DNA from: Andreprevotia chitinilytica DSM 18519
GTDB taxonomy: Bacteria; Pseudomonadota; Gammaproteobacteria; Burkholderiales; Chitinibacteraceae
Length of the DNA stretch: 64,000 bases
Reading direction: 5' to 3'
NCBI RefSeq assembly: GCF_000711875.1
Contig: NZ_JONM01000008.1
Coordinates: 62,001 to 126,000 of the forward strand
In this document: piece by piece, positions 1 through 64,000 of the stretch
Numbering within the stretch: position 1 is the first letter of the stretch
Layout of the letters: each line of letters begins with the position of its first letter
Notes under the pieces: generated by a model
Told to the model about the DNA's origin: nothing
Seen by the model: only the letters and a program-made list of their open reading frames with translations
Databases searched by the model: none
Program-made: the position numbers and the translations under genes

Positions 1-245
1 AGAATGACGGGAATGGCTTGCGCCTGAATCGGGGTCGGGGTGCTGATGCCTTGCTTGGCAACGTCTTGCGCCAGTTCTTCGGACAGGCCGAGGGTCACAA
101 AGGCGTTGATGGCATCACCAGCACGAGCTGCAGCAGGAGCGCGCTCGGCGGATTCGTGCTCAGCGGTTTCAATCACGCTGGCGACGATTGCGTCGAGGGA
201 GTGAGCGGTGGTGTTTTCGTTGGTGTTGATTTCGGACTGGGACAT
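1..245 (-). CDS. DEAD-box ATP-dependent RNA helicase, N-terminal part only (runs off left edge)
   Basis: Reading the minus strand from the ATG at 245 gives 81 codons with no stop before the window edge. The protein begins MSQSEINTNENTTAHSLD, has an acidic Ala/Glu-rich lead of about 45 residues, then the Q motif of DEAD-box helicases: an aromatic residue upstream (AFVTLGLS), then GISTPTPIQAQAIPVIL. This element reads the adenine of ATP. It is typical of the RhlE/DbpA group, which unwinds RNA in ribosome assembly, RNA decay and cold adaptation. AAGGA lies upstream of the ATG. The Walker A and DEAD motifs would lie outside the window, so the exact subfamily cannot be told. Confidence 0.85.
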   Translation of the reverse strand, partial: MSQSEINTNENTTAHSLDAIVASVIETAEHESAERAPAAARAGDAINAFVTLGLSEELAQDVAKQGISTPTPIQAQAIPVI

Positions 246-652
246 CTTGGTTCCTTGCAAGTGAAGCCGCAAGCGAAGCCGAAATATGTCATGCGTATCA
301 AAGGTCAATACGCAACCAATGGCTGCTGTAAAAACAGGCCGTGGTTTTAATAGGGCGAAGTACGAATGAATGGCTGGAGCTTCGGAGCTTTTTCAAGCTT
401 GGGCAGCAGCGCTGGTCGCAATCCAATCCCGCAACATTTCGGCGGAGCAATTCCGCGGCAGGACATCGACGCTAACCAGCAAGAACCGCGCACATCCCGG
501 CGTTCAAAAGCGCCAAGTGAAGCTGTACCGGAGAGAAGGTCAGGTATCGATGCAAAAACAAACCCGCGCAATCCTGATCGGCGCGGGTTGATGCGCTGCA
601 TTATGCCCGTGTTGTGGCGGGCGTGCAACAAGTTGATGATTTTACTTGAAAA
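246..652. other. intergenic region without a supported gene
   Basis: This 407-base gap lies between the start of the helicase (minus strand) and the stop of the mscS-like gene (minus strand). It holds the mscS terminator near 555-590 and the leader of the helicase. Open frames on both strands here (for example 366-656 plus and 347-631 minus) overlap each other, have no recognisable domain and no convincing ribosome binding site, so they are not called. A long leader is common for cold-responsive helicase genes, but no specific element was recognised. Confidence 0.5.
552..590 (-). terminator. intrinsic terminator of the mscS-like gene
   Basis: Perfect 9-bp stem AACCCGCGC (561-569) with GCGCGGGTT (581-589) around an 11-base loop. 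On the minus strand it is followed by a T-rich run (complement of 551-560). It lies about 60 bases past the stop of the mscS-like gene. Confidence 0.85.
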
Positions 653-1537
653 CTAGTTGGGAACTTGTTCCGAAATGCCATTGGCATCGCCCATGCCACG
701 CAGAAAATCGCGCAGCAGCCGTTGTTCGATCCGGGCTCTTTGCCCCAGCGGCACCGGGAGTTGCAGGTGCAGCGCGATTTCTTCGCAGTCTTCCAGATTG
801 AGCCGCAGCCTGGGTTCCAGCGTGGGTGTTTCGAGCGCGTAGCCGCGGGATAGCTCACGGGCGTGGCGGGCAAGATCGTCCGCGTATTCGCTGACAATGG
901 CTGCGGCCGCGTCGAGCAGCACGGTTTCGGCCTTCTGCCAATCATCGCCACGCTCGATAACGATATGCACGGTCTGCACCACGTAACTGCCCAGCATCGT
1001 TTCGTTGAACACTGGGTTGGACAGCAGAAGGCTGTTCGGCAGGGTAATGCCACGGCCGACCGTGCCTTTATGTGCTTGTGCGTGGCTGGATTCGGCAATG
1101 GTGAACGACAGCAGGTTGGTATCGATTACCTGTCCCTTGATGTTGGCGACCTCGATCCGGTCACCCACCGAAAACACGTTGGTGCTGGTGCGGTAGATCG
1201 ACCCCATCATGCACAGGATCATTTCCTTGGTCGCGAGGACGATGGCGGCAGCGATGGCGACTAGCGAGACAGCCAGCGTCTGCAACTCGTGCCCCCAGAT
1301 GGAGACCAGCCCAAAGACGGAGATGCCCAGTGCGATATTGCGCAACGTGACCAGCCAGCGGCGTTTGACCTCGGCGCTCAGATCACGGCGACGCAGGATG
1401 GAGCGGCGCACCAGGCTGCGCGCAATCAGTAGTGTCACCATGAAAACCACGGTGGTGATGAGATCGCGTGGGAAGGTCTTGTCCGCCAGCGACGGCAACA
1501 GGGAATCGATGATGGAGGTGGGGGTAAAAGGCAGCAT
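653..1537 (-). CDS. MscS-family mechanosensitive ion channel
   Basis: The protein has 294 residues. Three hydrophobic segments lie near residues 22-42, 65-82 and 86-112; the third is Ala-rich (LAVSLVAIAAAIVLATKEM) and fits the pore helix of the MscS family. Next comes a beta-rich stretch with VGDRIEVANIKGQVIDTNLLS, the typical start of the MscS beta domain, then a mixed alpha/beta C-terminus. Such channels open under membrane tension and release solutes during osmotic downshock. It is close to the E. coli MscS length (286) and lacks the long N-terminal extensions of MscK or YbdG relatives. The gene stands alone, with its own terminator downstream. The family is well supported; the exact gating role is inference. 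Confidence 0.85.
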   Translation of the reverse strand: MLPFTPTSIIDSLLPSLADKTFPRDLITTVVFMVTLLIARSLVRRSILRRRDLSAEVKRRWLVTLRNIALGISVFGLVSIWGHELQTLAVSLVAIAAAIVLATKEMILCMMGSIYRTSTNVFSVGDRIEVANIKGQVIDTNLLSFTIAESSHAQAHKGTVGRGITLPNSLLLSNPVFNETMLGSYVVQTVHIVIERGDDWQKAETVLLDAAAAIVSEYADDLARHARELSRGYALETPTLEPRLRLNLEDCEEIALHLQLPVPLGQRARIEQRLLRDFLRGMGDANGISEQVPN

Positions 1538-1632
1538 GGGCGGTATTTTAACTGGCTTCGATCTTGCGGGAAGTCTTGCAGGGCGCTACGGTGCCAGATT
1601 CATCGAGTTATTGATATGACATGGGGCATGAC

Positions 1633-2124
1633 ATGACGACGCCAGTTCTGAAGCAATTGACCCGCGACGACCTCGCTCGCTTGGGGGACGCTGCCCGTCA
1701 ATCGCCGCGTTTACGCGCCAACCAGAACTTCCATCCCGTGCTGGAAGACCCGATCCAGCGTCTGGCCATCGCCATGCAGCCACGCACCTACGTGCGCCCG
1801 CATCGGCACCCGCATACGTTCGAATTGCTGTTTCCGCTCGTGGGGCGTTTTGTCGTGTTGCACTTTGACGCTGCAGGTGTGGTCACGCGCCGCACTGTGC
1901 TGGGGGAGGGCTCGGCCATTCTGGAAACCCCGGCTGGTGAATGGCACGCAGTATTGTCGCTGGATGATGGCGGCGTGATCTTTGAAGTCAAACACGGCCC
2001 ATACACGCCGATTGCGCCGGAAGACTACACCGCTTGGTCGCCGGCAGAAGGCACGTCGGAAGCTGAAGCGTTGATGGATTGGTACGCGATTGCGCAAGTT
2101 GGCGAGCGCTTTAGCGCGCCGTAA
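1633..2124 (+). CDS. WbuC-family cupin-fold metalloprotein (copy 1)
   Basis: The protein has 163 residues and a cupin core, with probable metal ligands in YVRPHRHPHTFELLFPL and a second beta motif in GEWHAVLSLDDGGVIFEVKHGPY. Proteins of the WbuC family were named from an O-antigen gene cluster; their reaction is not established. An upstream ATG at 1621 is in frame, but the ATG at 1633 has GGGG six bases before it, and its product (MTTPVLKQLTRDDLARLG) lines up with the start of the second family member at 48852-49328 ([16 protein letters not shown]). The stop codon directly abuts the stop of the convergent gene at 2125. Family assignment is good; function is unknown. Confidence 0.8.
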   Translation: MTTPVLKQLTRDDLARLGDAARQSPRLRANQNFHPVLEDPIQRLAIAMQPRTYVRPHRHPHTFELLFPLVGRFVVLHFDAAGVVTRRTVLGEGSAILETPAGEWHAVLSLDDGGVIFEVKHGPYTPIAPEDYTAWSPAEGTSEAEALMDWYAIAQVGERFSAP

Positions 2125-2511
2125 TTAACCCATTGCCAGCAAAGTGGGCGCACTGGCGTCTCGCGCGGTGTAGCTGGCAATGGCGTTGTTATTGCCATAA
2201 AGCGGCGGCAACGGGCGGTTCTCGTTCGAAAGACGCCCGACCAGCCAGAGCCACGTCAGCCAGTTTTGCGTGCTGTTGGCCTGCCACGGTGAAAACAGAT
2301 TGTTGATCAACGAGGCGTTGCTCTGCGCCTTGAGCCAATCCGCAAAAGCCGCATTGAAATCGAAACCTGCTTGGGATTGATCTTGCTGCGCCATATCCGG
2401 CGAGCTATTGGCATCGCTGCTGGGCGTGACGGGGGGCTTGCTGCTAACGCTGGTGGGAAGCGGGCGGAATATTGGCGTGTTGGCAGACAGTGAAGGGATC
2501 TGATTCAGCAT
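2125..2511 (-). CDS. hypothetical protein, not recognised
   Basis: The protein has 128 residues. The first 55 are Ser/Pro/Gln-rich and look disordered (for example SSKPPVTPSSDANSSPDMAQQ). The second half is Trp- and Asn-rich with an ordered look (FNAAFADWLKAQSN, NWLTWLWLVGRLS). There is no signal peptide and no known motif. It ends with zero spacing against the convergent cupin gene. Its codon use is like that of its neighbours, so it is probably a real gene, but no function can be offered. It might be lineage-specific. Confidence 0.5.
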   Translation of the reverse strand: MLNQIPSLSANTPIFRPLPTSVSSKPPVTPSSDANSSPDMAQQDQSQAGFDFNAAFADWLKAQSNASLINNLFSPWQANSTQNWLTWLWLVGRLSNENRPLPPLYGNNNAIASYTARDASAPTLLAMG

Positions 2512-2662
2512 CTTGATGCCCGATGATCTGGTTCTGGATGCTGTTGATCATCGCGCTAAATCGTGCTCAGCGCTGTGAACGGCTGACGCAGAATCTGGCC
2601 AGTTTTCACATGTGAATCAGGGCTTTAGCCATATGGCGTCTTGCTGTCGGATGTGCGCTTGC

Positions 2663-2977
2663 TCAATCAATGGAAATCGGCCCGCCAGCACTTCTGATGA
2701 AGGCCCACTTCTTTGGTGTCGGTAGCTGCTTGATGTCGTATTCCGCCTTGAGTGCCTCGGATCGGTTCGGGAATTCGATTACCGCCAGCAAGCGTAACGG
2801 CGGGCGTGACCGCGTGTAGCGTGCGCCCTTGCCCGACACATGCACGGCATAGCGCTTTGCCACATCGATCGCCACGCCGGTGTAAACACTGCCATCGACG
2901 CATTCAATCAAGTACACAAACCAGGGTTTTTGTTCTTTCAATTCCGGATCCAATTCCCAATCAGCCCCCAGACTCAA
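2663..2977 (-). CDS. GIY-YIG domain protein of the UPF0213/YhbQ type
   Basis: About 104 residues. The GIY-YIG signature is spread over FVYLIECVDGSVYTGVAIDV, followed by KRYAVHVSGKGARYTRSRPP and a conserved Glu near EALKAEYDIK. Small stand-alone GIY-YIG proteins of this group are single-domain nucleases or nuclease-like proteins with poorly defined DNA substrates. The 5' end is uncertain: the longest frame starts at a TTG (2977) just after an in-frame TAG, and family members usually begin close to the FVYLIE strand, so a later start is possible. It is divergent from the phosphonate genes, about 80 bases away. Confidence 0.8.
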   Translation of the reverse strand: MSLGADWELDPELKEQKPWFVYLIECVDGSVYTGVAIDVAKRYAVHVSGKGARYTRSRPPLRLLAVIEFPNRSEALKAEYDIKQLPTPKKWAFIRSAGGPISID

Positions 2978-3055
2978 ACTCGTCTAGACGTCATGGGCGC
3001 GTAATACTGGATGTCTACACTCCGCCGCATTCTGATCGAATGTGAACCGAGAGCA

Positions 3056-3610
3056 ATGTCGCTTTCCTGGCAACAACTCGAAACCCTGCTCGCCGACAGC
3101 GCCGCATCGCTGTACGGCGGAGAGGCAGTTTCCCAGCTCGAGCACGCGCTGCAAAGCGCTGAATGCGCCGAGCGCGACGGGGCAAACCCCGCCTTGATTA
3201 CTGCTGCGCTGCTGCATGACGTCGGCCATCTGGTGGCCGGCCAAGGCGATACTGACCTCGCCAACGGCATCGATGACCGGCATGAGCAAATTGGGGTCGC
3301 GTCGCTCAAGGAGCTGTTCGGCGATGCGGTGTTGGCGCCGATCGCACTGCACGTCTCGGCCAAACGCTATTTGTGCGTGATCGAGCCCGGGTATCACGCG
3401 GCGCTGTCGGAATCCTCCCGCCAATCGCTTGCCTTGCAAGGCGGCCTGATGAGCGCCGACGAAACCCGCCGCTTTGCCGCCAATCCCCATGCCTACGCCG
3501 CCGTTGCGCTGCGCCGTTGGGATGACGAAGCCAAAGTCATCGGCAAGGTCACACCGCCGCTCTCCCATTACCTCCAGATCGCTGCCGCCGTGGCCCGGAA
3601 TCCGCAATGA
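3056..3610 (+). CDS. PhnZ-like HD-domain di-iron oxygenase (phosphonate-associated)
   Basis: The protein has 184 residues. Its ligand spacing matches PhnZ, the mixed-valent di-iron oxygenase that splits (R)-2-amino-1-hydroxyethylphosphonate into glycine and phosphate: Tyr20 and Glu23 (YGGE), His30, His54-Asp55 in LLHDVGHL, His76, His99 and Asp157. The Tyr and Glu are those that cover and bind the substrate-side iron in PhnZ. TIGRFAM names this group as the HD protein of phosphonate-degradation operons. The stop overlaps the ATG of the next gene (ATGA). An in-frame ATG at 3011 would add 15 residues with no family match, so 3056 is preferred. No PhnY hydroxylase lies in the window, so the true substrate is open. 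Confidence 0.85.
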   Translation: MSLSWQQLETLLADSAASLYGGEAVSQLEHALQSAECAERDGANPALITAALLHDVGHLVAGQGDTDLANGIDDRHEQIGVASLKELFGDAVLAPIALHVSAKRYLCVIEPGYHAALSESSRQSLALQGGLMSADETRRFAANPHAYAAVALRRWDDEAKVIGKVTPPLSHYLQIAAAVARNPQ

Positions 3611-4761
3611 AGCCTGATTTGCCTGTAAGTAACACTGCGCCGGAATTGCTGCGCGTCGATGGCATTGCCAAACGCTTTGGCGAATTTATCGCGCTGGATG
3701 GCATCGATCTGTCGGTCAGGAAGGGCGAATTCCTGTGTCTGCTCGGCCCTTCCGGCTGTGGCAAAACCACCTTGCTGCGCATCATCGCCGGGCTGGAAGC
3801 ACAAAGCGCCGGGCGAATTTATCTGCATGATCGCGACATCACCCGCCTGCCGGCGAGCGAGCGCGATTACGGCATCGTGTTCCAAAGCTATGCCCTGTTC
3901 CCGAACCTGAACGTGGCGGACAACATTGCCTATGGCCTCACCGGCCGGCGTGAGGACAAACAGCGCCGCGTCACCGAATTGCTCTATCTGATCGGCTTGG
4001 CCGGCATCGAAGCCAAATACCCGGCGCAGTTGTCTGGTGGACAGCAGCAGCGGGTCGCCTTGGCGCGGGCGCTGGCAACGTCTCCCGGTTTGCTGTTGCT
4101 GGATGAGCCCTTATCCGCGCTGGATGCCCGCGTACGGGAACACCTGCGCCGCGAGATCAAAGCACTGCAACAGAAACTCGGCGTGACCACCATCATGGTG
4201 ACGCACGATCAGGAAGAAGCCCTGACGATGGCCGACCGCATTGTGGTGATGAATCACGGTGTGGTCGAGCAAGTCGGCACTCCAGAGCAGATCTACAGCC
4301 AGCCGGCCAGCCGTTTCGTGGCGGATTTCGTCGGCCAGACCAACTGGATTCCTGCGACGTTTTCGGCTGAGCACGGTGTGCAGGTCGGCGACGTGGGCAT
4401 CGCCATCCAGACCTTGCCACCGCTGGCAGTAGGCTGCGGTGAACTTGCCTTGTTCATCCGCCCGGAAGACGTGCAGTTGCACGCCTATTGGGAAGGCGGC
4501 GCGATTGGCGAAGCCAACACCGCGCTCGGCGATGTCGACAAGATCGAGTTGCTGGGCGGCGTATATCGCATCGGCCTGACTGTGCCGCTGTGGGGCAATC
4601 TGGCCGTCAACGTGGACGTGAGCCGGGGCGAGTTCCAACGCTTGCGCCTATCCAGCGAACGCCGTGTCCCGGTCACGCTGCCGGCGGACAAATTGCGTGC
4701 CTTTGTCGAACCTGCCAAGGCCGAGCCAGCCTTGCCGGAGTCCGCCGAGGTGGACGCATGA
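3607..4761 (+). CDS. phnT2: 2-aminoethylphosphonate-type ABC transporter, ATP-binding subunit (PhnT2 family)
   Basis: The protein has 384 residues. Walker A GPSGCGKTT lies at 47-55, the ABC signature LSGGQQQRVALARAL near 142-156, Walker B LLLLDEPLSALD just after, and the switch His in MVTHDQEEAL. After about residue 240 follows a TOBE-like C-terminal regulatory domain, as in importers of the Fe3+/spermidine/phosphonate class. It would power uptake of aminoethylphosphonate through the membrane subunit encoded next. The start overlaps the previous stop (ATGA), and its own stop overlaps the next start (ATGA), showing tight translational coupling. The subfamily is inferred from the operon; on sequence alone it could be a ferric or polyamine importer ATPase. 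Confidence 0.85.
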   Translation: MKPDLPVSNTAPELLRVDGIAKRFGEFIALDGIDLSVRKGEFLCLLGPSGCGKTTLLRIIAGLEAQSAGRIYLHDRDITRLPASERDYGIVFQSYALFPNLNVADNIAYGLTGRREDKQRRVTELLYLIGLAGIEAKYPAQLSGGQQQRVALARALATSPGLLLLDEPLSALDARVREHLRREIKALQQKLGVTTIMVTHDQEEALTMADRIVVMNHGVVEQVGTPEQIYSQPASRFVADFVGQTNWIPATFSAEHGVQVGDVGIAIQTLPPLAVGCGELALFIRPEDVQLHAYWEGGAIGEANTALGDVDKIELLGGVYRIGLTVPLWGNLAVNVDVSRGEFQRLRLSSERRVPVTLPADKLRAFVEPAKAEPALPESAEVDA

Positions 4762-6470
4762 TCGCCTTGCTGCAAGCACTGCGGATTCCTGGCTTTGCGG
4801 ACCAAGGCCCCGCCGTGGAACGCAGCCAGCGTATTGCAGGTGTGCTCGCCAGTTTGGTAGCGCTGGCGCTGATCGCCTTCATGGCATTGCCGCTGGCGGC
4901 GATTCTGGGCAAGGCGCTGACGGACAAGGCCGGCGCATTCGTCGGCCTGGCCCAGTTTGCCGAGACCGCTGGCGGTGCCTCCTTTTGGCATGCCGTTGGC
5001 AATAGCTTTGCCGTATCGCTGACGACCACGCTTATCGTCCTGCCGCTGGCTTATGGCTTTGCCGCCGCGTTGACGCGCACCCGTATGCCGGGCAAACCGT
5101 TGTTTCGCGGCTTGGCGCTGATCCCGCTCTTGGCCCCGTCGCTCTTGCCCGGCATCGCGCTGATCTATCTGTTCGGCAACCAAGGCATCCTGAAAAGCTG
5201 GTTCCCGGACGGCAGCATTTATGGCTTTTGGGGCATCGTGATTGCGGAAACGTTTTTCACCTTCCCGCACGCCCTGATGATTCTGATTACCGCGCTATCG
5301 GTAGCTGATTCGCGCCTCTATGAAGCGGCAACGGCGCTGGGTGCAGGGCGTATCCGGCGCTTCTTTACCGTGACACTGCCCGCGGTGCGCTATGGCGTGA
5401 TCTCGGCCGGTTTGGTGGTGTTCACCTTGGTGATTGTCGATTTCGGCGCACCCAAGGTGATTGGCGGGCAATACAACGTGCTGGCGGTCGAGGCCTACAA
5501 GCAGGTGATCGGCCAGCAGAATTTCCCGAAAGGTGCGGTGATCGGCTTGCTGTTGCTGCTGCCAGCGGTGCTGAGCTTCGTGATCGATGCCGTGCTGCAA
5601 AGACGCCAACGCGCATTGCTGACGGCGCGTGCGCAGCCGTTGTCGCCGGTGCGGAATGTATGGGTGGATTTGCTTGCGGCTGGCTGGTGCAGTCTGGTCG
5701 GCGGCGCGTTGCTGGCCGTACTCGGCACCGCCGTTGCCGCCGCCCTGATCAAGCTGTGGCCCTACAACCTGACCCCGACGCTGGCGCATTTCAATTTCGA
5801 CAATATGGATGGTGGCGGCTGGGCGGCGTTCTGGAACAGCCTGAAGATGGCGAGCGCGACAGCATTGGCCGGTACTTTGCTCGTGTTCACCGGTGCTTAC
5901 CTCACCGAAAAAACCGCTGCCGCGCCGTTGGCCCGCCAATTGATCCGCCTGATCGCCATGCTGCCGATGGCCGTACCGGGGCTGGTGCTCGGCTTGGGCT
6001 ACATCTTCTTCTTCAACGATCCGGCCAATCCGCTGCATATGTTGTATGGCACGCTGACGATTCTGGTGATTTGCTCGGTGATGCACTTCTACACCACCGC
6101 CCACCTCACTGCCGTAACGGCGCTCAAGCAGATGGATCGCGAATTCGAAGCCGTCGCTGCCTCGCTGAAAGTGCCGTTCTGGATCACCGCCTGGCGCGTG
6201 ACGTTGCCGGTATGCCTGCCGGCGTTGTTGGAGGTGGCTCGCTATTTCTTCGTGTCTGCCATGACCACCGTGTCGGCGGTGATCTTTCTGTATACGCCCG
6301 ACAGCATGCTGGCGTCGGTCTCCGTGCTGAATATGGATGACGCTGGCGATACCGCTGCCGCTGCCGCCATGGCGACGCTGATTGTGGTGGCCTCAGCACT
6401 GGTCTGCCTGGTGTTTGGTTTGGCGTCGCATGGTTTGAGCCGGCGGACGCAGGCTTGGCGGCAGAGATAA
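4758..6470 (+). CDS. phnU2: 2-aminoethylphosphonate-type ABC transporter, fused permease (PhnU2 family)
   Basis: The protein has 570 residues with about 12 membrane segments in two homologous halves, each with a binding-protein-dependent transport EAA-type loop (EAATALGAGRIRRFFTVTLP in the first, EFEAVAASLKVPFWITAWRV in the second). It thus supplies both channel halves in one chain, as in the PhnU2 and FbpB groups. Start choice: the frame stays open for 90 codons upstream, but the ATG at 4758 overlaps the phnT2 stop as ATGA and begins the hydrophobic region, so it is preferred. No periplasmic binding protein gene is found next to it, which is unusual. A transcription terminator follows at 6696-6719. 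Confidence 0.87.
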   Translation: MIALLQALRIPGFADQGPAVERSQRIAGVLASLVALALIAFMALPLAAILGKALTDKAGAFVGLAQFAETAGGASFWHAVGNSFAVSLTTTLIVLPLAYGFAAALTRTRMPGKPLFRGLALIPLLAPSLLPGIALIYLFGNQGILKSWFPDGSIYGFWGIVIAETFFTFPHALMILITALSVADSRLYEAATALGAGRIRRFFTVTLPAVRYGVISAGLVVFTLVIVDFGAPKVIGGQYNVLAVEAYKQVIGQQNFPKGAVIGLLLLLPAVLSFVIDAVLQRRQRALLTARAQPLSPVRNVWVDLLAAGWCSLVGGALLAVLGTAVAAALIKLWPYNLTPTLAHFNFDNMDGGGWAAFWNSLKMASATALAGTLLVFTGAYLTEKTAAAPLARQLIRLIAMLPMAVPGLVLGLGYIFFFNDPANPLHMLYGTLTILVICSVMHFYTTAHLTAVTALKQMDREFEAVAASLKVPFWITAWRVTLPVCLPALLEVARYFFVSAMTTVSAVIFLYTPDSMLASVSVLNMDDAGDTAAAAAMATLIVVASALVCLVFGLASHGLSRRTQAWRQR

Positions 6471-6489
6471 GTAAATGCAAATACAAAGC

Positions 6490-6683
6490 CTGTAGACACA
6501 GAGAGCAAAGAGAAAGGCATACGAGCGCACCGAGAAACCGGAGCCTGTGCAGAGCAAAGTTGTAGGAGCGAGCTTGCTCGCGATGGCAATGCATCAATTC
6601 ACGATGCAATCGCGAGCAAGCTCGCTCCTACAGGTGTTCTTCTCAATCGGCTTTGGTGTTCTCCGTGCTCTCTGTGTCTACAG
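6490..6683. repeat. nested inverted-repeat cluster between phnU2 and phnW
   Basis: Outer arms CTGTAGACACAGAGAGCA (6490-6507) and its exact reverse complement (6666-6683) enclose the REPIN at 6561-6632. Further weak complementarity continues inward from both arms. The ACACAGAG-rich arm resembles the arms of the block at 11297-11969. Confidence 0.75.
6561..6632. repeat. REPIN-type repeat (two inverted REP units), copy 1
   Basis: A 24-bp unit at 6561-6584 (core GAGCGAGCTTGCTCGC, itself a hairpin) is repeated as an exact reverse complement at 6609-6632, 24 bases apart. Sequence and arrangement are like the REP/REPIN repeats well known from Pseudomonas. A second copy lies at 51191-51262. No RAYT (TnpA-REP) gene is present in the window. 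Confidence 0.85.
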
Positions 6684-6695
6684 ATGTTGATCTTC

Positions 6696-6719
6696 AACCG
6701 GGCTATGCCCGGTTTTATT
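6696..6719 (+). terminator. intrinsic terminator after phnU2
   Basis: Stem AACCGGGC (6696-6703), loop TAT, GCCCGGTT (6707-6714), then TTATT. It ends 40 bases before the phnW start, so phnW is likely a separate transcription unit or depends on read-through. Confidence 0.75.
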
Positions 6720-6759
6720 GGCCCAAAAAATTCGTCTAGATGACTTGGAGTGACAACGA

Positions 6760-7857
6760 ATGCGCGAACCGATCCTGCTTACCCCCGGCCCGCTGACCAC
6801 CAGCTTGACCACTAAAACCGCCATGTTGTCTGACTGGGGCTCGTGGGATGCGAGCTTCAACACGCTGACAGCGGGCGTCTGCGCAGACTTGATCGCCATC
6901 GCCCACGCGGCCGATACGCATGTCTGCGTGCCGCTGCAAGGCTCGGGCACCTTCGCGGTCGAGGCCGCCATCGGCAATCTGGTGCCGCGCGACGGCAAGT
7001 TGTTGGTGCTGGTCAACGGGGCTTATGGCAAGCGCATGGCGCGGGCAGCGGAGGTGATCGGCCGGCAGATCGCGATTTATGAAACGGCGGACGATACGCC
7101 ACCCAATCCGGCTGAGCTGGCGGCACGTCTGGCTGCTGATCCGGCCATTAGTCACGTCGGCTTGATTCACTGCGAAACCAGCACCGGCATCCTGAATCCG
7201 CTGGCCGAGATCGCCGAGGTGGTCTGCCGTGCCGGACGGCGCTTGATTGTCGATGCCATGAGCTCCTTCGGGGCCTTGCCGATCGACGCCCGGGAGATTG
7301 CCTTCGATGCGCTGATTGCCTCATCCAACAAATGCCTGGAAGGCGTGCCAGGCATGGGCTTCGTGATCGCTCGCAAGACCGCGTTGCTGGATTGCACCGG
7401 CAACAGCCATTCGCTGGCGATGGATCTGCACGATCAGTATCAATACATGCAGAAAACCGGCCAATGGCGCTTCACTCCGCCTACCCACGTGGTCGCCGCC
7501 TTGCGTGCTGCGCTGGATCAATACCTCGCCGAAGGCGGCCAACCGGCCCGGCTGGCGCGCTACACCGCCAACTACCGCGCCTTGGTCGACGGCATGCAAA
7601 AGCTCGGTCTGACCTTGTTCCTGCGGCCTGAGTTGCAGGCGCCGATCATCGTCACCTTCCACGCGCCCAATCATCCGGATTACGACTTCAAGCGCTTCTA
7701 TGAGGCCGTGCGGGCGCGTGGCTTTGTGCTTTATCCCGGCAAGTTGACCGAGGTCGAGACCTTCCGCGTGGGGTGTATCGGCGCGATCGATGGGGCAGAG
7801 GTTGGGCAGGCGGTGGCGGCGGTAGGGGATGTGCTGGCGGAGCTGGGCTGGGTTTAG
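6760..7857 (+). CDS. phnW: 2-aminoethylphosphonate--pyruvate transaminase
   Basis: The protein has 365 residues, the usual length for PhnW. It moves the amino group of 2-aminoethylphosphonate to pyruvate, giving phosphonoacetaldehyde and alanine, with PLP as cofactor. The start ([14 protein letters not shown]) and the middle ([14 protein letters not shown]) are class V aminotransferase PhnW hallmarks, and the PLP-binding lysine is Lys191 in [18 protein letters not shown] lies nine bases before the ATG. Its product feeds the phosphonatase encoded by the next gene. It is separated from the transporter genes by a terminator and from phnX by a repeat. Confidence 0.95.
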
Positions 7858-7905
7858 TCGTTTTTGCAAACGTTGATTGCCTTGCTTTAAGGCGCTTCAG
7901 ATTTT

Positions 7906-8021
7906 GACCTCCCCCTTCCTTGAAGGGGGATTGAGGGGGATTTCGACGCAATCCCAAACGTCATTGCAATTTGAGAGGCTGAAGAAATCCCCCCTGGCCC
8001 CCCTTCAAAAAGGGGGGAAGG
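7906..8021. repeat. GGGGGA-rich inverted repeat between phnW and phnX
   Basis: Two arms rich in CCCCC/GGGGG (7906-7943 and 7984-8021) each hold an internal hairpin (for example CCCCCTT..AAGGGGG) and are roughly inverted copies of one another around a 40-base centre. This pattern, AAATCCCCC...CTTCAAAAAGGGGGG, is of the small dispersed palindromic kind. It lies within the 229-base gap upstream of phnX and has no coding potential. Confidence 0.7.
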
Positions 8022-8086
8022 AATAGTCATCCCCCGTTGAGTGTTGCCATCGTTGTTTCACACGCTATTCAATCAAAGGAACCCCC

Positions 8087-8920
8087 ATGAACTACCGCTA
8101 CCAACGCCGCTACGCCGGCCCACTACAAGCCGTGATCTTCGACTGGGCTGGCACCGTGGTCGATTTCGGTTCGTTTGCGCCAACCCAAGTGCTGATCGAC
8201 GCCTTCGCCGGCTTTGGTATTGATATCTCGCTAGCCGAAGCCCGCGTGCCAATGGGCCTGGCCAAGTGGGATCACATTCGTGCCTTGGGCGATATGCCGC
8301 AGGTTTCCGCCCGCTGGCAGGCCAAGTTCGGCCGGGAGATGACCGACCGTGACGTCGATGCAATCTACGAAGCTTTCATGCCGCTGCAAGTCGCCAAGGT
8401 CGGTCAATATTCGCACCTGATCGCGGGTGCGCTGGATGCCATTGCCGCGTTGCGTGAGCGCGGCCTGAAAATCGGCTCCTGCACTGGCTACCCACGCGTG
8501 GTGATGAATGCGCTGACCGATATCGCGGCCGAGCGCGGCTATGCGCCGGATTGCATCGTCGCGACCGACGACCTCAAGCCCGGCGGCCGTCCGGGGCCGT
8601 GGATGGTGTTGCACAACGTAATCGAACTGGGCGTGAGCGATGTTGCTGCCAGCGTGAAGGTGGACGACACCGTGCCGGGTATCGATGAAGGTTTGGCGGC
8701 GGGCATGTGGACGGTGGGCTTGTCCGCGTCCGGCAACGAAGTCGGTCTGACCGCCGAAGAATGGGCCGCGCTGACGCCAGTAGCGCAAGCCATCAAGCGG
8801 GCGGTGGCCGAGAAGAAGCTGTATCAGGCCGGCGCGCATTATGTGATCGATACCATTGCCGATCTGCTGCCGGTGATCGTCGATATCGAAGCCCGCATTG
8901 CGCGCGGAGAGCGGCCGTGA
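8087..8920 (+). CDS. phnX: phosphonoacetaldehyde hydrolase (phosphonatase)
   Basis: The protein has 277 residues. It is a HAD-superfamily enzyme that cleaves phosphonoacetaldehyde into acetaldehyde and phosphate through a Schiff base. Nucleophile Asp19 and acid Ala21 sit in [15 protein letters not shown], and the Schiff-base lysine is Lys60 in [11 protein letters not shown]; both are seven residues on from the numbering of the Bacillus cereus enzyme (Asp12, Lys53), so the spacing is conserved. GSCTGYPR and [19 protein letters not shown] are HAD motifs II and IV. AAAGGAACCCCC precedes the ATG. Its stop overlaps the GTG start of the next gene (GTGA). Confidence 0.96.
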
Positions 8921-10023
8921 CGCGGTGCGATATCGCCATCGTCGGGGCCGGCATTGTCGGTCTGGCGCATGCGCTGGCGGCGGTAAAGCGGGGGCATCGC
9001 GTTACGGTGTTTGAGCGCGATACCCAAGCGCTTGGTGCTTCGGTGCGCAATTTTGGTTTGGGCCTGTCGCTCGGTCAGCGGCCCGGCGATATGCGCGAGC
9101 TGGCGCTGAAAAGCCGCGATATCTGGCTGGAAGTGCTGCCGCAAGCCGGCTGCTGGTACAAGCAACAGGGTAGCCTGACCATTGCCCGCGATGCGCTGGA
9201 AATGGCAGTGCTGGAGGAGTTTCAGTCGATGCTCGGTGCGGATTACGGCACGCGGCTGGCAGCGCCGGCTGAAGTCGCTGCGCATGGCTTGCCGATAGAT
9301 CAGGTTGCCGGCGCGCTGTTCAGCCCGACCGAAATTGCGCTCGAAGCACGCGTAGCGATCCCGGCGATTGCCAAATGGCTGGCGGAACAGCATGGCGTCG
9401 AGTTCGTGTTTGGCGCGCAGGTCAATGCCATCGACTTGCCAACGATCCACACCAGTCGCGGTACGTGGCAGGCCGAGCGCGTGTTTGTCTGCGCCGGGCA
9501 TGACTTCCAGACGCTTTATCCGGAAAGCTTCGCTGGCCTTGGCCTCAAGCGCTGCGCCTTGCAGATGCTGCGAGTGGCGAACCCCGGTTTCACGCTCGGC
9601 CCGGCGTTGATGACCGGCCTATCCACGCTGCGTTATGAAGCATTTGACGACATAGCGACTGTCGCCATCCTGCGCGCCAGAGTGGCGGAGCGAGAGCCGT
9701 TCTTGCTGGACGAGGGCATCCATCTGATCGTCCAGCAGGTGGGCGAGTCCGGCGAGCTGATCATTGGCGATTCGCATCGTTATGGCGAATCGGTCGGGCC
9801 GTTCAATGCCGATGCGGTTGATACGCGCTTGTTGCAACTGGCGCAAAGCCTGCTTGGCCGCGAGTTGACGGTGACTGAGCGCTGGCAGGGCATTTATGCC
9901 AGCGGGCCGGGTGATTATCTGGTGCGTGATGTGGCGGACGGCGTGCAGGCGGTGGCGATCACGGCCGGGGTGGGGATGAGTATTTCGTTTGCACTGGCGG
10001 AGCGGAATCTGGCAACGCTTTAG
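8917..10023 (+). CDS. phosphonate-associated FAD-dependent amine oxidoreductase (TIGR03364 family)
   Basis: The protein has 368 residues and a DAO-type fold. The FAD-binding GAGIVG lies at residues 10-15 and the acidic strand end at VTVFERD, followed by the family mark [27 protein letters not shown]-like C-terminal sequence closes the FAD site. The start is the GTG at 8917, which overlaps the phnX stop; the open frame extends upstream but that part lies inside phnX. Members of this family sit in phosphonate operons and are thought to oxidise aminoethylphosphonate or its N-methyl form to phosphonoacetaldehyde, widening the substrate range of phnW-phnX. The exact amine used here is not visible from sequence. 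Confidence 0.88.
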
Positions 10024-10076
10024 ACCATGCCGTTTGTGATGTGGCGATCCAGCACGGATTTTTCCTGGCCGCCTCT

Positions 10077-10097
10077 CCTCAGCGATGAGGGCTTTTT
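10077..10097 (+). terminator. weak intrinsic terminator after the phosphonate genes
   Basis: CCTC (10077-10080), loop AGCGAT, GAGG (10087-10090), then GCTTTTTT. The stem is short, so efficiency is doubtful, but the T-run and its place after the last phn gene fit. Confidence 0.4.
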
Positions 10098-10130
10098 TAC
10101 AATGCTTCCGTCATGGTTCTGAGGTGTGCG

Positions 10131-10487
10131 ATGAGCGAAGCCTGTCTGCATTGCGGTGCCTGTTGCGCCAGCTTTCGGGTGTCCTTTTATTGGGCAGAAA
10201 CCGATGCAGCGGAGGGCGGCGCTGTGCCTGCTGAATTGACTGTGCCGGTCACACCGTGGCGCGTGGCCATGCGTGGCACTGAGACCGCACCGGTGCGGTG
10301 TGTCGCCTTGCAAGGCGAAGTGGGGCAACAGGTGGGGTGTTCGATCTACGCGGCCCGTTCCTCCACTTGCCGGGAGTTCACGGCGGGTGACGAGCGTTGT
10401 GCTGATGCCCGCGCCCGGCACGGTTTGCCGCCGTTGTCGGCGGTGATTGACGATTTACACGGCGTGCATGCGGTGCTGGCTGGCTGA
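10131..10487 (+). CDS. YkgJ-family cysteine cluster protein
   Basis: The protein has 118 residues and many cysteines: CLHCGACCASF near the N-terminus, then single cysteines in PVRCVAL, GCSIYAARSSTCREF and ERCADA. This is the zinc- or iron-chelating pattern of the YkgJ (UPF0153) family, whose biochemical role is not established. GAGGT seven bases upstream supports the ATG at 10131 over an in-frame ATG/GTG six codons earlier. A palindromic repeat follows at 10492-10522, between this gene and the convergent one. Confidence 0.82.
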   Translation: MSEACLHCGACCASFRVSFYWAETDAAEGGAVPAELTVPVTPWRVAMRGTETAPVRCVALQGEVGQQVGCSIYAARSSTCREFTAGDERCADARARHGLPPLSAVIDDLHGVHAVLAG

Positions 10488-10491
10488 TTTT

Positions 10492-10522
10492 GTAGCCCGG
10501 CTGGCAGAGCCGTCCGGGCTAC
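10492..10522. repeat. palindromic repeat GTAGCCCGG...CCGGGCTAC
   Basis: Perfect 9-bp arms (10492-10500 and 10514-10522) with an inner GGC/GCC hairpin. It lies between convergent genes and may act as a bidirectional transcription stop. This GTAGCCCGG palindrome is of a type widely scattered in proteobacterial intergenic regions. Confidence 0.7.
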
Positions 10523-10529
10523 GCGAACA

Positions 10530-11267
10530 TCATTTGATCCCGAGTACTCTGCGCAAGTCACCGGTATCCAGCACCCGGATACCCGGTGTGAGGTCGTGCA
10601 TTGTCAGCACGCAAGCCTCGGCGATTCGCTCGCTGGTCAGTGGCGCGACCGAATTCGGCAACATATAGCGGAACTGATCCAGATACAGCGCCTGAAAGCG
10701 CTTGATCCAACCGCCTTCTACCGGCTGCTGGCGGAACATGCTCGGGTGGATCTCGGTGACCTGCGTGAACGGCAGTTCGGCCAGTTGGCGGAGCAGCTCG
10801 CTGGCCGAGAGGGGCGTATGGCGCATCATTTGTACCGATGGCAACGCGGTTTGTATCAAGCAAAACCGGCTGGCCTTGGCGCTCGCAACGACATGGGCAA
10901 AGGGCAGGATGTCGGCCTCGCTTATGGCGTGCAGGCCTTCATCCCGTGCATTGGCGAGGCCAGGCGGGCCGACGCAGCAATAGACGTCATCGACCTTGGG
11001 CAGATGCAAGTGCGCGAGCTTTTCGTGATCAAGTTGCGATTGGTCTGGCGCGTGGCTGGGCAGCAGGATATGGCTGCAATGCGTGGTGCTGCTCACGATG
11101 GGTTTACTGGTGAGTACCCAAGTGTGGCGGTATTCGCGCACGAGGCGGTTGAGCATCGCTTCGCCCAAGCGATTGACCGCGCCGGCGATCAGTGCGGTGC
11201 GGCGGGTGTCGGCTTTGATGGTTGGTTCGTGCAGCGCGCCGCGCAGGTCGATGTGGGGCCGGGTCAT
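10530..11267 (-). CDS. NAD(P)-binding Rossmann-like protein (short-chain/epimerase type)
   Basis: The protein has 245 residues. A beta-alpha-beta start (TALIAGAVNRLGEAMLNRLV, near residues 22-41) resembles the dinucleotide-binding fold of HTATIP2-like atypical SDR proteins, and the later VDDVYCCVGPP and LIQTALPS also fit. The glycine-rich loop is degenerate (GAVNRLG rather than GxxGxxG), so cofactor binding is uncertain. The ATG at 11267 gives MTRPHIDLRGALHE; the frame stays open upstream, but that part would be encoded by the inverted-repeat arm at 11297-11346 and is not believed. The repeat block therefore ends 29 bases before this start codon and may supply or disturb its promoter. Confidence 0.6.
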   Translation of the reverse strand: MTRPHIDLRGALHEPTIKADTRRTALIAGAVNRLGEAMLNRLVREYRHTWVLTSKPIVSSTTHCSHILLPSHAPDQSQLDHEKLAHLHLPKVDDVYCCVGPPGLANARDEGLHAISEADILPFAHVVASAKASRFCLIQTALPSVQMMRHTPLSASELLRQLAELPFTQVTEIHPSMFRQQPVEGGWIKRFQALYLDQFRYMLPNSVAPLTSERIAEACVLTMHDLTPGIRVLDTGDLRRVLGIK

Positions 11268-11296
11268 TGGGTATTTGGAGCTTTGCTGAAAACCGG

Positions 11297-11346
11297 AAAT
11301 CTTGAACCACAGAGGACACTGAGAACACAGAGGTTCACAGAGAAAG
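11297..11346 (+). repeat. left 50-bp terminal inverted repeat of the 673-bp block
   Basis: Exact reverse complement of 11920-11969. The arm is built of ACAGAG-like motifs (CCACAGAGGACACTGAGAAC, then ACAGAGGTTCACAGAGAAAG). Confidence 0.95.
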
Positions 11347-11361
11347 CAAGAATCGGTAATA

Positions 11362-11399
11362 CGCAGGATGGATGGAGCGTAGTGTTCACCCATCCTGCG
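11362..11399. repeat. internal palindrome, left side of the block
   Basis: CGCAGGATGG (11362-11371) pairs with CCATCCTGCG (11390-11399). It sits just downstream of the small exported-protein gene (minus strand) and could also act as its transcription stop. Confidence 0.7.
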
Positions 11400-11411
11400 G
11401 GGCCCACCTGC

Positions 11412-11756
11412 TTAGAGCATTTGGATGTAGCTAACGACGCAGTAAGGGCCACTATATGTGCCAGCAATATGCACCGGTCTGTTCGTGGCTTTTGCAGCGA
11501 GCAACAAGCTAAAAATGGCTTTGGCGTTTGCTTGTTGTGTTGGCACATCTGCGCCCAGGCCATTCCAAGATAAAAGAGCTCCGGCACCACAGCTGCCTGC
11601 TGCGGTATCAACACTAAATGCCACTGCATTGGGCATGGAGTTGGGTTGAATTGCGGAGATGTTTGCACTGAGCACTTCCCAGTCATATGCCGCTGCAAAT
11701 GAGGAAGAAAAGGCTACGGCAAGGCCCAAGAGAGTTTTGGAAAGGAGTTTGGTCAT
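11412..11756 (-). CDS. small exported protein, function unknown, inside an inverted-repeat block
   Basis: The protein has 114 residues with a clear Sec signal peptide: KLLSK, a hydrophobic core GLAVAFSSSF, then AAA with cleavage probably before YDWEVL. The mature part is about 91 residues with two cysteines (Cys56 and Cys106) that could form a disulfide, and ends IAGTYSGPYCVVSYIQML. AAAGGAG-like sequence lies upstream (complement of TCCTTTCC at about 11739-11746 is inside the gene start region, so the SD is not decided). I do not recognise the family with certainty; small secreted proteins of this general shape occur in many proteobacteria. It is the only gene between the two 50-bp inverted repeats. 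Confidence 0.65.
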   Translation of the reverse strand: MTKLLSKTLLGLAVAFSSSFAAAYDWEVLSANISAIQPNSMPNAVAFSVDTAAGSCGAGALLSWNGLGADVPTQQANAKAIFSLLLAAKATNRPVHIAGTYSGPYCVVSYIQML

Positions 11757-11825
11757 TGGCTTCTCGAGTTGAGGGTTTGGTTGCTATTTATTGCTGCTGA
11801 CAAAAAAAGTCAGGAATGTACGGTG

Positions 11826-11890
11826 GGTTGAGCATAGCGATACCGGTAACCCACAGCCACCAGGAACGATGGGTATCGCTATGCTCAACC
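11826..11890. repeat. internal palindrome, right side of the block
   Basis: Perfect 19-bp arms, GGTTGAGCATAGCGATACC at 11826-11844 and its reverse complement at 11872-11890. It lies upstream of the small exported-protein gene. The GGTTGAGCATAGCGATACC type of palindrome is a common dispersed proteobacterial repeat. Confidence 0.85.
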
Positions 11891-11919
11891 ATCTACGTGT
11901 AACCGATCCCCGCCTTTGC

Positions 11920-11969
11920 CTTTCTCTGTGAACCTCTGTGTTCTCAGTGTCCTCTGTGGTTCAAGATTT
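11920..11969 (-). repeat. right 50-bp terminal inverted repeat of the 673-bp block
   Basis: Exact reverse complement of 11297-11346. It ends six bases before the stop codon of hrpA (11976). Confidence 0.95.
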
Positions 11970-11975
11970 TAGGTC

Positions 11976-14900
11976 TTACCGCCGAGTAATCTCATCCCAA
12001 GTCTTATTCAGCCGCTTGAGCGATACCGGATACGGCGTGCGTAGTTCCTGCGCGAACAGGCCGATGCGCAACTCTTCGATCATCCAGCGGAACGGCAGCA
12101 GCGGGGCGGTGTCGCGGCCTTCGCGTTGCCATTTCTCCAGCTCGGTTTCCCAGCGCTGTACCAGCTCGGCGATTTCTGCGGCGCGTTGGGCGTCGCGGGC
12201 GGGGTTTTGCACGCGCTTTTCCAGCCGTACGCGGATGGCTTTCAGGTAAATCGCCAGGCGTGGCAGTTGTTCCCACGGTGTTTTGGCGAGGAAGCCGTTG
12301 AAGACGAGTTTGCCGAGCTGTTCTTTCAGCTCATGGGACAGCGGGCCGGGTTTGTTGACCGTTTGCGTGAGTGGGAAATACTCGAACACCACTTCGGTGA
12401 GCGTGCGGATGACGGCATCGCGCACTGACGGTAGCCGCACCTTGGCGCGGCTTTTCTGGTCGTCGAATTCCTTTTTCTTGCGCGGCGGTTCGTCGTCGCC
12501 GATGAAAGCGCGGTCGCAGATGGTGGCGACGATGTCTTCCATCAGCATGTCGGCATTGCCGATGCTGCGTAGCGCAATGGCGAGCTGCTGGAAGTTCGGC
12601 ACGGATTTTTCCAGTTGCTTCACATGCTCTTTCAGTTCGAGCTGCAGCAGCCGGATCACGCCCTGCCGATGCGCTTCGGCCGCGGCGTGGGCGGTGTCGA
12701 ACAGGCGGATGGCGCAGGCGTCGTCTTCCGGCACCAGCGCTGGGTAGCCGGTGAGTTTGCGGCCTTGGCGCTTGATGGTGAGGTTGGCCGGCAGATCGCC
12801 GAAATCCCATTTGATGATGCCGGTTTTTTCGATGCCGCCATCGTCGGCTTCGTCGCGGAAGGTGAGTTGCGCGGCTTCGCCAAGCTGGGCGCGGATGGCG
12901 ACCAGATCGCGGCCGGTGGCGAGTTCCTGCCCGCCGTCATCGACGACGCGGAAGTGCATTTGCAAATGCAGCGGCAAATCGCTGGCATCGAACTCTTCGG
13001 CCGAGACGGGCTGGCCCGCGCCACGGGTGACGGCTTGGGCCAGTTGCGGCAACAGCGGCGCTTCGCGGTCGGCTTTTTCCAGATCGGTGAGCATGCGGGT
13101 GGCGAATTCCGGCACTGGCACGCACAGGCGGCGGATGGCCTTGGGCAGCGACTTGACCAGCAGGGTGATTTTTTCGCGCAGCATGCCCGGCACTAGCCAT
13201 TCGAAGGTGGCGTGGTTGACGCGGTTCAGCAGGTGCAGCGGCAGCGTGAGCGTGACGCCATCGAGCGGGTGGCCGGGTTCGAAGCGGTAAACGAGCGGTA
13301 GCTTGGCATCGGCCAGTTTGAAGAAGGCGGGGAATTGCTCTTCGGTCACGCTGGCGGCCGAATGGCTCATCAGGAAGTCACGCGTGAGGTAGAGCAGCTT
13401 CGGGTTGTCGGTTTCTGCCTTCTTGCGCCATGCCTCGAAGCTGTGACCGTTGACGATATCGGCCGGCACGATGGCGTCGAAGTAGCGGTATAGGGCTTCT
13501 TCATCCACCAGTACGTCTTGCCGGCGCGCCTTGTGCTCCAGCTCTTCCACTTCCAGCAGCAATTCGAGGTTGTGGTCGAAGAACTTGGCGTTGGTCTTGT
13601 AATTGAAGCGAACCAGTGCTTCGCGGATGAACATCTCGCGTGATTCGGCCGGGTTGATGCGGCCGTAGTGCACGCGGCGGCGGTTGACGATCGGCAGACC
13701 GTACAGCGTGACGCGCTCGCTGGCGATGACTTCAGCGCGTTCCTTCTCCCAGTGCGGGTCGAAATACTGCTTCTTGGTCAGGTGGCTGGCGAGGCGCTCC
13801 ACCCAGTCCGGCTCGATGGCTGCAACGGTGCGGCCCCACAGTTTGGTGGTTTCGACCAGCTCACCGGCGACGATCCATTTCGGCCGGCTCTTTTTCAGGC
13901 ATGAGCCGGGGAAGATGTTGAACTTGAGGCCGCGTGCGCCGAGGTATTCGTCGTTCTCCGGCTGCTTCATGCCGAGGCTGCCCAAGAGGCCGGTCATCAG
14001 TGCCTTGTGGATTTGCTCGTAGGTGCCGACGGTCTCGTTCAGCCGCCATTCCATGTCTTCGACGATATCGGTCAGCTGCCGATGCAGATCGCGCCATTCG
14101 CGCATGCGCAGGTAAGACAGGAAGCTATCGTGGCAGACACTGACCAATTGCTTGTTGGAGGTCTTCTCGTCCAGTGCACGCTCGAAGAACGTCCACAGAT
14201 GCAGGTAGGAGAGGAAATCCGATTTGTCGTCGGTGAACTTGGCCTGGGCGCGGTCGGCGGCTTCACGCGCGTCGAACGGGCGCTCGCGTGGGTCTTGCAC
14301 GGACAGGCCCGAGGCGATGATGAGGATTTCCTTCAGGCACTGGTTTTCCTGCCCGGCCAGCAACATGCGGCCCAGGCGCGGATCAACCGGCAGGCGGGCG
14401 AGTTGTTTGCCGGTGGCGGTCAGTTCGTTGTCGTCGTCGACCGCGCCGAGTTCGTGCAATTGCGCGTAGCCATCGGCGACCAGCTTGCCGGATGGCGCTT
14501 CAAGGAAAGGGAACTGATCGACCGAGCCCAATTTGAGCGCAGCCATGCGCAGGATGACAGCGGCAAGGCTGGAGCGGACGATTTCCGGGTCGGTAAAGCC
14601 GGCGCGCAGATTGAAGTCCTGCTCGGAATACAGCCGCACGCAAATACCGCTGGAGACGCGACCGCAACGGCCGGCGCGTTGGCGGGCGCTGGCCTGGCTG
14701 ATTGGCTCGACCATCAACTGCTCGACCTTGGCGCGCGGCGAATAGCGTTTGATGCGGGCGAGGCCGGAGTCGATCACGTAGCGGATGCCGGGCACGGTGA
14801 GCGAGGTTTCGGCGACGTTGGTGGCGAGCACGACGCGGCGGCCGTTGCCGGGGCGGAAGATGCGTTGCTGGTCTTCGTTGGATAAGCGAGCGAAGAGCGG

Positions 14901-15863
14901 GATGACTTCGGCGTCGCGCAGCTTGGCCTTGCGGAATTCCTCGGCGGTTTCGCGGATTTCGCGCTCGCCGGGCAGGAATACCAGCACGTCGCCGCTGCCG
15001 TCGTGCCGCCACAGGTGCTCGACCTCGCGCACGATGGCTTCTTCCATTTCGATTTCGGCATCGTCTTCGTCGCGGCTTTTCAGCTCGGCGTAGCGGACTT
15101 CCACCGGGTAGGTACGGCCGGAGACTTCCAGTACCGGCGCACCGTCGAAGTGGTTGGAGAAGCGATCCGCATCGATGGTGGCGGAGGTGATGATGACTTT
15201 CAGGTCGGGCCGCTTGGGCAGCAACTGCTTGAGATAGCCAAGCAGGAAGTCGATGTTCAGGCTGCGTTCGTGTGCCTCATCGACAATGATGGTGTCGTAG
15301 TTGGCGAGGTAACGATCGGATAGCGTTTCGGCGAGCAGGATGCCGTCGGTCATCAGCTTGATGTAGCTGTCGCCAGTGGATTTATCGGTGAAGCGCACCT
15401 TGAAGCCGACGATGCTGCCGAGCTCGGATTTGAGCTCCTGCGCGATGCGGCTGGCGACCGAACGGGCGGCGAGGCGGCGTGGCTGGGTGTGGCCGATCAG
15501 GCCGGTCACGCCGCGGCCGAGTTCGAGGCAGATCTTGGGTAGCTGGGTGGTTTTGCCGGAGCCGGTTTCGCCACAGATGATGACGACCTGGTTTTCGCTG
15601 ATCGCTTTGGCGATTTCGTCCCGGCGCTGGTTGACCGGCAGGTTGTCGTCGAATTCGGGGCGGGGCAGGCGTTCGCGGCGGCGGGCGGTTTTTTCAGCAG
15701 CGCGGGCGAGTTCGGTGTCCAGCTCGGCGAACAGGCGCTCCGCTGGCTTGCCGGTGGCGATCCGGTCTGCGAGCTGGCGTAGTTTGCGTTCCAGGCCCCA
15801 GCGGTCGCGGGCGGGAACGTGGTCGAGGCGGGTGGACAGGGTGGCAAGACTAGGGATGGACAT
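11976..15863 (-). CDS. hrpA: ATP-dependent RNA helicase HrpA (DEAH-box)
   Basis: The protein has 1295 residues, matching the roughly 1300 of E. coli HrpA. Walker A GETGSGKTT lies at 98-106 and the DEAH box IIVDEAHERSLN at 192-203, followed by SATID, the helicase C-terminal domain with QRAGRCGR, then HA2, OB-fold and the long HrpA C-terminal region (DUF3418). HrpA unwinds RNA; in bacteria it is linked to mRNA processing and to rescue of colliding ribosomes. The gene appears intact. Its 3' end abuts the right arm of the inverted-repeat block, and its 5' flank holds a palindromic element (15901-16044). Confidence 0.96.
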   Translation of the reverse strand: MSIPSLATLSTRLDHVPARDRWGLERKLRQLADRIATGKPAERLFAELDTELARAAEKTARRRERLPRPEFDDNLPVNQRRDEIAKAISENQVVIICGETGSGKTTQLPKICLELGRGVTGLIGHTQPRRLAARSVASRIAQELKSELGSIVGFKVRFTDKSTGDSYIKLMTDGILLAETLSDRYLANYDTIIVDEAHERSLNIDFLLGYLKQLLPKRPDLKVIITSATIDADRFSNHFDGAPVLEVSGRTYPVEVRYAELKSRDEDDAEIEMEEAIVREVEHLWRHDGSGDVLVFLPGEREIRETAEEFRKAKLRDAEVIPLFARLSNEDQQRIFRPGNGRRVVLATNVAETSLTVPGIRYVIDSGLARIKRYSPRAKVEQLMVEPISQASARQRAGRCGRVSSGICVRLYSEQDFNLRAGFTDPEIVRSSLAAVILRMAALKLGSVDQFPFLEAPSGKLVADGYAQLHELGAVDDDNELTATGKQLARLPVDPRLGRMLLAGQENQCLKEILIIASGLSVQDPRERPFDAREAADRAQAKFTDDKSDFLSYLHLWTFFERALDEKTSNKQLVSVCHDSFLSYLRMREWRDLHRQLTDIVEDMEWRLNETVGTYEQIHKALMTGLLGSLGMKQPENDEYLGARGLKFNIFPGSCLKKSRPKWIVAGELVETTKLWGRTVAAIEPDWVERLASHLTKKQYFDPHWEKERAEVIASERVTLYGLPIVNRRRVHYGRINPAESREMFIREALVRFNYKTNAKFFDHNLELLLEVEELEHKARRQDVLVDEEALYRYFDAIVPADIVNGHSFEAWRKKAETDNPKLLYLTRDFLMSHSAASVTEEQFPAFFKLADAKLPLVYRFEPGHPLDGVTLTLPLHLLNRVNHATFEWLVPGMLREKITLLVKSLPKAIRRLCVPVPEFATRMLTDLEKADREAPLLPQLAQAVTRGAGQPVSAEEFDASDLPLHLQMHFRVVDDGGQELATGRDLVAIRAQLGEAAQLTFRDEADDGGIEKTGIIKWDFGDLPANLTIKRQGRKLTGYPALVPEDDACAIRLFDTAHAAAEAHRQGVIRLLQLELKEHVKQLEKSVPNFQQLAIALRSIGNADMLMEDIVATICDRAFIGDDEPPRKKKEFDDQKSRAKVRLPSVRDAVIRTLTEVVFEYFPLTQTVNKPGPLSHELKEQLGKLVFNGFLAKTPWEQLPRLAIYLKAIRVRLEKRVQNPARDAQRAAEIAELVQRWETELEKWQREGRDTAPLLPFRWMIEELRIGLFAQELRTPYPVSLKRLNKTWDEITRR

Positions 15864-15900
15864 CGGGCTCTGCGCGGGTAAAACCGGCGCGGATTTTATC

Positions 15901-16044
15901 AGAAGCCGCCCTCAAAATGGCTGTGCGGCCCTGATCGCGGGTCGGGCAGTGCTCGGAATCCTCATGTATCCATATACATTCCGGTTCCTGCGCGCTGTCC
16001 TTCCCGCGCTGACGGCCGCTCGCTGATTTTGAGGGCTGGCTTCT
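15901..16044. repeat. about 144-bp imperfect palindromic element
   Basis: The left arm AGAAGCCGCCCTCAAAAT (15901-15918) and right arm ATTTTGAGGGCTGGCTTCT (16026-16044) are complementary with one extra base. Complementarity continues inward (CGGCCCTGATCGCGGG against CCCGCGCTGACGGCCG) to a centre ATGTATCCATATACAT. It fills the space between hrpA and the PAS gene and reaches into the latter's stop codon. A related half-site lies at 26909-26938. Confidence 0.7.
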
Positions 16045-17288
16045 CACGCCGCGACTTGTGCAACCTTGGGCTGGCTATCGAATACCAGAAGTAGGGCAGT
16101 GCGCTCGCCCTGAGTGATGTTCTTGGCTTGGCATGGCCAGTGGCGGCCCGAGCGGCTGCTGACGAAATCGCCATGCTCACCTGCCAGGAACATGGCGGCG
16201 CTAGGCGTGATGGCGGAGAGCGGCCGGCCGAGTAGATCAGCCGGTGGAATGTTGAGTTGCTCGCAAGCGCGCGAGTTGGCAAATTCGACAATGCCATCCC
16301 GTACCAGCATGAAAGCGATCGGCAGCGAATCGGCTACATCGCCCGCCAGCGGGTCGGTGACGGAGAGTGCGGCTTCGGCGGCTTTGACGTGACTGATGTC
16401 GATGGCGATCGACAGGATATAGATGTCGCCCTCGCGCACCAGCGGTTGCTTGGTGATATCGAACCAGTGGGTACGACCGTTGGGGAGTGTCCAGTGATCG
16501 ACCACGCGAATCGTTTGGCCGTCCTCCAGGACTTCCTTGTCGCCGGTGGTGAAAGGGAGCTGGGTTTCTTCCAGGCCCATGTGCGATTGCACCAGCAACT
16601 CATGACCGAGCGTGGTCTGCGTAGCGCGGTTCACCAACAAGAAGCGGCCGTGTTTGTCGCGCACGAAGATCAGATTGGGGCTGGAGTCGATAATCTGGTG
16701 TACGAACAGCTGTTGGTTGAACAGCGCTTCTTCAGTCGTCTTGAGCTGCGTGATGTCACGGATGACGGCCACACATTCTTTGAGCGAACGCGGCTGCAGG
16801 CGTGCTTCGAATACGCGGCCTTCTTTATCGTTATTGGAAAGGCGGTATTCGAAGTGTTGTGGCTGATTGCTGCTTTGGACTGCGATCAGCGCTTCCAGAT
16901 ACTGGCGCGAGATGCGTGCGGGTAGCAGGCTGGCGAGCCGCGCTTCGGTGCCATCAGCAGTATCGGCAGAGGGATGGTGCGGTGTGCAGGCGTTATTCAA
17001 TGCAGTGACTGCGCGCGTGCCATAGTCGATGACCCAGATCAGGTCGGGCAGGCTGCGATAGAGCGCGTCGTCGGTGTCGTTAGTGGGGGCTGGTGCCGGG
17101 GCTGCTGGTGCGGCAACCGTTTGCGGCTGGGCCGGGAGCCGAAAAAAAACGACCAAACATGCGGCGAGACCGAGCAGGGGAACGATCGAGAGCCATCCGA
17201 ACGGGATCAGCGCGACGGTCAGGCAGATCAGCAACAGGCCGACGGCGAGAACGATGCGGCGGGTGACGGATTGGGCGGGCGCAGTCAT
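16044..17288 (-). CDS. membrane-anchored multi-PAS protein without output domain
   Basis: The protein has 414 residues. Two membrane segments lie near residues 10-52 (VLAVGLLLICLTVALIPFGW and LSIVPLLGLAACLVVFF) and an Ala/Pro linker follows. Three PAS-like modules come next: one from about residue 75 (LYRSLPDLIWVIDYG), one from about 195 (QQLFVHQIIDSSPNLIFVRD, with a PAC end LSIAIDISHVKAAE) and one from about 320 (VADSLPIAFMLVRDGIVEF). There is no histidine kinase, GGDEF, EAL or MCP domain after the last PAS, so it can only signal through a partner. The frame is open far upstream through tRNA-Asp; the ATG at 17288 is the credible start. Confidence 0.8.
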   Translation of the reverse strand: MTAPAQSVTRRIVLAVGLLLICLTVALIPFGWLSIVPLLGLAACLVVFFRLPAQPQTVAAPAAPAPAPTNDTDDALYRSLPDLIWVIDYGTRAVTALNNACTPHHPSADTADGTEARLASLLPARISRQYLEALIAVQSSNQPQHFEYRLSNNDKEGRVFEARLQPRSLKECVAVIRDITQLKTTEEALFNQQLFVHQIIDSSPNLIFVRDKHGRFLLVNRATQTTLGHELLVQSHMGLEETQLPFTTGDKEVLEDGQTIRVVDHWTLPNGRTHWFDITKQPLVREGDIYILSIAIDISHVKAAEAALSVTDPLAGDVADSLPIAFMLVRDGIVEFANSRACEQLNIPPADLLGRPLSAITPSAAMFLAGEHGDFVSSRSGRHWPCQAKNITQGERTALLLVFDSQPKVAQVAA

Positions 17289-17433
17289 GTCGTTAGGATA
17301 TCGAGAGACGCATGCCCAGTGCAACGGCCGTGATCGGAGTTTGCGACGCGAGACCAGATAAAACAGACAGAGGGAAGAGACTGCGAGTTCGCCGTGTATT
17401 GACTGATCGGAGAGATCTGGCGAGGGATGGTGC

Positions 17434-17510
17434 TGGCGGAGCGGACGGGACTCGAACCCGCGACCCCCGGCGTGACAGGCCGGTATTCTAACCAACTGAA
17501 CTACCGCTCC
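17434..17510 (-). tRNA. tRNA-Asp (GTC)
   Basis: A 77-base gene on the minus strand beginning GGAGCGGTAGTTCAG, with anticodon GTC in CCTGTCACG, T-loop GGTTCGAGTCC and encoded CCA. Acceptor and T stems pair fully. It is 46 bases downstream of tRNA-Val and is probably cotranscribed with it. Confidence 0.97.
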
Positions 17511-17556
17511 GCAGCGGTTTTCGACGTATCCAGCAACACGATAAAACCAGTGTTAG

Positions 17557-17632
17557 TGGTGGGTGATGACGGGATCGAACCGCCGACATTCTGCTTGTAA
17601 GGCAGACGCTCTACCAACTGAGCTAATCACCC
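17557..17632 (-). tRNA. tRNA-Val (TAC)
   Basis: A 76-base gene on the minus strand beginning GGGTGATTAGCTCAG, with anticodon TAC in CCTTACAAG, T-loop GGTTCGATCCC and encoded CCA. The acceptor stem GGGTGAT/ATCACCC is perfect. Confidence 0.97.
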
Positions 17633-17650
17633 CTCGTCGAGAGAGGCCGA

Positions 17651-17680
17651 ATTAAAGCACAGCGGTTTTTGGGGTGTCAA
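17651..17680 (-). promoter_or_regulatory. sigma-70 promoter of the tRNA-Val/tRNA-Asp unit
   Basis: On the minus strand TTGACA (17675-17680), an 18-base spacer and TTTAAT (17651-17656), followed by a GC-rich discriminator (TCGGCC) of the kind seen at stable-RNA promoters. It lies 19 bases upstream of the tRNA-Val 5' end. Confidence 0.8.
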
Positions 17681-17858
17681 CACCCCTTGGATGAAATAAT
17701 TTTTCAGCTTGGTTCAAGTCGATTGTGCTTGTCAGGATCGTGCTGCTTACGGTATGCGGGCGATAACCAGAGGTACCGACATATGCCACGGTGGTACGCG
17801 CCGGGCCGTTACAGGTACACTTGCCCGACATTTGTGACCTCGCCTGTAAAGTTGGCCC

Positions 17859-18707
17859 GTGAAACCGTTTCTGTCGCTTGTTTCCCCCAGGATTACCCCC
17901 GCTGTGCGTTGGCTTGAATTGGCCCTCGCGGTGCTATTGGCGTGGGTTGCGGCGGGTCTGTTCTGGCAACTGGCGGGTTCGCGCTCGGACGCGGTTCGTC
18001 TGGCCCCGCCAGCCACGCCACCCAAGGCGGCCGAAGTGGCGTGGGGCAGTGCAATCAATTGGTTCGGTGCGAGCGAGAGCACGCAGGCCCAAGCCAGCAG
18101 CCTGCCCGCGCAACTCATCGCAGTGATTGCCGGCAACGACCAAAGCAGCGTGGCGATTTTCTCCGGTGTGCAAGCCAGTAGCGTGGCGGTGCGTGTGGGT
18201 GAGGAATTGCAATCTGGCGTGCGGCTGGTGAAAGTGGCGCGCGATCATGTCGAGATCGAACGGAACGGCGCGCGGGAAAGCCTGTTGTTGCCCCAGCCGA
18301 CTGCCAGTGGCATGAGTTCGTTGGCGCCACCATCGTCGGCGAATGGCCTGGCTGCCGGGGCGCGCCCCCCAGTGGGTGCGGCGATGCCGCCCGATGCGCC
18401 GCCTATCATGCTCGCTCGCGGCCAGCTCGCCGCCGTGCTGACTACCGGCAATATCGCCGATTGGGCCAAGGGCCTGTCTGTCGTCAAGGATGGTGGCCTG
18501 CAGATTGATGACGTGGCGCAGCAGCCGTTTGCCCGCGCCATCCAGCTGCAGAATGGCGACATCATCAAGAACATCAATGATCGGCCAGTGACCTTGCTGT
18601 CCGATATTTCCGTGCTTTATTCGGTATTCAGCCAGCAGAACCAGGTGGCGCTCGTCGTGCAACGTCACGATGGCACGCTGCGGCTGCGCTACCAGATTCA
18701 ACCTTGA
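17859..18707 (+). CDS. gspC: type II secretion system protein GspC
   Basis: The protein has 282 residues. A short cytoplasmic start is followed by one membrane helix (residues 19-40, LELALAVLLAWVAAGLFWQL), the HR domain (SSLPAQLIAVIAGNDQSSVAIFS...VGEELQSGVRLVKVARDHVEI), a Pro/Ala-rich linker and a C-terminal PDZ domain (LQNGDIIKNINDRPV). GspC links the inner-membrane assembly to the GspD secretin. The start is GTG at 17859. The gene is followed after eight bases by gspD. Order C-D-E is typical, but gspF-N are not in the window. Confidence 0.92.
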   Translation: MKPFLSLVSPRITPAVRWLELALAVLLAWVAAGLFWQLAGSRSDAVRLAPPATPPKAAEVAWGSAINWFGASESTQAQASSLPAQLIAVIAGNDQSSVAIFSGVQASSVAVRVGEELQSGVRLVKVARDHVEIERNGARESLLLPQPTASGMSSLAPPSSANGLAAGARPPVGAAMPPDAPPIMLARGQLAAVLTTGNIADWAKGLSVVKDGGLQIDDVAQQPFARAIQLQNGDIIKNINDRPVTLLSDISVLYSVFSQQNQVALVVQRHDGTLRLRYQIQP

Positions 18708-18715
18708 GAACAAAA

Positions 18716-20902
18716 ATGCCGCTTTTCCTCAAGCGCTCGATGCTGCCTTTCCTGCTGGCCGGCGTATTGTCCGGCCCGCTGTCCGGTCCCTTGTGGGCCG
18801 CCGATGACAAGGTCACGCTCAATTTCGTCAATTCGGATATCGACTCGACCGTACGTGCGGTGGGCCTGATTGCCGGCAAGAACTTCATCATCGATCCGCG
18901 CGTGAAAGGCACGATCAATATTGTGTCGTCGCAGCCGGTCGATAAATCAGCGGTGTATTCGATCCTGCTCGCCGCCTTGCGCCAGCAAGGGTTCACGGCG
19001 GTGGAGAAGGGCAATCTGGTGCGCATCCTGCCGGAAGCCGATGCCAAGCAGCATTACAGTGCAACCACCAATAAGAATATCTCGGTGAGCGGTGACCGGA
19101 TCGTCACGCAGGTCTTCCCGCTGCAGTTCGAATCAGCCGCGCAAATGGTGCCGATCCTGCGTCCGCTGATTTCGCCGAACAACGCCATTGCCGCTTATGC
19201 ACCGGGCAATCTGCTGGTAATCACGGATTACGCCGACAACATCAGCCGGCTGGATCAGATCATTCGCAATGTCGATCAGCCACCGGCGAACGATATGTTC
19301 ACCATCCGGTTGAAGTACGCATCGGCGTTCGATGTGGTGCAGACCATCGGCAAGCTGCTGCCTGAAATTGGCGGCCAGACAGGCACGACGGCCGCTGCGG
19401 GCAGCGAAGGCGCGAAGCGCAGCATCGTGGTGCCGGATACGCGCACCAATAGCCTGCTGATCCGTGCTGAAAACCCGGTGCATGCCCAACAGATTCGCAA
19501 GTTGGTCGATACGCTGGATCAACCGGGTGCGGCCGGCGGCAACATCCACGTGATCTATCTGCGGAATGCGGAAGCGGTGAAGCTGGCCGGCACGCTGAAA
19601 GGCATCCTCACCGGGCAGGACTCCGGTTCGAGCAGTTCTTCCAGCACCATGAGTGCACCGACGACGACCGCCAGTACCAGTAGCTCCGGCGCGGCTACGG
19701 CAACGCTGGCAAGTAATTCCAGCAGCTCATCCAGTTCCGGTAATGCGGCGGCGAGCGTGCAGGTCAGCGGCGCGACGGTGTTGATTCAAGCTGATGCAAT
19801 GACCAATGCGCTGATCATCACCGCGCCGGACAACATCTACAACAACGTGCGTTCGGTGGTCGACAAGCTCGATATGCGCCGCGCCCAGGTTTACGTCGAG
19901 GCCTTGATCGCCGAGGTCAATATCACCAAGAGCGGCGATTTCGGTTTCCAATGGCTGTTGGGCGGTGGCGGGAGCGATCTCGTCGGTGTCGGCGCCAGCA
20001 TTCTCGGTAGCGGCACCAACAGCCTGGCCAGCATCCTGACCGGCATCGCCAAAAAAGATACCAGCGCCATCCCGAGCGGCTTCAACGTTGGCGTCCTCAA
20101 CGGCAACCCGTTCCAGAGTGGTGGCAAGACGCCGACGCTGGGGATTCTGGCGACTGCGATGCAGGCCAGTGGCAATGCCAATATCCTCTCCACACCGAAT
20201 CTGCTCATGCTCGATAACGAAGAAGCGCAGATCATGGTCGGTCAGAACATTCCGATCGTGACCGGGACCCAGTCCTCAACGGGGAGCAATCCGAATCCGT
20301 TCACAACGGTCGAGCGCAAGGACATCGGTATCACGCTCAAGGTGAAGCCGCAGGTGTCCGAAGGTGGCAGCATCACGCTGAACGTGTATCAAGAGGTATC
20401 GGACATCGATAGCTCGGTGAACACCAACGGCGCGGGCATTGCCACGACCAAGCGCTCCATCTCGTCCAAGGTGCTGATCGACAGCGGTCAGGTCATCGTG
20501 CTGGGTGGCTTGATCAAGGACAAAATATCCAACAACAACAGTAAGGTGCCGGGGCTGGGTGACGTGCCGGTGCTGGGGAATCTGTTCCGCTACGAAACGC
20601 GGGCGGCAGAGAAAACCAATCTGATGGTGTTCCTGCGGCCGGTGGTATTGCGCGATGGCGATGCCGCGCGGACCTTGAGCAACGAGCGTTATCAATATCT
20701 GCGCGAGCAACAGGGCGCGTTTGATATGCCCAGCCGCTTCGCCTTGCCGGACCTGCCCAAGCTGCAGTTGCCGGAACAAGCGTCGCCGACAGCGCCGGTG
20801 ACGAAGGTCGATCCCGCGGTGAAGGCTGATTCGACTTTCAAAATCGAGCCTGCTGCGAAGCCGGATTCCAGCAGTACCACACCAGCTAAATCGCAGCCAT
20901 GA
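18716..20902 (+). CDS. gspD: type II secretion system secretin GspD
   Basis: The protein has 728 residues: signal peptide (LFLKRSMLPFLLAGVLSG..LWA), N0 domain (VTLNFVNSDIDSTVRAVGLI), N1-N3 repeats, a Ser/Thr-rich insert in N3 (about residues 300-345) and a C-terminal secretin domain with SGQVIVLGGLIKD and VPVLGNLFR. It forms the outer-membrane pore of the type II system. A TTG at 18704 is in frame and overlaps the gspC stop, but the ATG at 18716 gives a normal signal peptide and is preferred. The Ser-rich insert is coded by a low-complexity stretch near 19625-19740. The stop overlaps the gspE ATG. Confidence 0.95.
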   Translation: MPLFLKRSMLPFLLAGVLSGPLSGPLWAADDKVTLNFVNSDIDSTVRAVGLIAGKNFIIDPRVKGTINIVSSQPVDKSAVYSILLAALRQQGFTAVEKGNLVRILPEADAKQHYSATTNKNISVSGDRIVTQVFPLQFESAAQMVPILRPLISPNNAIAAYAPGNLLVITDYADNISRLDQIIRNVDQPPANDMFTIRLKYASAFDVVQTIGKLLPEIGGQTGTTAAAGSEGAKRSIVVPDTRTNSLLIRAENPVHAQQIRKLVDTLDQPGAAGGNIHVIYLRNAEAVKLAGTLKGILTGQDSGSSSSSSTMSAPTTTASTSSSGAATATLASNSSSSSSSGNAAASVQVSGATVLIQADAMTNALIITAPDNIYNNVRSVVDKLDMRRAQVYVEALIAEVNITKSGDFGFQWLLGGGGSDLVGVGASILGSGTNSLASILTGIAKKDTSAIPSGFNVGVLNGNPFQSGGKTPTLGILATAMQASGNANILSTPNLLMLDNEEAQIMVGQNIPIVTGTQSSTGSNPNPFTTVERKDIGITLKVKPQVSEGGSITLNVYQEVSDIDSSVNTNGAGIATTKRSISSKVLIDSGQVIVLGGLIKDKISNNNSKVPGLGDVPVLGNLFRYETRAAEKTNLMVFLRPVVLRDGDAARTLSNERYQYLREQQGAFDMPSRFALPDLPKLQLPEQASPTAPVTKVDPAVKADSTFKIEPAAKPDSSSTTPAKSQP

Positions 20903-22371
20903 GCGCCCGGCTGGTTCCTTACCACTTCGCGCGCGAGCACGGCGTGGTCGATGCCGGCAGTCTGGATGAAGCCAGCCTGACGGTGTGGATGCGGCGTGGC
21001 GCTTCGCTGAGTGCCTTGAACGAACTACGTCGGCTGGCTGGCAAACCGCTCGATATCGCCTTGCTGGATGCCGAAGATTTTGAGCGCCAGCTTGGCGTGC
21101 TGTTCAGTGGCAATGGTGCGCGTTCGGCATCGATGGTGGGGGATCTCGAACAACACATCGACCTCACGCGTTTGGCGCAGGAAGTGCCGGAAGTTGAAGA
21201 CTTGCTGGCGGCGGAAGGCGATGCCCCGATCATTCGCCTGATCAACGCCTTGCTGACCGAAGCGCTGCGCGAAGGCGCATCTGACTTGCACATTGAACCG
21301 TTCGAGACGCGTTCAGTTGTTCGCTTTCGCGTCGATGGTCAATTGCGGGACGTGCTGGAGCCGAAACGCGCGTTGCATGGCGCATTGGTATCGCGGATCA
21401 AGGTCATGGCTGGGCTGGATATCGCTGAAAAGCGTCTGCCGCAGGATGGCCGGATTACTTTGCGCATTGCTGGCCGACCCGTCGATGTGCGGGTGTCCAC
21501 GCTGCCGACCGGGCATGGCGAGCGCGTGGTGCTGCGGCTATTGGATAAATCAGCCGGCCGACTCAATCTCGAAAAGCTCGGCATGGTCGGCGATACCTTG
21601 AAGCAGCTTGAAGCGCTGCTGCGCCAGCCGCACGGCATCATCCTCGTCACCGGCCCGACGGGCTCCGGCAAGACGACCACGCTGTATGCCGCCTTGGCAC
21701 GCATGGATACGGCCACCAGCAACATCATGACGGTCGAAGATCCGATCGAATATGACCTGGACGGCGTCGGACAAACCCAGATCAATCCACGCATCGACAT
21801 GAGCTTTGCCCGGGCCTTGCGCGCCATCCTGCGCCAAGACCCGGATGTGATCATGATCGGCGAAATCCGCGATCTGGAAACCGCGCAGATCGCCGTGCAA
21901 GCCTCGCTGACCGGCCACTTGGTGCTGGCGACACTGCATACCAACGATGCAGCCAGCGCGGTAACACGGTTGATCGATATGGGCGTCGAACCCTTCTTGC
22001 TGTCGTCGTCGTTGCTTGGCGTGTTGGCGCAACGCTTGGCGCGCACGCTCTGTGTGAGCTGCAAGCTGCCGCATGCGGTATCTGAGTCGGAAGCGAGCGA
22101 GATCGGTTTGCCAGTCGATGCGAGGGTGTATCAGCCGGCTGAATGCGAAGAATGCAACCAGTCCGGCTATCGAGGCCGTACCGGTATTTACGAATTACTG
22201 GTGGTGGATGAATCCTTGCGCGAGCTGATCCACGGCCAAGCGCCAGAGCAAGAGCTGAAACGCCATGCTGCAGCGCGCGGCATGCTCTCGTTGCGGCAGG
22301 ATGGGCTGCGGCGCGTGCTGGATGGCCGTACCAGCGTCGAAGAAATCTGGCGCGTAACGCGGGACGCCTGA
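20899..22371 (+). CDS. gspE: type II secretion system ATPase GspE
   Basis: The protein has 490 residues. The N-terminal domain contacts GspL. The catalytic part has Walker A GPTGSGKTTTLYA, an Asp box (TVEDPIEYDLDGVGQTQINP), Walker B (DPDVIMIGEIRD), a His box (LVLATLHTNDA) and a C4 zinc motif (CVSCKLPH, CEECNQSGYRGRTG). It is the cytoplasmic hexameric ATPase that drives pseudopilus growth. The CxxC pairs and RGRTGIYELL support GspE over PilB. It overlaps gspD by four bases (ATGA). Confidence 0.96.
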   Translation: MSARLVPYHFAREHGVVDAGSLDEASLTVWMRRGASLSALNELRRLAGKPLDIALLDAEDFERQLGVLFSGNGARSASMVGDLEQHIDLTRLAQEVPEVEDLLAAEGDAPIIRLINALLTEALREGASDLHIEPFETRSVVRFRVDGQLRDVLEPKRALHGALVSRIKVMAGLDIAEKRLPQDGRITLRIAGRPVDVRVSTLPTGHGERVVLRLLDKSAGRLNLEKLGMVGDTLKQLEALLRQPHGIILVTGPTGSGKTTTLYAALARMDTATSNIMTVEDPIEYDLDGVGQTQINPRIDMSFARALRAILRQDPDVIMIGEIRDLETAQIAVQASLTGHLVLATLHTNDAASAVTRLIDMGVEPFLLSSSLLGVLAQRLARTLCVSCKLPHAVSESEASEIGLPVDARVYQPAECEECNQSGYRGRTGIYELLVVDESLRELIHGQAPEQELKRHAAARGMLSLRQDGLRRVLDGRTSVEEIWRVTRDA

Positions 22372-22535
22372 GTTGCCGATGGCGCTGACCATCATGCTGT
22401 TGGAATTAGGCAACGCCTATCCGGTTTGAAAACACGCTTGCCGGTCGCGGTCGTCGGCTGGCAATGGGGCAGGGCAAGTTGCTGCGGTATAGTCGTTCAA
22501 GCTTGTGTGAATAGAACGATGTAGCGGAGGGAGCG

Positions 22536-22853
22536 ATGTCAGTCGGTTTGCGTGCACAGGATCAACGAAGTGCAGTGCGTGTACCGATGAATTGTCCCGT
22601 CAAGTTGCGTACGCTGGACTTCGGGCTCTCGTATTACGGTGCTTGTATCGACCTGAGCGTGACCGGGCTGACTGTCCGCAGCATGTTCGTGCCGCGTCCG
22701 GATGAGGAGGTGGAAGTGTTCGTGATGCCACCCAAGAATGGTCATCAGCAACGCTCGCCGCTTGCCATGCGCGCCCGCGTGGTGCGCTGTCACGAAGTCG
22801 AAGCCGGCCGTTTGTACGAGTTGGGTCTGCTGATCAGCGAGATTCTTCGCTGA
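22536..22853 (+). CDS. PilZ-domain protein (c-di-GMP binding)
   Basis: The protein has 105 residues, a bare PilZ domain. Both ligand motifs are present: RxxxR at 11-15 (RSAVR) and DxSxxG at 39-44 (DLSVTG). Such proteins respond to cyclic di-GMP and often act on surface attachment, pili or secretion. GGAGGGAGC lies upstream of the ATG. Its stop overlaps the start of the next gene. It lies close to the type II secretion genes, so a link between c-di-GMP and secretion is possible but unproven. A diguanylate cyclase with its own inhibition site is encoded at 38478-39758. Confidence 0.9.
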   Translation: MSVGLRAQDQRSAVRVPMNCPVKLRTLDFGLSYYGACIDLSVTGLTVRSMFVPRPDEEVEVFVMPPKNGHQQRSPLAMRARVVRCHEVEAGRLYELGLLISEILR

Positions 22854-23425
22854 TGCGCATCCTCGCCGCTTTGCTCTTTTCGTTTTTCTTGCTACCTGTC
22901 GGCGCGGCCCCTGCTACCGATGCGACTGCGGTGCGGATCGATGCGCATCGCGATGGCGGCAAGATCATGGTCGAGGGGGAGTTTTCCGCTCCGGTTCCGC
23001 GTGAGTTGGCTTGGCAGGTGATGGTTGATTTCGATCATATGACCGATTTCATGCCGAAATTGACGAAAAGCCATGTGCTCAACCGCGAGGGCGAAAAACT
23101 CACGGTCAATCAGCATGGCACCGTGCATGTCGGCTTTTTCGATGTGGCTTTCGATTCGACGCGGGAAATCGAGCTCAAGCCGATGAGCGAAATCGACTCT
23201 CACTCGGTTGGCGGCGATACCGGTGCCATGCACAGTGTCGCCACGCTGGCGCAGCAGGATCAGCAGACCGTGATAAGCTACCGCGCCGAATGGGTGCCGA
23301 CTTCCGTATTGATCGCAAGCTTTGGCGTCAGCACCCTCAAGAATCAGCTTGGTGAGCAATTTCAGGCCATGGTGCATGAAATGATTCGCCGGGCCGCAAA
23401 GACTTCTGCCAAACCACACGATTGA
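22853..23425 (+). CDS. exported SRPBCC (START-like) family protein
   Basis: The protein has 190 residues with a signal peptide (ILAALLFSFFLLPVGAA, cleavage likely after AAP/ATD). The rest is a polyketide cyclase/START-like fold: VEGEFSAPVPRELAWQVMVD, FDHMTDFMPKLTKSHVL, then beta strands and a long C-terminal helix (LGEQFQAMVHEMIRRAAK). Proteins of this fold bind lipids or other hydrophobic ligands in a cavity; its ligand is unknown. The ATG overlaps the last base of the pilZ stop, so the two are translated together and the pair may act in the same process. Confidence 0.8.
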   Translation: MRILAALLFSFFLLPVGAAPATDATAVRIDAHRDGGKIMVEGEFSAPVPRELAWQVMVDFDHMTDFMPKLTKSHVLNREGEKLTVNQHGTVHVGFFDVAFDSTREIELKPMSEIDSHSVGGDTGAMHSVATLAQQDQQTVISYRAEWVPTSVLIASFGVSTLKNQLGEQFQAMVHEMIRRAAKTSAKPHD

Positions 23426-23506
23426 GTGGTCTGGTTCCAGACCGGCTTCAAACCCGACATCAAACCCCACGTCCAACCGACTTCCAAAGTATCCCGCTAG
23501 ACATCC

Positions 23507-24415
23507 ATGCCCTATCTCGCGCTAAAAATTGATGTAGACACCTACCGTGGCACCCGCGAGGGCGTGCCCAAACTGGCAGAGGCGCTTAAGCGCCACAATG
23601 CCAACGCGACCTTCCTCTGGAGCTTGGGCGCTGATCACACCGGTCGTGCGATCAAGCGTGCTTTCCGTCCTGGGTTCATGAAGAAGGTATCGCGCACCTC
23701 GGTGCTGGAGCATTACGGCGTTAAAACCTTGCTCTACGGCACCTTGCTGCCGGGACCGGATATCGGTAGGCGTTGCGCAGGCATCATGCGTGAGATCGCC
23801 GCCCAGGGCTTCGAGAACGGCATCCACACCTGGGATCACGTGCGCTGGCAAGATGGCGTCGCCACTGCCGATGCCGACTGGACCGCTGCCGAGCTCAATG
23901 CTGCATTCCAGCGTTTCAAAGAGATTTTTGGTGAGCCGCCACTGACCCACGGTGCCGCTGGCTGGCAGATGAATGCCCATGCGTACCGGCTTGAGCAGCA
24001 GCTGGGTTTCACATACGCATCGGACGGGCGCGGCACGCAGCCGTTCTGGCCGATGGTGAATGGCGAGCTGGTGCGCGTACCACAGTTGCCAACTACCTTG
24101 CCGACGCTGGATGAGCTGATTGGTGTGGATGGCCTGACGGTCGATAACGTGCATGAGCACCTAATGCGTCTGACCGAGACGGCTTTGCCGACCGGCCACG
24201 TCTACACCTTGCATGCTGAATTGGAGGGCATGAAGTTGCTACCGGTGTTCGAACGCCTGTTGGCGGGGTGGACAGCGCAAGGCTACCAGCTGGTGAGTGT
24301 GAACCAATTGTTCGAGACGCTGGATGTGCAGCAGCTGCCATACCACAGCGTTGAGATGGGTGAGATTCCCGGTCGGAGCGGCACGTTGGCTTTGCAGGGC
24401 GCTGCTTTCCCTTGA
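23507..24415 (+). CDS. ArnD-like polysaccharide deacetylase (NodB fold)
   Basis: The protein has 302 residues and is very like ArnD, the deformylase of 4-deoxy-4-formamido-L-arabinose-undecaprenyl phosphate: KIDVDTYRGTREGVPKLAEA at the start, then IHTWDHVRWQ, AAGWQMNAHAY, ASDGRGTQPF and TLHAELEGMKL. The Asp pair at 9 and 11 and the His in HTWDH fit the metal centre of the NodB fold. No other arn or pmr gene lies in the window, so it is a lone copy; it may act on lipid A or on another lipid-linked sugar. It ends at a bidirectional terminator. Confidence 0.8.
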   Translation: MPYLALKIDVDTYRGTREGVPKLAEALKRHNANATFLWSLGADHTGRAIKRAFRPGFMKKVSRTSVLEHYGVKTLLYGTLLPGPDIGRRCAGIMREIAAQGFENGIHTWDHVRWQDGVATADADWTAAELNAAFQRFKEIFGEPPLTHGAAGWQMNAHAYRLEQQLGFTYASDGRGTQPFWPMVNGELVRVPQLPTTLPTLDELIGVDGLTVDNVHEHLMRLTETALPTGHVYTLHAELEGMKLLPVFERLLAGWTAQGYQLVSVNQLFETLDVQQLPYHSVEMGEIPGRSGTLALQGAAFP

Positions 24416-24435
24416 TGGCTTGCAGCCAGACAAAC

Positions 24436-24466
24436 AAAAACGCCGGTTCAAACCGGCGTTTTTTGT
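24436..24466. terminator. bidirectional terminator between arnD-like and DHH genes
   Basis: AAAAACGCCGGTT (24436-24448), CA loop, AACCGGCGTTTTTT. The A-run and T-run on each side serve both converging genes. Confidence 0.92.
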
Positions 24467-24503
24467 TTTGAGCGAGACAAGATCAATCAGTGATCAATCT
24501 GTA

Positions 24504-25436
24504 TCAACCATCCGACGTGATCTTGAGCACCAGCTCGCGTAGCACCCGATCCGCATTTTCGTTGGCAACCTGGCAAGTGCCGGCATTTTCATGACCACCG
24601 CCGCCATATTGCAGCATCAGTTCCCCAATATTGGTTTGCGAGCTGCGGTTGACGATGGATTTGCCAGTGGCAAATACGGTGTTTTGTTTGTGCAGCCCCC
24701 ACAGTGCATGGATCGAGATATTGCATTGTGGAAAGAGCGCATAAACCAGGAAGCGGTTGGCGGCGTAAATCGTTTCTTCCTGTCGCAGATCCAGCACCAC
24801 CAGATTGTCGTAAGTGCGCGCGCACCGCAGCAGTTGTTCTTTGGCGAGCGGTTCCTGTTCCTGAAAGAGCTGAACCCGTTCGACCACATCGGGCAGTGCC
24901 AGAATGTCATCGATTCCGTGGTTCCGACAGTATTTGATGAGATCCATCATCAAGGTGTAGTTCGAGATGCGGAAGGTCTTGAAGCGCCCAAGCCCGGTAC
25001 GCGCATCCATCAGATAGTTGAGCAACACCCAGTCTTTTGGCTCGAGGATTTCGTCGCGTGAAAATTCGGCGGAATCGGCTTTGTCGACCGCCAACATCAT
25101 TTCTTCACTGATCTCGGGGAACGCCTTCTTGCCGCCGTAATAGTCGTAAACCACACGTGCTGCAGAGGGCGCATCGGGGTCGATCACGTGGTTATCGCGT
25201 TCACCCTCGTTGCGGATGGTTTCGGACAGGTGGTGATCGAACACCAGATGCGCACCGGGTACGAAGGGCAGGTTGGTCGTGATGTCGCGATCAGTGACCG
25301 GAACTTTGCCGTCCTGCATGTCCTTGGGGTGGACAAAGAGGATGTCGTCAATCAATTCGAGTTCGTTCAGCAACACCGCGCAGACGAGGCCATCAAAGTC
25401 GCTGCGGGTGATCAGGCGGTATTTTTGCTCGGACAT
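24504..25436 (-). CDS. DHH/DHHA1-family phosphoesterase
   Basis: The protein has 310 residues. DHH-family motifs: ITRSDFDGLVCAVLL near 9-23, a Glu/Asp-rich strand, VFDHH at 65-69 and ADSAEFS; the C-terminal DHHA1 domain ends in LMLQYGGGGHENAGTCQV. Families with this pairing cleave short oligoribonucleotides (NrnA), cyclic di-nucleotide breakdown products or polyphosphate. It lacks the extra CBS, GGDEF or membrane domains of GdpP. The specific substrate cannot be told. Confidence 0.85.
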   Translation of the reverse strand: MSEQKYRLITRSDFDGLVCAVLLNELELIDDILFVHPKDMQDGKVPVTDRDITTNLPFVPGAHLVFDHHLSETIRNEGERDNHVIDPDAPSAARVVYDYYGGKKAFPEISEEMMLAVDKADSAEFSRDEILEPKDWVLLNYLMDARTGLGRFKTFRISNYTLMMDLIKYCRNHGIDDILALPDVVERVQLFQEQEPLAKEQLLRCARTYDNLVVLDLRQEETIYAANRFLVYALFPQCNISIHALWGLHKQNTVFATGKSIVNRSSQTNIGELMLQYGGGGHENAGTCQVANENADRVLRELVLKITSDG

Positions 25437-25482
25437 CGCATTCCCCTGCTTTGGTTGGACGATTGGCTTCAGGCGTTCAGGC

Positions 25483-26397
25483 CTAGACGCCCTTGTGACC
25501 CGATTTGACGATGCTCATGGCGGTTGCCACGAGACCTGCCGCGTCGCCGGCATTGGCGGGCAGCAAGATGGTGTTGCCCGCCTTGGCGATATTGGAGAAG
25601 GCGGCGACATATTGCTCGGCCACCTTGAGGTTTACGGCCTCCAGCCCGCCGGTATGGCCGATGGCTTGGCCGACCAGCGAGATGGCTTCCGCGTTGGCAA
25701 TGGCGACGAGGCGGATGGCTTCGGCATCGCCGGTCGCCTTATTGATCACAGCTTGTTTATCGCCTTCTGATTTCTGGATCGCCGCCTCGCGTTGACCATT
25801 CGCAAGATTGATCTGCTCTTGGCGCACCCCTTCGGATTGGGCGATCCGGGCACGTTTTTCCCGCTCGGACGTAATCTGCTGTTGCATCGCGTGCAGGATT
25901 TCCTTGGGCGGGGTCAGATCCTTGATCTCATAGCGCAATACTTTCACGCCCCAATTGGCGGCAGCTTCGTCCAGCGAGAGCACGACCGCGCGGTTGATGT
26001 CGCTGCGCTCCTCGAAGGTCTTGTCGAGTTCCAGTTTGCCGATGACCGAACGCAATGTGGTTTGGGCGAGCTGGGTGATGGCGAGAATGTAATCGCTGGA
26101 ACCATAGGAGGCGAGGCGCGGATCGGTCACCTGAAAGTAAAGGATGCCGTCCACCTGCAGTTGGGTGTTGTCCCGCGTAATGCAAATCTGGGGCGGCACG
26201 TCGAGCGGGATTTCCTTCAGGTTGTGTTTGTAGGCGATGCGGTCGACGAAGGGGATCACCACGCGCAAGCCCGGTTCGAGTACATCGTGAAAGCGGCCAA
26301 GCCGCTCGCGTACCCAGGCATGCTGCTGCGGAACAACCCGAAGGGTCTTGGCGACGAAAATCAGGACAACGATGGCGAGCGCGACTGCGAAAGGCAT
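25483..26397 (-). CDS. qmcA: paraslipin, SPFH/Band 7 membrane protein (QmcA-like)
   Basis: The protein has 304 residues: one N-terminal membrane segment (AVALAIVVLIFVAKTL), the SPFH domain (PQQHAWVRERLGRFHDVLEPGLRVVIPF), then a coiled coil (REKRARIAQSEGVRQEQINL and AAIQKSEGDKQAVINK). Members form large ring or cage assemblies in lipid microdomains and help membrane protein quality control. It pairs with the NfeD gene 13 bases upstream on the same strand, a common partner arrangement. Confidence 0.92.
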   Translation of the reverse strand: MPFAVALAIVVLIFVAKTLRVVPQQHAWVRERLGRFHDVLEPGLRVVIPFVDRIAYKHNLKEIPLDVPPQICITRDNTQLQVDGILYFQVTDPRLASYGSSDYILAITQLAQTTLRSVIGKLELDKTFEERSDINRAVVLSLDEAAANWGVKVLRYEIKDLTPPKEILHAMQQQITSEREKRARIAQSEGVRQEQINLANGQREAAIQKSEGDKQAVINKATGDAEAIRLVAIANAEAISLVGQAIGHTGGLEAVNLKVAEQYVAAFSNIAKAGNTILLPANAGDAAGLVATAMSIVKSGHKGV

Positions 26398-26410
26398 GCG
26401 GGACTCCGGT

Positions 26411-26848
26411 TCAGGAAGGTTGATGAGGTTGCGAATCGAGGATCAAGGTATTGCCGCGTTGGGCGACGATGACGTAGTTGGTGACTTGCGGTATGCCCTC
26501 GTGTGCCAGTTCGGCATCCCACAGGCTGCCGCGATAGCGAACGCGGGCGTGGCGGGCATCAATCCATTGATCTACTTCGACGCGCTGTCCAAGATCCAGC
26601 AGATTGCTGACCTGCGATGGATTGGCTGGTTTCAGCAGGTGGCGTTTCCACAATTTGAGTAGCCAGACCGATAGCAGGGAGGTCAGGCTGGCGACGACGA
26701 GTTGTACCGGCAAGCTGAACCCAAGCCATGCCAAGGCCGCGCCGGCAAGAAAGCCGATCGCGATTGCCAGCATGTAAAACGTACCGGAAACCATCTCGGC
26801 AACGATGAGGATGGCAGCGCCGATCAGCCAGAGGGTGGAGTCATTCAT
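26411..26848 (-). CDS. NfeD-family membrane protein
   Basis: The protein has 145 residues with three or four membrane helices in the first 80 (for example LWLIGAAILIVAEMVSGTFY) and a C-terminal OB-fold (GQRVEVDQWIDARHARVRYR, GSLWDAEL), the short NfeD type without a serine protease domain. It is encoded directly upstream of the paraslipin; such pairs act together in membrane protein quality control. The ATG at 26848 is preferred. Confidence 0.9.
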   Translation of the reverse strand: MNDSTLWLIGAAILIVAEMVSGTFYMLAIAIGFLAGAALAWLGFSLPVQLVVASLTSLLSVWLLKLWKRHLLKPANPSQVSNLLDLGQRVEVDQWIDARHARVRYRGSLWDAELAHEGIPQVTNYVIVAQRGNTLILDSQPHQPS

Positions 26849-26908
26849 GGGGTGTGGATTAGCAGGAGGGTTAAAGGAAGGTATAGCCGAGCGGGGCGGC
26901 TTTCGCTA

Positions 26909-26938
26909 AAAGCGGTCGTCAAAATGACTGCGCGACGG
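26909..26938. repeat. half-site related to the palindromic element at 15901-16044
   Basis: AAGCGGTCGTCAAAATGACTGCGCGACGG resembles AAGCCGCCCTCAAAATGGCTGTGCGGCC (15903-15930), and the differing bases keep the hairpin pairing. It lies in the intergenic region upstream of the NfeD gene. Confidence 0.5.
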
Positions 26939-27075
26939 TTGGTGTGAAAGGGTGGTGGCGGAGGCGCTAGAACGACGGGTGGGTGGTGTGGCCGTGCGCG
27001 TTTCTATGTGATCCGTCATGGCTGCCAAGGTTCACGTTCTTGGCTTCGACTGCATGGTTTTAAGTCAGCACCGCA

Positions 27076-27106
27076 TAAAAAAACGGCGACCCAAGGGCCG
27101 CCGTTG
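27076..27106 (-). terminator. intrinsic terminator of serS
   Basis: On the minus strand AACGGCG (27105-27099), loop GCCCTTGGGT, CGCCGTT (27088-27082), then TTTTTTATG. It lies about 27 bases after the serS stop. Confidence 0.85.
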
Positions 27107-27132
27107 CTTGCTTTGTCACGCGGAATCAGTGA

Positions 27133-28458
<1,326 letters not shown>

Positions 28459-29793
28459 TCAGCGCTTTTTGCCCTGTTCCGCGTGCCAGGCGGCATCAAG
28501 CTCGGCCAGATGCCGTAGTTTTTCTGCAATCTTGCTTTCCAGCCCTCGCGGAGTTGGTTCGTAAAGGCGGGTGCCTTCCAGTCCCTCTGGCAGGTAGGTT
28601 TCACCGGCGGCGTAGGCGTCCGGCTCATCATGGGCGTAGCGATACGCGTGACCGTAGCCGAGTTCTTTCATCAGCTTGGTCGGGGCGTTGCGTAGGTGAA
28701 CCGGTACTTCGCGACTCTTGTCCGCAGAGACTAGCGCTCGTGCCGCGTTATAGGCTTTGTAGCCGGCGTTGGATTTTGGCGCGATGGCGAGGTAGATCAC
28801 CGCTTGCGCCAGCGCGAGTTCGCCTTCCGGGCTGCCAAGGCGTTCGAATGTTTCGGCGGCGTCATTGCAGATTTGCATCGCACGCGGATCGGCCAAACCA
28901 ATGTCTTCCCAAGCCATGCGCACAATGCGACGAGCGAGGTAGCGCGGGTCTGCGCCGCCGTCGAGCATGCGCGTAAACCAATACAAGGCGCCATCCGGGC
29001 TCGAGCCGCGTACCGATTTGTGCAGCGCGGAGATCTGGTCGTAGAACGAGTCGCCGCCTTTGTCGAAACGGCGTGCGTTCAGGCTAAGTGCATCGGCAAG
29101 GAAGGGGGCGTCGATGGCCTGCCGCTCGGCGACGTCGGCTGCTGTTGCTGCTTGCTCGATCAGGTTCAGCAACCGGCGCGCATCACCATCGGCATAACCG
29201 ACTAGCGTATCGATGGCGGCGGTATCGAAAACGAGTTCCGGGTAGGCGTTGGCGCGAGCGCGTTCGATGAGGGTGCGCAATTCGTCGTCTGATAACGACT
29301 TGAGCACATACACCTGCGCACGTGAAAGCAGGGCGGCGTTGACCTCGAACGAGGGATTTTCAGTGGTCGCGCCAATGAAAGTCACCAGCCCGGATTCGAC
29401 AAAGGGCAGGAAGGCGTCTTGTTGGCTTTTGTTGAAGCGGTGAACTTCATCGACGAACAGGATGGTATGGCGACCGAATTTACGGTTCTTTTCAGCCTCG
29501 TCCATCGCAGCGCGGATATCTTTGACGCCGGAAAAAACGGCGGAGAGCGGGATAAACTCGGCATCGAAGGTATTGGCAAGCAAGCGTGCCAGTGTGGTCT
29601 TACCAACACCCGGTGGTCCCCACAGGATCATCGAGTGCGGTTGCCCGGCGGCAATAGCCAAGGCGAGTGGCTTGCCGGGCGCGAGCAAATGGCGCTGACC
29701 GACGACTTCGTCAGCAGTACGCGGGCGCAGGCGCTCTGCGAGCGGTTCGCGGCCCGGCTCGGTAAACAGGTCATTCCCGGACGACATCGACAT
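28459..29793 (-). CDS. rarA: replication-associated recombination protein A (RarA/MgsA AAA+ ATPase)
   Basis: The protein has 444 residues. Walker A GPPGVGKTTLARLLA, Walker B HTILFVDEVHRFNKSQQDAF, sensor 1 FIGATTENPSFEVN, and the C-terminal MgsA domain (YWFTRMLDGGADPRYLARRIVRM). It works at stalled replication forks with SSB. An ATG two codons in (29787) is an equal start candidate. The gene overlaps the lolA 3' end by about 20 bases. Confidence 0.96.
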   Translation of the reverse strand: MSMSSGNDLFTEPGREPLAERLRPRTADEVVGQRHLLAPGKPLALAIAAGQPHSMILWGPPGVGKTTLARLLANTFDAEFIPLSAVFSGVKDIRAAMDEAEKNRKFGRHTILFVDEVHRFNKSQQDAFLPFVESGLVTFIGATTENPSFEVNAALLSRAQVYVLKSLSDDELRTLIERARANAYPELVFDTAAIDTLVGYADGDARRLLNLIEQAATAADVAERQAIDAPFLADALSLNARRFDKGGDSFYDQISALHKSVRGSSPDGALYWFTRMLDGGADPRYLARRIVRMAWEDIGLADPRAMQICNDAAETFERLGSPEGELALAQAVIYLAIAPKSNAGYKAYNAARALVSADKSREVPVHLRNAPTKLMKELGYGHAYRYAHDEPDAYAAGETYLPEGLEGTRLYEPTPRGLESKIAEKLRHLAELDAAWHAEQGKKR

Positions 29794-30388
29794 CTTTCGG
29801 TGGTGTAAAGCGGAATAGATTCTGGTCGGGCTTGTTGTTCTGATTCAAGGCGCTGAATTCGACTTTGGTCGTTTGGCCAAATTGATCGTACAGCGTCATG
29901 GTGGCCAGTTGGCCGGTACGGAGGCCGATTTCAACTTTCTTGAAGGTGGATTCGTGATCACGCGGTATGGCTTCCAACCAGGCTAGCCCGTCACGGTCGG
30001 GCAAGTTGCGCAGCTGATAGAGTTTATCGACCTGATCCCCGGCCAACAACGCGGCGGGGCTGGCATCCAGCGCGGCGCTGATACGTTTGATCGTTACTTG
30101 CTTGAGATCTGGGTCATACAGCCAAACTTGGCTGCCATCGCCGACAATCAATTGTTCATAAGGCTTGGCATACGCCCAGCGAAATTTGCCAGGCCGCATG
30201 ACAGCGAAGTTGCCGCTGCTCGATTGCGGTTTCTCGCCGCTTCGGCGTGGCAGGACAGTCTGATTGAACTGCCCCTGCAGGCTAGAGCCGGCAGACAGGA
30301 ATCGCTTCAACTCGGCGGTAGCATCTGCCGCGTGGCCAAAAATGGGTAAGCAGAACATTGAAATTGCTAATAACCGACTGATAAACAC
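29771..30388 (-). CDS. lolA: outer-membrane lipoprotein carrier protein LolA
   Basis: The protein has 205 residues. A GTG at 30388 is chosen because AAGGAG lies nine bases before it and the product starts with a good signal peptide (FISRLLAISMFCLPIFGHA, cleavage before ADATAEL). The mature part has LolA marks: GQFNQTVL, SGNFAVMRPGKFRWAYAKPY, QVWLYDPDLKQVTIK and the late FRFTPPKDVDVV. LolA ferries lipoproteins across the periplasm to LolB. The open frame extends upstream across the ompA terminator, which is not credible. The lolA-rarA-serS order is a common proteobacterial one. Confidence 0.93.
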   Translation of the reverse strand: MFISRLLAISMFCLPIFGHAADATAELKRFLSAGSSLQGQFNQTVLPRRSGEKPQSSSGNFAVMRPGKFRWAYAKPYEQLIVGDGSQVWLYDPDLKQVTIKRISAALDASPAALLAGDQVDKLYQLRNLPDRDGLAWLEAIPRDHESTFKKVEIGLRTGQLATMTLYDQFGQTTKVEFSALNQNNKPDQNLFRFTPPKDVDVVRE

Positions 30389-30430
30389 GTCCTGCAGCTC
30401 CTTGTCGATGCTGGTGGAACCAGCAGAAAA

Positions 30431-30463
30431 AGAAAAAGCCCCGCCAAGGCGGGGCTTTTTTAC
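30431..30463. terminator. terminator downstream of ompA
   Basis: AAAAAGCCCCGCC (30434-30446), AA, GGCGGGGCTTTTT (30449-30461). The stem is strong with T-runs on both strands, and it separates ompA from lolA. Confidence 0.93.
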
Positions 30464-30472
30464 CACAGCTGC

Positions 30473-31174
30473 TTACTTCTTGGCAGGCATGGTGACTTCT
30501 TGAACGCCCTTGATTTCGATCTCAACGCGGCGATCAGGTGCCAGGCACTCGATCAGCTTCTTACGCGGCTTGACCTTGGCGCAAGTATCGCCAGTGACCG
30601 GATCAGCCTTACCCTTGGATTCGGCGTGGATCTTGTCAGCCGGTGCGCCCTTGGTGACGAAGTAATCCACAACGGCCTTGGCACGCTTGTAGCCCAAGTC
30701 GAGGTTGTACTTTTCGCTACCCAGACGGTCAGTGAAGCCAACCACAACGGCGTCGCCTTCCTTCGGATCAATGTTCTTGACTTCGTCATACAGCTTGTCC
30801 AGTGCATCCTTGCCTTGCGGCTTCAGAGTGGACTTGTTGAAGTCGAACAGAACGTCGGTGCGCAGCGTGAACTTCTTGCTCTTCACGACCGGAGCAGGAG
30901 CCGGTGCCGGAGCGGGGGCCGGAGCAGGAGCCGGTGCCGGAGCAACAGCAGCTTTCGGCTCAACCCAACCAGCGCAGCCCTTTACGGCTTTGTCAGCAGA
31001 CCAAGTGCCGGTTTGCCAGCATTCGCCGATGCCGTTCTTAACAACGCCTTCCGGATTTTCAGCGGAAACGTTGGTGGTGTTGGTAACGTAGGCGTCGGTA
31101 GCGGCATATGCGGAAGCCGCGATACCCAGTGCGGCTGCGATGGCCAGACTGGAAATAGTACGCTTGAGCAGCAT
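30473..31174 (-). CDS. OmpA-family outer-membrane protein (RmpM/class 4-like)
   Basis: The protein has 233 residues. AGGAGA lies before the ATG at 31174, and the signal peptide is [20 protein letters not shown]. Next comes a short region with two Cys ([17 protein letters not shown]), a run of nine or so Ala-Pro pairs (about residues 75-95), and a C-terminal OmpA domain that binds peptidoglycan ([60 protein letters not shown]). There is no full beta-barrel, which fits Neisseria RmpM and similar proteins that tie porins to the cell wall. The Ala-Pro tract is coded by a simple DNA repeat (30893-30950). Confidence 0.9.
30893..30950. repeat. simple repeat coding the Ala-Pro hinge of OmpA
   Basis: Nearly regular 6-12 base units of the GGAGCCGGTGCC/GGAGCAGGA kind. 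Such tracts can change length by slippage, altering hinge length. Confidence 0.75.
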
Positions 31175-31214
31175 GGATAGTTCTCCTGTTAGACGTGTTA
31201 GAAGTGACTTTCTC

Positions 31215-31242
31215 ACTATGGATAGACACCCGTTATCGTCAA
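31215..31242 (-). promoter_or_regulatory. candidate ompA promoter
   Basis: On the minus strand TTGACG (31237-31242), 16-base spacer, CATAGT (31215-31220). The predicted start near 31208 gives a 34-base leader to the ATG at 31174. The -10 is weak, so this is only a candidate. Confidence 0.35.
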
Positions 31243-31459
31243 CTCAAGGTGTTTCTCCATTCACGAGACTTATTCTAATGTCCTGAAAATTGGCAGGCAA
31301 ATGAAATGAACGTGAATTGTTGTAGAAGTACCCGAAAATTGGAGCGCCTTCTAGGCCATGATAAACTCGCATTGGAAGACATCTGTATAAGATTGTTCCC
31401 GAGTATCTAGAGTCTTCAGTCGATTCAATCAACCAGTCGTTGCACTCATCGCCCGGAAT

Positions 31460-34090
31460 ATGTCCGAACAAAACAGCTTCGCCAAAGAAACAATCCCCGT
31501 CAGTCTCGAAGAGGAAATGCGCCGTTCCTATCTTGATTACGCAATGAGCGTGATCGTAGGCCGTGCATTGCCGGACGTGCGTGACGGTTTGAAACCGGTG
31601 CATCGCCGCATTCTTTTTGCGATGCATGAAAGCAACAACGTGTGGAATCGCCCTTATGTAAAGTGCGCCCGCGTGATCGGTGATGTGTTGGGTAAATACC
31701 ACCCGCACGGCGACAGCGCCGCGTATGAAGCGCTGGTGCGGATGGCTCAGGATTTCTCGCTGCGCTACATGCTGATCGATGGCCAGGGCAACTTTGGCTC
31801 GATCGACGGCGACAATGCCGCGGCTTATCGGTATACCGAGTGCCGTTTGCAGAAGGTTTCCGCCGAGCTGCTGGCTGATATCGACAAGGAAACTGTCGAT
31901 TTCACGCCGAACTACGACGAAAAGGAACTCGAGCCAACTGTTCTGCCGACCCGGATACCGAACCTGTTGATCAACGGTTCATCCGGTATCGCCGTCGGTA
32001 TGGCTACCAATATCCCGCCGCATAACATCACTGAGGTGATCGATGGCGCGCTGGCACTGCTGGCCAATGCTGAAATCACGATTGACGAGTTGATCGAACT
32101 GATTCCAGCACCGGATTTCCCGACTGCCGGCATCATTTATGGCATTCATGGCGTGCGCGAAGGCTACCGGACCGGTCGTGGCCGCGTGGTGATGCGTGCG
32201 CGTACCCACTTTGAAGACTGTGGCAAGAACGGTGATCGTCAAGCAATCATCGTTGACGAGCTCCCATATCAAGTCAACAAGGCGCGCTTGCTGGAAAAAA
32301 TCGGCGAGCTGGTACGCGAGAAGACCATCGACGGGATTTCCGAGATTCGCGATGAATCCGATAAATCCGGTATGCGCGTGGTGATCGAGCTCAAGCGCGC
32401 CGAGATGCCGGATATCGTGCTTAACAATTTATATAAGCACACTCAGCTGCAAGATAGTTTTGGTATCAACATGGTTGCGCTGGTCGATGGTCAGCCGCGC
32501 CTGCTGAATCTGAAACAAGTGCTGGAGTGCTTCCTCAAGCACCGCCGTGAAGTCGTTACCCGTCGCACGGTGTTCGAGCTGCGCAAGGCACGCGAACGTG
32601 GCCATATCCTTGAAGGCTTGGCAGTTGCACTGTCCAACGTCGATGAAATCATTGCGCTGATCAAGGCCGCTGCTACACCGCCGGAAGCCAAAACCGCGCT
32701 GATGGAGCGCGAATGGCGTTCGCCGCTGGTGGAAGAAATGCTGGCGCGGACCGACATCACCGCCTCGCGCCCGGAAGGCCTTGCCGCCGCATTTGGGTTG
32801 TCGGCCCAAGGTTATCGTCTGTCCGAAGTGCAAGCGCAAGCGATTCTCGAGCTGCGCTTACAACGTCTGACGGGTCTTGAGCAGGACAAGATCGTCGTCG
32901 AATACAAGGAAGTGATGGAACGTATCCTTGATTTGATGGACATCCTGGCCCGCCCGGAACGCGTAACCGAAATCATCACCAACGAAATGATCGAGGTGAA
33001 GACCAATTTCGGCGACGCACGTCGCTCCGAAATCGTGCTGCATGGCGAAGATATCGGCATTGAAGACCTGATCACGCCGCAAGACATGGTCGTCACGCTC
33101 ACGCATGGCGGCTATATGAAGACCACGCCGACCGACGAATATCGCGCGCAGAAGCGCGGTGGCCGTGGCAAGCAGGGCGCGGCGACCAAGGATGACGATT
33201 TCATCGATCAGCTTTTCGTTGCCAATACCCACGATTACATCCTGTGCTTCTCGTCCGCCGGCCGGGTGTACTGGCTCAAGGTGTATGAACTGCCGCAGGG
33301 TAGCCGCACCAGCCGCGGTCGCCCGATCGTCAATCTGTTGCCGCTTGAAGAAGGCGAGAAGATCAACGCCGTGTTGCCGGTCAAGGAATTCCGCGAAGAC
33401 CAGTATGTGTTCATGGCGACGGCCGATGGCACGGTCAAGAAGACCTCGCTGGCTGATTTCTCCCGGCCGATGCGGCGCGGCATCATCGCGATCAACCTCG
33501 ATGAAGGCAATTTCCTGATTGGCGTTGCGCTCACCAACGGCTCCGATCAGGTCATGTTGTTCTCCGATGCCGGCAAGTCGGTGCGCTTTACCGAATCCGA
33601 TGTGCGTGCCATGGGCCGTACTGCGGGCGGTGTACGCGGCATGTTGCTGCAGGAAGGCCAGGCCGTCATTTCGATGCTGGTTGCCAACGACGACAACCAG
33701 CAGGTGCTGACTGCGACCGAAAACGGTTACGGCAAGCGCACGCCGGTCGGCGATTACCGCCTGACCAGCCGCGGCACGCAAGGCGTGATTGCCATCGATA
33801 CCGGTGAGCGCAACGGCAAGCTGGTGGCGGCAACGTTGGTCGACGAGACTGACGACCTGATGCTGATCACCACTGGTGGCGTGTTGATCCGCACCAAGGT
33901 GGCGGAAATCCGCGAAACCGGCCGCGCAGCGCAAGGCGTACGTCTGATCAATCTGGACGAGGGCGAAAAACTCTCGGTACTGGAAAAGGTCTGCGAGACG
34001 GATGCGGACGACGAAGAGCTGGCTGAAGAAGGGACAGACAGTGTTGAAGGCGCAGAAGGTGCTGATGATGACGGAAACGTCGAAGCATGA
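31460..34090 (+). CDS. gyrA: DNA gyrase subunit A
   Basis: The protein has 876 residues, like E. coli GyrA (875). The catalytic tyrosine is Tyr125 ([10 protein letters not shown]), three residues on from E. coli Tyr122. The quinolone-resistance region has Ser86 (E. coli Ser83) and Glu90 (E. coli Asp87) in [15 protein letters not shown]; Ser is the sensitive state and Glu at the second site is seen in several wild-type gyrases. The C-terminal wrapping domain carries the GyrA box QKRGGRG and six beta-pinwheel blades, and the tail is acidic ([11 protein letters not shown]...). A terminator follows directly and lies inside the next gene. Confidence 0.98.
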
Positions 34091-34538
34091 TCTCAAGCCG
34101 GTGCTTGCACCGGCTTTTTTCGCTCAAGTGATGCAGTGGTTTGAAGCGCTGCCGCACTGCAAGCAATTGGGCATCCGGTATGTGTCCTCATCGGCTGGTG
34201 TGGTGACGCTCGAATTGCCATTTTCGGAGGCCATCATCGGCAACCCGGAAACGCGAGTGTTGCACGGTGGCGTGGTCACCACGCTGATCGACACCGCCAG
34301 CGGCAGTGCGATCTATACATTGCTTCCCGGACCGGAGGGGGTCGCCACGCTGGACTTGCGTATCGACTACCTGCGCCCGGCCAAGCCGGATGAGCCGGTG
34401 TTCTGTACCGCCGAGTGTTACCGGATGACGGAGCACATCGCTTTTACAAGGGCAACCGCGTACCAGGACGATATCAATAAGCCAGTCGCGTATGCGGTCG
34501 GCACCTTTGCGCGCACCAGCGCGGGCAAGGAGGGCTGA
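34065..34538 (+). CDS. PaaI-family hotdog thioesterase (first of two)
   Basis: The protein has 157 residues. Hotdog-fold motif [18 protein letters not shown] with catalytic Asp, then [18 protein letters not shown]. Such enzymes hydrolyse acyl-CoA thioesters; the acyl group is not known. The start is an ATG at 34065 or 34068, inside the 3' end of gyrA; family members normally have the helix [20 protein letters not shown], which needs a start this far upstream. This part is coded by the gyrA terminator hairpin. An in-frame ATG at 34131 would avoid that but would lose the helix. The stop overlaps the next gene's start. Confidence 0.82.
34095..34121 (+). terminator. intrinsic terminator of gyrA, inside the next coding sequence
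   Basis: AAGCCGGTGC (34095-34104), TT, GCACCGGCTT (34107-34116), T-run to 34120. It begins five bases after the gyrA stop and encodes KPVLAPAFF of the thioesterase. Confidence 0.85.
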
Positions 34539-34987
34539 TGCCAATGTCGAATCATCCGGCGAATCATCCAGGCCATACCGACATCAAGACCATCGCCGAT
34601 CTGCAAGCGGTGCTGGCGACGATTCCCTACGCGACCATGATCGGTACTGAAGTGCGCGACGACGGCGGCGAGCCGCTGTTCGTGCTGCCATATCGTGAAT
34701 CGAACATCGGGAATGTGTTACTGCCGGCGTTGCATGGCGGTGTGATTGGTGGCTTTCTCGAAAACACTGCAATCTGTCACCTGATGTGGGCGCACGAAGC
34801 CTCTGTGCTGCCCAAGGTGGTTGATTTTTCGATCGATTATTTGCGCAGCGGCCGTCCGCAAGACGTCTATGCCAGTTGCGAAATCGTTCGCCAAGGTAAA
34901 CGCATCGCAAACGTGTTGTTGATGGCATGGCAGGACGACCGCGCCAAGCCGATTGCCGCAGCGCGCGCGCATTTCCTATTAGCGTGA
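34538..34987 (+). CDS. PaaI-family hotdog thioesterase (second of two)
   Basis: The protein has 149 residues. LPALHGGVIGGFLENTAICH is the hotdog motif and VVDFSIDYLRSGRPQDVYA matches the same place in the first copy. The usual catalytic acid position is Glu/Asn here (FLENTA against LIDTAS in the first copy), so it may differ in activity or act with the first as a hetero-oligomer. The start overlaps the previous stop, so the pair is co-translated. An ATG at 34544 is a possible alternative start. Confidence 0.82.
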   Translation: MPMSNHPANHPGHTDIKTIADLQAVLATIPYATMIGTEVRDDGGEPLFVLPYRESNIGNVLLPALHGGVIGGFLENTAICHLMWAHEASVLPKVVDFSIDYLRSGRPQDVYASCEIVRQGKRIANVLLMAWQDDRAKPIAAARAHFLLA

Positions 34988-35078
34988 CTAAGGGCTGAAG
35001 CGCGGTTGGCATGAGCCACGTCGGCCTTGGCCTATCACAGCAAACTATGGTTTGAACGTTGTAAGAGGAAGCAGACCC

Positions 35079-36164
35079 ATGACCCAGGTGTTCAACTTCA
35101 GCGCCGGCCCGGCCGTCTTGCCGCGCGATGTGCTGTTGCAAGTCCAGCAAGAACTGACCGATTGGCACGGCAGCGGCATGTGCGTGATGGAAATGAGCCA
35201 TCGCGGCAAGGAGTTCACGCAGATCATTCATGAGGCCGAGGCAGATCTGCGCCAGCTGCTTGGCATTCCATCCAATTACAAAGTGCTGTTCATGCAGGGC
35301 GGCGCGCATTTCCAGTTCGGCATGCTGCCGCTGAATCTCACCAAGGAAGGCGACACGGTCGACTACGTGAACACCGGCCATTGGTCGAAGATCGCCATCA
35401 AGGAAGCGCGTCGTTTCGAGAACGTGAACATCGCTGCCAGCGGCGAAGACCGGCACTTCAGCTACGTGCCCGATGAAGCCAGCTGGGCAAAAACGCCGGA
35501 TGCCGCCTATCTGCACTACTGCTCGAACGAAACCATTGGCGGTGTCGAGTTCCCCTATATCCCGAATTCGGGCAGCGTGCCGCTAGTGTGCGACATGTCG
35601 TCCAACATCCTCTCCAAGCCGGTCGATATCTCGAAATTTGGCCTGATCTATGCCGGTGCGCAGAAGAACATCGGCCCATCTGGCCTCACATTGGTGATCG
35701 TGCGTGAAGACCTGCTGGGCCATGCCCGTCCAGGCACGCCGACCATGCTCGATTACAAAGTGCACGCGGACGGCGAATCGCTTTACAACACGCCGCCGAC
35801 CTTTGGCATCTATGTGGCGGGCCTCGTCTTCAAGTGGCTGCTTGCCCAAGGCGGCCTGAAGGGTATCGAGCAACGGAATATCGAAAAAGCATCGCTGCTG
35901 TACGAAACCATCGATAGTTCGAGCGGCTTCTACAGCTGCCCGGTAGAAAAGCCTTTCCGCTCGCGCATGAACGTGCCGTTCTGTCTGGCTGACGAGTCGC
36001 TGGATGACGCGTTCCTGGAGGAGTCCAAGTCGCGCGGCCTGCTGCAGCTGAAAGGCCACCGCTCTGTCGGCGGCATGCGCGCATCGATCTATAACGCGAT
36101 GACGCTGGACGGCGTGAAGGCGCTGGCGGATTTCATGCGTGACTTTGCGCGTAGCCGAGGTTAA
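35079..36164 (+). CDS. serC: phosphoserine aminotransferase
   Basis: The protein has 361 residues, as in E. coli SerC. FNFSAGPAVLPRDVL at the start, VMEMSHRGKEFTQI, and the PLP lysine in LIYAGAQKNIGPSGLTLVIV. It makes 3-phosphoserine for serine and 4-phosphohydroxythreonine for vitamin B6. AGAGGAAG lies eight bases before the ATG. It is six bases upstream of pheA, so the two form an operon, as in many betaproteobacteria. Confidence 0.97.
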   Translation: MTQVFNFSAGPAVLPRDVLLQVQQELTDWHGSGMCVMEMSHRGKEFTQIIHEAEADLRQLLGIPSNYKVLFMQGGAHFQFGMLPLNLTKEGDTVDYVNTGHWSKIAIKEARRFENVNIAASGEDRHFSYVPDEASWAKTPDAAYLHYCSNETIGGVEFPYIPNSGSVPLVCDMSSNILSKPVDISKFGLIYAGAQKNIGPSGLTLVIVREDLLGHARPGTPTMLDYKVHADGESLYNTPPTFGIYVAGLVFKWLLAQGGLKGIEQRNIEKASLLYETIDSSSGFYSCPVEKPFRSRMNVPFCLADESLDDAFLEESKSRGLLQLKGHRSVGGMRASIYNAMTLDGVKALADFMRDFARSRG

Positions 36165-36170
36165 GCCGCA

Positions 36171-37244
36171 ATGAGTGATGAATTGCTGAAACAGCATCGC
36201 GACGCCATCGATTCCATCGACGCGCAGATGCTGCAACTGCTGAACGAACGTGCGCAGCACGCCCGCACTATCGGCGAAATCAAGGGTGGTGGCGTGGTCT
36301 ACCGGCCGGAGCGTGAAGCGCAAGTGCTGACGCGCATCAAACAGCTCAACCAAGGCCCGCTGTCGGATGAAACGGCGGCCAAGCTGTTCCGCGAAATCAT
36401 GTCCGCCTGCCTGGCGCTCGAACGCCCGCTGACCATCGCCTTCCTTGGCCCGGAGGGCACCTTTAGCCAAGCCGCTGCGATCAAGCACTTTGGTCACGCA
36501 GCAACGACCCAGGCTTGTGCCTCGATTGATGAAGCGTTTCGCGTCGTTGAAGCGCGCTCGGCCGATTACGTTGTGGCTCCGGTGGAAAATTCCACTGAAG
36601 GCGCCGTGGGCCGTACGCTGGATTTGATGGTGAATTCGCCGCTGTCGATTTGTGGCGAAGTGGTGCTGCGCATTCATCACCACTTGCTGCTCAAAGGGGC
36701 GGAGCGCAGCAGCATCAAGCGTGTTTATTCGCATGCCCAGAGTCTGGCGCAATGCCATGAGTGGCTGAACAAGAACCTGCCGGCCGACGTCGAGCGCATT
36801 TCCGTGGTGAGTAATGCGGAAGCGGCACGGCTGGCCAGCCTCGATCCGACTTCAGCCGCCATTGCCGGCGACGCAGCGGCGGAACGTTTCGGCTTGGTCA
36901 AGCTGGCGGAAAACATCGAAGACGAGCCAAACAACACCACGCGCTTCCTGGTTCTTGGGTATCAGCAGACAACGGCCTCCGGCAAAGACAAAACCTCACT
37001 GGTCATCTCCGCGCCGAACCGGCCGGGCGCCTTGCATTCGTTGATCGAACCGCTGGCCCGGCATGGCGTATCGATGAGCAAGTTCGAATCGCGGCCGAGT
37101 CGCACCGGGTTGTGGGAATACCTGTTCTTTGTCGATGTCGATGGTCATGTCAATGACGCCAAGCTGGTGAGCGCAATGGATGAGCTGCGCCAGACTGCGG
37201 CGTTCGTCAAAGTGCTCGGCGCTTACCCGGCGGCGGTGATATGA
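36171..37244 (+). CDS. pheA: bifunctional chorismate mutase / prephenate dehydratase
   Basis: The protein has 357 residues in three parts: AroQ-type chorismate mutase (about 1-85, LLKQHRDAIDSIDAQMLQLL), prephenate dehydratase (about 92-270, FLGPEGTFSQAA and PVENSTEGAVGRTLDLM) and a C-terminal ACT domain (about 275-357, with APNRPGALHSLIEPL and the ESRP motif in KFESRPSRTGLWEY) that binds phenylalanine for feedback control. It makes phenylpyruvate from chorismate. It overlaps the next gene by four bases (ATGA). Confidence 0.97.
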   Translation: MSDELLKQHRDAIDSIDAQMLQLLNERAQHARTIGEIKGGGVVYRPEREAQVLTRIKQLNQGPLSDETAAKLFREIMSACLALERPLTIAFLGPEGTFSQAAAIKHFGHAATTQACASIDEAFRVVEARSADYVVAPVENSTEGAVGRTLDLMVNSPLSICGEVVLRIHHHLLLKGAERSSIKRVYSHAQSLAQCHEWLNKNLPADVERISVVSNAEAARLASLDPTSAAIAGDAAAERFGLVKLAENIEDEPNNTTRFLVLGYQQTTASGKDKTSLVISAPNRPGALHSLIEPLARHGVSMSKFESRPSRTGLWEYLFFVDVDGHVNDAKLVSAMDELRQTAAFVKVLGAYPAAVI

Positions 37245-37828
37245 AAGCGGTCGCCGTCTTTTGTGGTTCCCGGCATGGTGAAAACCCGGCATTTGCTGCT
37301 GCGACGCGTGAACTGGGCCGTTTGCTGGCCGAGCGTGATCTGGCGCTTGTGTACGGCGGTGGCAAGGTCGGCTTGATGGGGGAGGTGGCCGAAAGCTGCC
37401 TCGCCGCCGGTGGCAAGGTGATCGGCGTGATCCCGGACTTCATGGTCGAGCGAGAGCTGGCGCTGCAGACATGTACCGAGCTGCATATCGTCGATTCGAT
37501 GCATACCCGCAAGGCGAGAATGGCCGAGTTGGCTGATGCCTTTGTCGCCTTGCCCGGTGGTTTCGGCACCTTCGACGAATTGTTCGAGATTCTCACCTGG
37601 GGCCAGATCGGCCTGCACGGCAAGCCGGTCGGCATGCTGGATACGGCAGGTTATTACGCTGGTCTGCGTGAATTTCTTGGCAAAACCGTTGCGGAAGGCT
37701 TTGTGCGTGACGCCGAATTTGCCAAACTACAATTTGCAACCGAACCCGCCGTACTGCTGGATCGGTTGGCGGCCACGCCGCTCTTACCCGCACGCTGGGC
37801 CAAGGCTGATTTGCTGAGCAAGAGCTGA
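37241..37828 (+). CDS. LOG-family Rossmann protein (TIGR00730, cytokinin riboside 5'-monophosphate phosphoribohydrolase type)
   Basis: The protein has 195 residues. The conserved catalytic pair is present: PGGFGTFDELFE at 105-116 and MHTRKARM (Arg90). Family members act on nucleoside 5'-monophosphates, releasing the base; bacterial substrates include AMP and possibly others. It starts within the pheA stop (ATGA) and so is read with the aromatic genes, but no direct pathway link is known. Confidence 0.9.
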   Translation: MKAVAVFCGSRHGENPAFAAATRELGRLLAERDLALVYGGGKVGLMGEVAESCLAAGGKVIGVIPDFMVERELALQTCTELHIVDSMHTRKARMAELADAFVALPGGFGTFDELFEILTWGQIGLHGKPVGMLDTAGYYAGLREFLGKTVAEGFVRDAEFAKLQFATEPAVLLDRLAATPLLPARWAKADLLSKS

Positions 37829-37902
37829 ACAGGTCGCCACTCGCCCGCGTTATCGGCCGACGTTTTTTGACTGAGACCGTCCTGGTATCCAAGGTGAAGA
37901 CC

Positions 37903-38523
37903 ATGGAATACATCGAGTTTCCACAGCGCGCTGGCCGGGCCGCAGATGCCCGAGCGGCGGCCGCGCTGATCTATCAGGCAGATGCGCCGTTCTACGATTA
38001 TTGGTTTGCACTGACGCCTGAGCTGATACAGACCAATCTCGCCTTGCTCTGGCAAGCCGGCACTGGCGCTTATAGCCACACCAATCACGAGGTCTGGACC
38101 AACAAGGGCAATGTGATCGCGCTGGCTTCGCATTATCCGGCCGAGCGGCACGGCCAGCTCGCGACTGAGCTGGCCGCCCAACTGGATCTATTGCCGCTGG
38201 ATGCCACCATCCTGCATCGGCGTGCGGCTGAGCTGGCTTACCTGTTTGCCCACATTCCCCACAATGCCTGGTATCTACGCACGCTCACGGTGAGCGCCGA
38301 TTTGCGTGGGCACGGGCTGGGTGGTCGTATCTTGCGGGATATCGTTTTGATGGCGGATGCGGCTGGCTATAACGCGGTGCATGCCGATGTCGATGGCGGC
38401 AATCCGGGGGCCGTGAAGTTTTATACCCGGCATGGATTTGAAGTCATTGCCGAAACCAAGGTGCGCGCCCTGGTCGATCACGACCTGCCGGCCAGCTTGC
38501 GAATGGTGCGATGGCTGGCATAG
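37903..38523 (+). CDS. GNAT-family N-acetyltransferase
   Basis: The protein has 206 residues. The acetyl-CoA loop lies in LTVSADLRGHGLGGRILRDI, followed by GYNAVHADVDGGNPGAVKFYTRHGFEV, typical motif A/B of GNAT. The substrate is not visible. AAGGTGAAG lies before the ATG at 37903. The frame is open further upstream but only with a TTG start. Its 3' end overlaps the convergent GGDEF gene by 46 bases. Confidence 0.85.
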   Translation: MEYIEFPQRAGRAADARAAAALIYQADAPFYDYWFALTPELIQTNLALLWQAGTGAYSHTNHEVWTNKGNVIALASHYPAERHGQLATELAAQLDLLPLDATILHRRAAELAYLFAHIPHNAWYLRTLTVSADLRGHGLGGRILRDIVLMADAAGYNAVHADVDGGNPGAVKFYTRHGFEVIAETKVRALVDHDLPASLRMVRWLA

Positions 38524-39758
38524 ACCAGCATGGTTTCTTCTTCCTCTTCCAGCGTCGCTTCACAGACCAGCCCATCCTGCGTCATCGCGCAGTTCCGACC
38601 GGCCCGTTTGGCCGCATAGAGCGCCTGGTCGGCACGGCGCATCACACCGCCGACCGTTTCCCCTGGCTCGAATACCGCCAATCCGACGCTGAGTGTGGGT
38701 GCGGGGCCAAAGTCCGGGATGGTCAGGGCGCGGATGCGGGCGACAATCCGGCCGGCAATGCGTTCTGCGGCGTGCTGGTTGGTTTCCGGTAGCAGGACTG
38801 CAAATTCGTCGCCGCCGAGCCGGCCGAGCGTATCGCCAGAGCGCAAGACTTCATGGATGGCAGCGGTGATGGCGCGCAAGACGATGTCGCCAGTGGCATG
38901 GCCGCGTTCATCGTTGACGCCTTTGAAGTGGTCCACGTCGATGATCAGCAGCGCCGGATGTTCGCCCCGTTCCGCAATGGCTTGCAGGCGTTCGGCCAGA
39001 AACAGGAAGTGGCGGCGATTGGCGAGCCCGGTCAGACCATCGGTGTTGGCCAGCTCGGTCAGCTGCGATTCAACGGCGCGCAGCTCGGTTTCGGCCCGCT
39101 CATTGGTCATCAGCAGCAAGGTACTGATGGTGATGACCGCCAGCAGAACGATGCAAAGAAAGGCAAAGCCGAACAGTGGGTCATCGTCGAAATAGCTCGC
39201 GTTCTGCGGCATGGTCAGCCCGGAGACGCCACGGATCAGTTGTGCCAGTGCGCACAAGGCATAGCTGCCCAACAGGATGTTGAGGGTGCCGCGTACCGAC
39301 TCCGGCGTATCCGGCTGGCGCACTTGCAGCAGGCGACCGCACAACAGCAGAAAACCGAGTGAAAAGATGAAGACGTTGGTGCCGAGCGGCAGCCCCAATT
39401 GCATGCCGACCAGCCAGGCGGCATAGCAGAATAGCCAGAGCAGATAATCTTGTACTTCCCGCCGTTGGCTGGTCTGGTGCAAAAAGCGCCGCAAGCCAGC
39501 CGCGATCAGCACCGGTTGCAGCAGCAGCAAGGCATTGGCGGCGTAGGCGGTCCAGAAGAGGGGGATGACGTCGCGTAGCGCGATACCCAATGCGCCGGCA
39601 CCGAAGGCGAATTCACCCCAAACCCAATGCCAGTAGCCCGGGTAGACGCGGCGGCTCCTGCCCATCAAGGTCATGATGAGCCCGGTGGCGAAGAAAACCG
39701 CGGCAGCCAGCGTCAGGATCGAACGCGGGTGCAGAAACTCGACGGCGACGCTAGACAC
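38478..39758 (-). CDS. membrane diguanylate cyclase (GGDEF)
   Basis: The protein has 426 residues. Six or seven hydrophobic helices fill residues 10-225, then a coiled-coil link and a GGDEF domain (LTGLANRRHFLFLAERL, then RLGGDEFAVLLPETN). The active-site motif is intact, and an RxxD inhibition site (RSGD) lies five residues before it, so it probably makes c-di-GMP and is product-inhibited. The start is GTG (39758) with AGGA seven bases upstream; the AGGA directly touches the end of the repeat element 39770-40100. It is convergent to the GNAT gene, with overlapping 3' ends. Confidence 0.92.
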   Translation of the reverse strand: MSSVAVEFLHPRSILTLAAAVFFATGLIMTLMGRSRRVYPGYWHWVWGEFAFGAGALGIALRDVIPLFWTAYAANALLLLQPVLIAAGLRRFLHQTSQRREVQDYLLWLFCYAAWLVGMQLGLPLGTNVFIFSLGFLLLCGRLLQVRQPDTPESVRGTLNILLGSYALCALAQLIRGVSGLTMPQNASYFDDDPLFGFAFLCIVLLAVITISTLLLMTNERAETELRAVESQLTELANTDGLTGLANRRHFLFLAERLQAIAERGEHPALLIIDVDHFKGVNDERGHATGDIVLRAITAAIHEVLRSGDTLGRLGGDEFAVLLPETNQHAAERIAGRIVARIRALTIPDFGPAPTLSVGLAVFEPGETVGGVMRRADQALYAAKRAGRNCAMTQDGLVCEATLEEEEETMLVYASHRTIRKLAGRS

Positions 39759-39769
39759 GCTGTGATCCT

Positions 39770-40100
39770 AGGCTCTGTTGACGTCTGTTACACGGCTGCG
39801 TTTGGGGCAATTCGGGATGCAGCGTTGGGCCGTGAAGCGCGCAGTGGTGTTAACACCACAAGCGATTCGCGGCACGGCGATGCGCCCGAAAGGCCCCAAA
39901 CCCTCTACGTGCGAGGGATTTATCCTTGCTCAGTGATGGGGCTGGGCCGGAAAAAGGCCAATTACGTTGTTCCGCTCCTAGCCAATAACCGGTTATTGCC
40001 GTCGTCGCGCCCACGCGCCCATCGGGCGCTCCCTGATCACACGGGGGACTTGGCCTTTTTCCGGCCCAGCGCAGCCGCGTAACAGACGTCAACAGAGCCT
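39770..40100. mobile_element. MITE-like element A, 331 bp, terminal inverted repeats
   Basis: Ends are 22-bp perfect inverted repeats (AGGCTCTGTTGACGTCTGTT then AC), extending to 31 bp with one mismatch (39770-39800 against 40070-40100). Inside is a second perfect 21-bp pair, GCTGGGCCGGAAAAAGGCCA plus A (39941-39961) with its complement at 40050-40070, and a central palindrome CAATAACCGGTTATTG. No gene is encoded. The outer 15 bases are shared with element B. No clear target duplication was found. It fills most of the 467-base gap between the GGDEF gene and hisC. Confidence 0.75.
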
Positions 40101-40225
40101 CGGCTCTTGCTGTTTCCACCTTAGCGGCGATCGACGTCAAAGCAAGCCACGCCGCGCCTCACGCCTGCTACCCGGCGTGGTAACCTTCTGGTTCTCCCGT
40201 CTTGCTTGCCTGTCAGGAATTCCCC

Positions 40226-41326
40226 ATGTCGCTTTGTGATCTTGCCCCCGAATACGTCCGTGCCATTGCCCCGTACCAACCCGGCCGCCCGATTGAGGAA
40301 GTTGCCCGTGAACTTGACCTCGATCCGGCGACGATCGTGAAACTGGCCTCGAACGAAAACCCGCTTGGTATCGGCCCGAAAGCCAAGGCTGCTGTTGCAG
40401 CGCATTTGAATGAACTGGCGCGCTACCCGGACGATGCGGCGTTTTCGCTCAAGCATAAAATCGGCAAGAAATTCGGTGTGAAAGAGGCCCAGATCATTCT
40501 GGGCGCCGGTTCCAACGACATTCTCGAATTCGTCGCGCATGCTTTCCTGAGCCCAGGCGTTTCGTCGGTGTATTCGCAGTACACGTTCGCCGTTTACCCG
40601 CTGGCCGTGCAAGCCACTGGCGCGACTGGCATCGAAGTGAAGGCTGTTGATTACGGCCATGATCTGGAGGCCATGCTGGCGGCCATCCGCCCGGATACAC
40701 GCGTGGTGTGGATCGCCAACCCGAATAATCCGACCGGCACGCTGGCCCGGCCGGGTGATCTGATCGAATTCCTGGAAAAGTGCCCCAAGGACGTGTTGGT
40801 AGTGCTGGACGAGGCGTATACCGAATTCCTGCCAGCGGAAAAACGCTCCGATTCAGTGCAATGGCTGCGCCAGTTTCCGAACCTGGTGGTGAGCCGCACG
40901 TTCTCCAAAGCTTATGGTTTGGCCGGGTTGCGGGTCGGCTTTGCGATGATGAGCGAAGAAGTGGCCAATATCGTCAACCGGGTGCGCCGGCCATTCAATG
41001 TCAACAATCTGGCACTGGCGGCGGCTGAAGCGGCGCTGGATGATGTCGAATTTCTGCAGGAATCGGTGCGGATCAACCGCGAAGGCATGGTACAGATCAC
41101 ATCCGCGCTGCAGCAGCTTGGCATCCCGTTTATCCAGAGCTGGGGCAACTTCGTGACCTTCCATGTGGGCGATGCCAAGGCGCTGAATCAGTTCATGCTC
41201 CAGAACGGCGTGATCCTGCGTCCGCTGGCGGGTTACAACATGCCGAACTCGTTGCGGGTGTCGATTGGCTTGCCGGCAGAAAATGCCCGCTTTATCGATG
41301 TGCTGAAGCAAGCGCTGGCGGACTGA
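40226..41326 (+). CDS. hisC: histidinol-phosphate aminotransferase
   Basis: The protein has 366 residues and class I/II aminotransferase fold: KLASNENPLGIGP, the PLP lysine in VVSRTFSKAYGLAGLRVGF and C-terminal PLAGYNMPNSLRVSIG. It converts imidazole acetol phosphate and glutamate to histidinol phosphate; HisC of this type beside pheA can also serve phenylalanine and tyrosine formation. The ATG at 40226 has AGGAA upstream; an earlier TTG/ATG would add eight odd residues. It stands 1.7 kb from serC-pheA, with element A just before it. Confidence 0.95.
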   Translation: MSLCDLAPEYVRAIAPYQPGRPIEEVARELDLDPATIVKLASNENPLGIGPKAKAAVAAHLNELARYPDDAAFSLKHKIGKKFGVKEAQIILGAGSNDILEFVAHAFLSPGVSSVYSQYTFAVYPLAVQATGATGIEVKAVDYGHDLEAMLAAIRPDTRVVWIANPNNPTGTLARPGDLIEFLEKCPKDVLVVLDEAYTEFLPAEKRSDSVQWLRQFPNLVVSRTFSKAYGLAGLRVGFAMMSEEVANIVNRVRRPFNVNNLALAAAEAALDDVEFLQESVRINREGMVQITSALQQLGIPFIQSWGNFVTFHVGDAKALNQFMLQNGVILRPLAGYNMPNSLRVSIGLPAENARFIDVLKQALAD

Positions 41327-41359
41327 CCTGCAGCCAGCAGTTGCAGTTACTGAGCGACA

Positions 41360-41393
41360 AACAACAACGCCGGCAAATGCCGGCGTTGTTGTT
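41360..41393. terminator. bidirectional terminator between hisC and mscL
   Basis: AACAACAACGCCGGCA (41360-41375) pairs with TGCCGGCGTTGTTGTT (41378-41393); the inner 8 bp are GC-rich and the outer part gives T-rich runs on both strands. Confidence 0.85.
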
Positions 41394-41407
41394 TGTGATG
41401 CTGTTGC

Positions 41408-41833
41408 TTATTTTTTGAGCGAATCGCGAATTTCGCGCAGCAGCAGCACGTCTTCCGGTGTCGGGGCCGGTTCGGCTGGTGCAGCGGGTTCTTCGCGCTT
41501 GAGCTTGTTCATCAGTTTCACGATCAGGAAGATGGCAAAGGCCACGATCAGGAAACTGATGCAGATATTGATGAAATTGCCGATGTTGAGTGTCACCGCG
41601 CCTGCTTTTTGAGCGGCATCGAGCGTGACATAAGGGCCGGGGGTTTTGCCTTGGGCCAGCACGAGAAAGATATTCGCAAAGTCGACCTTGCCGATGATGA
41701 AGCCCAGCGGCGGCATGATGATGTCTTTGACCAGCGAATCAACGATCTTGCCGAATGCGGCGCCGATCACGACACCGATCGCCAGATCCATGACGTTGCC
41801 GCGCATCGCGAACTCTTTGAACTCCTTGAACAT
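41408..41833 (-). CDS. mscL: large-conductance mechanosensitive channel MscL
   Basis: The protein has 141 residues. [20 protein letters not shown] is the MscL N-terminus, [20 protein letters not shown] the pore helix and [19 protein letters not shown] the second helix, followed by a Pro/Ala-rich stretch and a C-terminal helix. It opens under strong osmotic downshock as a pentamer. AGGGGAAA lies before the ATG at 41833; a longer frame begins upstream but is not family-like. With the MscS homologue at 653-1537, the window codes for two tension-gated safety valves. Confidence 0.97.
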
Positions 41834-41907
41834 ATTGCGTTTCCCCTGTGTGGATTTGAAGAGGCGCACAGCCTAGGTGGGCTGACGGCGTGCTGTCAAC
41901 GAGACGA

Positions 41908-42966
41908 TCAGCGTTGACGTCCGCTCGGCCGGGTCAGGTAGCAGGTGATTTCTTCCCGGTCGTGATACAGCTGCTTGGCGGTCAGTGTGTAGTGGACATC
42001 GGCACCGGCCAAAGCGTCGTCGATCAGGTCAAAACACCGCTCGATTTCCTGCCAGCGTTTTTTCATCGGCAGCTTCAGATTGAAGATGGCGTGACGGGTC
42101 ATGCCAGCGGCAAACCAGCGTGCCATCAGCTCGGCGATACGCACCGGCTGCTCGACCATATCGCACACCAGCCAATCCACCGGATGTTGCGGACGGAACT
42201 TGAAGCCGTCCTCGCGCAGATGTTTGACGTGTGGATGAAGCGCCATATCGCCCTTCATCGGGCCGTTGTCGATGGCAAACACCTTGAGCCCGCGGCTGAT
42301 GAGTTGGTAGGTCCAGCCACCCGGCGCCGCGCCGAGATCGACACCGACCATGCCGGGCTTGAGGCGTTGATCTGCATCCGGCACCAGCACCATCAGTGCT
42401 TCGGCCAGTTTCAGCGTGGAGCGGCTGGGTGCCTGGGTCGGCATCCGCACGCGGGCAATGCCCAGCGGCCACGGGCTGCTGCGATTGGGGTCGGCGACGC
42501 AAATCCATGCCTCGCTCATGCTGGTGTAGAACAGGTGCAGCCGCCAGCGGCCGGGTTTAGGCGCGATCCGGTCAGCGAGCGCCTTGTTGACGATGTCACC
42601 GAAGCGGCGGCAGAAGCCGGAGAGCTGTTTGCCGGCATCGCTATCCGGGTGCTCCAGCAACACTTCGCTCCACGGGCCTTGCTGGTTGGCGGGGAGGGCA
42701 TCGATGGCGGCCAGCAACGGTGTCAGCCGATCACGCTCACCCAGCTCGACGCGTGCCAAGGCAACCACGACTTGCCGGGCAAAGATCAGCTGATACACAT
42801 CGATTTCGCGCATCAAGCGCTGCGCTTCGGCCATCGAGTGCGGTGTAAAGCGGAGCCAGCCTAAGCCTTTTTCCCACTCGCCGTCGTCTTGCAGGCGGGA
42901 TTCGAGTTCATGGCGGCAATCGTCTTCGAAGCCGGGGCGGCAGTACAGGAGCAGGGACGGAATCAT
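41908..42966 (-). CDS. rlmM: 23S rRNA (cytidine-2498-2'-O)-methyltransferase RlmM
   Basis: The protein has 352 residues (E. coli 366). The N-terminal THUMP-like part is followed by a Rossmann SAM site VGVDLGAAPGGWTYQLISRG and VDWLVCDMVEQPVRI, and the conserved KLPMKKRWQEIERC. It methylates the ribose of C2498 in 23S rRNA, using a Lys-Asp-Lys-Glu type centre. It is transcribed away from mscL and not clearly in an operon. Confidence 0.93.
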   Translation of the reverse strand: MIPSLLLYCRPGFEDDCRHELESRLQDDGEWEKGLGWLRFTPHSMAEAQRLMREIDVYQLIFARQVVVALARVELGERDRLTPLLAAIDALPANQQGPWSEVLLEHPDSDAGKQLSGFCRRFGDIVNKALADRIAPKPGRWRLHLFYTSMSEAWICVADPNRSSPWPLGIARVRMPTQAPSRSTLKLAEALMVLVPDADQRLKPGMVGVDLGAAPGGWTYQLISRGLKVFAIDNGPMKGDMALHPHVKHLREDGFKFRPQHPVDWLVCDMVEQPVRIAELMARWFAAGMTRHAIFNLKLPMKKRWQEIERCFDLIDDALAGADVHYTLTAKQLYHDREEITCYLTRPSGRQR

Positions 42967-43099
42967 GGTGGATCGTTACAGCCAAATTGAAGCAAGACGC
43001 GAAGGATACAGCAGGAAAGACCGGTCGGCGTGGTGCGGGCAACGAGCGGTAAGGGGGACGACGGCGAGATCGACTTGTAGCGATCCAGTCTCCCTGATC

Positions 43100-44656
43100 T
43101 CAGCCCGTCCCGCTCAGCTCCGCAGCCATCCCCCGATGTGGGGCATTGCATGGGAAGGTGACGATGAAGGTCGTGCCTTCGGTGGGCATGCTCTTGACCG
43201 CAACCGTGCCCCCCAAGGTTTGCGTGATCAGGTTGTAGACCACGTTGAGCCCAAGCCCGCTGCCGCCGCTGCCCCGCTTGGTGGTGAAGAACGGATCAAA
43301 GATCTTGCTTTGATGCTCGTAGGGTATGCCCTTGCCGTGATCGCTAAAGCTCAAGCTGGCGGAGCCGCCTTCGTGAGTGGCCACGATATCCAGCGTGCCC
43401 GGCTGACCTTCGTCGTAGGCATGCGCGATGGTATTGGTGATGAAGTTGGTGATGACCTGTGCCATCGCGCCTGGGTAGCTGTCGAGTTCGATGCGTTCAT
43501 CGCAGCCGATCTGCACGGTGAGCTGGCCGCGCTTCAGCGTGGGGTGCAGGCTGGAAACCACTTCGCGGACATAATCGCCCAGCTCGAAAGTACGCCGTGC
43601 TTCTGACGTCTGATCGACCGCGACGCGTTTGAAGCTGCGGATCAGCTCTGCAGCGCGATCGGCGTTGTTCAGGATCAGGCCGGTCGATTGCTCGGCGGTT
43701 TCAAAATAGCGCACCAGATCGGATTTCTTGATCGCCCCGGATTCCAGATTGCTTTTGACCGAATGCGTCTCATCGGAAAGCACGGAGGCGCTGGTCAGGA
43801 TGACGCCGACCGGCGTATTGATCTCGTGCGCGACGCCAGCTACCAAGCCACCGAGTGACGCCATTTTTTCTGATTGAACCAGTTCGTTCTGCGCTTGCTT
43901 CAGATCGTGGTAGGCCTCATCGGCACGGAATTTCGCATCCTTGAGCGCGGTGAGCGCCAGCCGCCGCTCATCCAGCTCGGTCAACAGGCGGCTGGCGATA
44001 CGGCGCACGCTGTCGGCCAGACTGGCAAATTCACCGCGCAAGCCGTGCTCAAGCTTGAGTTCTTCCATCGAGAAATGGGGCTGCGCCGCTGCGTGATCGA
44101 GCGCGCCGGAAAGCGTGTGCAAGGGGCGGAGGATGATGTGGTTGAACCCGAGCACCAGCGCCAGGGTCAGGATGAAGTCGAGCAGCACGATTTCGATGAT
44201 CTTGCCGATCACCAGTTGGCGCAGGCTGAGGTCCATGCGTGCTGTCGAGACATGGTATTGCACCCTGCCGATCGGTTTGTCCGGCCGCTCTTCATAGATG
44301 ATGTTGACGCTTTTGAGCGGGGTGTTTGCGGCTGGGCGGGTTTTCAGCTGCACCAGCTTATCGTCGACCCGCTGCCGGCCGGCGAAAATACCGTCGTTGG
44401 ATTCCACTGCCAGCGTTTCCAGATCCGGCCATTGCATCTGGGCATCGAGCACCCGCTGCAGCAGGCTCTGATCGAAGTTCCACAAAATACTGGGCAGGAT
44501 GGTTTCCAGACGTTTGCGCAACGCGACCTCGTTCTCCTGCAAAGCAGTTTCGTATTGGCTTTTGCTTTGCCAATACGAATACAGCCCGGACACCGCTAGA
44601 ACAAAGGTGACCGTCAGGATGATGAGCAGGTTGAGTCGCGCGCGGGTGCTTTGCAT
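43100..44656 (-). CDS. membrane sensor histidine kinase (orphan)
   Basis: The protein has 518 residues. First membrane helix near 8-27, a periplasmic part of about 130 residues, a second helix near 155-178 (IIEIVLLDFILTLALVLGFN), a HAMP-like linker, a coiled coil, then HisKA (SLGGLVAGVAHEINTPVGVI with the His in HEINTP) and HATPase (GAMAQVITNFITNTIAHAY, GKGIPYEHQSKIFDPFFTTK, GSGGSGLGLNVVYN). It is of the HEINTPxG group. No response regulator lies beside it. Signal unknown. Confidence 0.92.
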   Translation of the reverse strand: MQSTRARLNLLIILTVTFVLAVSGLYSYWQSKSQYETALQENEVALRKRLETILPSILWNFDQSLLQRVLDAQMQWPDLETLAVESNDGIFAGRQRVDDKLVQLKTRPAANTPLKSVNIIYEERPDKPIGRVQYHVSTARMDLSLRQLVIGKIIEIVLLDFILTLALVLGFNHIILRPLHTLSGALDHAAAQPHFSMEELKLEHGLRGEFASLADSVRRIASRLLTELDERRLALTALKDAKFRADEAYHDLKQAQNELVQSEKMASLGGLVAGVAHEINTPVGVILTSASVLSDETHSVKSNLESGAIKKSDLVRYFETAEQSTGLILNNADRAAELIRSFKRVAVDQTSEARRTFELGDYVREVVSSLHPTLKRGQLTVQIGCDERIELDSYPGAMAQVITNFITNTIAHAYDEGQPGTLDIVATHEGGSASLSFSDHGKGIPYEHQSKIFDPFFTTKRGSGGSGLGLNVVYNLITQTLGGTVAVKSMPTEGTTFIVTFPCNAPHRGMAAELSGTG

Positions 44657-44705
44657 GGGATGGCCGGGAAATTTAATTCAATCTAGCTGGCATGCCCCCT
44701 GGAGG

Positions 44706-45362
44706 CTAGTTGCGTAGATAGAAATTATCGTCGAAGGTGGCGACCCACTGTGGGCGGTAGATGACGAGCAGCGTGAGATTGATGCCTGTCGTGAAGGCTT
44801 CCGGCCAACCCATCAGAAAGTAATACGGAAGTTGTTCTTCGAGCAAGAAGTCAAACGAATAAGTGCCGCTCGCCGCAAGCAGCGCACAGGTGATGATGCC
44901 GACCAGCCACATGCCGAGCGCCCCGGCGGCGAACGCGTTGACGAAGATGTAAACGAAATAGTTGGCCGGCAGCCGCTTGCGGGCAAAGCGCAGCAGGGCA
45001 TCGGTGATCCAGACCGGCAAGGTACAGATCAACCACGACAATCCGAACGCGGGCCATTCGGCATGATCGTAAGCGGTATCGAAGGCCAGGATCGCTGCCA
45101 TGCTGAGCAAGGCGCGACCGCGGCCGGCGATCAGGGTCAAGGCCGTCGCGCCGAGCAGGTGATAAGCCAAGCCGGGCTGGATGCTGGCTTTGAGCTGCCA
45201 GCCTGCGAGGATGACGATGGTAGCGCCGAACCAACTGGTCAGCTCTTCTTGCTTGAGGGTTGCCCACGGCACGCGCCAGCCGGCATACAGCAGCTGCGCC
45301 ACCGCGATGACCCAGCACAGGATCAGCAGAATGAGCGAAAAGGGCGCAGCGTTGAGGTTCAT
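44706..45362 (-). CDS. CbiM-like membrane protein (energy-coupling factor transporter permease type)
   Basis: The protein has 218 residues with about six membrane helices, for example PFSLILLILCWVIAVAQLLY and ALLSMAAILAF. It resembles the CbiM/COG3235 group of predicted membrane proteins (LPANYFVYIFVNAFAAGALG and the C-terminal EAFTTGINLTLLVIYRPQWV). Related S components bind cobalt or nickel, but the N-terminal His-rich motif of true CbiM is not seen, so substrate is unknown. No CbiQ/CbiO partner lies nearby. Confidence 0.65.
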   Translation of the reverse strand: MNLNAAPFSLILLILCWVIAVAQLLYAGWRVPWATLKQEELTSWFGATIVILAGWQLKASIQPGLAYHLLGATALTLIAGRGRALLSMAAILAFDTAYDHAEWPAFGLSWLICTLPVWITDALLRFARKRLPANYFVYIFVNAFAAGALGMWLVGIITCALLAASGTYSFDFLLEEQLPYYFLMGWPEAFTTGINLTLLVIYRPQWVATFDDNFYLRN

Positions 45363-45378
45363 TGCCGCGCCGCTTCAG

Positions 45379-46023
45379 TTAGCCGCGCAGCTTCCATTGC
45401 TGCTCAACGATATTGGCGAGTTGAGTCAGCCGGCCGTGGAAGAAATGGCTCACGCCGGGCACGACGATGATCGGTAGTTGCTGGGGTCGGGCCCAATCGA
45501 ACACCGCCGCGAGGCTGACCACTTCGTCCTCTTCGCCGTGGATGACGAGCGTATCGGCGGGCACGGTCGGGAACGTATGGCGGCTGACCGAGGGGCCGAT
45601 CAGGATCATGCCTTCAACTTCGGTATCGCTCAGGCGTTGGCGGAAGCGTGATTGCACGTAGGTGCCGAAGGAGAAGCCGGCCAAAACCAGCTTCTCGATG
45701 CCCGGATTTTCGGCCCGGGCATGGGCCAGCACGGCGGCCATGTCGTCCGGCTCGAACTCACCCCGGCTATGTTCGCCTTCCGAATTGCCGACACCACGCA
45801 GATTCGGGCAATAGCAGGTGTAGCCGAGCCGGCTCAGCGTCTTGGCCAGCGTGTGCACGATCTTGTTGGTGAAGCTGCCGCCTTCCAGCGGATTCGGGTG
45901 CGCCACCAAGGCGATGCCGCGTGTTTCCGGCAACGCTGATTCGAGCTTCAGGCATTCGAGTCGACCAACGGGGCCAAGGATGTCGAGCGGGATGAAAGTG
46001 GGCGCTTTGCGAGGTTCGTTCAT
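45379..46023 (-). CDS. alpha/beta hydrolase
   Basis: The protein has 214 residues. The nucleophile elbow is GFSFGT (LVLAGFSFGTYVQSRF), the oxyanion region is ALVAHPNPLEGGSF, and the acid and His are in VIHGEEDEVVSL and VPGVSHFFHGRL. It belongs to a group of small cytosolic alpha/beta hydrolases of unknown substrate. The ATG at 46023 overlaps the stop of the upstream lipoprotein gene (ATGA), so the two are co-translated. AAGGAAAAACAAGC precedes the start. Confidence 0.9.
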   Translation of the reverse strand: MNEPRKAPTFIPLDILGPVGRLECLKLESALPETRGIALVAHPNPLEGGSFTNKIVHTLAKTLSRLGYTCYCPNLRGVGNSEGEHSRGEFEPDDMAAVLAHARAENPGIEKLVLAGFSFGTYVQSRFRQRLSDTEVEGMILIGPSVSRHTFPTVPADTLVIHGEEDEVVSLAAVFDWARPQQLPIIVVPGVSHFFHGRLTQLANIVEQQWKLRG

Positions 46024-46910
46024 GCTTGTTTTTCCTTGCTGGCACGGCGCTTCGCGCGCCAGTTGCGCCAGCGCTTGATCAACCACCAGCCGGGCAGCCA
46101 GAGCAATAACAGCCACGGCAGGATGCTGGCGACAAAGGTCAGCACGTTGCCGACGTTTTCCATGAAGCGGTAACCGACCTCATGCCAGGACTGCATCAGC
46201 GGGGCAAACACGCTGCGCTCGGCGACCGAGCGGCGGGCACGTAGTTCGATGTCGACCGCGACCTTGTCGGTCTGGTTGGCCAAGGCCAGGCGGCGGCCGG
46301 CCATCGAATCCAGCTGGGATTGGGCTTCGGCGAGTTCTTTCTGGACGGCCAGCAGATCAGCCAGCTTGGCGTTTTGCTGGTTGAGCATCTGGCGCAGGTT
46401 GTCGCGTAGTTGGGCGATGTTCTTTTGCCGCGCTTCGACGTCGATCACTTCGTCGGTCTTGTCTTCGCGGCTGATCGCTTGCTCGATGACTTTGCCATTC
46501 TGGCTGATCGCCGTGGTGTACGCGGCGACCGCAGATGGCTTCAAGCGCACCGAGATTTGCGCGGTCGGCACGCCGTAGTCGTCGGCCTTGTTCAAGGTGG
46601 CGTTGAGCAGCTCGCAGGTGGGCTCGACGCAACGTTGCTGGGCCGCCTGCCAGACTGTGGAGAGCTGTTCCGGCTCGGTTTCGATCGTCAGATGCTGGCG
46701 TACGGCGATGTAGCGCCGTGGGGCATTGGCCGCTGCTTCCGCAGTGTCTGCCGCGGCGGATTTTTCGGCAACAGCGCCACTTGGCGCGGCTGCCGGCGCG
46801 CTCAGGGCCGCCTGGGGTTCTTCGCGCTTGCCGCAGCCGGTCAGTAGGACCAAAGCGAGCAAGGGTGCAACAGGGATCGACAGGTAGGTCGATAGGCGAG
46901 GCGTCATCAC
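46020..46910 (-). CDS. DUF4349-family lipoprotein
   Basis: The protein has 296 residues. A lipoprotein signal (LLALVLLTGCGKREE, lipobox LTGC) is followed by an Ala-rich linker, an alpha/beta part (RYIAVRQHLTIETEPEQL), a coiled coil (AQLRDNLRQMLNQQNAKLAD and LAEAQSQLDSM) and a C-terminal membrane segment (VASILPWLLLLWLPGWWLIK) with a basic end. This is the usual DUF4349 layout. With both a lipid anchor and a C-terminal helix it may span the inner membrane edge. Function is unknown. Confidence 0.85.
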   Translation of the reverse strand: MMTPRLSTYLSIPVAPLLALVLLTGCGKREEPQAALSAPAAAPSGAVAEKSAAADTAEAAANAPRRYIAVRQHLTIETEPEQLSTVWQAAQQRCVEPTCELLNATLNKADDYGVPTAQISVRLKPSAVAAYTTAISQNGKVIEQAISREDKTDEVIDVEARQKNIAQLRDNLRQMLNQQNAKLADLLAVQKELAEAQSQLDSMAGRRLALANQTDKVAVDIELRARRSVAERSVFAPLMQSWHEVGYRFMENVGNVLTFVASILPWLLLLWLPGWWLIKRWRNWRAKRRASKEKQA

Positions 46911-46920
46911 GTGCTCCGGT

Positions 46921-47232
46921 TCAGATTTTCAGGCGTTCGACCGGGCGGCCGTTCACGATGTGCTCGTCGATGATCTCGTCGATATCGCTCTTGTCCACGT
47001 AGGTGTACCAGGTCTCTTCCGGGTAGATGACAATCACCGGGCCTTCTTCGCAGCGATCGAGGCAGCCGGATTTGTTGATGCGTACGCCACCGGGTCCGGC
47101 GAGTTTGAGCGCCTTGATCCGATCCTTGGCATGCAGTTGCATCTCGCTCGCACCGCAGCGGTTGCAGCTTTGCCGATCGCCTTCGGGGCGCTCGTTCAGG
47201 CAGAAGAAAACGTGATGTTTGTAGTAGCCCAT
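46921..47232 (-). CDS. thioredoxin-like 2Fe-2S ferredoxin
   Basis: The protein has 103 residues. Cysteines at 11, 23, 26, 57 and 61 (HHVFFCLNERPEGDRQSCNR, then CGASE and GCLDRCEEGP) match the small (2Fe-2S) ferredoxin family with a thioredoxin fold. Such proteins carry single electrons; partners are unknown here. It lies between the DUF4349 gene and the unknown 360-residue protein gene, all on the minus strand with short gaps. Confidence 0.88.
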   Translation of the reverse strand: MGYYKHHVFFCLNERPEGDRQSCNRCGASEMQLHAKDRIKALKLAGPGGVRINKSGCLDRCEEGPVIVIYPEETWYTYVDKSDIDEIIDEHIVNGRPVERLKI

Positions 47233-47246
47233 GGCGGCTCCGATGC

Positions 47247-48329
47247 TTATTGGTGCGTAACCGGCTTGATGTGCGCGGTCACGAAAAACGGCAGGCCGTC
47301 ACTGTCCTGATCGGGCTGTACCGCGTCGATGATGCGGATGTCGTCGAGATGGCATTCGCGCAGCAGGTCTTCGGCGAAGTGGCGAATCCGTTCGGCGGAA
47401 TCGAGTGGTGCCAATGGCCAGACAAAGCCTTCCCAGCGCTCTTTGTCTTCGCGGCTGGAATAGGTGATGCGGATTTCGCCGCCCTCGTGCCCGGCGATGG
47501 TGACCACTGGCCAATGACCAGCGGAGCGGATGCTGCGCAACGCGTTGCTGGTAGCGACTTGCAGACGCGTTTCGAGCTGGGTGACGCGGCCGGTTTCAAG
47601 GGCGGGCAGCCAGGCGAGTGGCACGCGCGGAATCGGGAACAAGGTGACGCCGTTGGTCTTGAGCATTTCGCCGAGCTTTTGCGCCAGCGCGAGCGTCCAT
47701 TGGCCGGCCGACGGGTTGAGCTGGATTGCCGGTTGCGCATCGCGCTGCTGGACCATCACGCCGACCAGATAGCGCTGGAATACCGCTTCGTCCTTGAACT
47801 TGAGCGGATGCAGCTGCCAATTGTGGTCGGCTGGGTTTTGCAGCTGATCGCGCCAGGCGGTGAGCAGGCTTGGATTGATGGCGGCCAGTTGATCCGCGCT
47901 GAGCAATTGGTTGTGCAGCCAGGCGTTCGCATCGGCGGCGATCACGCCATTGGATTTCAACAGATCAAGCAGCGCAGCGGCATCCACTTCGCCCGGCAGC
48001 GTGGCTTCACCTTTGAAGCCGGCGACGAGGATCACCGGGATTGCAAACGGCACCGCCCATTGGTTGGCGGTGGTGGCGGGCGTTTCGACCACATCGCGGA
48101 GCGTATCCCACAACACTTTGTAGGCATCCTGTGATGGGGCTTGGGTCAGCGCGGCATTCAGGCCTGGGCTGTCGTGGCTTTCGACCAATGAGGCGATCAA
48201 TGCGGTCAGCGCTTCGCGCTTGCGGGTGATCTCACCGGCATCGGCCTCGGTGAGCAAGGACATGAGCGCGCGGATGACTGGATTCTGGGCGTTCACACGG
48301 GGATACAAGCGGGGATCTGGCAGGTACAT
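47247..48329 (-). CDS. conserved hypothetical protein, not recognised
   Basis: The protein has 360 residues without signal peptide or membrane segments. Start MYLPDPRLYPRVNAQNPVIR; the middle has GHEGGEIRITYSSREDKERW and ends HFAEDLLRECHLDDIRIIDA. It has no motif I can name. The ATG at 48329 is only seven bases from the end of repeat element B, and no ribosome binding site is visible there (the eight upstream bases read TTATCCCC). It is followed after 14 bases by the ferredoxin gene. Probably a real gene of unknown role. Confidence 0.65.
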   Translation of the reverse strand: MYLPDPRLYPRVNAQNPVIRALMSLLTEADAGEITRKREALTALIASLVESHDSPGLNAALTQAPSQDAYKVLWDTLRDVVETPATTANQWAVPFAIPVILVAGFKGEATLPGEVDAAALLDLLKSNGVIAADANAWLHNQLLSADQLAAINPSLLTAWRDQLQNPADHNWQLHPLKFKDEAVFQRYLVGVMVQQRDAQPAIQLNPSAGQWTLALAQKLGEMLKTNGVTLFPIPRVPLAWLPALETGRVTQLETRLQVATSNALRSIRSAGHWPVVTIAGHEGGEIRITYSSREDKERWEGFVWPLAPLDSAERIRHFAEDLLRECHLDDIRIIDAVQPDQDSDGLPFFVTAHIKPVTHQ

Positions 48330-48336
48330 GGGGATA

Positions 48337-48604
48337 AGGCTCTGTTGACGTAGGTTTTGCGGATCGCGTTTGCCCGGATTTGGGCCTATTGCTAGGCGAA
48401 AGACGCGCCGCGTAATCGATTACGCAAGTGGCTTTCAACACCGCAAGAGGCCCAAAGCCGGGCAAACCCTTTGGGCGACGCCGACTTTTGCGGTCACTCT
48501 GCGTTATAAGCCGCTGACATAACTGGTTATGCGGCGCGCCTTATGCCTTGATTGACCGCAAAATTCGGCACCGCGCGACCGCAAAACCTACGTCAACAGA
48601 GCCT
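48337..48604. mobile_element. MITE-like element B, 268 bp, terminal inverted repeats
   Basis: Ends are perfect 26-bp inverted repeats (48337-48362 and 48579-48604) starting AGGCTCTGTTGACGTAGGTT. The first 15 bases equal those of element A. Inside are GTTTGCCCGGATTTGGGCCT paired (one mismatch) with the complement of AGGCCCAAAGCCGGGCAAAC, and ATAACTGGTTAT close to the ATAACCGGTTAT centre of element A. No coding sequence. No obvious target duplication. Confidence 0.75.
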
Positions 48605-48712
48605 GGGCAAGCGTGACTGACGCGCAATTATACCCGCGCCGAGGGGGCTTGCACCCGGTATGGAAATGCGCTGGTCATTTTCGCTTTCTTTGCATGCAAG
48701 CTGTTAATTCGA

Positions 48713-48742
48713 TTGACAATTTTCGGTTTTATAAGGTAAAGT
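48713..48742 (+). promoter_or_regulatory. sigma-70 promoter upstream of a short predicted transcript
   Basis: TTGACA (48713-48718), an 18-base spacer and TAAAGT (48737-48742). Transcription would start near 48749. The -35 is perfect; the -10 matches four of six. Confidence 0.65.
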
Positions 48743-48748
48743 CCTAAC

Positions 48749-48835
48749 CTCTGTCGAGACGCAGATTTGTGTTTTGATAGTTTCTCCTTTGTAGATGTTG
48801 TTGGTAACCCGGGACGGTGTTCCGGGTTTTTTTTC
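48749..48835 (+). ncRNA. candidate small RNA or transcription-attenuating leader
   Basis: Between the promoter and a strong terminator lie about 87 bases. A 5' hairpin (TCTG..CAGA around 48751-48766) is followed by a mostly unpaired U-rich stretch with TCTCCTTT (48783-48790), which is complementary to AAAGGAGA ribosome binding sites, and then the terminator. This is the usual build of an Hfq-type small RNA. Because the terminator ends 17 bases before the next start codon, it could equally be an attenuating leader. No family recognised. Confidence 0.5.
48806..48835 (+). terminator. intrinsic terminator just upstream of the second WbuC cupin gene
   Basis: AACCCGG (48806-48812), loop GACGGTGTT, CCGGGTT (48822-48828), then a run of T to 48834. 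The cupin ATG is at 48852. Confidence 0.9.
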
Positions 48836-48851
48836 GCCTGGAAAATCGCCT

Positions 48852-49328
48852 ATGTCTGCTCCCCGCCTGATTGATCAAAACCTGCTTGCTGAATTGTCCC
48901 GCGAGGCCGCGCAAAGTCCGCGCCTGCGCAAGAATCGCAACTTCCATGCTGACAACGCCGATGCATGCCATCGCCTGTTGAACGCACTTGAACCCGGCAC
49001 CTACGTCCAGCCGCACCGGCATCTGAATCCGCTCAAGGAAGAAACCATCATCGTGCTGGCCGGGCGCGTGGGGGTGTTGTTCTTTGACGAAGCCGGCCAG
49101 ATCGACGAGACCTGTGTCATTGCAGCCGGCGGCGCAGTGGTTGGCGTCAACGTGCCGGTGGGTTGCTTCCATAGTCTGGTCGCGCTCGAACCCGGCAGCG
49201 TGTTTTTCGAGAGTAAGACTGGCCCGTATGAAGCACTGACCGATGCTGAAAAAGCCACATGGGCGCCAGCGGAAAACCAGCCGGAAACCGCGTCTTATCT
49301 CGACTGGATGGTGTCCCGCTTTCTTTAA
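48852..49328 (+). CDS. WbuC-family cupin-fold metalloprotein (copy 2)
   Basis: The protein has 158 residues, paralogous to the protein at 1633-2124: both have a PRLRxNxNFH motif near the start, then [19 protein letters not shown] with probable metal ligands and [15 protein letters not shown], and both end with a C-terminal helix after WAPAE. Its first 45 residues align to those of copy 1 ([20 protein letters not shown]). Its ribosome binding site is weak (TGGAAAAT). The terminator directly upstream means that transcription must read through or start within 17 bases, so expression may be controlled by attenuation. Confidence 0.85.
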
Positions 49329-49429
49329 GTACATCGTCGTATGACGCTGTGCTTGCAAGACCTCCCCGGAGACTGCTAAAAAGTAGTGCGGTGCACAACG
49401 CGTTTGAAATAACAAAAACGAGGCAGTGG

Positions 49430-51100
49430 ATGGGGCGGTCGGGGCAGCATATCTTGTTTGGCTTGCAAAGCTTGCTGCTGATTGCGGCAGCGCTGGTACT
49501 TGTATCGACTGGCAATAGCGGTGCTGGCCTTGCATTGGGTGCCATCGGTCTTGCAGTTGCTGCCGTGGCTGTGTGGCTTGGTTGGCGTGGTTCACGGCAA
49601 GCCGGGCAGTTTGAAGCGCAGCTTGCCGCATTGACTGCCAGCGAAGATGCCCGCGATTTGCGCCGGCAGCTCGACGGCGGTGAAGGCTATGGCCGCATCG
49701 CCGATGCGTTCAACCGGTTCCGCCAAACCTTGGCCCAATCGCTGCACAGCATTCGCACCGACCAAGTCAAAGTCTCGATCCACGCCGTCAAGATCGGCAA
49801 TCAGGTGAAGGCGGTAACCCGCGAGGCCGGTGAGCAGGAAACGCTGGCGAGCGAGATTCTGGCCGGTGCCAATCATGCGGCAGAGGCGGTGGACCATGTT
49901 CATGCCAGCATCGACGTGATTGCCGGCTTTGCCCGCACCCTGGCGGCCGATGCCGAAACAACCCGCGAGGGCGTGCAGCAAGCCAATGTGACCGCCCGCG
50001 AAGTCGCCCAGGTCATGCAGGCCTTCGTCTCCGGCATTGAAGGCTTGGTGACTGCCAGCCAGTCCATCGCGAGCAGCGTGGCGCTGATCAAGGAAATCTC
50101 CGACCAGACCAATCTGCTGGCGCTCAATGCCGCCATTGAAGCCGCGCGCGCCGGTGAATCCGGCCGTGGCTTCGCCGTGGTGGCCGATGAAGTGCGCAAA
50201 CTGGCCGAACGCACCCGCGTGCTGACTGAGACTGTCGGCGGCAATATCGACAAGATCGGTAGTCAATCGCAGAGCACCGCTGTATCTGCCGAGCAGATTC
50301 TGGGCCGCATTGATACCGCGGCGGCCAATCTGGATGTCGCCAGCCGGCAGTTGTCTGATTTCTCCGCTGGGGCAACCAAGGTCGATCAGGAAGTCACCAT
50401 GATCCGGGTCGGGATCGACCAACTCCGCGTCAACAACCATCAGGTGCAGGGCAATGTCGGCCGCATGCACGAGCTGACGGGGCGCATCGCCGAGCAGATG
50501 CGCGATACCAATACCTTATCGAGCGAGCTTGGCAGTGCCACCGAGCACGTGATGAAAACGATTGGCTTGTTCCGGCTGGGCAATTACCGCTTTGATGCGG
50601 CAATGGAAAAGCTGACGCAGTGCCAGAAGGACAGCGAAGAAAAGCTCTCCGGCCTGGCGCGTGACGGTTTCAATCTGTTCGATCACAACTATCAAGCGAT
50701 TGCCGGCACCAATCCGACGCAATATCACACCAGTTACGACGTCGAATACGAAAAACGCTTCCAGCAAATGTTCGACCGTTATAGCAACGACGTGCCGGGC
50801 TGCGATCTGACCGTGATCTGCCACAACGACCACGCTTATCCCCCCACGCATGTGAGCAAATACTGCAAACCGCATGGCGCCGATGTGAAATTCAATACCG
50901 GCAATGGCCGTGACAAGCGTTTCCACGATGGCAATCCGATGCTGAAGAAATGCTCGCTTGATCAGAGCCCGATGCTGTTTCAGGCTTATGTGCGCGATGT
51001 GGGCGATATCTTCAGCCTGGTTTCCGTGCCGGTGAAGGTGGAAGGACGCCATTGGGGCGGGTTGATGATGGCGATCGATTACGAGAAATTGATTGATTGA
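49430..51100 (+). CDS. methyl-accepting chemotaxis protein with C-terminal sensor domain
   Basis: The protein has 556 residues. Two membrane helices (about 8-50) are followed at once by a signalling domain ([36 protein letters not shown] hairpin tip) and then a C-terminal domain of about 125 residues (from [13 protein letters not shown] to [14 protein letters not shown]) with several Cys and His ([28 protein letters not shown]). The ligand-binding part is thus cytoplasmic and after the tip, not periplasmic. AGG before the ATG at 49430 supports this start; longer frames overlap the cupin gene. Confidence 0.9.
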
Positions 51101-51134
51101 GGGTGGGAATAAGCATTGCGCTTTAATCGATTTT

Positions 51135-51176
51135 CAAACACAAACGGGCCGCATTATTGCGGCCCGTTTGTGTTTG
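51135..51176. terminator. bidirectional hairpin after the chemoreceptor gene
   Basis: CAAACACAAACGGGCCGCA (51135-51153), TTAT, TGCGGCCCGTTTGTGTTTG (51158-51176), a 19-bp perfect stem. The U-run is short, so it is a moderate call. Confidence 0.75.
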
Positions 51177-51190
51177 ATGGGTGGTGATTT

Positions 51191-51262
51191 TGTAGGAGCG
51201 AGCAAGCTCGCGATTGCAATGATGGATTCGGCGATGCAATCGCGAGCTTGCTCGCTCCTACA
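51191..51262. repeat. REPIN-type repeat (two inverted REP units), copy 2
   Basis: 24-bp arms at 51191-51214 and 51239-51262 are exact reverse complements and share the TGTAGGAGCGAGC...GCTCGCGAT layout with copy 1, except that the hairpin loop reads CAAG where copy 1 reads CTTG. The 24-base middle is different. Confidence 0.85.
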
Positions 51263-51294
51263 GGATAATCAGCCCCGTCTCTTGGCTTGTTGAA

Positions 51295-51603
51295 TTAGCA
51301 AGTTGCTACTTCATCAAAGCCAACGCACCCCTCCAGTTCCCCATCTTGCACGTTCAGGTGATCCACTCGCGAGCCGCTCGGCCCATGCCCGGCCCAGCGC
51401 ACCAAAGCCTCCACGGCGCTCGCCGTGCCTTCGGCCTGAATTTCCACCGAGCCATCGAGCCGATTGCGCACCCAGCCACGCACACCCAAGCGGCGTGCTT
51501 CGAGCACGGTCGAGAAGCGGAAGCCGACGCCTTGCACCCGACCGGCCACTTGCAGCCGCTTCGCGATCCGTTCTCGCAAACTGTAATCAGACGGCGATGC
51601 CAT
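51295..51603 (-). CDS. acyP: acylphosphatase
   Basis: The protein has 102 residues. RLQVAGRVQGVGFRFSTV holds the phosphate-binding loop with the catalytic Arg, and GVRGWVRNRLDGSVEIQAEG holds the catalytic Asn. It hydrolyses acyl phosphates such as carbamoyl or acetyl phosphate; the in vivo role is unclear. An ATG at 51603 is chosen over a TTG four codons upstream. It overlaps the 3' end of the 49-residue gene by 17 bases. Confidence 0.93.
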   Translation of the reverse strand: MASPSDYSLRERIAKRLQVAGRVQGVGFRFSTVLEARRLGVRGWVRNRLDGSVEIQAEGTASAVEALVRWAGHGPSGSRVDHLNVQDGELEGCVGFDEVATC

Positions 51604-51736
51604 GGATGCCGCCAACCAAACCCAATACGCCGATCACGATCAGATAGAGCGCGATGATGTAGTTGAGCAGCTTGGGCATCATCAGGATCAGGATGCCCGC
51701 GATCAGCGAAACGACTGCATTGAGATGGAAGTGCAT
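51587..51736 (-). CDS. 49-residue DUF3096-type membrane protein
   Basis: The minus strand from 51736 reads MHFHLNAVVSLIAGILILMM, then PKLLNYIIALYLIVIGVLGL and a short end VGGIHGIAV, then TGA at 51587. It is two hydrophobic helices around a MPKLLNYI link, as in the DUF3096 family of tiny inner-membrane proteins. AAGGAG lies eight or so bases upstream of the ATG, a strong ribosome binding site. The gene is short, overlaps acyP by 17 bases, and lies between acyP and metG. Function unknown. Confidence 0.85.
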   Translation of the reverse strand: MHFHLNAVVSLIAGILILMMPKLLNYIIALYLIVIGVLGLVGGIHGIAV

Positions 51737-51786
51737 GGGTAGGTCTCCTTGCCTTGATCGAATGCGATCGAATGGGATTGGGTCGT

Positions 51787-53805
51787 TTATTTCACCCGCA
51801 TGCCTGGCTTGGCACCGTCATCCGGATTCAGGATGTATAGCCCGCCATCACCACCGGCCGCCAGCACCATGCCTTCGGACATGCCGAACTTCATCTTGCG
51901 CGGCGCGAGGTTGGCCACCATCACGGTCAGGCGGCCTTGCAGGTCTTCCGGTTTGTAGGCGGATTTGATGCCGGCGAACACGTGGCGGGTTTCGGTGCCG
52001 ATATCGAGCGTGAGCGAAACGAGCTTGTCCGCGCCTTCGACCGCCTTGGCTTCGACAATGCGGGCCACGCGCAGGTCGATCTTCATGAAGTCATCGATGC
52101 TGATCGTCTCGGCAATCGGCGGCACGTCGTAATCGAGCTTCGGTGCTTCTACCACCGGGGCAAGGCTTTGCTTGTTTTCTTCAACCATGGCTTCTACTTG
52201 TTTCGGGTCGATGCGGGTCATCAGGTGTTGATACGGGTTGATGACGTGGGCGAGCAGCAAGGTGCCGGCATCCGCCCAGCTGAGCGGCGCGAGATTGAGG
52301 AACGCTTCGATATCGGCTGCGAGCTTCGGCAGCACCGGCTTCAGGTAGATGGTGAGCAGGCGGAACGCGTTGATCAGCACCGAGCACACATGCTGCAGCT
52401 CGGCATCGCGGCCTTCCTGCTTGGCGATTTCCCACGGCTTGTGCTGATCGACGTATTGGTTCACCTCATCGGCCAGCGCCATGACGTCACGGATCGCCCG
52501 GCTGTATTCGCGTGCTTCGAACAGGGCGGCGATGTCTTGTGCGCCGGCCTGCAGTTTGCTCAGCAAGGGGATATCGCCGAGATCACGCGTCAGCTCGCCG
52601 CCGAAGCGTTTGCTGAGGAAGCCGGCGGCGCGGCTGGCGATGTTGATGTACTTGCCGATCAAATCGCTATTCACGCGGGCTACGAAGTCTTCGAGATTCA
52701 GGTCGATATCTTCGATGGCATTGTTCAGCTTGGCGGCAAAGTAGTAGCGCAGCCATTCCGGATTCAGATGGTTCAGGTAGCTTTCGGCGGTAATGAAGGT
52801 GCCGCGCGACTTGGACATCTTCGCGCCGTCCACGGTCAGGAAGCCGTGCGCGTTGATCGCGGTCGGCGTGCGGTAGCCGGCGTATTCAAGCATCGCGGGC
52901 CAGAACAGCGCGTGGAAATAGAGGATGTCCTTGCCGATGAAGTGGTACAGCTCGGCGTCCGAATCCTTGTTCCAGTAGCTGTCGAAATCGATGCCAAGGC
53001 GGTCGCACAGGTTCTTGTGGCTGGCCATGTAGCCAACCGGCGCATCCAGCCACACATAGAAATACTTGCCCGGCGCATCGGGGATTTCGAAGCCGAAGTA
53101 GGGCGCATCGCGACTGATATCCCAGTCGTTCAGGCCGGCTTCGAACCATTCCTGCATCTTGTTGGCCGCGCCTTCCTGCAGCTTGCCCGGTGCACGGGTC
53201 CAGCTCTTGAGGAAGTCTTCGCACTCGCCGAGCTTGAAGAAGAAGTGTTCGGAATCGCGCAGTTCCGGTGTCGCGCCGGAGACGGCCGAGTACGGGTTCT
53301 TGAGGTCGGTCGGCTGGTAGGTGGTGCCGCAGACTTCACAGTTGTCGCCGTATTGGTCTTTGGCACCGCACTTCGGGCATTCGCCTTTGACGAAGCGATC
53401 CGGCAGGAACATGTTCTTCACCGGGTCATACAGCTGCGAAATGGTGCGCGAGACGATCTTGCCGTTGGTTTTCAGTGCGTTATAGATGCGGTAGGAAAAC
53501 TGGCGGTTTTCCTCGCTGTTGGTGCTGTAGTAGTTGTCGAAGCCGACGTGGAAACCGGTGAAGTCACGCAAGTGCTCACCATGCACGCGCTCGATCAGCG
53601 CCTCGGGGCTGATGCCTTCCTTCTCCGCCCGCAACATGATCGGCGTGCCGTGCGTATCGTCCGCGCAAACGTAATGGCAGGTGTGGCCGCGCATCTTCTG
53701 GAAGCGCACCCAGATATCGGTCTGGATGTATTCGACCAGGTGGCCGAGGTGGATGGCGCCGTTGGCGTAGGGCAGGGCAGAAGTGACGAGGATTTTGCGG
53801 GACAT
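51787..53805 (-). CDS. metG: methionyl-tRNA synthetase
   Basis: The protein has 672 residues. HIGH-type motif ([20 protein letters not shown]), zinc site with two CxxC pairs ([20 protein letters not shown]), KMSKS-type motif ([18 protein letters not shown]) and a C-terminal EMAP-like tRNA-binding domain ([20 protein letters not shown]). This is the MetG1 type with fused tRNA-binding domain. It charges initiator and elongator tRNA-Met. Long antisense open frames on the plus strand (51937-53892) are mere shadows of its codon pattern. Confidence 0.98.
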
Positions 53806-53942
53806 GCTCGATTCTTTTGGGCGGGCAAGGGAATCGCAGATTATACCGCAGCGACAGAGACGCCCATCGCGGCGGCGGCGATTCCAGACTAATATTCGCA
53901 GGAAGTCGCCGCAACCCAGTACAAGAGCATATCGAGAGGCCG

Positions 53943-54308
53943 ATGGAAGACACCGTTTACCAGCATGAGCTGGCCAGTGTGGAAGCCACGTTTGTCCAGC
54001 TGCAGGAGACCTTGGGCATGGACTTGCGCAAGGAGCTGCTCGATGCGTATTTCGCCACGCAGGATGAGTGCTTGCTCAAGCTCGATCTGGCCTTGCCCGA
54101 TCAATCCGCACAGGCGGTGATCGAGGCGGCCCATAAGCTGAAAGGCGCTGCGGCGCAGCTGGGCGCATTCGCCATGGCGGATCACTGCAAATGCATGGAG
54201 CAAGGTGCGCGGTCCGGACGGCTGGATCAGGCGGCTGAACATCTGCAGCCGATTCGTGCTTTGGCGTCTCAGTTGGCCTCAGACCTCAAGGCCCCTGGTT
54301 TCAAGTAA
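53943..54308 (+). CDS. Hpt-domain phosphotransfer protein
   Basis: The protein has 121 residues and a single Hpt four-helix module with the phospho-His in [20 protein letters not shown]. It would pass phosphate from a hybrid kinase to a response regulator. GAGAGG precedes the ATG. It is divergent from metG and no hybrid kinase is encoded nearby; its partner is unknown. Confidence 0.9.
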
Positions 54309-54358
54309 GTTCGAGCGCACACGCGTAAACTGGCGCTTTTCCGATTTCCCCGTCTTTC

Positions 54359-54979
54359 ATGCATACGCAGTTTCAATTCGATTGGCTGTACCTGATCGGT
54401 ACGGCCGCTTTTACCATTTCCGGCTACCTGATTGGCGCCAAGAAGCGCTTCGACTTGCTCGGCGTCATCATTCTCGCGCTGCTGACGGCCATTGGCGGCG
54501 GCATGATTCGCGATGTGCTCACCAATCATTTGCCGCGTGTGTTTACCGATGCCAGCCCGCTTTACACCATCTTCGCCACGCTGGCGATTGCATGGGCGAT
54601 CAAACTGCACCAGAAGAACAGCCGGTTGCTGCACAGACTGTTCATCGTCGCGGATTCGATTGGCCTGGTGGCGTTCAGCATTGCCGGCGCGCAGGTTGGC
54701 ATTGCCGCAGACCTCAACCTGTTTGGCGTGGCTTTTCTCGGGTTCGTAACTGCCGTCGGCGGTGGTCTGGTACGGGACATGATGGTCAACGATGTGCCAT
54801 TCATCCTGCACGAAGATTTCTATGGCACCGTCGCCATTCTGGTGGCGGTCATTCTGTTTGCGCTGGATTCCTTCGGCTATTCCGGTCATATCGTTGTCTG
54901 GCCACTGTTTGTTTGCGGTCTTGCCTTGCGCCTGATTGCCCATCTGCGTGACTTCCGCTTGCCGAAGGTGGCCGATTGA
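54359..54979 (+). CDS. TRIC-family (UPF0126) membrane channel
   Basis: The protein has 206 residues with seven membrane helices in a tandem of two similar halves: LLTAIGGGMIRDVLTN and FVTAVGGGLVRDMMVNDVPF are the two GGG(M/L)xRD motifs of TRIC proteins. Bacterial TRICs are trimeric potassium channels. The stop (54977-54979) overlaps the start of the NUDIX gene. Confidence 0.9.
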   Translation: MHTQFQFDWLYLIGTAAFTISGYLIGAKKRFDLLGVIILALLTAIGGGMIRDVLTNHLPRVFTDASPLYTIFATLAIAWAIKLHQKNSRLLHRLFIVADSIGLVAFSIAGAQVGIAADLNLFGVAFLGFVTAVGGGLVRDMMVNDVPFILHEDFYGTVAILVAVILFALDSFGYSGHIVVWPLFVCGLALRLIAHLRDFRLPKVAD

Positions 54980-55590
54980 TTCCGCACGATGAAATGCTGA
55001 TTCCGTGGCTACGCGAGCGATTGGCGGCGCATGTGCCAGCGCATGCGGCGGATCATCCCGATTACGCGGGTGCCAAACCGGCTGCGGTGCTGATTCCGTT
55101 CGTATTGCGCCCGGATGGTCCGACGTTGTTGTTGACCGAGCGCTCGGCCCATTTGCCGACGCATGCCGGCCAGATCAGCTTTCCGGGCGGGCGTATCGAA
55201 GCCGGTGATGGCAGTGTCGATGCTGCGGCATTGCGCGAAAGTCGCGAAGAAATCGGCCTGGATGCGGCTAGAGTGACGCTGGTCGGCCAACTGGGCAGCT
55301 ATTCGACCATCAGTGGCTACCGCGTCACGCCCGTGGTGGGGGTGGTCGATCCGACGGGTTTGGCGCTACGACCTGATCCGGGTGAGGTGGCGTCTGTGTT
55401 TGAGCTGCCAGCTTGGCCGCTGCTGCAGCCGTCCGGCTATGAACGACGCTGGATTGAACGGCGTGGCGTGCGAGGCAAGAGCCACTTCATCGAGTGCGAG
55501 GGCCGGACAGTGTGGGGCGCGACGGCGGGGATGTTGTTGATGCTGGCCGCTGCGCTGGGTATCGACGGCAAACCGGTCGACGTTGACTAG
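54976..55590 (+). CDS. NUDIX hydrolase, CoA pyrophosphatase type (NudL-like)
   Basis: The protein has about 204 residues. The CoA box LLLTERSAHLPTHAGQISFP and the NUDIX box GGRIEAGDGSVDAAALRESR, then EEIGL, lie at about residues 52-90. Family members hydrolyse CoA and its derivatives to 4'-phosphopantetheine and 3',5'-ADP. The start is uncertain: TTG at 54976 overlaps the TRIC stop (TTGA), while an ATG at 54994 is also in frame. The CoA box and spacing suit this subfamily rather than MutT. Confidence 0.88.
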   Translation: MIPHDEMLIPWLRERLAAHVPAHAADHPDYAGAKPAAVLIPFVLRPDGPTLLLTERSAHLPTHAGQISFPGGRIEAGDGSVDAAALRESREEIGLDAARVTLVGQLGSYSTISGYRVTPVVGVVDPTGLALRPDPGEVASVFELPAWPLLQPSGYERRWIERRGVRGKSHFIECEGRTVWGATAGMLLMLAAALGIDGKPVDVD

Positions 55591-55602
55591 CCGGCTGTTT
55601 GC

Positions 55603-57012
55603 TTATTGGCCTTGCAGCTGGCCGGGCGTGGATTTGGGCAGGGTCACCCGCACGATCAAGCCATGCGGTTGCGCATCGCGCAGTTCGACCTTGCCGCCTT
55701 GCCGTTCGGCAATTTCCTTCACGATCGCCATGCCGAGCCCGGAGCCATTACCGTCGTTCTGATTGACGCGGAAGAAGCGCTCGAAAATCCTTGGCTTCTG
55801 TTCATCCGGAATGCCGTTGCCGTCATCCTCGACTTCGACCACGTATTCCGCGCCAGCATCCGACAGCCTGACCGTGATATTGCCGCCACGTGGAATGTAT
55901 TTGATGGCATTTTCGATCAGGTTGACGAACAGCTCGCGTAGCAGTGCCGGGTTGGCGTCGATCATGGCGGCTGCGAGCGAGGTATCGCAGCCCAGATCCA
56001 TGCCGGCCGCCAGTGCGCGTGGCACCGATTCGGCAGTGAGCTCGCGGATCAGCTTGGCGAGATCGACCCTGACCGTTTGCATGCTGGTCTTGGTGCCGGG
56101 TTCTGAACGGGCGAGGGTGAGCAACTGGTTGACGAGGTGAATGCTGCGGGTGGCGCTGGCATGCACCATGTTGAGCCGGTCACGCAGGACTTCTGGCGAT
56201 GTTTCGCGCAAGGCCAGTTCAGTCTGTGATTTGAGCCCGGCGAGTGGCGTTCGGAGTTGATGCGAGGCATCGGCAATAAAGCGCCGGTGCCGGCCAATGC
56301 TTTCGTTGGTGGTCGCCAGCAGCTGATTGAGTGCGTTGGTGATGGCGTGGATTTCTTCCGGGGCATCAACCAGCTCAAGCGGAGCCAGATCCAGTGCCGA
56401 GCGATTGCCGACCAGTTTTTGCAGCCGTGTCAGTGGTAGCAAGCCGCGGCCAATCCCCCACCACACCAGAAGACTCATGGCGATGATTAACAGGCCCAAG
56501 GGCAGGGCGGTTGCCAGCAGGATTTCACGGGAGAGCTGATTGCGGCTGACCAGGCTTTTGCCAACCTGTATATGCAGCCACTGGATGCTGCCAGGCGTGC
56601 CGAGCGAGGTATGCAATGAAACCAGTCGCAGCGTTTCGCCTTTGATTTCAACGTTGTAGAAGACGGGGGTGTCGGCGGAGACGAGCTTGGCCGGCGATGC
56701 GGGCAGGTTGCGATTGGTGAGGACGATGCCGCCGGATTCGGTGCTGACGGTGTAATAGAGCTGGTCGTCCGGGCCATCATCAAGCAGGACTTGCGCTGCG
56801 CGGGGGAAATCGACGATCAGATGACCATCGCTGATATGAACCTGGCGACCGATGGCTTTGGCAGTCTGCAACAGGTTGTTGTCGATGACTACGTTGGCAT
56901 AGTGGGTCGCTACGTAATAACAAAGCGCAGCACCCGCCAGCCATAAAACCAGTTGAGGAAACAGCAGCCACAACAGTAGCTGCCGTTTCAGCGAGAACTT
57001 ATCCTGCTGCAT
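55603..57012 (-). CDS. sensor histidine kinase (TctE/QseC type)
   Basis: The protein has 469 residues. Helix at about 10-30, a periplasmic sensor of about 140 residues, second helix near 170-190 (LPLGLLIIAMSLLVWWGIG), HAMP, HisKA (RRFIADASHQLRTPLAGLKS) and HATPase (LFVNLIENAIKYIPRGGNIT, DDGNGIPDEQKPRIFERFFR, GSGLGMAIVKEIAERQGG). The ATG at 57012 lies 14 bases inside the response regulator gene; the frame upstream of it would be inside that gene. Works with the next regulator. Ligand unknown; the family often senses tricarboxylates or other organic acids. Confidence 0.92.
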   Translation of the reverse strand: MQQDKFSLKRQLLLWLLFPQLVLWLAGAALCYYVATHYANVVIDNNLLQTAKAIGRQVHISDGHLIVDFPRAAQVLLDDGPDDQLYYTVSTESGGIVLTNRNLPASPAKLVSADTPVFYNVEIKGETLRLVSLHTSLGTPGSIQWLHIQVGKSLVSRNQLSREILLATALPLGLLIIAMSLLVWWGIGRGLLPLTRLQKLVGNRSALDLAPLELVDAPEEIHAITNALNQLLATTNESIGRHRRFIADASHQLRTPLAGLKSQTELALRETSPEVLRDRLNMVHASATRSIHLVNQLLTLARSEPGTKTSMQTVRVDLAKLIRELTAESVPRALAAGMDLGCDTSLAAAMIDANPALLRELFVNLIENAIKYIPRGGNITVRLSDAGAEYVVEVEDDGNGIPDEQKPRIFERFFRVNQNDGNGSGLGMAIVKEIAERQGGKVELRDAQPHGLIVRVTLPKSTPGQLQGQ

Positions 57013-57700
57013 CCTGTTGCGCGAACGGCTGCTGCTTCTCGAGGAGGTAGCCAAGACCACGGATCGTGCGGATCACGACGCCGCAGGGCTCAAGCTTCTT
57101 GCGCAGGCGGTGAACGTACACTTCGATCGCGTTCAGGCCGACTTCGGCGTTGTCGGAACCCAGTTCGGAAACAATCTGTTCCTTGGTCACGACGCGGTCG
57201 ATGTTGGACATCAGGATCTCAAGCACGGTCAGTTCGCGAGCCGACAAATCGAGCGGCGTATCGTTGCACCAGGCACGCTGGCCGGCACGATCCAGGCGCA
57301 GGTTGCCGAGTTGCTGTACCGATTGCGGCAGGATCTGGCTGCGGCGCAACAGTGCACGCAGACGTGCTTCGAGTTCTGCGAACTCGAATGGCTTGGCGAG
57401 GTAGTCATCCGCGCCGGCATCCAGGCCTGCAACACGCTCGTCGAGTCCGTCGAGTGCGGTCAGGATCAGGATAGGTAGCGACGGTTTGTGTTGACGCACA
57501 TTCTTCAACACAGTCAGGCCATCCATATTCGGCAAGCCGATATCGAGCACGACCACGTCATAATCGTTGTGCAGCAAAATTTGTAAGGACAGTGCGCCAT
57601 CATTGACGCAATCGACCTGGAAATCCGCTTGCGACAGGCTGGTTTTCAGCGCATCCGCCAGAATAAGGTCATCTTCGGCGAGAAAAAGCCGGGTGCTCAT
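56999..57700 (-). CDS. OmpR-type response regulator (TctD-like)
   Basis: The protein has 233 residues. Receiver domain with Asp10/Asp11, phospho-acceptor Asp53 (VLDIGLPNMDG) and the Lys in YLAKPFEF; then a winged-helix DNA-binding domain (LTVLEILMSNIDRVVTKEQI, then VYVHRLRKKLEP and IRTIRGLGYLLE). It overlaps the kinase gene by 14 bases and is read first. AGGTTTGG lies upstream of the ATG. No binding-site repeat was identified. Confidence 0.95.
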   Translation of the reverse strand: MSTRLFLAEDDLILADALKTSLSQADFQVDCVNDGALSLQILLHNDYDVVVLDIGLPNMDGLTVLKNVRQHKPSLPILILTALDGLDERVAGLDAGADDYLAKPFEFAELEARLRALLRRSQILPQSVQQLGNLRLDRAGQRAWCNDTPLDLSARELTVLEILMSNIDRVVTKEQIVSELGSDNAEVGLNAIEVYVHRLRKKLEPCGVVIRTIRGLGYLLEKQQPFAQQDAAG

Positions 57701-57823
57701 GGGGCCAAACCTCCGGTTGTAAGTTGAATCTTACTGCTGAGTTTAACTGTAATTTCGTGAATACCCAAGTTAATTTTGAGCGCCTCACGCTGCCATGCCT
57801 TACTGGCTTTCCGTTGCAGGCTT

Positions 57824-58879
57824 TTAGGCCGTTTCTGACAGTTGGTTGGAGGGAAGCCAAGCTGAAAGCTCACGGGTTACCAGCGCCGACAAAGCGCTGA
57901 TCCAAGCAGGGGAATCGTTCAGGCAAGGGACGTAACGATAATCCCGACCGCCGGCTGTCAGAAATACATGCTTCCCCTCAATGGCGATCTCCTCCAGCGT
58001 CTCCAGACAATCAGCCACGAAGCCGGGGCAGACCATGTCTAATGACTGAATACCGTCTTTCGCCAGTTTTTCAAGCACGTCGACGGTATAAGGCTTGATC
58101 CATTGGGCTTTGCCGAAGCGCGACTGAAACGCGACGGTGTATTGCGCACTGGTCAGACCGAGTGCCGCGCCGAGCAGTTCGGCCGTTTTGAGGCAATGCC
58201 GCTGATACGGGTCGCCGAGATCGACTGAGCGTTTCGGAATGCCGTGAAAACTCATCAACAGATGTTCTGCCCGGCCGCCATTGAGTTGCCAATGCGCACG
58301 AATGCTTTGCGCCAGCGCTGCAATATAGCCCGGATCATCGTGAAAACTGCGGACAGTGTGGATCGCCGGCTGATCGCGATAGCAGGCCAGTCGGGCGGCC
58401 ACCGCATCGCCCACGCTGCCGCTGGCGCTGGCGGCATATTGCGGATACATCGGCACGATCAGGATGCGGTCGCACCCGGCGGCCTTCAGCTCATCCAGCC
58501 GGGTGGCGACCGATGGCTCGCCATAGCGCATGGCATAGCTCACCACGAGCGGCGTTTGCAGCTTTTCGCCCAGATAGCCCTTGAGCAGACTGGCTTGCTT
58601 GGCGGTCCAGACTTGCAGTGGCGAGCCGTCGCGTGTCCAGATGCTGGCGTATTTGGCCGCCGATTTCTTCGGCCGGGTATTGAGGATGATGCCGCGCAAA
58701 ATGGGTTGCCAGATCAGCCCTGGAATCTCGACCACGCGGGGATCAGAGAGGAATTCGCGCAGATAGGGCCGGAGTGCCTTGGCTGTTGGCGCGGTCGGTG
58801 TGCCGAGATTGACGATCAACACGCCGATCCGTGCGGCTTGGTCGGGATGATGTTGGGGCTCTTTGAGGAAGCGGGGCAT
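57824..58879 (-). CDS. hemH: ferrochelatase
   Basis: The protein has 351 residues. It inserts ferrous iron into protoporphyrin IX, the last step of heme synthesis. VLIVNLGTPTAPTAKALRPY at the start, FHGIPKRSVDLGDPYQRHCL with the catalytic His, and PGFVADCLETLEEIAIEGKH with the acidic iron route. It stands between the two-component pair and the TgpA gene without clear coupling. Confidence 0.97.
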   Translation of the reverse strand: MPRFLKEPQHHPDQAARIGVLIVNLGTPTAPTAKALRPYLREFLSDPRVVEIPGLIWQPILRGIILNTRPKKSAAKYASIWTRDGSPLQVWTAKQASLLKGYLGEKLQTPLVVSYAMRYGEPSVATRLDELKAAGCDRILIVPMYPQYAASASGSVGDAVAARLACYRDQPAIHTVRSFHDDPGYIAALAQSIRAHWQLNGGRAEHLLMSFHGIPKRSVDLGDPYQRHCLKTAELLGAALGLTSAQYTVAFQSRFGKAQWIKPYTVDVLEKLAKDGIQSLDMVCPGFVADCLETLEEIAIEGKHVFLTAGGRDYRYVPCLNDSPAWISALSALVTRELSAWLPSNQLSETA

Positions 58880-58958
58880 GGGGCTCTATCGTTGGCGAGA
58901 TCAACACAGCGACGCAGGATAGCAAGAAGCCACGATGCGCCGCAGCTGGCATTGTTGG

Positions 58959-60917
58959 TTATCCCGGCCGGAACGCGCTCACGTGTCGGCGTAGCTCCGC
59001 CAACGCTTCTGGGCGGTCGGCATAGCGGGTGGCGATGTAGGCCGCGCCAATGGCGTGTGCGGCGAGGGCATTGGCCGGCAAATGGCGCGCAACGCGCTGG
59101 GCAAAATCGCGTGGCCCTTCGCTGGCACTTGGAACCAGTCCCTGTTTGGCCAGCATCCGCAACCAGCGCGACCACTGTTGCCGGGCCGCATCCTGTGTTT
59201 TTCGGCTGCGCTGCGCGTTGAGGATGGCCCAGTACAACAGCAATAGCGCCAGCAGTGTGCCGCTTAGCCAGCCAATGAAGCGCGGTGAGCTGAAATCGTC
59301 GATGCCCAACTGCCCGAACAATTGCAGCTGCCGCTGCGTGTCGTAGCCGATCACCCAGCGATCCCAGCCGTACACCACCGCATCCCAGCGCAGGCGCGCT
59401 GCCGCCAGCCACGCCGCATTTTCCTGTAACAGCAAGGGCAGACGTTCCGCACCGCGCACGCTGTGAGCAATGCCCTGCGTGACTCGCCCCGGCGCGACCA
59501 CTGCCGTCGGGTCGACCCGTTGCCAGCCGAGTCCGGGCAGCCAGACTTCCGCCCAGGCGTGGGCATCGGTCTGGCGGACGATCAGGTAGTTGTCGTTGAA
59601 CTCGCCGCCGAGATAGCCACCGACGACTCGGGCGGGTACCCCGGCGGCACGCATCAGATACACAAACGCGCTGGCGTAGTGCTCGCAGAATCCTTCACGG
59701 GTTTGGAATAGCAGCGTATCAACCGGGTCCGGCCCGAGCAGTAGCGGCGCATCCAGCGTGTAGGTGAATTTGCCTGAGCCAAGGAAGGTCAGCGCAGCGG
59801 CGAGGCGGGCGTTGGGTGACAGATTCCGCCAGCCTTCCGCCAATGCGCGCGCACGTGGATTGCCGAGGCGTGGCAGCATTTGGTTCTGCAGCAGGTTTTG
59901 TTGGAGCGCTGGATTGTCATCCGCCATTTTCCACGTCAATACACTGCTCAAGGTGACCCGCTTGCGCTGGGTGACCACTTGTTCGCTCACCGCTTGCAAA
60001 CGGGAGGTGATCCGCACGCCGCTGAGCGTCTTGCCGGGCGTTGGCAGATCGAGCCCGAGCAGCCACGAGCGGTTGTGCGGCTCCAGCGTGACCGTGTAGT
60101 TGTAGGTCGGCCCGATCGCTTCGTACGTTGGCGTTGTGGTGGTACCGAAGGCTTGCTCCCAATTGCGGCCATCGAAGCGCTCATAGACTGGGCCGCGCCA
60201 ATACAGGCTGGATTTGGAAGGCGGCTTGCCCTCGAAATCGACCCGGAAAGCCACGCTGTCATCCAGTGCCAGATCGGTAAAGCTGCCCGGCGACATGCGA
60301 TCGGACAAACCACTGCTCGCACCGGGTTTGTCGGCCGGCATTTGCCACAAGGGGCCGGACAAGCGCGGGAAGATCACGAACAGCAAGAGTGCGACGGGGA
60401 GGGCTTCCAGCAACATCCAGCCGGCGCGTCTGTATTCTGTCCAGGGCAGCTTGCCGTCCAGCCGCTGCCAGCCGTGCAATTGCGCCGTGATGACCAAGGT
60501 GCAGACGATGGTATAGGCCAGCATCCAGAACGACTGCGAGACCAGGAAAGCCGCGCCGGTAGTGAAGTAGGCCAGCAGGCTAAGGATACGGGCATCGCGT
60601 CGGTTGGCGGTTTCCAGCAATTTGGCGGAGACGAGGCTCGCCAGCAGGACCACCCCGCCATCACGACCGATCAGCGTTCTGAATTGCACGAAGACAATCA
60701 GCATCAGCCCCGCGGCGCACACCAGCCGCAACCAGCGCGGCGGTAGGGCTTTGCCGCGCCATGCCAGCCATGCCCGCCATGCCAGCGGCAAAAGAATGAG
60801 CGCAGCGTGCCACAGGGCAAGTTGGGTCAGATGCGGCAGCAGCACCAATGCCAGCGCCGCGACGAGGCCATAGAGCGGTTGGCGCGGCAGGTCGTCACGA
60901 CGGTGTGTCGTCCTCAT
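58959..60917 (-). CDS. TgpA-type transglutaminase (DUF3488/transglutaminase-like) membrane protein
   Basis: The protein has 652 residues. Five or six N-terminal membrane helices (DUF3488, to about 190), a periplasmic transglutaminase-like domain with Cys in TREGFCEHYASAFVYLMRAA, His in TDAHAWAEVWLPGLGW and Asp in VDPTAVV, then one more helix (GTLLALLLLYWAILNA) and a cytosolic tail. The start at 60917 overlaps the stop of the upstream DUF58 gene (ATGA). MoxR-DUF58-TgpA sets are common; TgpA is essential in Pseudomonas aeruginosa. Confidence 0.93.
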   Translation of the reverse strand: MRTTHRRDDLPRQPLYGLVAALALVLLPHLTQLALWHAALILLPLAWRAWLAWRGKALPPRWLRLVCAAGLMLIVFVQFRTLIGRDGGVVLLASLVSAKLLETANRRDARILSLLAYFTTGAAFLVSQSFWMLAYTIVCTLVITAQLHGWQRLDGKLPWTEYRRAGWMLLEALPVALLLFVIFPRLSGPLWQMPADKPGASSGLSDRMSPGSFTDLALDDSVAFRVDFEGKPPSKSSLYWRGPVYERFDGRNWEQAFGTTTTPTYEAIGPTYNYTVTLEPHNRSWLLGLDLPTPGKTLSGVRITSRLQAVSEQVVTQRKRVTLSSVLTWKMADDNPALQQNLLQNQMLPRLGNPRARALAEGWRNLSPNARLAAALTFLGSGKFTYTLDAPLLLGPDPVDTLLFQTREGFCEHYASAFVYLMRAAGVPARVVGGYLGGEFNDNYLIVRQTDAHAWAEVWLPGLGWQRVDPTAVVAPGRVTQGIAHSVRGAERLPLLLQENAAWLAAARLRWDAVVYGWDRWVIGYDTQRQLQLFGQLGIDDFSSPRFIGWLSGTLLALLLLYWAILNAQRSRKTQDAARQQWSRWLRMLAKQGLVPSASEGPRDFAQRVARHLPANALAAHAIGAAYIATRYADRPEALAELRRHVSAFRPG

Positions 60918-61870
60918 GCTTGCGCCTCGAATAGCGCCAGTGCCGTGAGGCAAGCGGTGCGATGGGCCGGGCCGTGATCCAGCGGTAGCGTTGTGCCGGG
61001 CAAGGTCAGGCCGTAGCGATCACCGGCGAGGTCTGCGGCCAGCACCCAGGCGGTCAGGCGGGATAGCCGGGATTCAGCGGATTGCAGCGCGAGGTCGTGC
61101 CAATCAAACCGGTAGGCGGCGCTTTGCGGGCTGTCAAATTGCTTGATGCTCAGATGCTCGTCTCGTGCCGCTTGCTTCCAGGCGATGCGCCGGATCGGAT
61201 CGCCGGGCTGATAGCGGCGCAGGCCGGCGAAGTCGTCTTCACCACGCCGCCAGACGGAGCCGCCTTCGTCGCTATTGCTGGCCAGCTGGTAGGGCGGCGC
61301 ATTGCTTTCCGGTTGTGGATAGACCAGTACGCGCGCGGCAAGGCGGGCGTAGCTCCAGGCGCGGCAGAGCTGAGTCGGGTAGCGGCTTTCCAGCTGAACA
61401 GTGGGCAGCACCAGCCAGCCACGCTGGATAGCGGGCACGGGCAACCAGGTTTCGTTGCTGCTGCGTGGCTGGATGTTGGCCGCAACGACGCTGTCACGCC
61501 CGGCGCTGAGGTAGATCGAGATGCGTGCCTTATCGCTGATCAGCCGGATCGGGAAGTGGGCGTTTTCACCGGTAAATACCGGTTCGGCCTGGCCGACAGT
61601 CACGTGCAAGCCCAGCAGATTGCGGAAACCCTGCAGCAGGCCGGCGTGGCCGATCCCGAACATCAGGAACGCAAAGGCATAGGCAAGGCTGAGCTGGTAG
61701 TTGATTGCGCCAATCAGCACCAGCAGCGCCGTGACGGCGAACGCGAAGCCGAAGCCCGTTGGCAGCACATAGATCTGGTTGTGCTTGAGCCGGGTGGTAT
61801 CGGTGCTGGTTGGGTGGCGACGCGTCAGCCAGGTCTGTCGGCGGCGTTCGAACCAAGCGGGGCGTTTCAT
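60914..61870 (-). CDS. DUF58-domain membrane protein
   Basis: The protein has 318 residues with two membrane helices near 37-80 (GFGFAFAVTALLVLIGAINY) and a DUF58 core (DDFAGLRRYQPGDPIRRIAW, then KQAARDEHLSIKQF), a fold close to von Willebrand A domains. It is translated between the MoxR and TgpA genes; its stop overlaps the TgpA start. The partner ATPase is thought to remodel or assemble such proteins. Confidence 0.9.
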   Translation of the reverse strand: MKRPAWFERRRQTWLTRRHPTSTDTTRLKHNQIYVLPTGFGFAFAVTALLVLIGAINYQLSLAYAFAFLMFGIGHAGLLQGFRNLLGLHVTVGQAEPVFTGENAHFPIRLISDKARISIYLSAGRDSVVAANIQPRSSNETWLPVPAIQRGWLVLPTVQLESRYPTQLCRAWSYARLAARVLVYPQPESNAPPYQLASNSDEGGSVWRRGEDDFAGLRRYQPGDPIRRIAWKQAARDEHLSIKQFDSPQSAAYRFDWHDLALQSAESRLSRLTAWVLAADLAGDRYGLTLPGTTLPLDHGPAHRTACLTALALFEAQA

Positions 61871-61881
61871 GCCGGGGCTGC

Positions 61882-62793
61882 TCAGGGCACCGCAACGGCT
61901 TGCAGTAGCTCGACTGCCGTGCGTGGATCAGGCCGGCCGCTGGAGCGGGAAGGCAGCCGATGCCCGGCCACACAGGCGAAGACCGCCTGGACGTCTTCCG
62001 GGATCACGTAATCCCGATCATCGAGCCAGGCCCAGGCCCGCGCGGCGTTCACCAGACCGAGCAAGGCGCGGGGCGAGAGGCCGTAGGCGAGGTCGGCATG
62101 GCTCCGGGTCGCGGCCGCGAGTGCCTGGATGTAGTCGAGCAGCGCGCCACTCACATGCAAAGCGGCGACTTCGGCTTGCGCCTTGGGCAGCGTGGCGGGG
62201 TCGATGTCGTTGCCGAGTTGGGCAATCAGGCTGCGCCGGTCTGCGCCGGCCAGCATGGCGCGCTCGGCTTGCGCGTCCGGGTAGCCCAGTTCCAGCCGCA
62301 TCAGAAAACGGTCGAGCTGGGATTCGGGCAGCGGAAAGGTGCCGATCTGGGTTTGCGGGTTTTGCGTGGCAATGACGAAGAAGGGTTCCGGCAGCGGGTA
62401 GGTGGTGCCGTCGATGGTGACTTGCCGCTCTTCCATCGCCTCCAGCAGGGCGGATTGGGTCTTGGGCGGCGCGCGGTTGATTTCGTCGCCGAGCAGCACT
62501 TGCGTGAAGACGGGGCCGTGGTGGAAGCGGAATTCGTTGCTGTTGCGCTCGTAGATCGACACGCCGAGCAAATCGGCGGGCAGCAAGTCGCTGGTGAACT
62601 GCACCCGCTGGAACTTGAGGCCGAGGCCGGCGGCCAGCGCGTGCGCCAGCGTGGTCTTGCCGACGCCGGGCAGGTCTTCCAGCAGCAGATGCCCGCGTGC
62701 CAGCAGGCAGGCCACGGCGAGCCGTATCTGTGTTTCCTTGCCAAGAATGATCTGGTTGAGTTGATCGAGCGTGCTGTTCAGCGGGTGCGGCAT
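61882..62793 (-). CDS. MoxR-family AAA+ ATPase
   Basis: The protein has 303 residues. Walker A GVGKTTLAHALAAGL, Walker B-like GDEINRAPPKTQSALLEAME, and PFFVIATQNPQTQIGTFPLP (sensor 1). MoxR ATPases act as chaperones together with the nearby DUF58 and TgpA proteins. It is the first gene of the three-gene unit 62793-58959 (minus strand). Confidence 0.95.
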   Translation of the reverse strand: MPHPLNSTLDQLNQIILGKETQIRLAVACLLARGHLLLEDLPGVGKTTLAHALAAGLGLKFQRVQFTSDLLPADLLGVSIYERNSNEFRFHHGPVFTQVLLGDEINRAPPKTQSALLEAMEERQVTIDGTTYPLPEPFFVIATQNPQTQIGTFPLPESQLDRFLMRLELGYPDAQAERAMLAGADRRSLIAQLGNDIDPATLPKAQAEVAALHVSGALLDYIQALAAATRSHADLAYGLSPRALLGLVNAARAWAWLDDRDYVIPEDVQAVFACVAGHRLPSRSSGRPDPRTAVELLQAVAVP

Positions 62794-62876
62794 TCCCTGT
62801 GTTCCCGAATCAAATGCGAAGGTGGTGGGGCCAAGTGCGTTCGCGTTTGACTGGATACAAGCGTCAAGACCGGGGT

Positions 62877-63791
62877 TTAGAACCGGCCGTTGAAATTGAC
62901 GCCAATCATCCGCGATGGGCGATAGTGGTCTGACGATATGGCATTACCATTACTGTCGTCGACATTGAGTTTGCCGCCAAATAGAGCAGCGGCATAGATA
63001 TCGATCTTCCAGCCCGGCTGCATGCTGTAGCCGAAGCGCAGATAAACCGGGACTGCGCTGGCTTCGCCCACGCCGTTGCGGGCTACGCCATTGTTATCGG
63101 ACAGCCGGAACAGATCGGAGCGCCAGCTGCCCCCGGCCGCCAATTGCCACGCCTGACTGGATTGGTAACTGAGTTCGACGCCGGCCGGGCCGGTGAAGCT
63201 GGTCTGGTTCGGATTTGCTAGCCGCCACTGATTGTTGATGTGCCAATCGACCAGCACATAGGGGAAGACGCGGGTCTGGTCGGCTTGCCGGAATACCCCG
63301 GCGCCCAGGCCGAGGAGCAGATTGGGCTGAACCTGATGCGAGGCCGCGAACAACGCCCCCAATCCCATCGACGCGCTTTGATTGGCACCAGCCTCGCCGG
63401 CATAGGCGATGGAAGGCTCAACGCTATAGCGCCAGCCCGGCGAGCCTTGGTAATCAAGGCGCACGCCGACACTGCTGCGCGTCACATCGCCCCAAGGCGC
63501 ATTGCCACCGAATGCGGCTGGCGAGTCGAAATGCCAGTGCTGCTGTTCCAGCCTGATGTCGATGCGGCTGTCCCAGTCAGTCGGGGGGGGCAGTGTGTTT
63601 CCGATATCGCTACCTGACGTGTCACTGCCAAAAGCAAAGCGATCCTGCGTTGCCTGCCCACCGCCACCCAGACTGCCCGGCGAGCCAAATAGCCCGTTCG
63701 CACTCCAGGACGTCTCCCCTGCAAGCGTTGCCGCCGACAGCACGAGCGGCAACGAAGCGGAGAGTAAGGCAAGCAAGCGCAGGTGCATCAT
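62877..63791 (-). CDS. outer-membrane beta-barrel protein, DUF6268-like
   Basis: The protein has 304 residues. AGGGGAAC lies before the first of two adjacent ATGs (63791). The signal peptide is LRLLALLSASLPLVLSAATLA. The mature part is a chain of amphipathic strands (IDIRLEQQHWHFDSPAAFGG, LDYQGSPGWRYSVEPSIAYA, and so on) and ends in Phe (MIGVNFNGRF), as outer-membrane barrels do. It has no cysteines and is rich in Gly/Asn/Ser. DUF6268 is a tentative match; the cargo or role is not known. Confidence 0.6.
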   Translation of the reverse strand: MMHLRLLALLSASLPLVLSAATLAGETSWSANGLFGSPGSLGGGGQATQDRFAFGSDTSGSDIGNTLPPPTDWDSRIDIRLEQQHWHFDSPAAFGGNAPWGDVTRSSVGVRLDYQGSPGWRYSVEPSIAYAGEAGANQSASMGLGALFAASHQVQPNLLLGLGAGVFRQADQTRVFPYVLVDWHINNQWRLANPNQTSFTGPAGVELSYQSSQAWQLAAGGSWRSDLFRLSDNNGVARNGVGEASAVPVYLRFGYSMQPGWKIDIYAAALFGGKLNVDDSNGNAISSDHYRPSRMIGVNFNGRF

Positions 63792-64000
63792 GTTTGTTCC
63801 CCTGGCAAGGCGGTAAAGCTTCGGTGGTTCGAGTGGCACCGATTGCTTAATGCGAATTTTCATTCTGGTGAAAGAATTCGCACAAAGCAAAATGCAGAAA
63901 GCATATTTATTTTTGAGTGCAGATTTTGGGGATTGGTTCGATCCAAAGACATGTGCAAACCGGTCGTCCCCCCGACCAGTGAACTGGTTCGCGCTGGCGC

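Follow-up and report, generated by a model that had tools for sequence, protein, structure and literature searches.

MITEs are short elements that have inverted ends, occur in many intergenic copies and hold no transposase inside. Another known system is that of the REP/REPIN elements with RAYT, including the GTAG super-family, and the nesting of REP dimers in longer palindromes is also on record (excerpts of PMC3733652 and PMC3116915, the nesting in the former). TIRtrons, according to the same excerpts, are tyrosine-transposase genes located between long terminal inverted repeats, scattered copies of which are also found (PMC3733652).

The locus analyzed here is a block flanked by inverted arms, located between the genes of an hrpA-like helicase and a Rossmann protein in a window of 64,000 nucleotides, i.e., the whole stretch of DNA under study. 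The terminal inverted repeats are common to many copies, as in MITEs; the family differs from MITEs in the lack of a detectable target-site duplication among 28 elements, whose true ends are uncertain, and in the interiors of the copies of one related genome (G005), which look unrelated by eye. The two inner palindromes of the block resemble GTAG-type REPs in opposed orientation, a likeness that is confined to the inner parts: the block as a whole is not one REP dimer, its 50-bp CACAGAG arms are not REPs, and a gene lies inside. No RAYT or TIRYT gene is present in the block, the three PF01797 matches of the genome being located elsewhere and without arms.

A further counterpart was found in loci of the GxxExxY protein (TIGR04256/PF13366), a small protein with a PD-(D/E)XK nuclease fold, whose gene lies between these arms in related genera. 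The block shares with these loci the inverted CRCNRAG arrays and the outer end typical of the bacterial family, but it has no GxxExxY gene, and the gene it does enclose is unrelated, with no Pfam or NCBIfam match. GxxExxY loci resemble the TIRtrons of the excerpted source in having one small gene between inverted repeats as well as repeat-only copies. They differ from them in that the enclosed gene belongs to a PD-(D/E)XK nuclease family instead of coding for an HUH transposase, and in that the repeats are heptamer arrays. A search of 5.39 million open papers retrieved neither a description of the arms or of GxxExxY as a mobile unit nor a name in print for the arm repeat.

The block, its passenger and its neighbors

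The arms are exact reverse complements over 50 bp, as reported in an earlier note on this DNA, and the inverted match stretches to 58 nt (95%) when few mismatches are tolerated (Table 1). Our analysis also recovered the two inner palindromes, the gene for a 114-residue protein, predicted to be exported (hereafter the passenger), and the spacings of that note, namely 29 bases from one arm to the start of the Rossmann gene (11267) and six from the other arm to the end of the hrpA frame (11976). The hrpA, passenger and Rossmann genes all lie on the minus strand, and the block sits between co-directional neighbors.

Table 1. Features of the block and of its immediate surroundings (positions in the window).
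Feature	Position	Strand	Remarks
Left arm	11289..11346		Exact core 11297-11346; CTTGAACC, then CACAGAG-type heptamers; among 40 arm matches in the source genome
Right arm	11920..11977		Reverse complement of left arm; core 11920-11969; outer end touches the hrpA stop codon
Inner stem ATCGGTAATACGCAGGATGG	11352..11371		Imperfect mirror at 11889-11909, GGATCGGTTACACGTAGATGG on the opposite strand; by eye
REP-B hairpin, single, diverged, GTAG-type	11362..11399		13-nt stem, 92%
REP-B dimer, a pair of oppositely oriented REP units	11826..11890		19-nt stem, 100%
Passenger gene, predicted exported protein, 114 codons, two cysteines	11412..11756	-	Signal-like N-terminus by eye
Rossmann-protein gene, downstream neighbor	10530..11267	-	No Pfam family above cut-off
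hrpA-like helicase gene, upstream neighbor	11976..15863	-	Name from the earlier note

The earlier note had also raised the question of empty sites at this junction. The Rossmann gene was present in five of the 43 genomes searched, with hrpA adjacent in all five, and in the four other genomes keeping the gene pair both block and arms are missing (4/4). The distance from the hrpA stop to the codons of a conserved HxDLRGA motif near the start of the Rossmann protein is 16 bp in G002, 14 in G018, 175 in G026 and 240 in G001, so that two of the four relatives leave no room for the block. Judging from these block-free junctions, the block would most simply be an addition in the source lineage; the Rossmann protein is 57-59% identical to those of the four relatives, a distance too great for the exact insertion point to be read. 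Two further observations concern these genomes. The gap of about 240 bp in the sister species G001 (L012) appears by eye to carry a separate palindrome unrelated to the arms, and the Rossmann-hrpA stretch of G026 appears near both ends of contig C1 (L013, L015), perhaps as an untrimmed overlap of a circular chromosome.

The passenger protein matched no family in Pfam or NCBIfam and no PDB sequence, and its one PHROG match had an E-value of 0.24. There is thus no known transposase inside the block, in agreement with the earlier note, and the possibility that the passenger is the arms' own enzyme was rejected on the same grounds. No homologue was detected in the 99 other relatives searched, leaving the source genome (G000) alone among 100, and a second copy was found neither in these genomes nor in 369 genomes of the class. 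Plasmids, phages and viral contigs gave no match; a genome contig collection, from which the source genome itself is possibly excluded, gave no close one. Among the 369 class genomes 38 had a match at E ≤ 0.05. One besides the source genome was clear (G672; a 123-codon ORF with 35% identity, E 3e-6 and both cysteines in common), and the remaining matches ranged from E 0.0017 to 0.05. At 50%, a value reached by 1.5% of passenger-sized stretches here, the GC content of the passenger is below the 60% of the window, and its GC3 is 48% vs. 76% and 80% in the neighboring genes, which suggests an outside origin. A structural model of the passenger, of low confidence (pLDDT 63), gave weak matches, with a best E of 0.016 and a TM of about 0.5, to OB-fold B subunits of AB5 toxins, perhaps by chance, and this fold reading was set aside as evidence.

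These data bear on the view that the block is an old regulatory hairpin, i.e., a fixed intergenic terminator or mRNA stabilizer containing a native gene. The co-directional neighbors would suit such a role, and many REPs are plausibly transcribed (PMC3733652, in part). Nevertheless, the absence of the block from all four relatives with the gene pair, two of them without room for it, the atypical GC and GC3 of the passenger and the occurrence of arms at 25 other examined places of the genome argue against it, and we consider this view highly improbable.

Arms and REP repeats in the source genome

The source genome (5.15 Mb, 61 contigs) holds 40 arm matches at E ≤ 0.01, so the arms are not a product of chance; they are a dispersed inverted-repeat family. 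Profile analysis of 26 arm places revealed 19 inverted pairs and seven single arms. Including the arms, the length is 127-278 bp in 18 of the 19 pairs; the block, at 671 bp, is the one long copy. At 23 of the 26 places a REP-A dimer lies between or beside the arms, and the other three hold a REP-C (GTAGGGCGGGTTAGC..), a REP-A truncated as judged by eye, and the block. REP-A reads TGTAGGAGCGAGCTTGCTCGCGAT.., and REP-B, a name of our own, reads ..GGATGGGTTGAGC..GATACCCATC in the block. Better copies of REP-B than the single hairpin of the block exist in the same genome (C13:115446, C35:335, C8:208710 and C16:140). A candidate for a second gene-bearing arm pair (L093) proved to be a lone arm next to a 449-codon ORF. 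At another place (L064, C19:41969) one arm has a run of six CACAGAGGG units opposite a short partner, which means that a change in arm length can be confined to one side.

Arm identity within and between pairs was 0.954 and 0.926 for four pairs of the source genome, 0.864 and 0.857 for ten pairs of G005, and 0.805 and 0.813 for eight pairs of G025. Conversion keeping the arms alike was therefore rejected, as the within-pair identity barely differs from the between-pair one, and the exact arms of the block only suggest a young copy. Comparison of the 28 elements with swapped flanks gave no clear excess of target-site duplications, flank matches of at least five bases occurring in 11% vs. 6% and the means being 1.93 vs. 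1.95, with the true ends uncertain.

REP-A widely outnumbers the arms, with 156 candidate places, of which 40 were scored. Of the three PF01797 matches in the genome two are above cut-off, and one (L104 1623-2063; C1:135122-135562) is a 146-codon RAYT-type gene lying between opposed REP-A units without arms, likely the mobilizer of the many REP-A dimers. Taken with the abundance of REP-A, this armless locus indicates that arms and REPs are separate families, nested here. A motif search found no arms at any of the three PF01797 loci, and RAYT was thus rejected as the source of the arms.

A related possibility is a REPtron-like cargo unit, in which the passenger would have been brought into an arm pair by a RAYT tyrosine transposase that acts on REP-B. 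It would account for the position of the passenger between opposed REP-B repeats, with the dimer on one side, the hairpin on the other and a mirrored inner stem, and the genome does contain PF01797 genes, including the one flanked by inverted REP-A. However, the motif search detected REP-B at none of the three PF01797 loci, one of which is cut by a contig end, and the passenger has no second copy, so that we regard this scenario as distinctly unlikely. Other palindromes were seen by eye mid-way in arm pairs of G008 (L108), G010 (L086) and G220 (L128), and small repeats may commonly insert at the center of an arm pair.

GxxExxY genes and inverted arrays in the family and beyond

Arms were detected at E ≤ 1e-4 in eight of the 43 genomes: the source genome, G005 and G015 (genus g4), G008, G017 and G025 (g7), G010 (g9), and G055, which lies outside the family and gave one weak match. 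The two other members of the source genus had none at this threshold. The arm pairs read in G005 (eight) and G025 (three) contain no REP-A and have outer ends matching those of the source genome, and it therefore seems that the arms multiply without REPs. Arms bracket a GxxExxY gene in several genomes of the family, a finding that goes beyond those of the earlier note; a 351-bp arm pair of G017 encloses a fragment of this gene. The unit at the GxxExxY gene of G010, CACCAAG, differs by eye from the CACAGAG of its arms.

PF13366 was found in six of the 43 relatives, and these are the same six family members that have arms besides the source genome. Across 27 family genomes, six have both arms and PF13366, one (the source genome) has arms alone, none has PF13366 alone and 20 have neither (Fisher p 2.4e-5, uncorrected for kinship); at least 16 further family members (G027-G042) stand outside the arm and PF13366 counts. 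The two also vary together within genera: in g4 G023 lacks both while G005 and G015 have both, and in g9 G019 lacks both while G010 has both. PF13366 has no match in the source genome, hence the link of the block to GxxExxY rests on common ends. When a profile was built from five arms of the source genome alone, it picked up GxxExxY locus ends in G025 (E 4.6e-14 and 1.4e-11), G005 (3e-10 and 5e-7) and G017 (8e-13 and 1e-3).

One junction, whose genes we take to be prfB and lysS from the likeness of their proteins, was compared across genomes. Neither arms nor GxxExxY are found there in G023, G001, G002, G018, G010 and G019, while in G005 and G025 an open GxxExxY frame lies between arms. The GxxExxY gene is broken in G008 and G015, partial in G017 and a remnant, by eye, in G042. 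G034 (L275), which like G042 was hand-picked from g7 for this comparison, has an open 119-codon GxxExxY frame with weak arms; by our reading the catalytic D63 of the family is replaced by N in this frame, and it is perhaps an inactive copy, judging from the residue change. In the source genome (L270 983-1438, C12) no GxxExxY remnant was seen at this junction. The site is occupied by another small ORF of 151 codons, directly after the prfB-like gene and with no clear arm, which may resemble lysozyme inhibitors.

The GxxExxY model was predicted with a pLDDT of 95. Its fold is nearest, by weak matches with a best E of 2e-3 and a TM of about 0.5, to those of the Cas4-like SSO0001 and lambda-type exonucleases; there was no fold match at E 0.001 or below, and a sequence comparison retrieved no solved relative. 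D63, E73 and K75 are invariant in 40 aligned sequences, a set of residues that a PD-(D/E)XK site requires.

Beyond the family, PF13366 occurs in 13 of 20 genomes with arms (21 rows, or 18 genes after merging of split rows). A clear inverted pair was seen by eye at ten of the 18 genes (L167, L169, L170, L172, L173, L174 and L176-L179), and at the others the repeats were one-sided, of another unit or nested. The units differ among GxxExxY loci (CACAGAG, CACGAAG, CGCAAAG, CACCAAG, CGCAGAT); those at the GxxExxY genes of G220 differ, by eye, from its CACAGAG arms. In the phylum sample six of the 13 genomes with an exact triple heptamer show no PF13366 match.

A sample chosen by protein alone comprised the best 80 of at least 586 GxxExxY matches, i.e., the closest relatives of one arm-flanked protein and not a random set. 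These loci span Planctomycetes, Chloroflexi, Acidobacteria, Verrucomicrobia, Bacteroidota, Proteobacteria, Cyanobacteria, archaea and others, and 77 had enough flank to be usable. When the left flank was compared with the reverse complement of the right flank, the median score for these best matches was 40, vs. 18 for swapped partners. Scores of at least 50 were reached by 24 of the 77 loci vs. 0.33% of 1522 swapped pairs, and scores of at least 34 by 47 vs. 6.3%, the other 30 of this best-80 sample being lower. In direct orientation within a locus the median among these best matches was 18, yet 13 of 77 scored at least 50, so both layouts of repeats occur at some loci.

An array required, within 150 bp, at least two CRCNRAG units at a spacing of 8-11 bp. 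At the 77 loci from the best 80 matches such arrays were found on the left in 52 cases forward and 14 reverse, and on the right in 15 forward and 58 reverse, compared with 7 and 6 of 768 distant control windows per strand (about 1%). Inverted arrays facing the gene flank 44 of these 77 best-match loci, with the opposite layout at eight and no pair by this rule at 33. The eight opposite layouts and the 13 direct matches indicate that repeats of all layouts are enriched at GxxExxY loci. At the 44 paired loci the nearest array lies at a median of 39.5 bp from the conserved core of the protein on the left and of 28.5 bp on the right; in 28 of them neither distance exceeds 60 bp. A crude longest-frame rule, applied to 70 loci, puts both neighbors in the direction of the gene at 41 loci and in the opposite one at eight, with 21 mixed. 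Eight plasmid records contain a GxxExxY relative; of the three read, two have arms on both sides and one on one side. Phage records gave no match at E 1e-5.

It could be argued that the arm palindromes are a mere target in which GxxExxY genes, REP dimers and the passenger were inserted separately, with nothing moving the arms themselves. The centers do vary, with REP-A, REP-B and REP-C in the source genome and the other palindromes noted by eye at single loci of G008, G010 and G220, and REP dimers within longer palindromes are recorded for A. variabilis and H. neapolitanus (PMC3733652, in part). On the other hand, the REP-A-free copies of G005 and G025 keep the outer ends of the source-genome type, and arms with different heptamers lie close to GxxExxY genes in many phyla. 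Such an accretion therefore seems unlikely to us.

Origin of the block and its meaning

In our view the block more likely than not represents a non-autonomous copy of an arm element of the GxxExxY type, inserted at this junction, with nested REPs and a passenger gene inside. GxxExxY loci would be the putative autonomous elements, as their ends match those of the arms. The arms are inverted arrays whose 7-bp unit is CACAGAG here and CRCNRAG in general, and a fairly constant outer end precedes them in this bacterial family (AAACC..AAATCTTGAACC). In the gene-bearing form a GxxExxY gene lies close to the arms, in the majority of cases reading with its neighbors; in the mechanism we propose, the nuclease would recognize the arms or their hairpin and drive insertion of the whole as a unit. 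Loss of the gene would leave arms-only pairs scattered at intergenic sites, and the source genome would be a case in which arm copies persist without it, nearly all of them holding a REP dimer. The REPs may have entered at the center of the arm pairs because this center can form a hairpin loop, and the passenger could have arrived with, or after, the REP-B repeats. Several results speak against this reading: target-site duplications show no clear excess, the source genome has no PF13366 match, six of the 13 genomes with the triple heptamer lack one as well, G010 and G220 have by eye different units at GxxExxY genes and in arms, and the best-80 sample, which is not random, includes loci with no inverted pair and loci with direct or opposite layouts.

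The earlier note had offered two readings, and both hold in part. That of a non-autonomous element mobilizing a cargo gene agrees with the dispersed arms, the block-free junctions and the lack of a known transposase, while its mobilization part finds neither a second copy of the passenger nor a target-site duplication. That of a fusion of widespread repeats around a gene agrees with the inner palindromes, whose repeat has further copies in the genome. The block itself would be a non-autonomous inverted-repeat element of a known kind, and the novel part would be the wider GxxExxY class. As a tentative proposal, to which we give slightly less than an even chance, GxxExxY genes with inverted CRCNRAG arrays could constitute a novel class of mobile or selfish elements with a single gene, based on a small PD-(D/E)XK nuclease without a transposase, widespread in bacteria and present in archaea. 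The CACAGAG, CACGGAG, CGCAGAG and CACGAAG intergenic repeats would then be gene-less copies, and the block an arm pair whose nuclease gene was replaced by that of an exported protein.

The association ties an intergenic repeat to a named protein family that has no known function. The block shows further that an unrelated gene can lie between such arms, and in the copies of the source genome one repeat family is nested in another. If the nuclease does act on the arms, the GxxExxY locus would be a minimal mobile unit without a transposase, and the GxxExxY family would gain a testable role.
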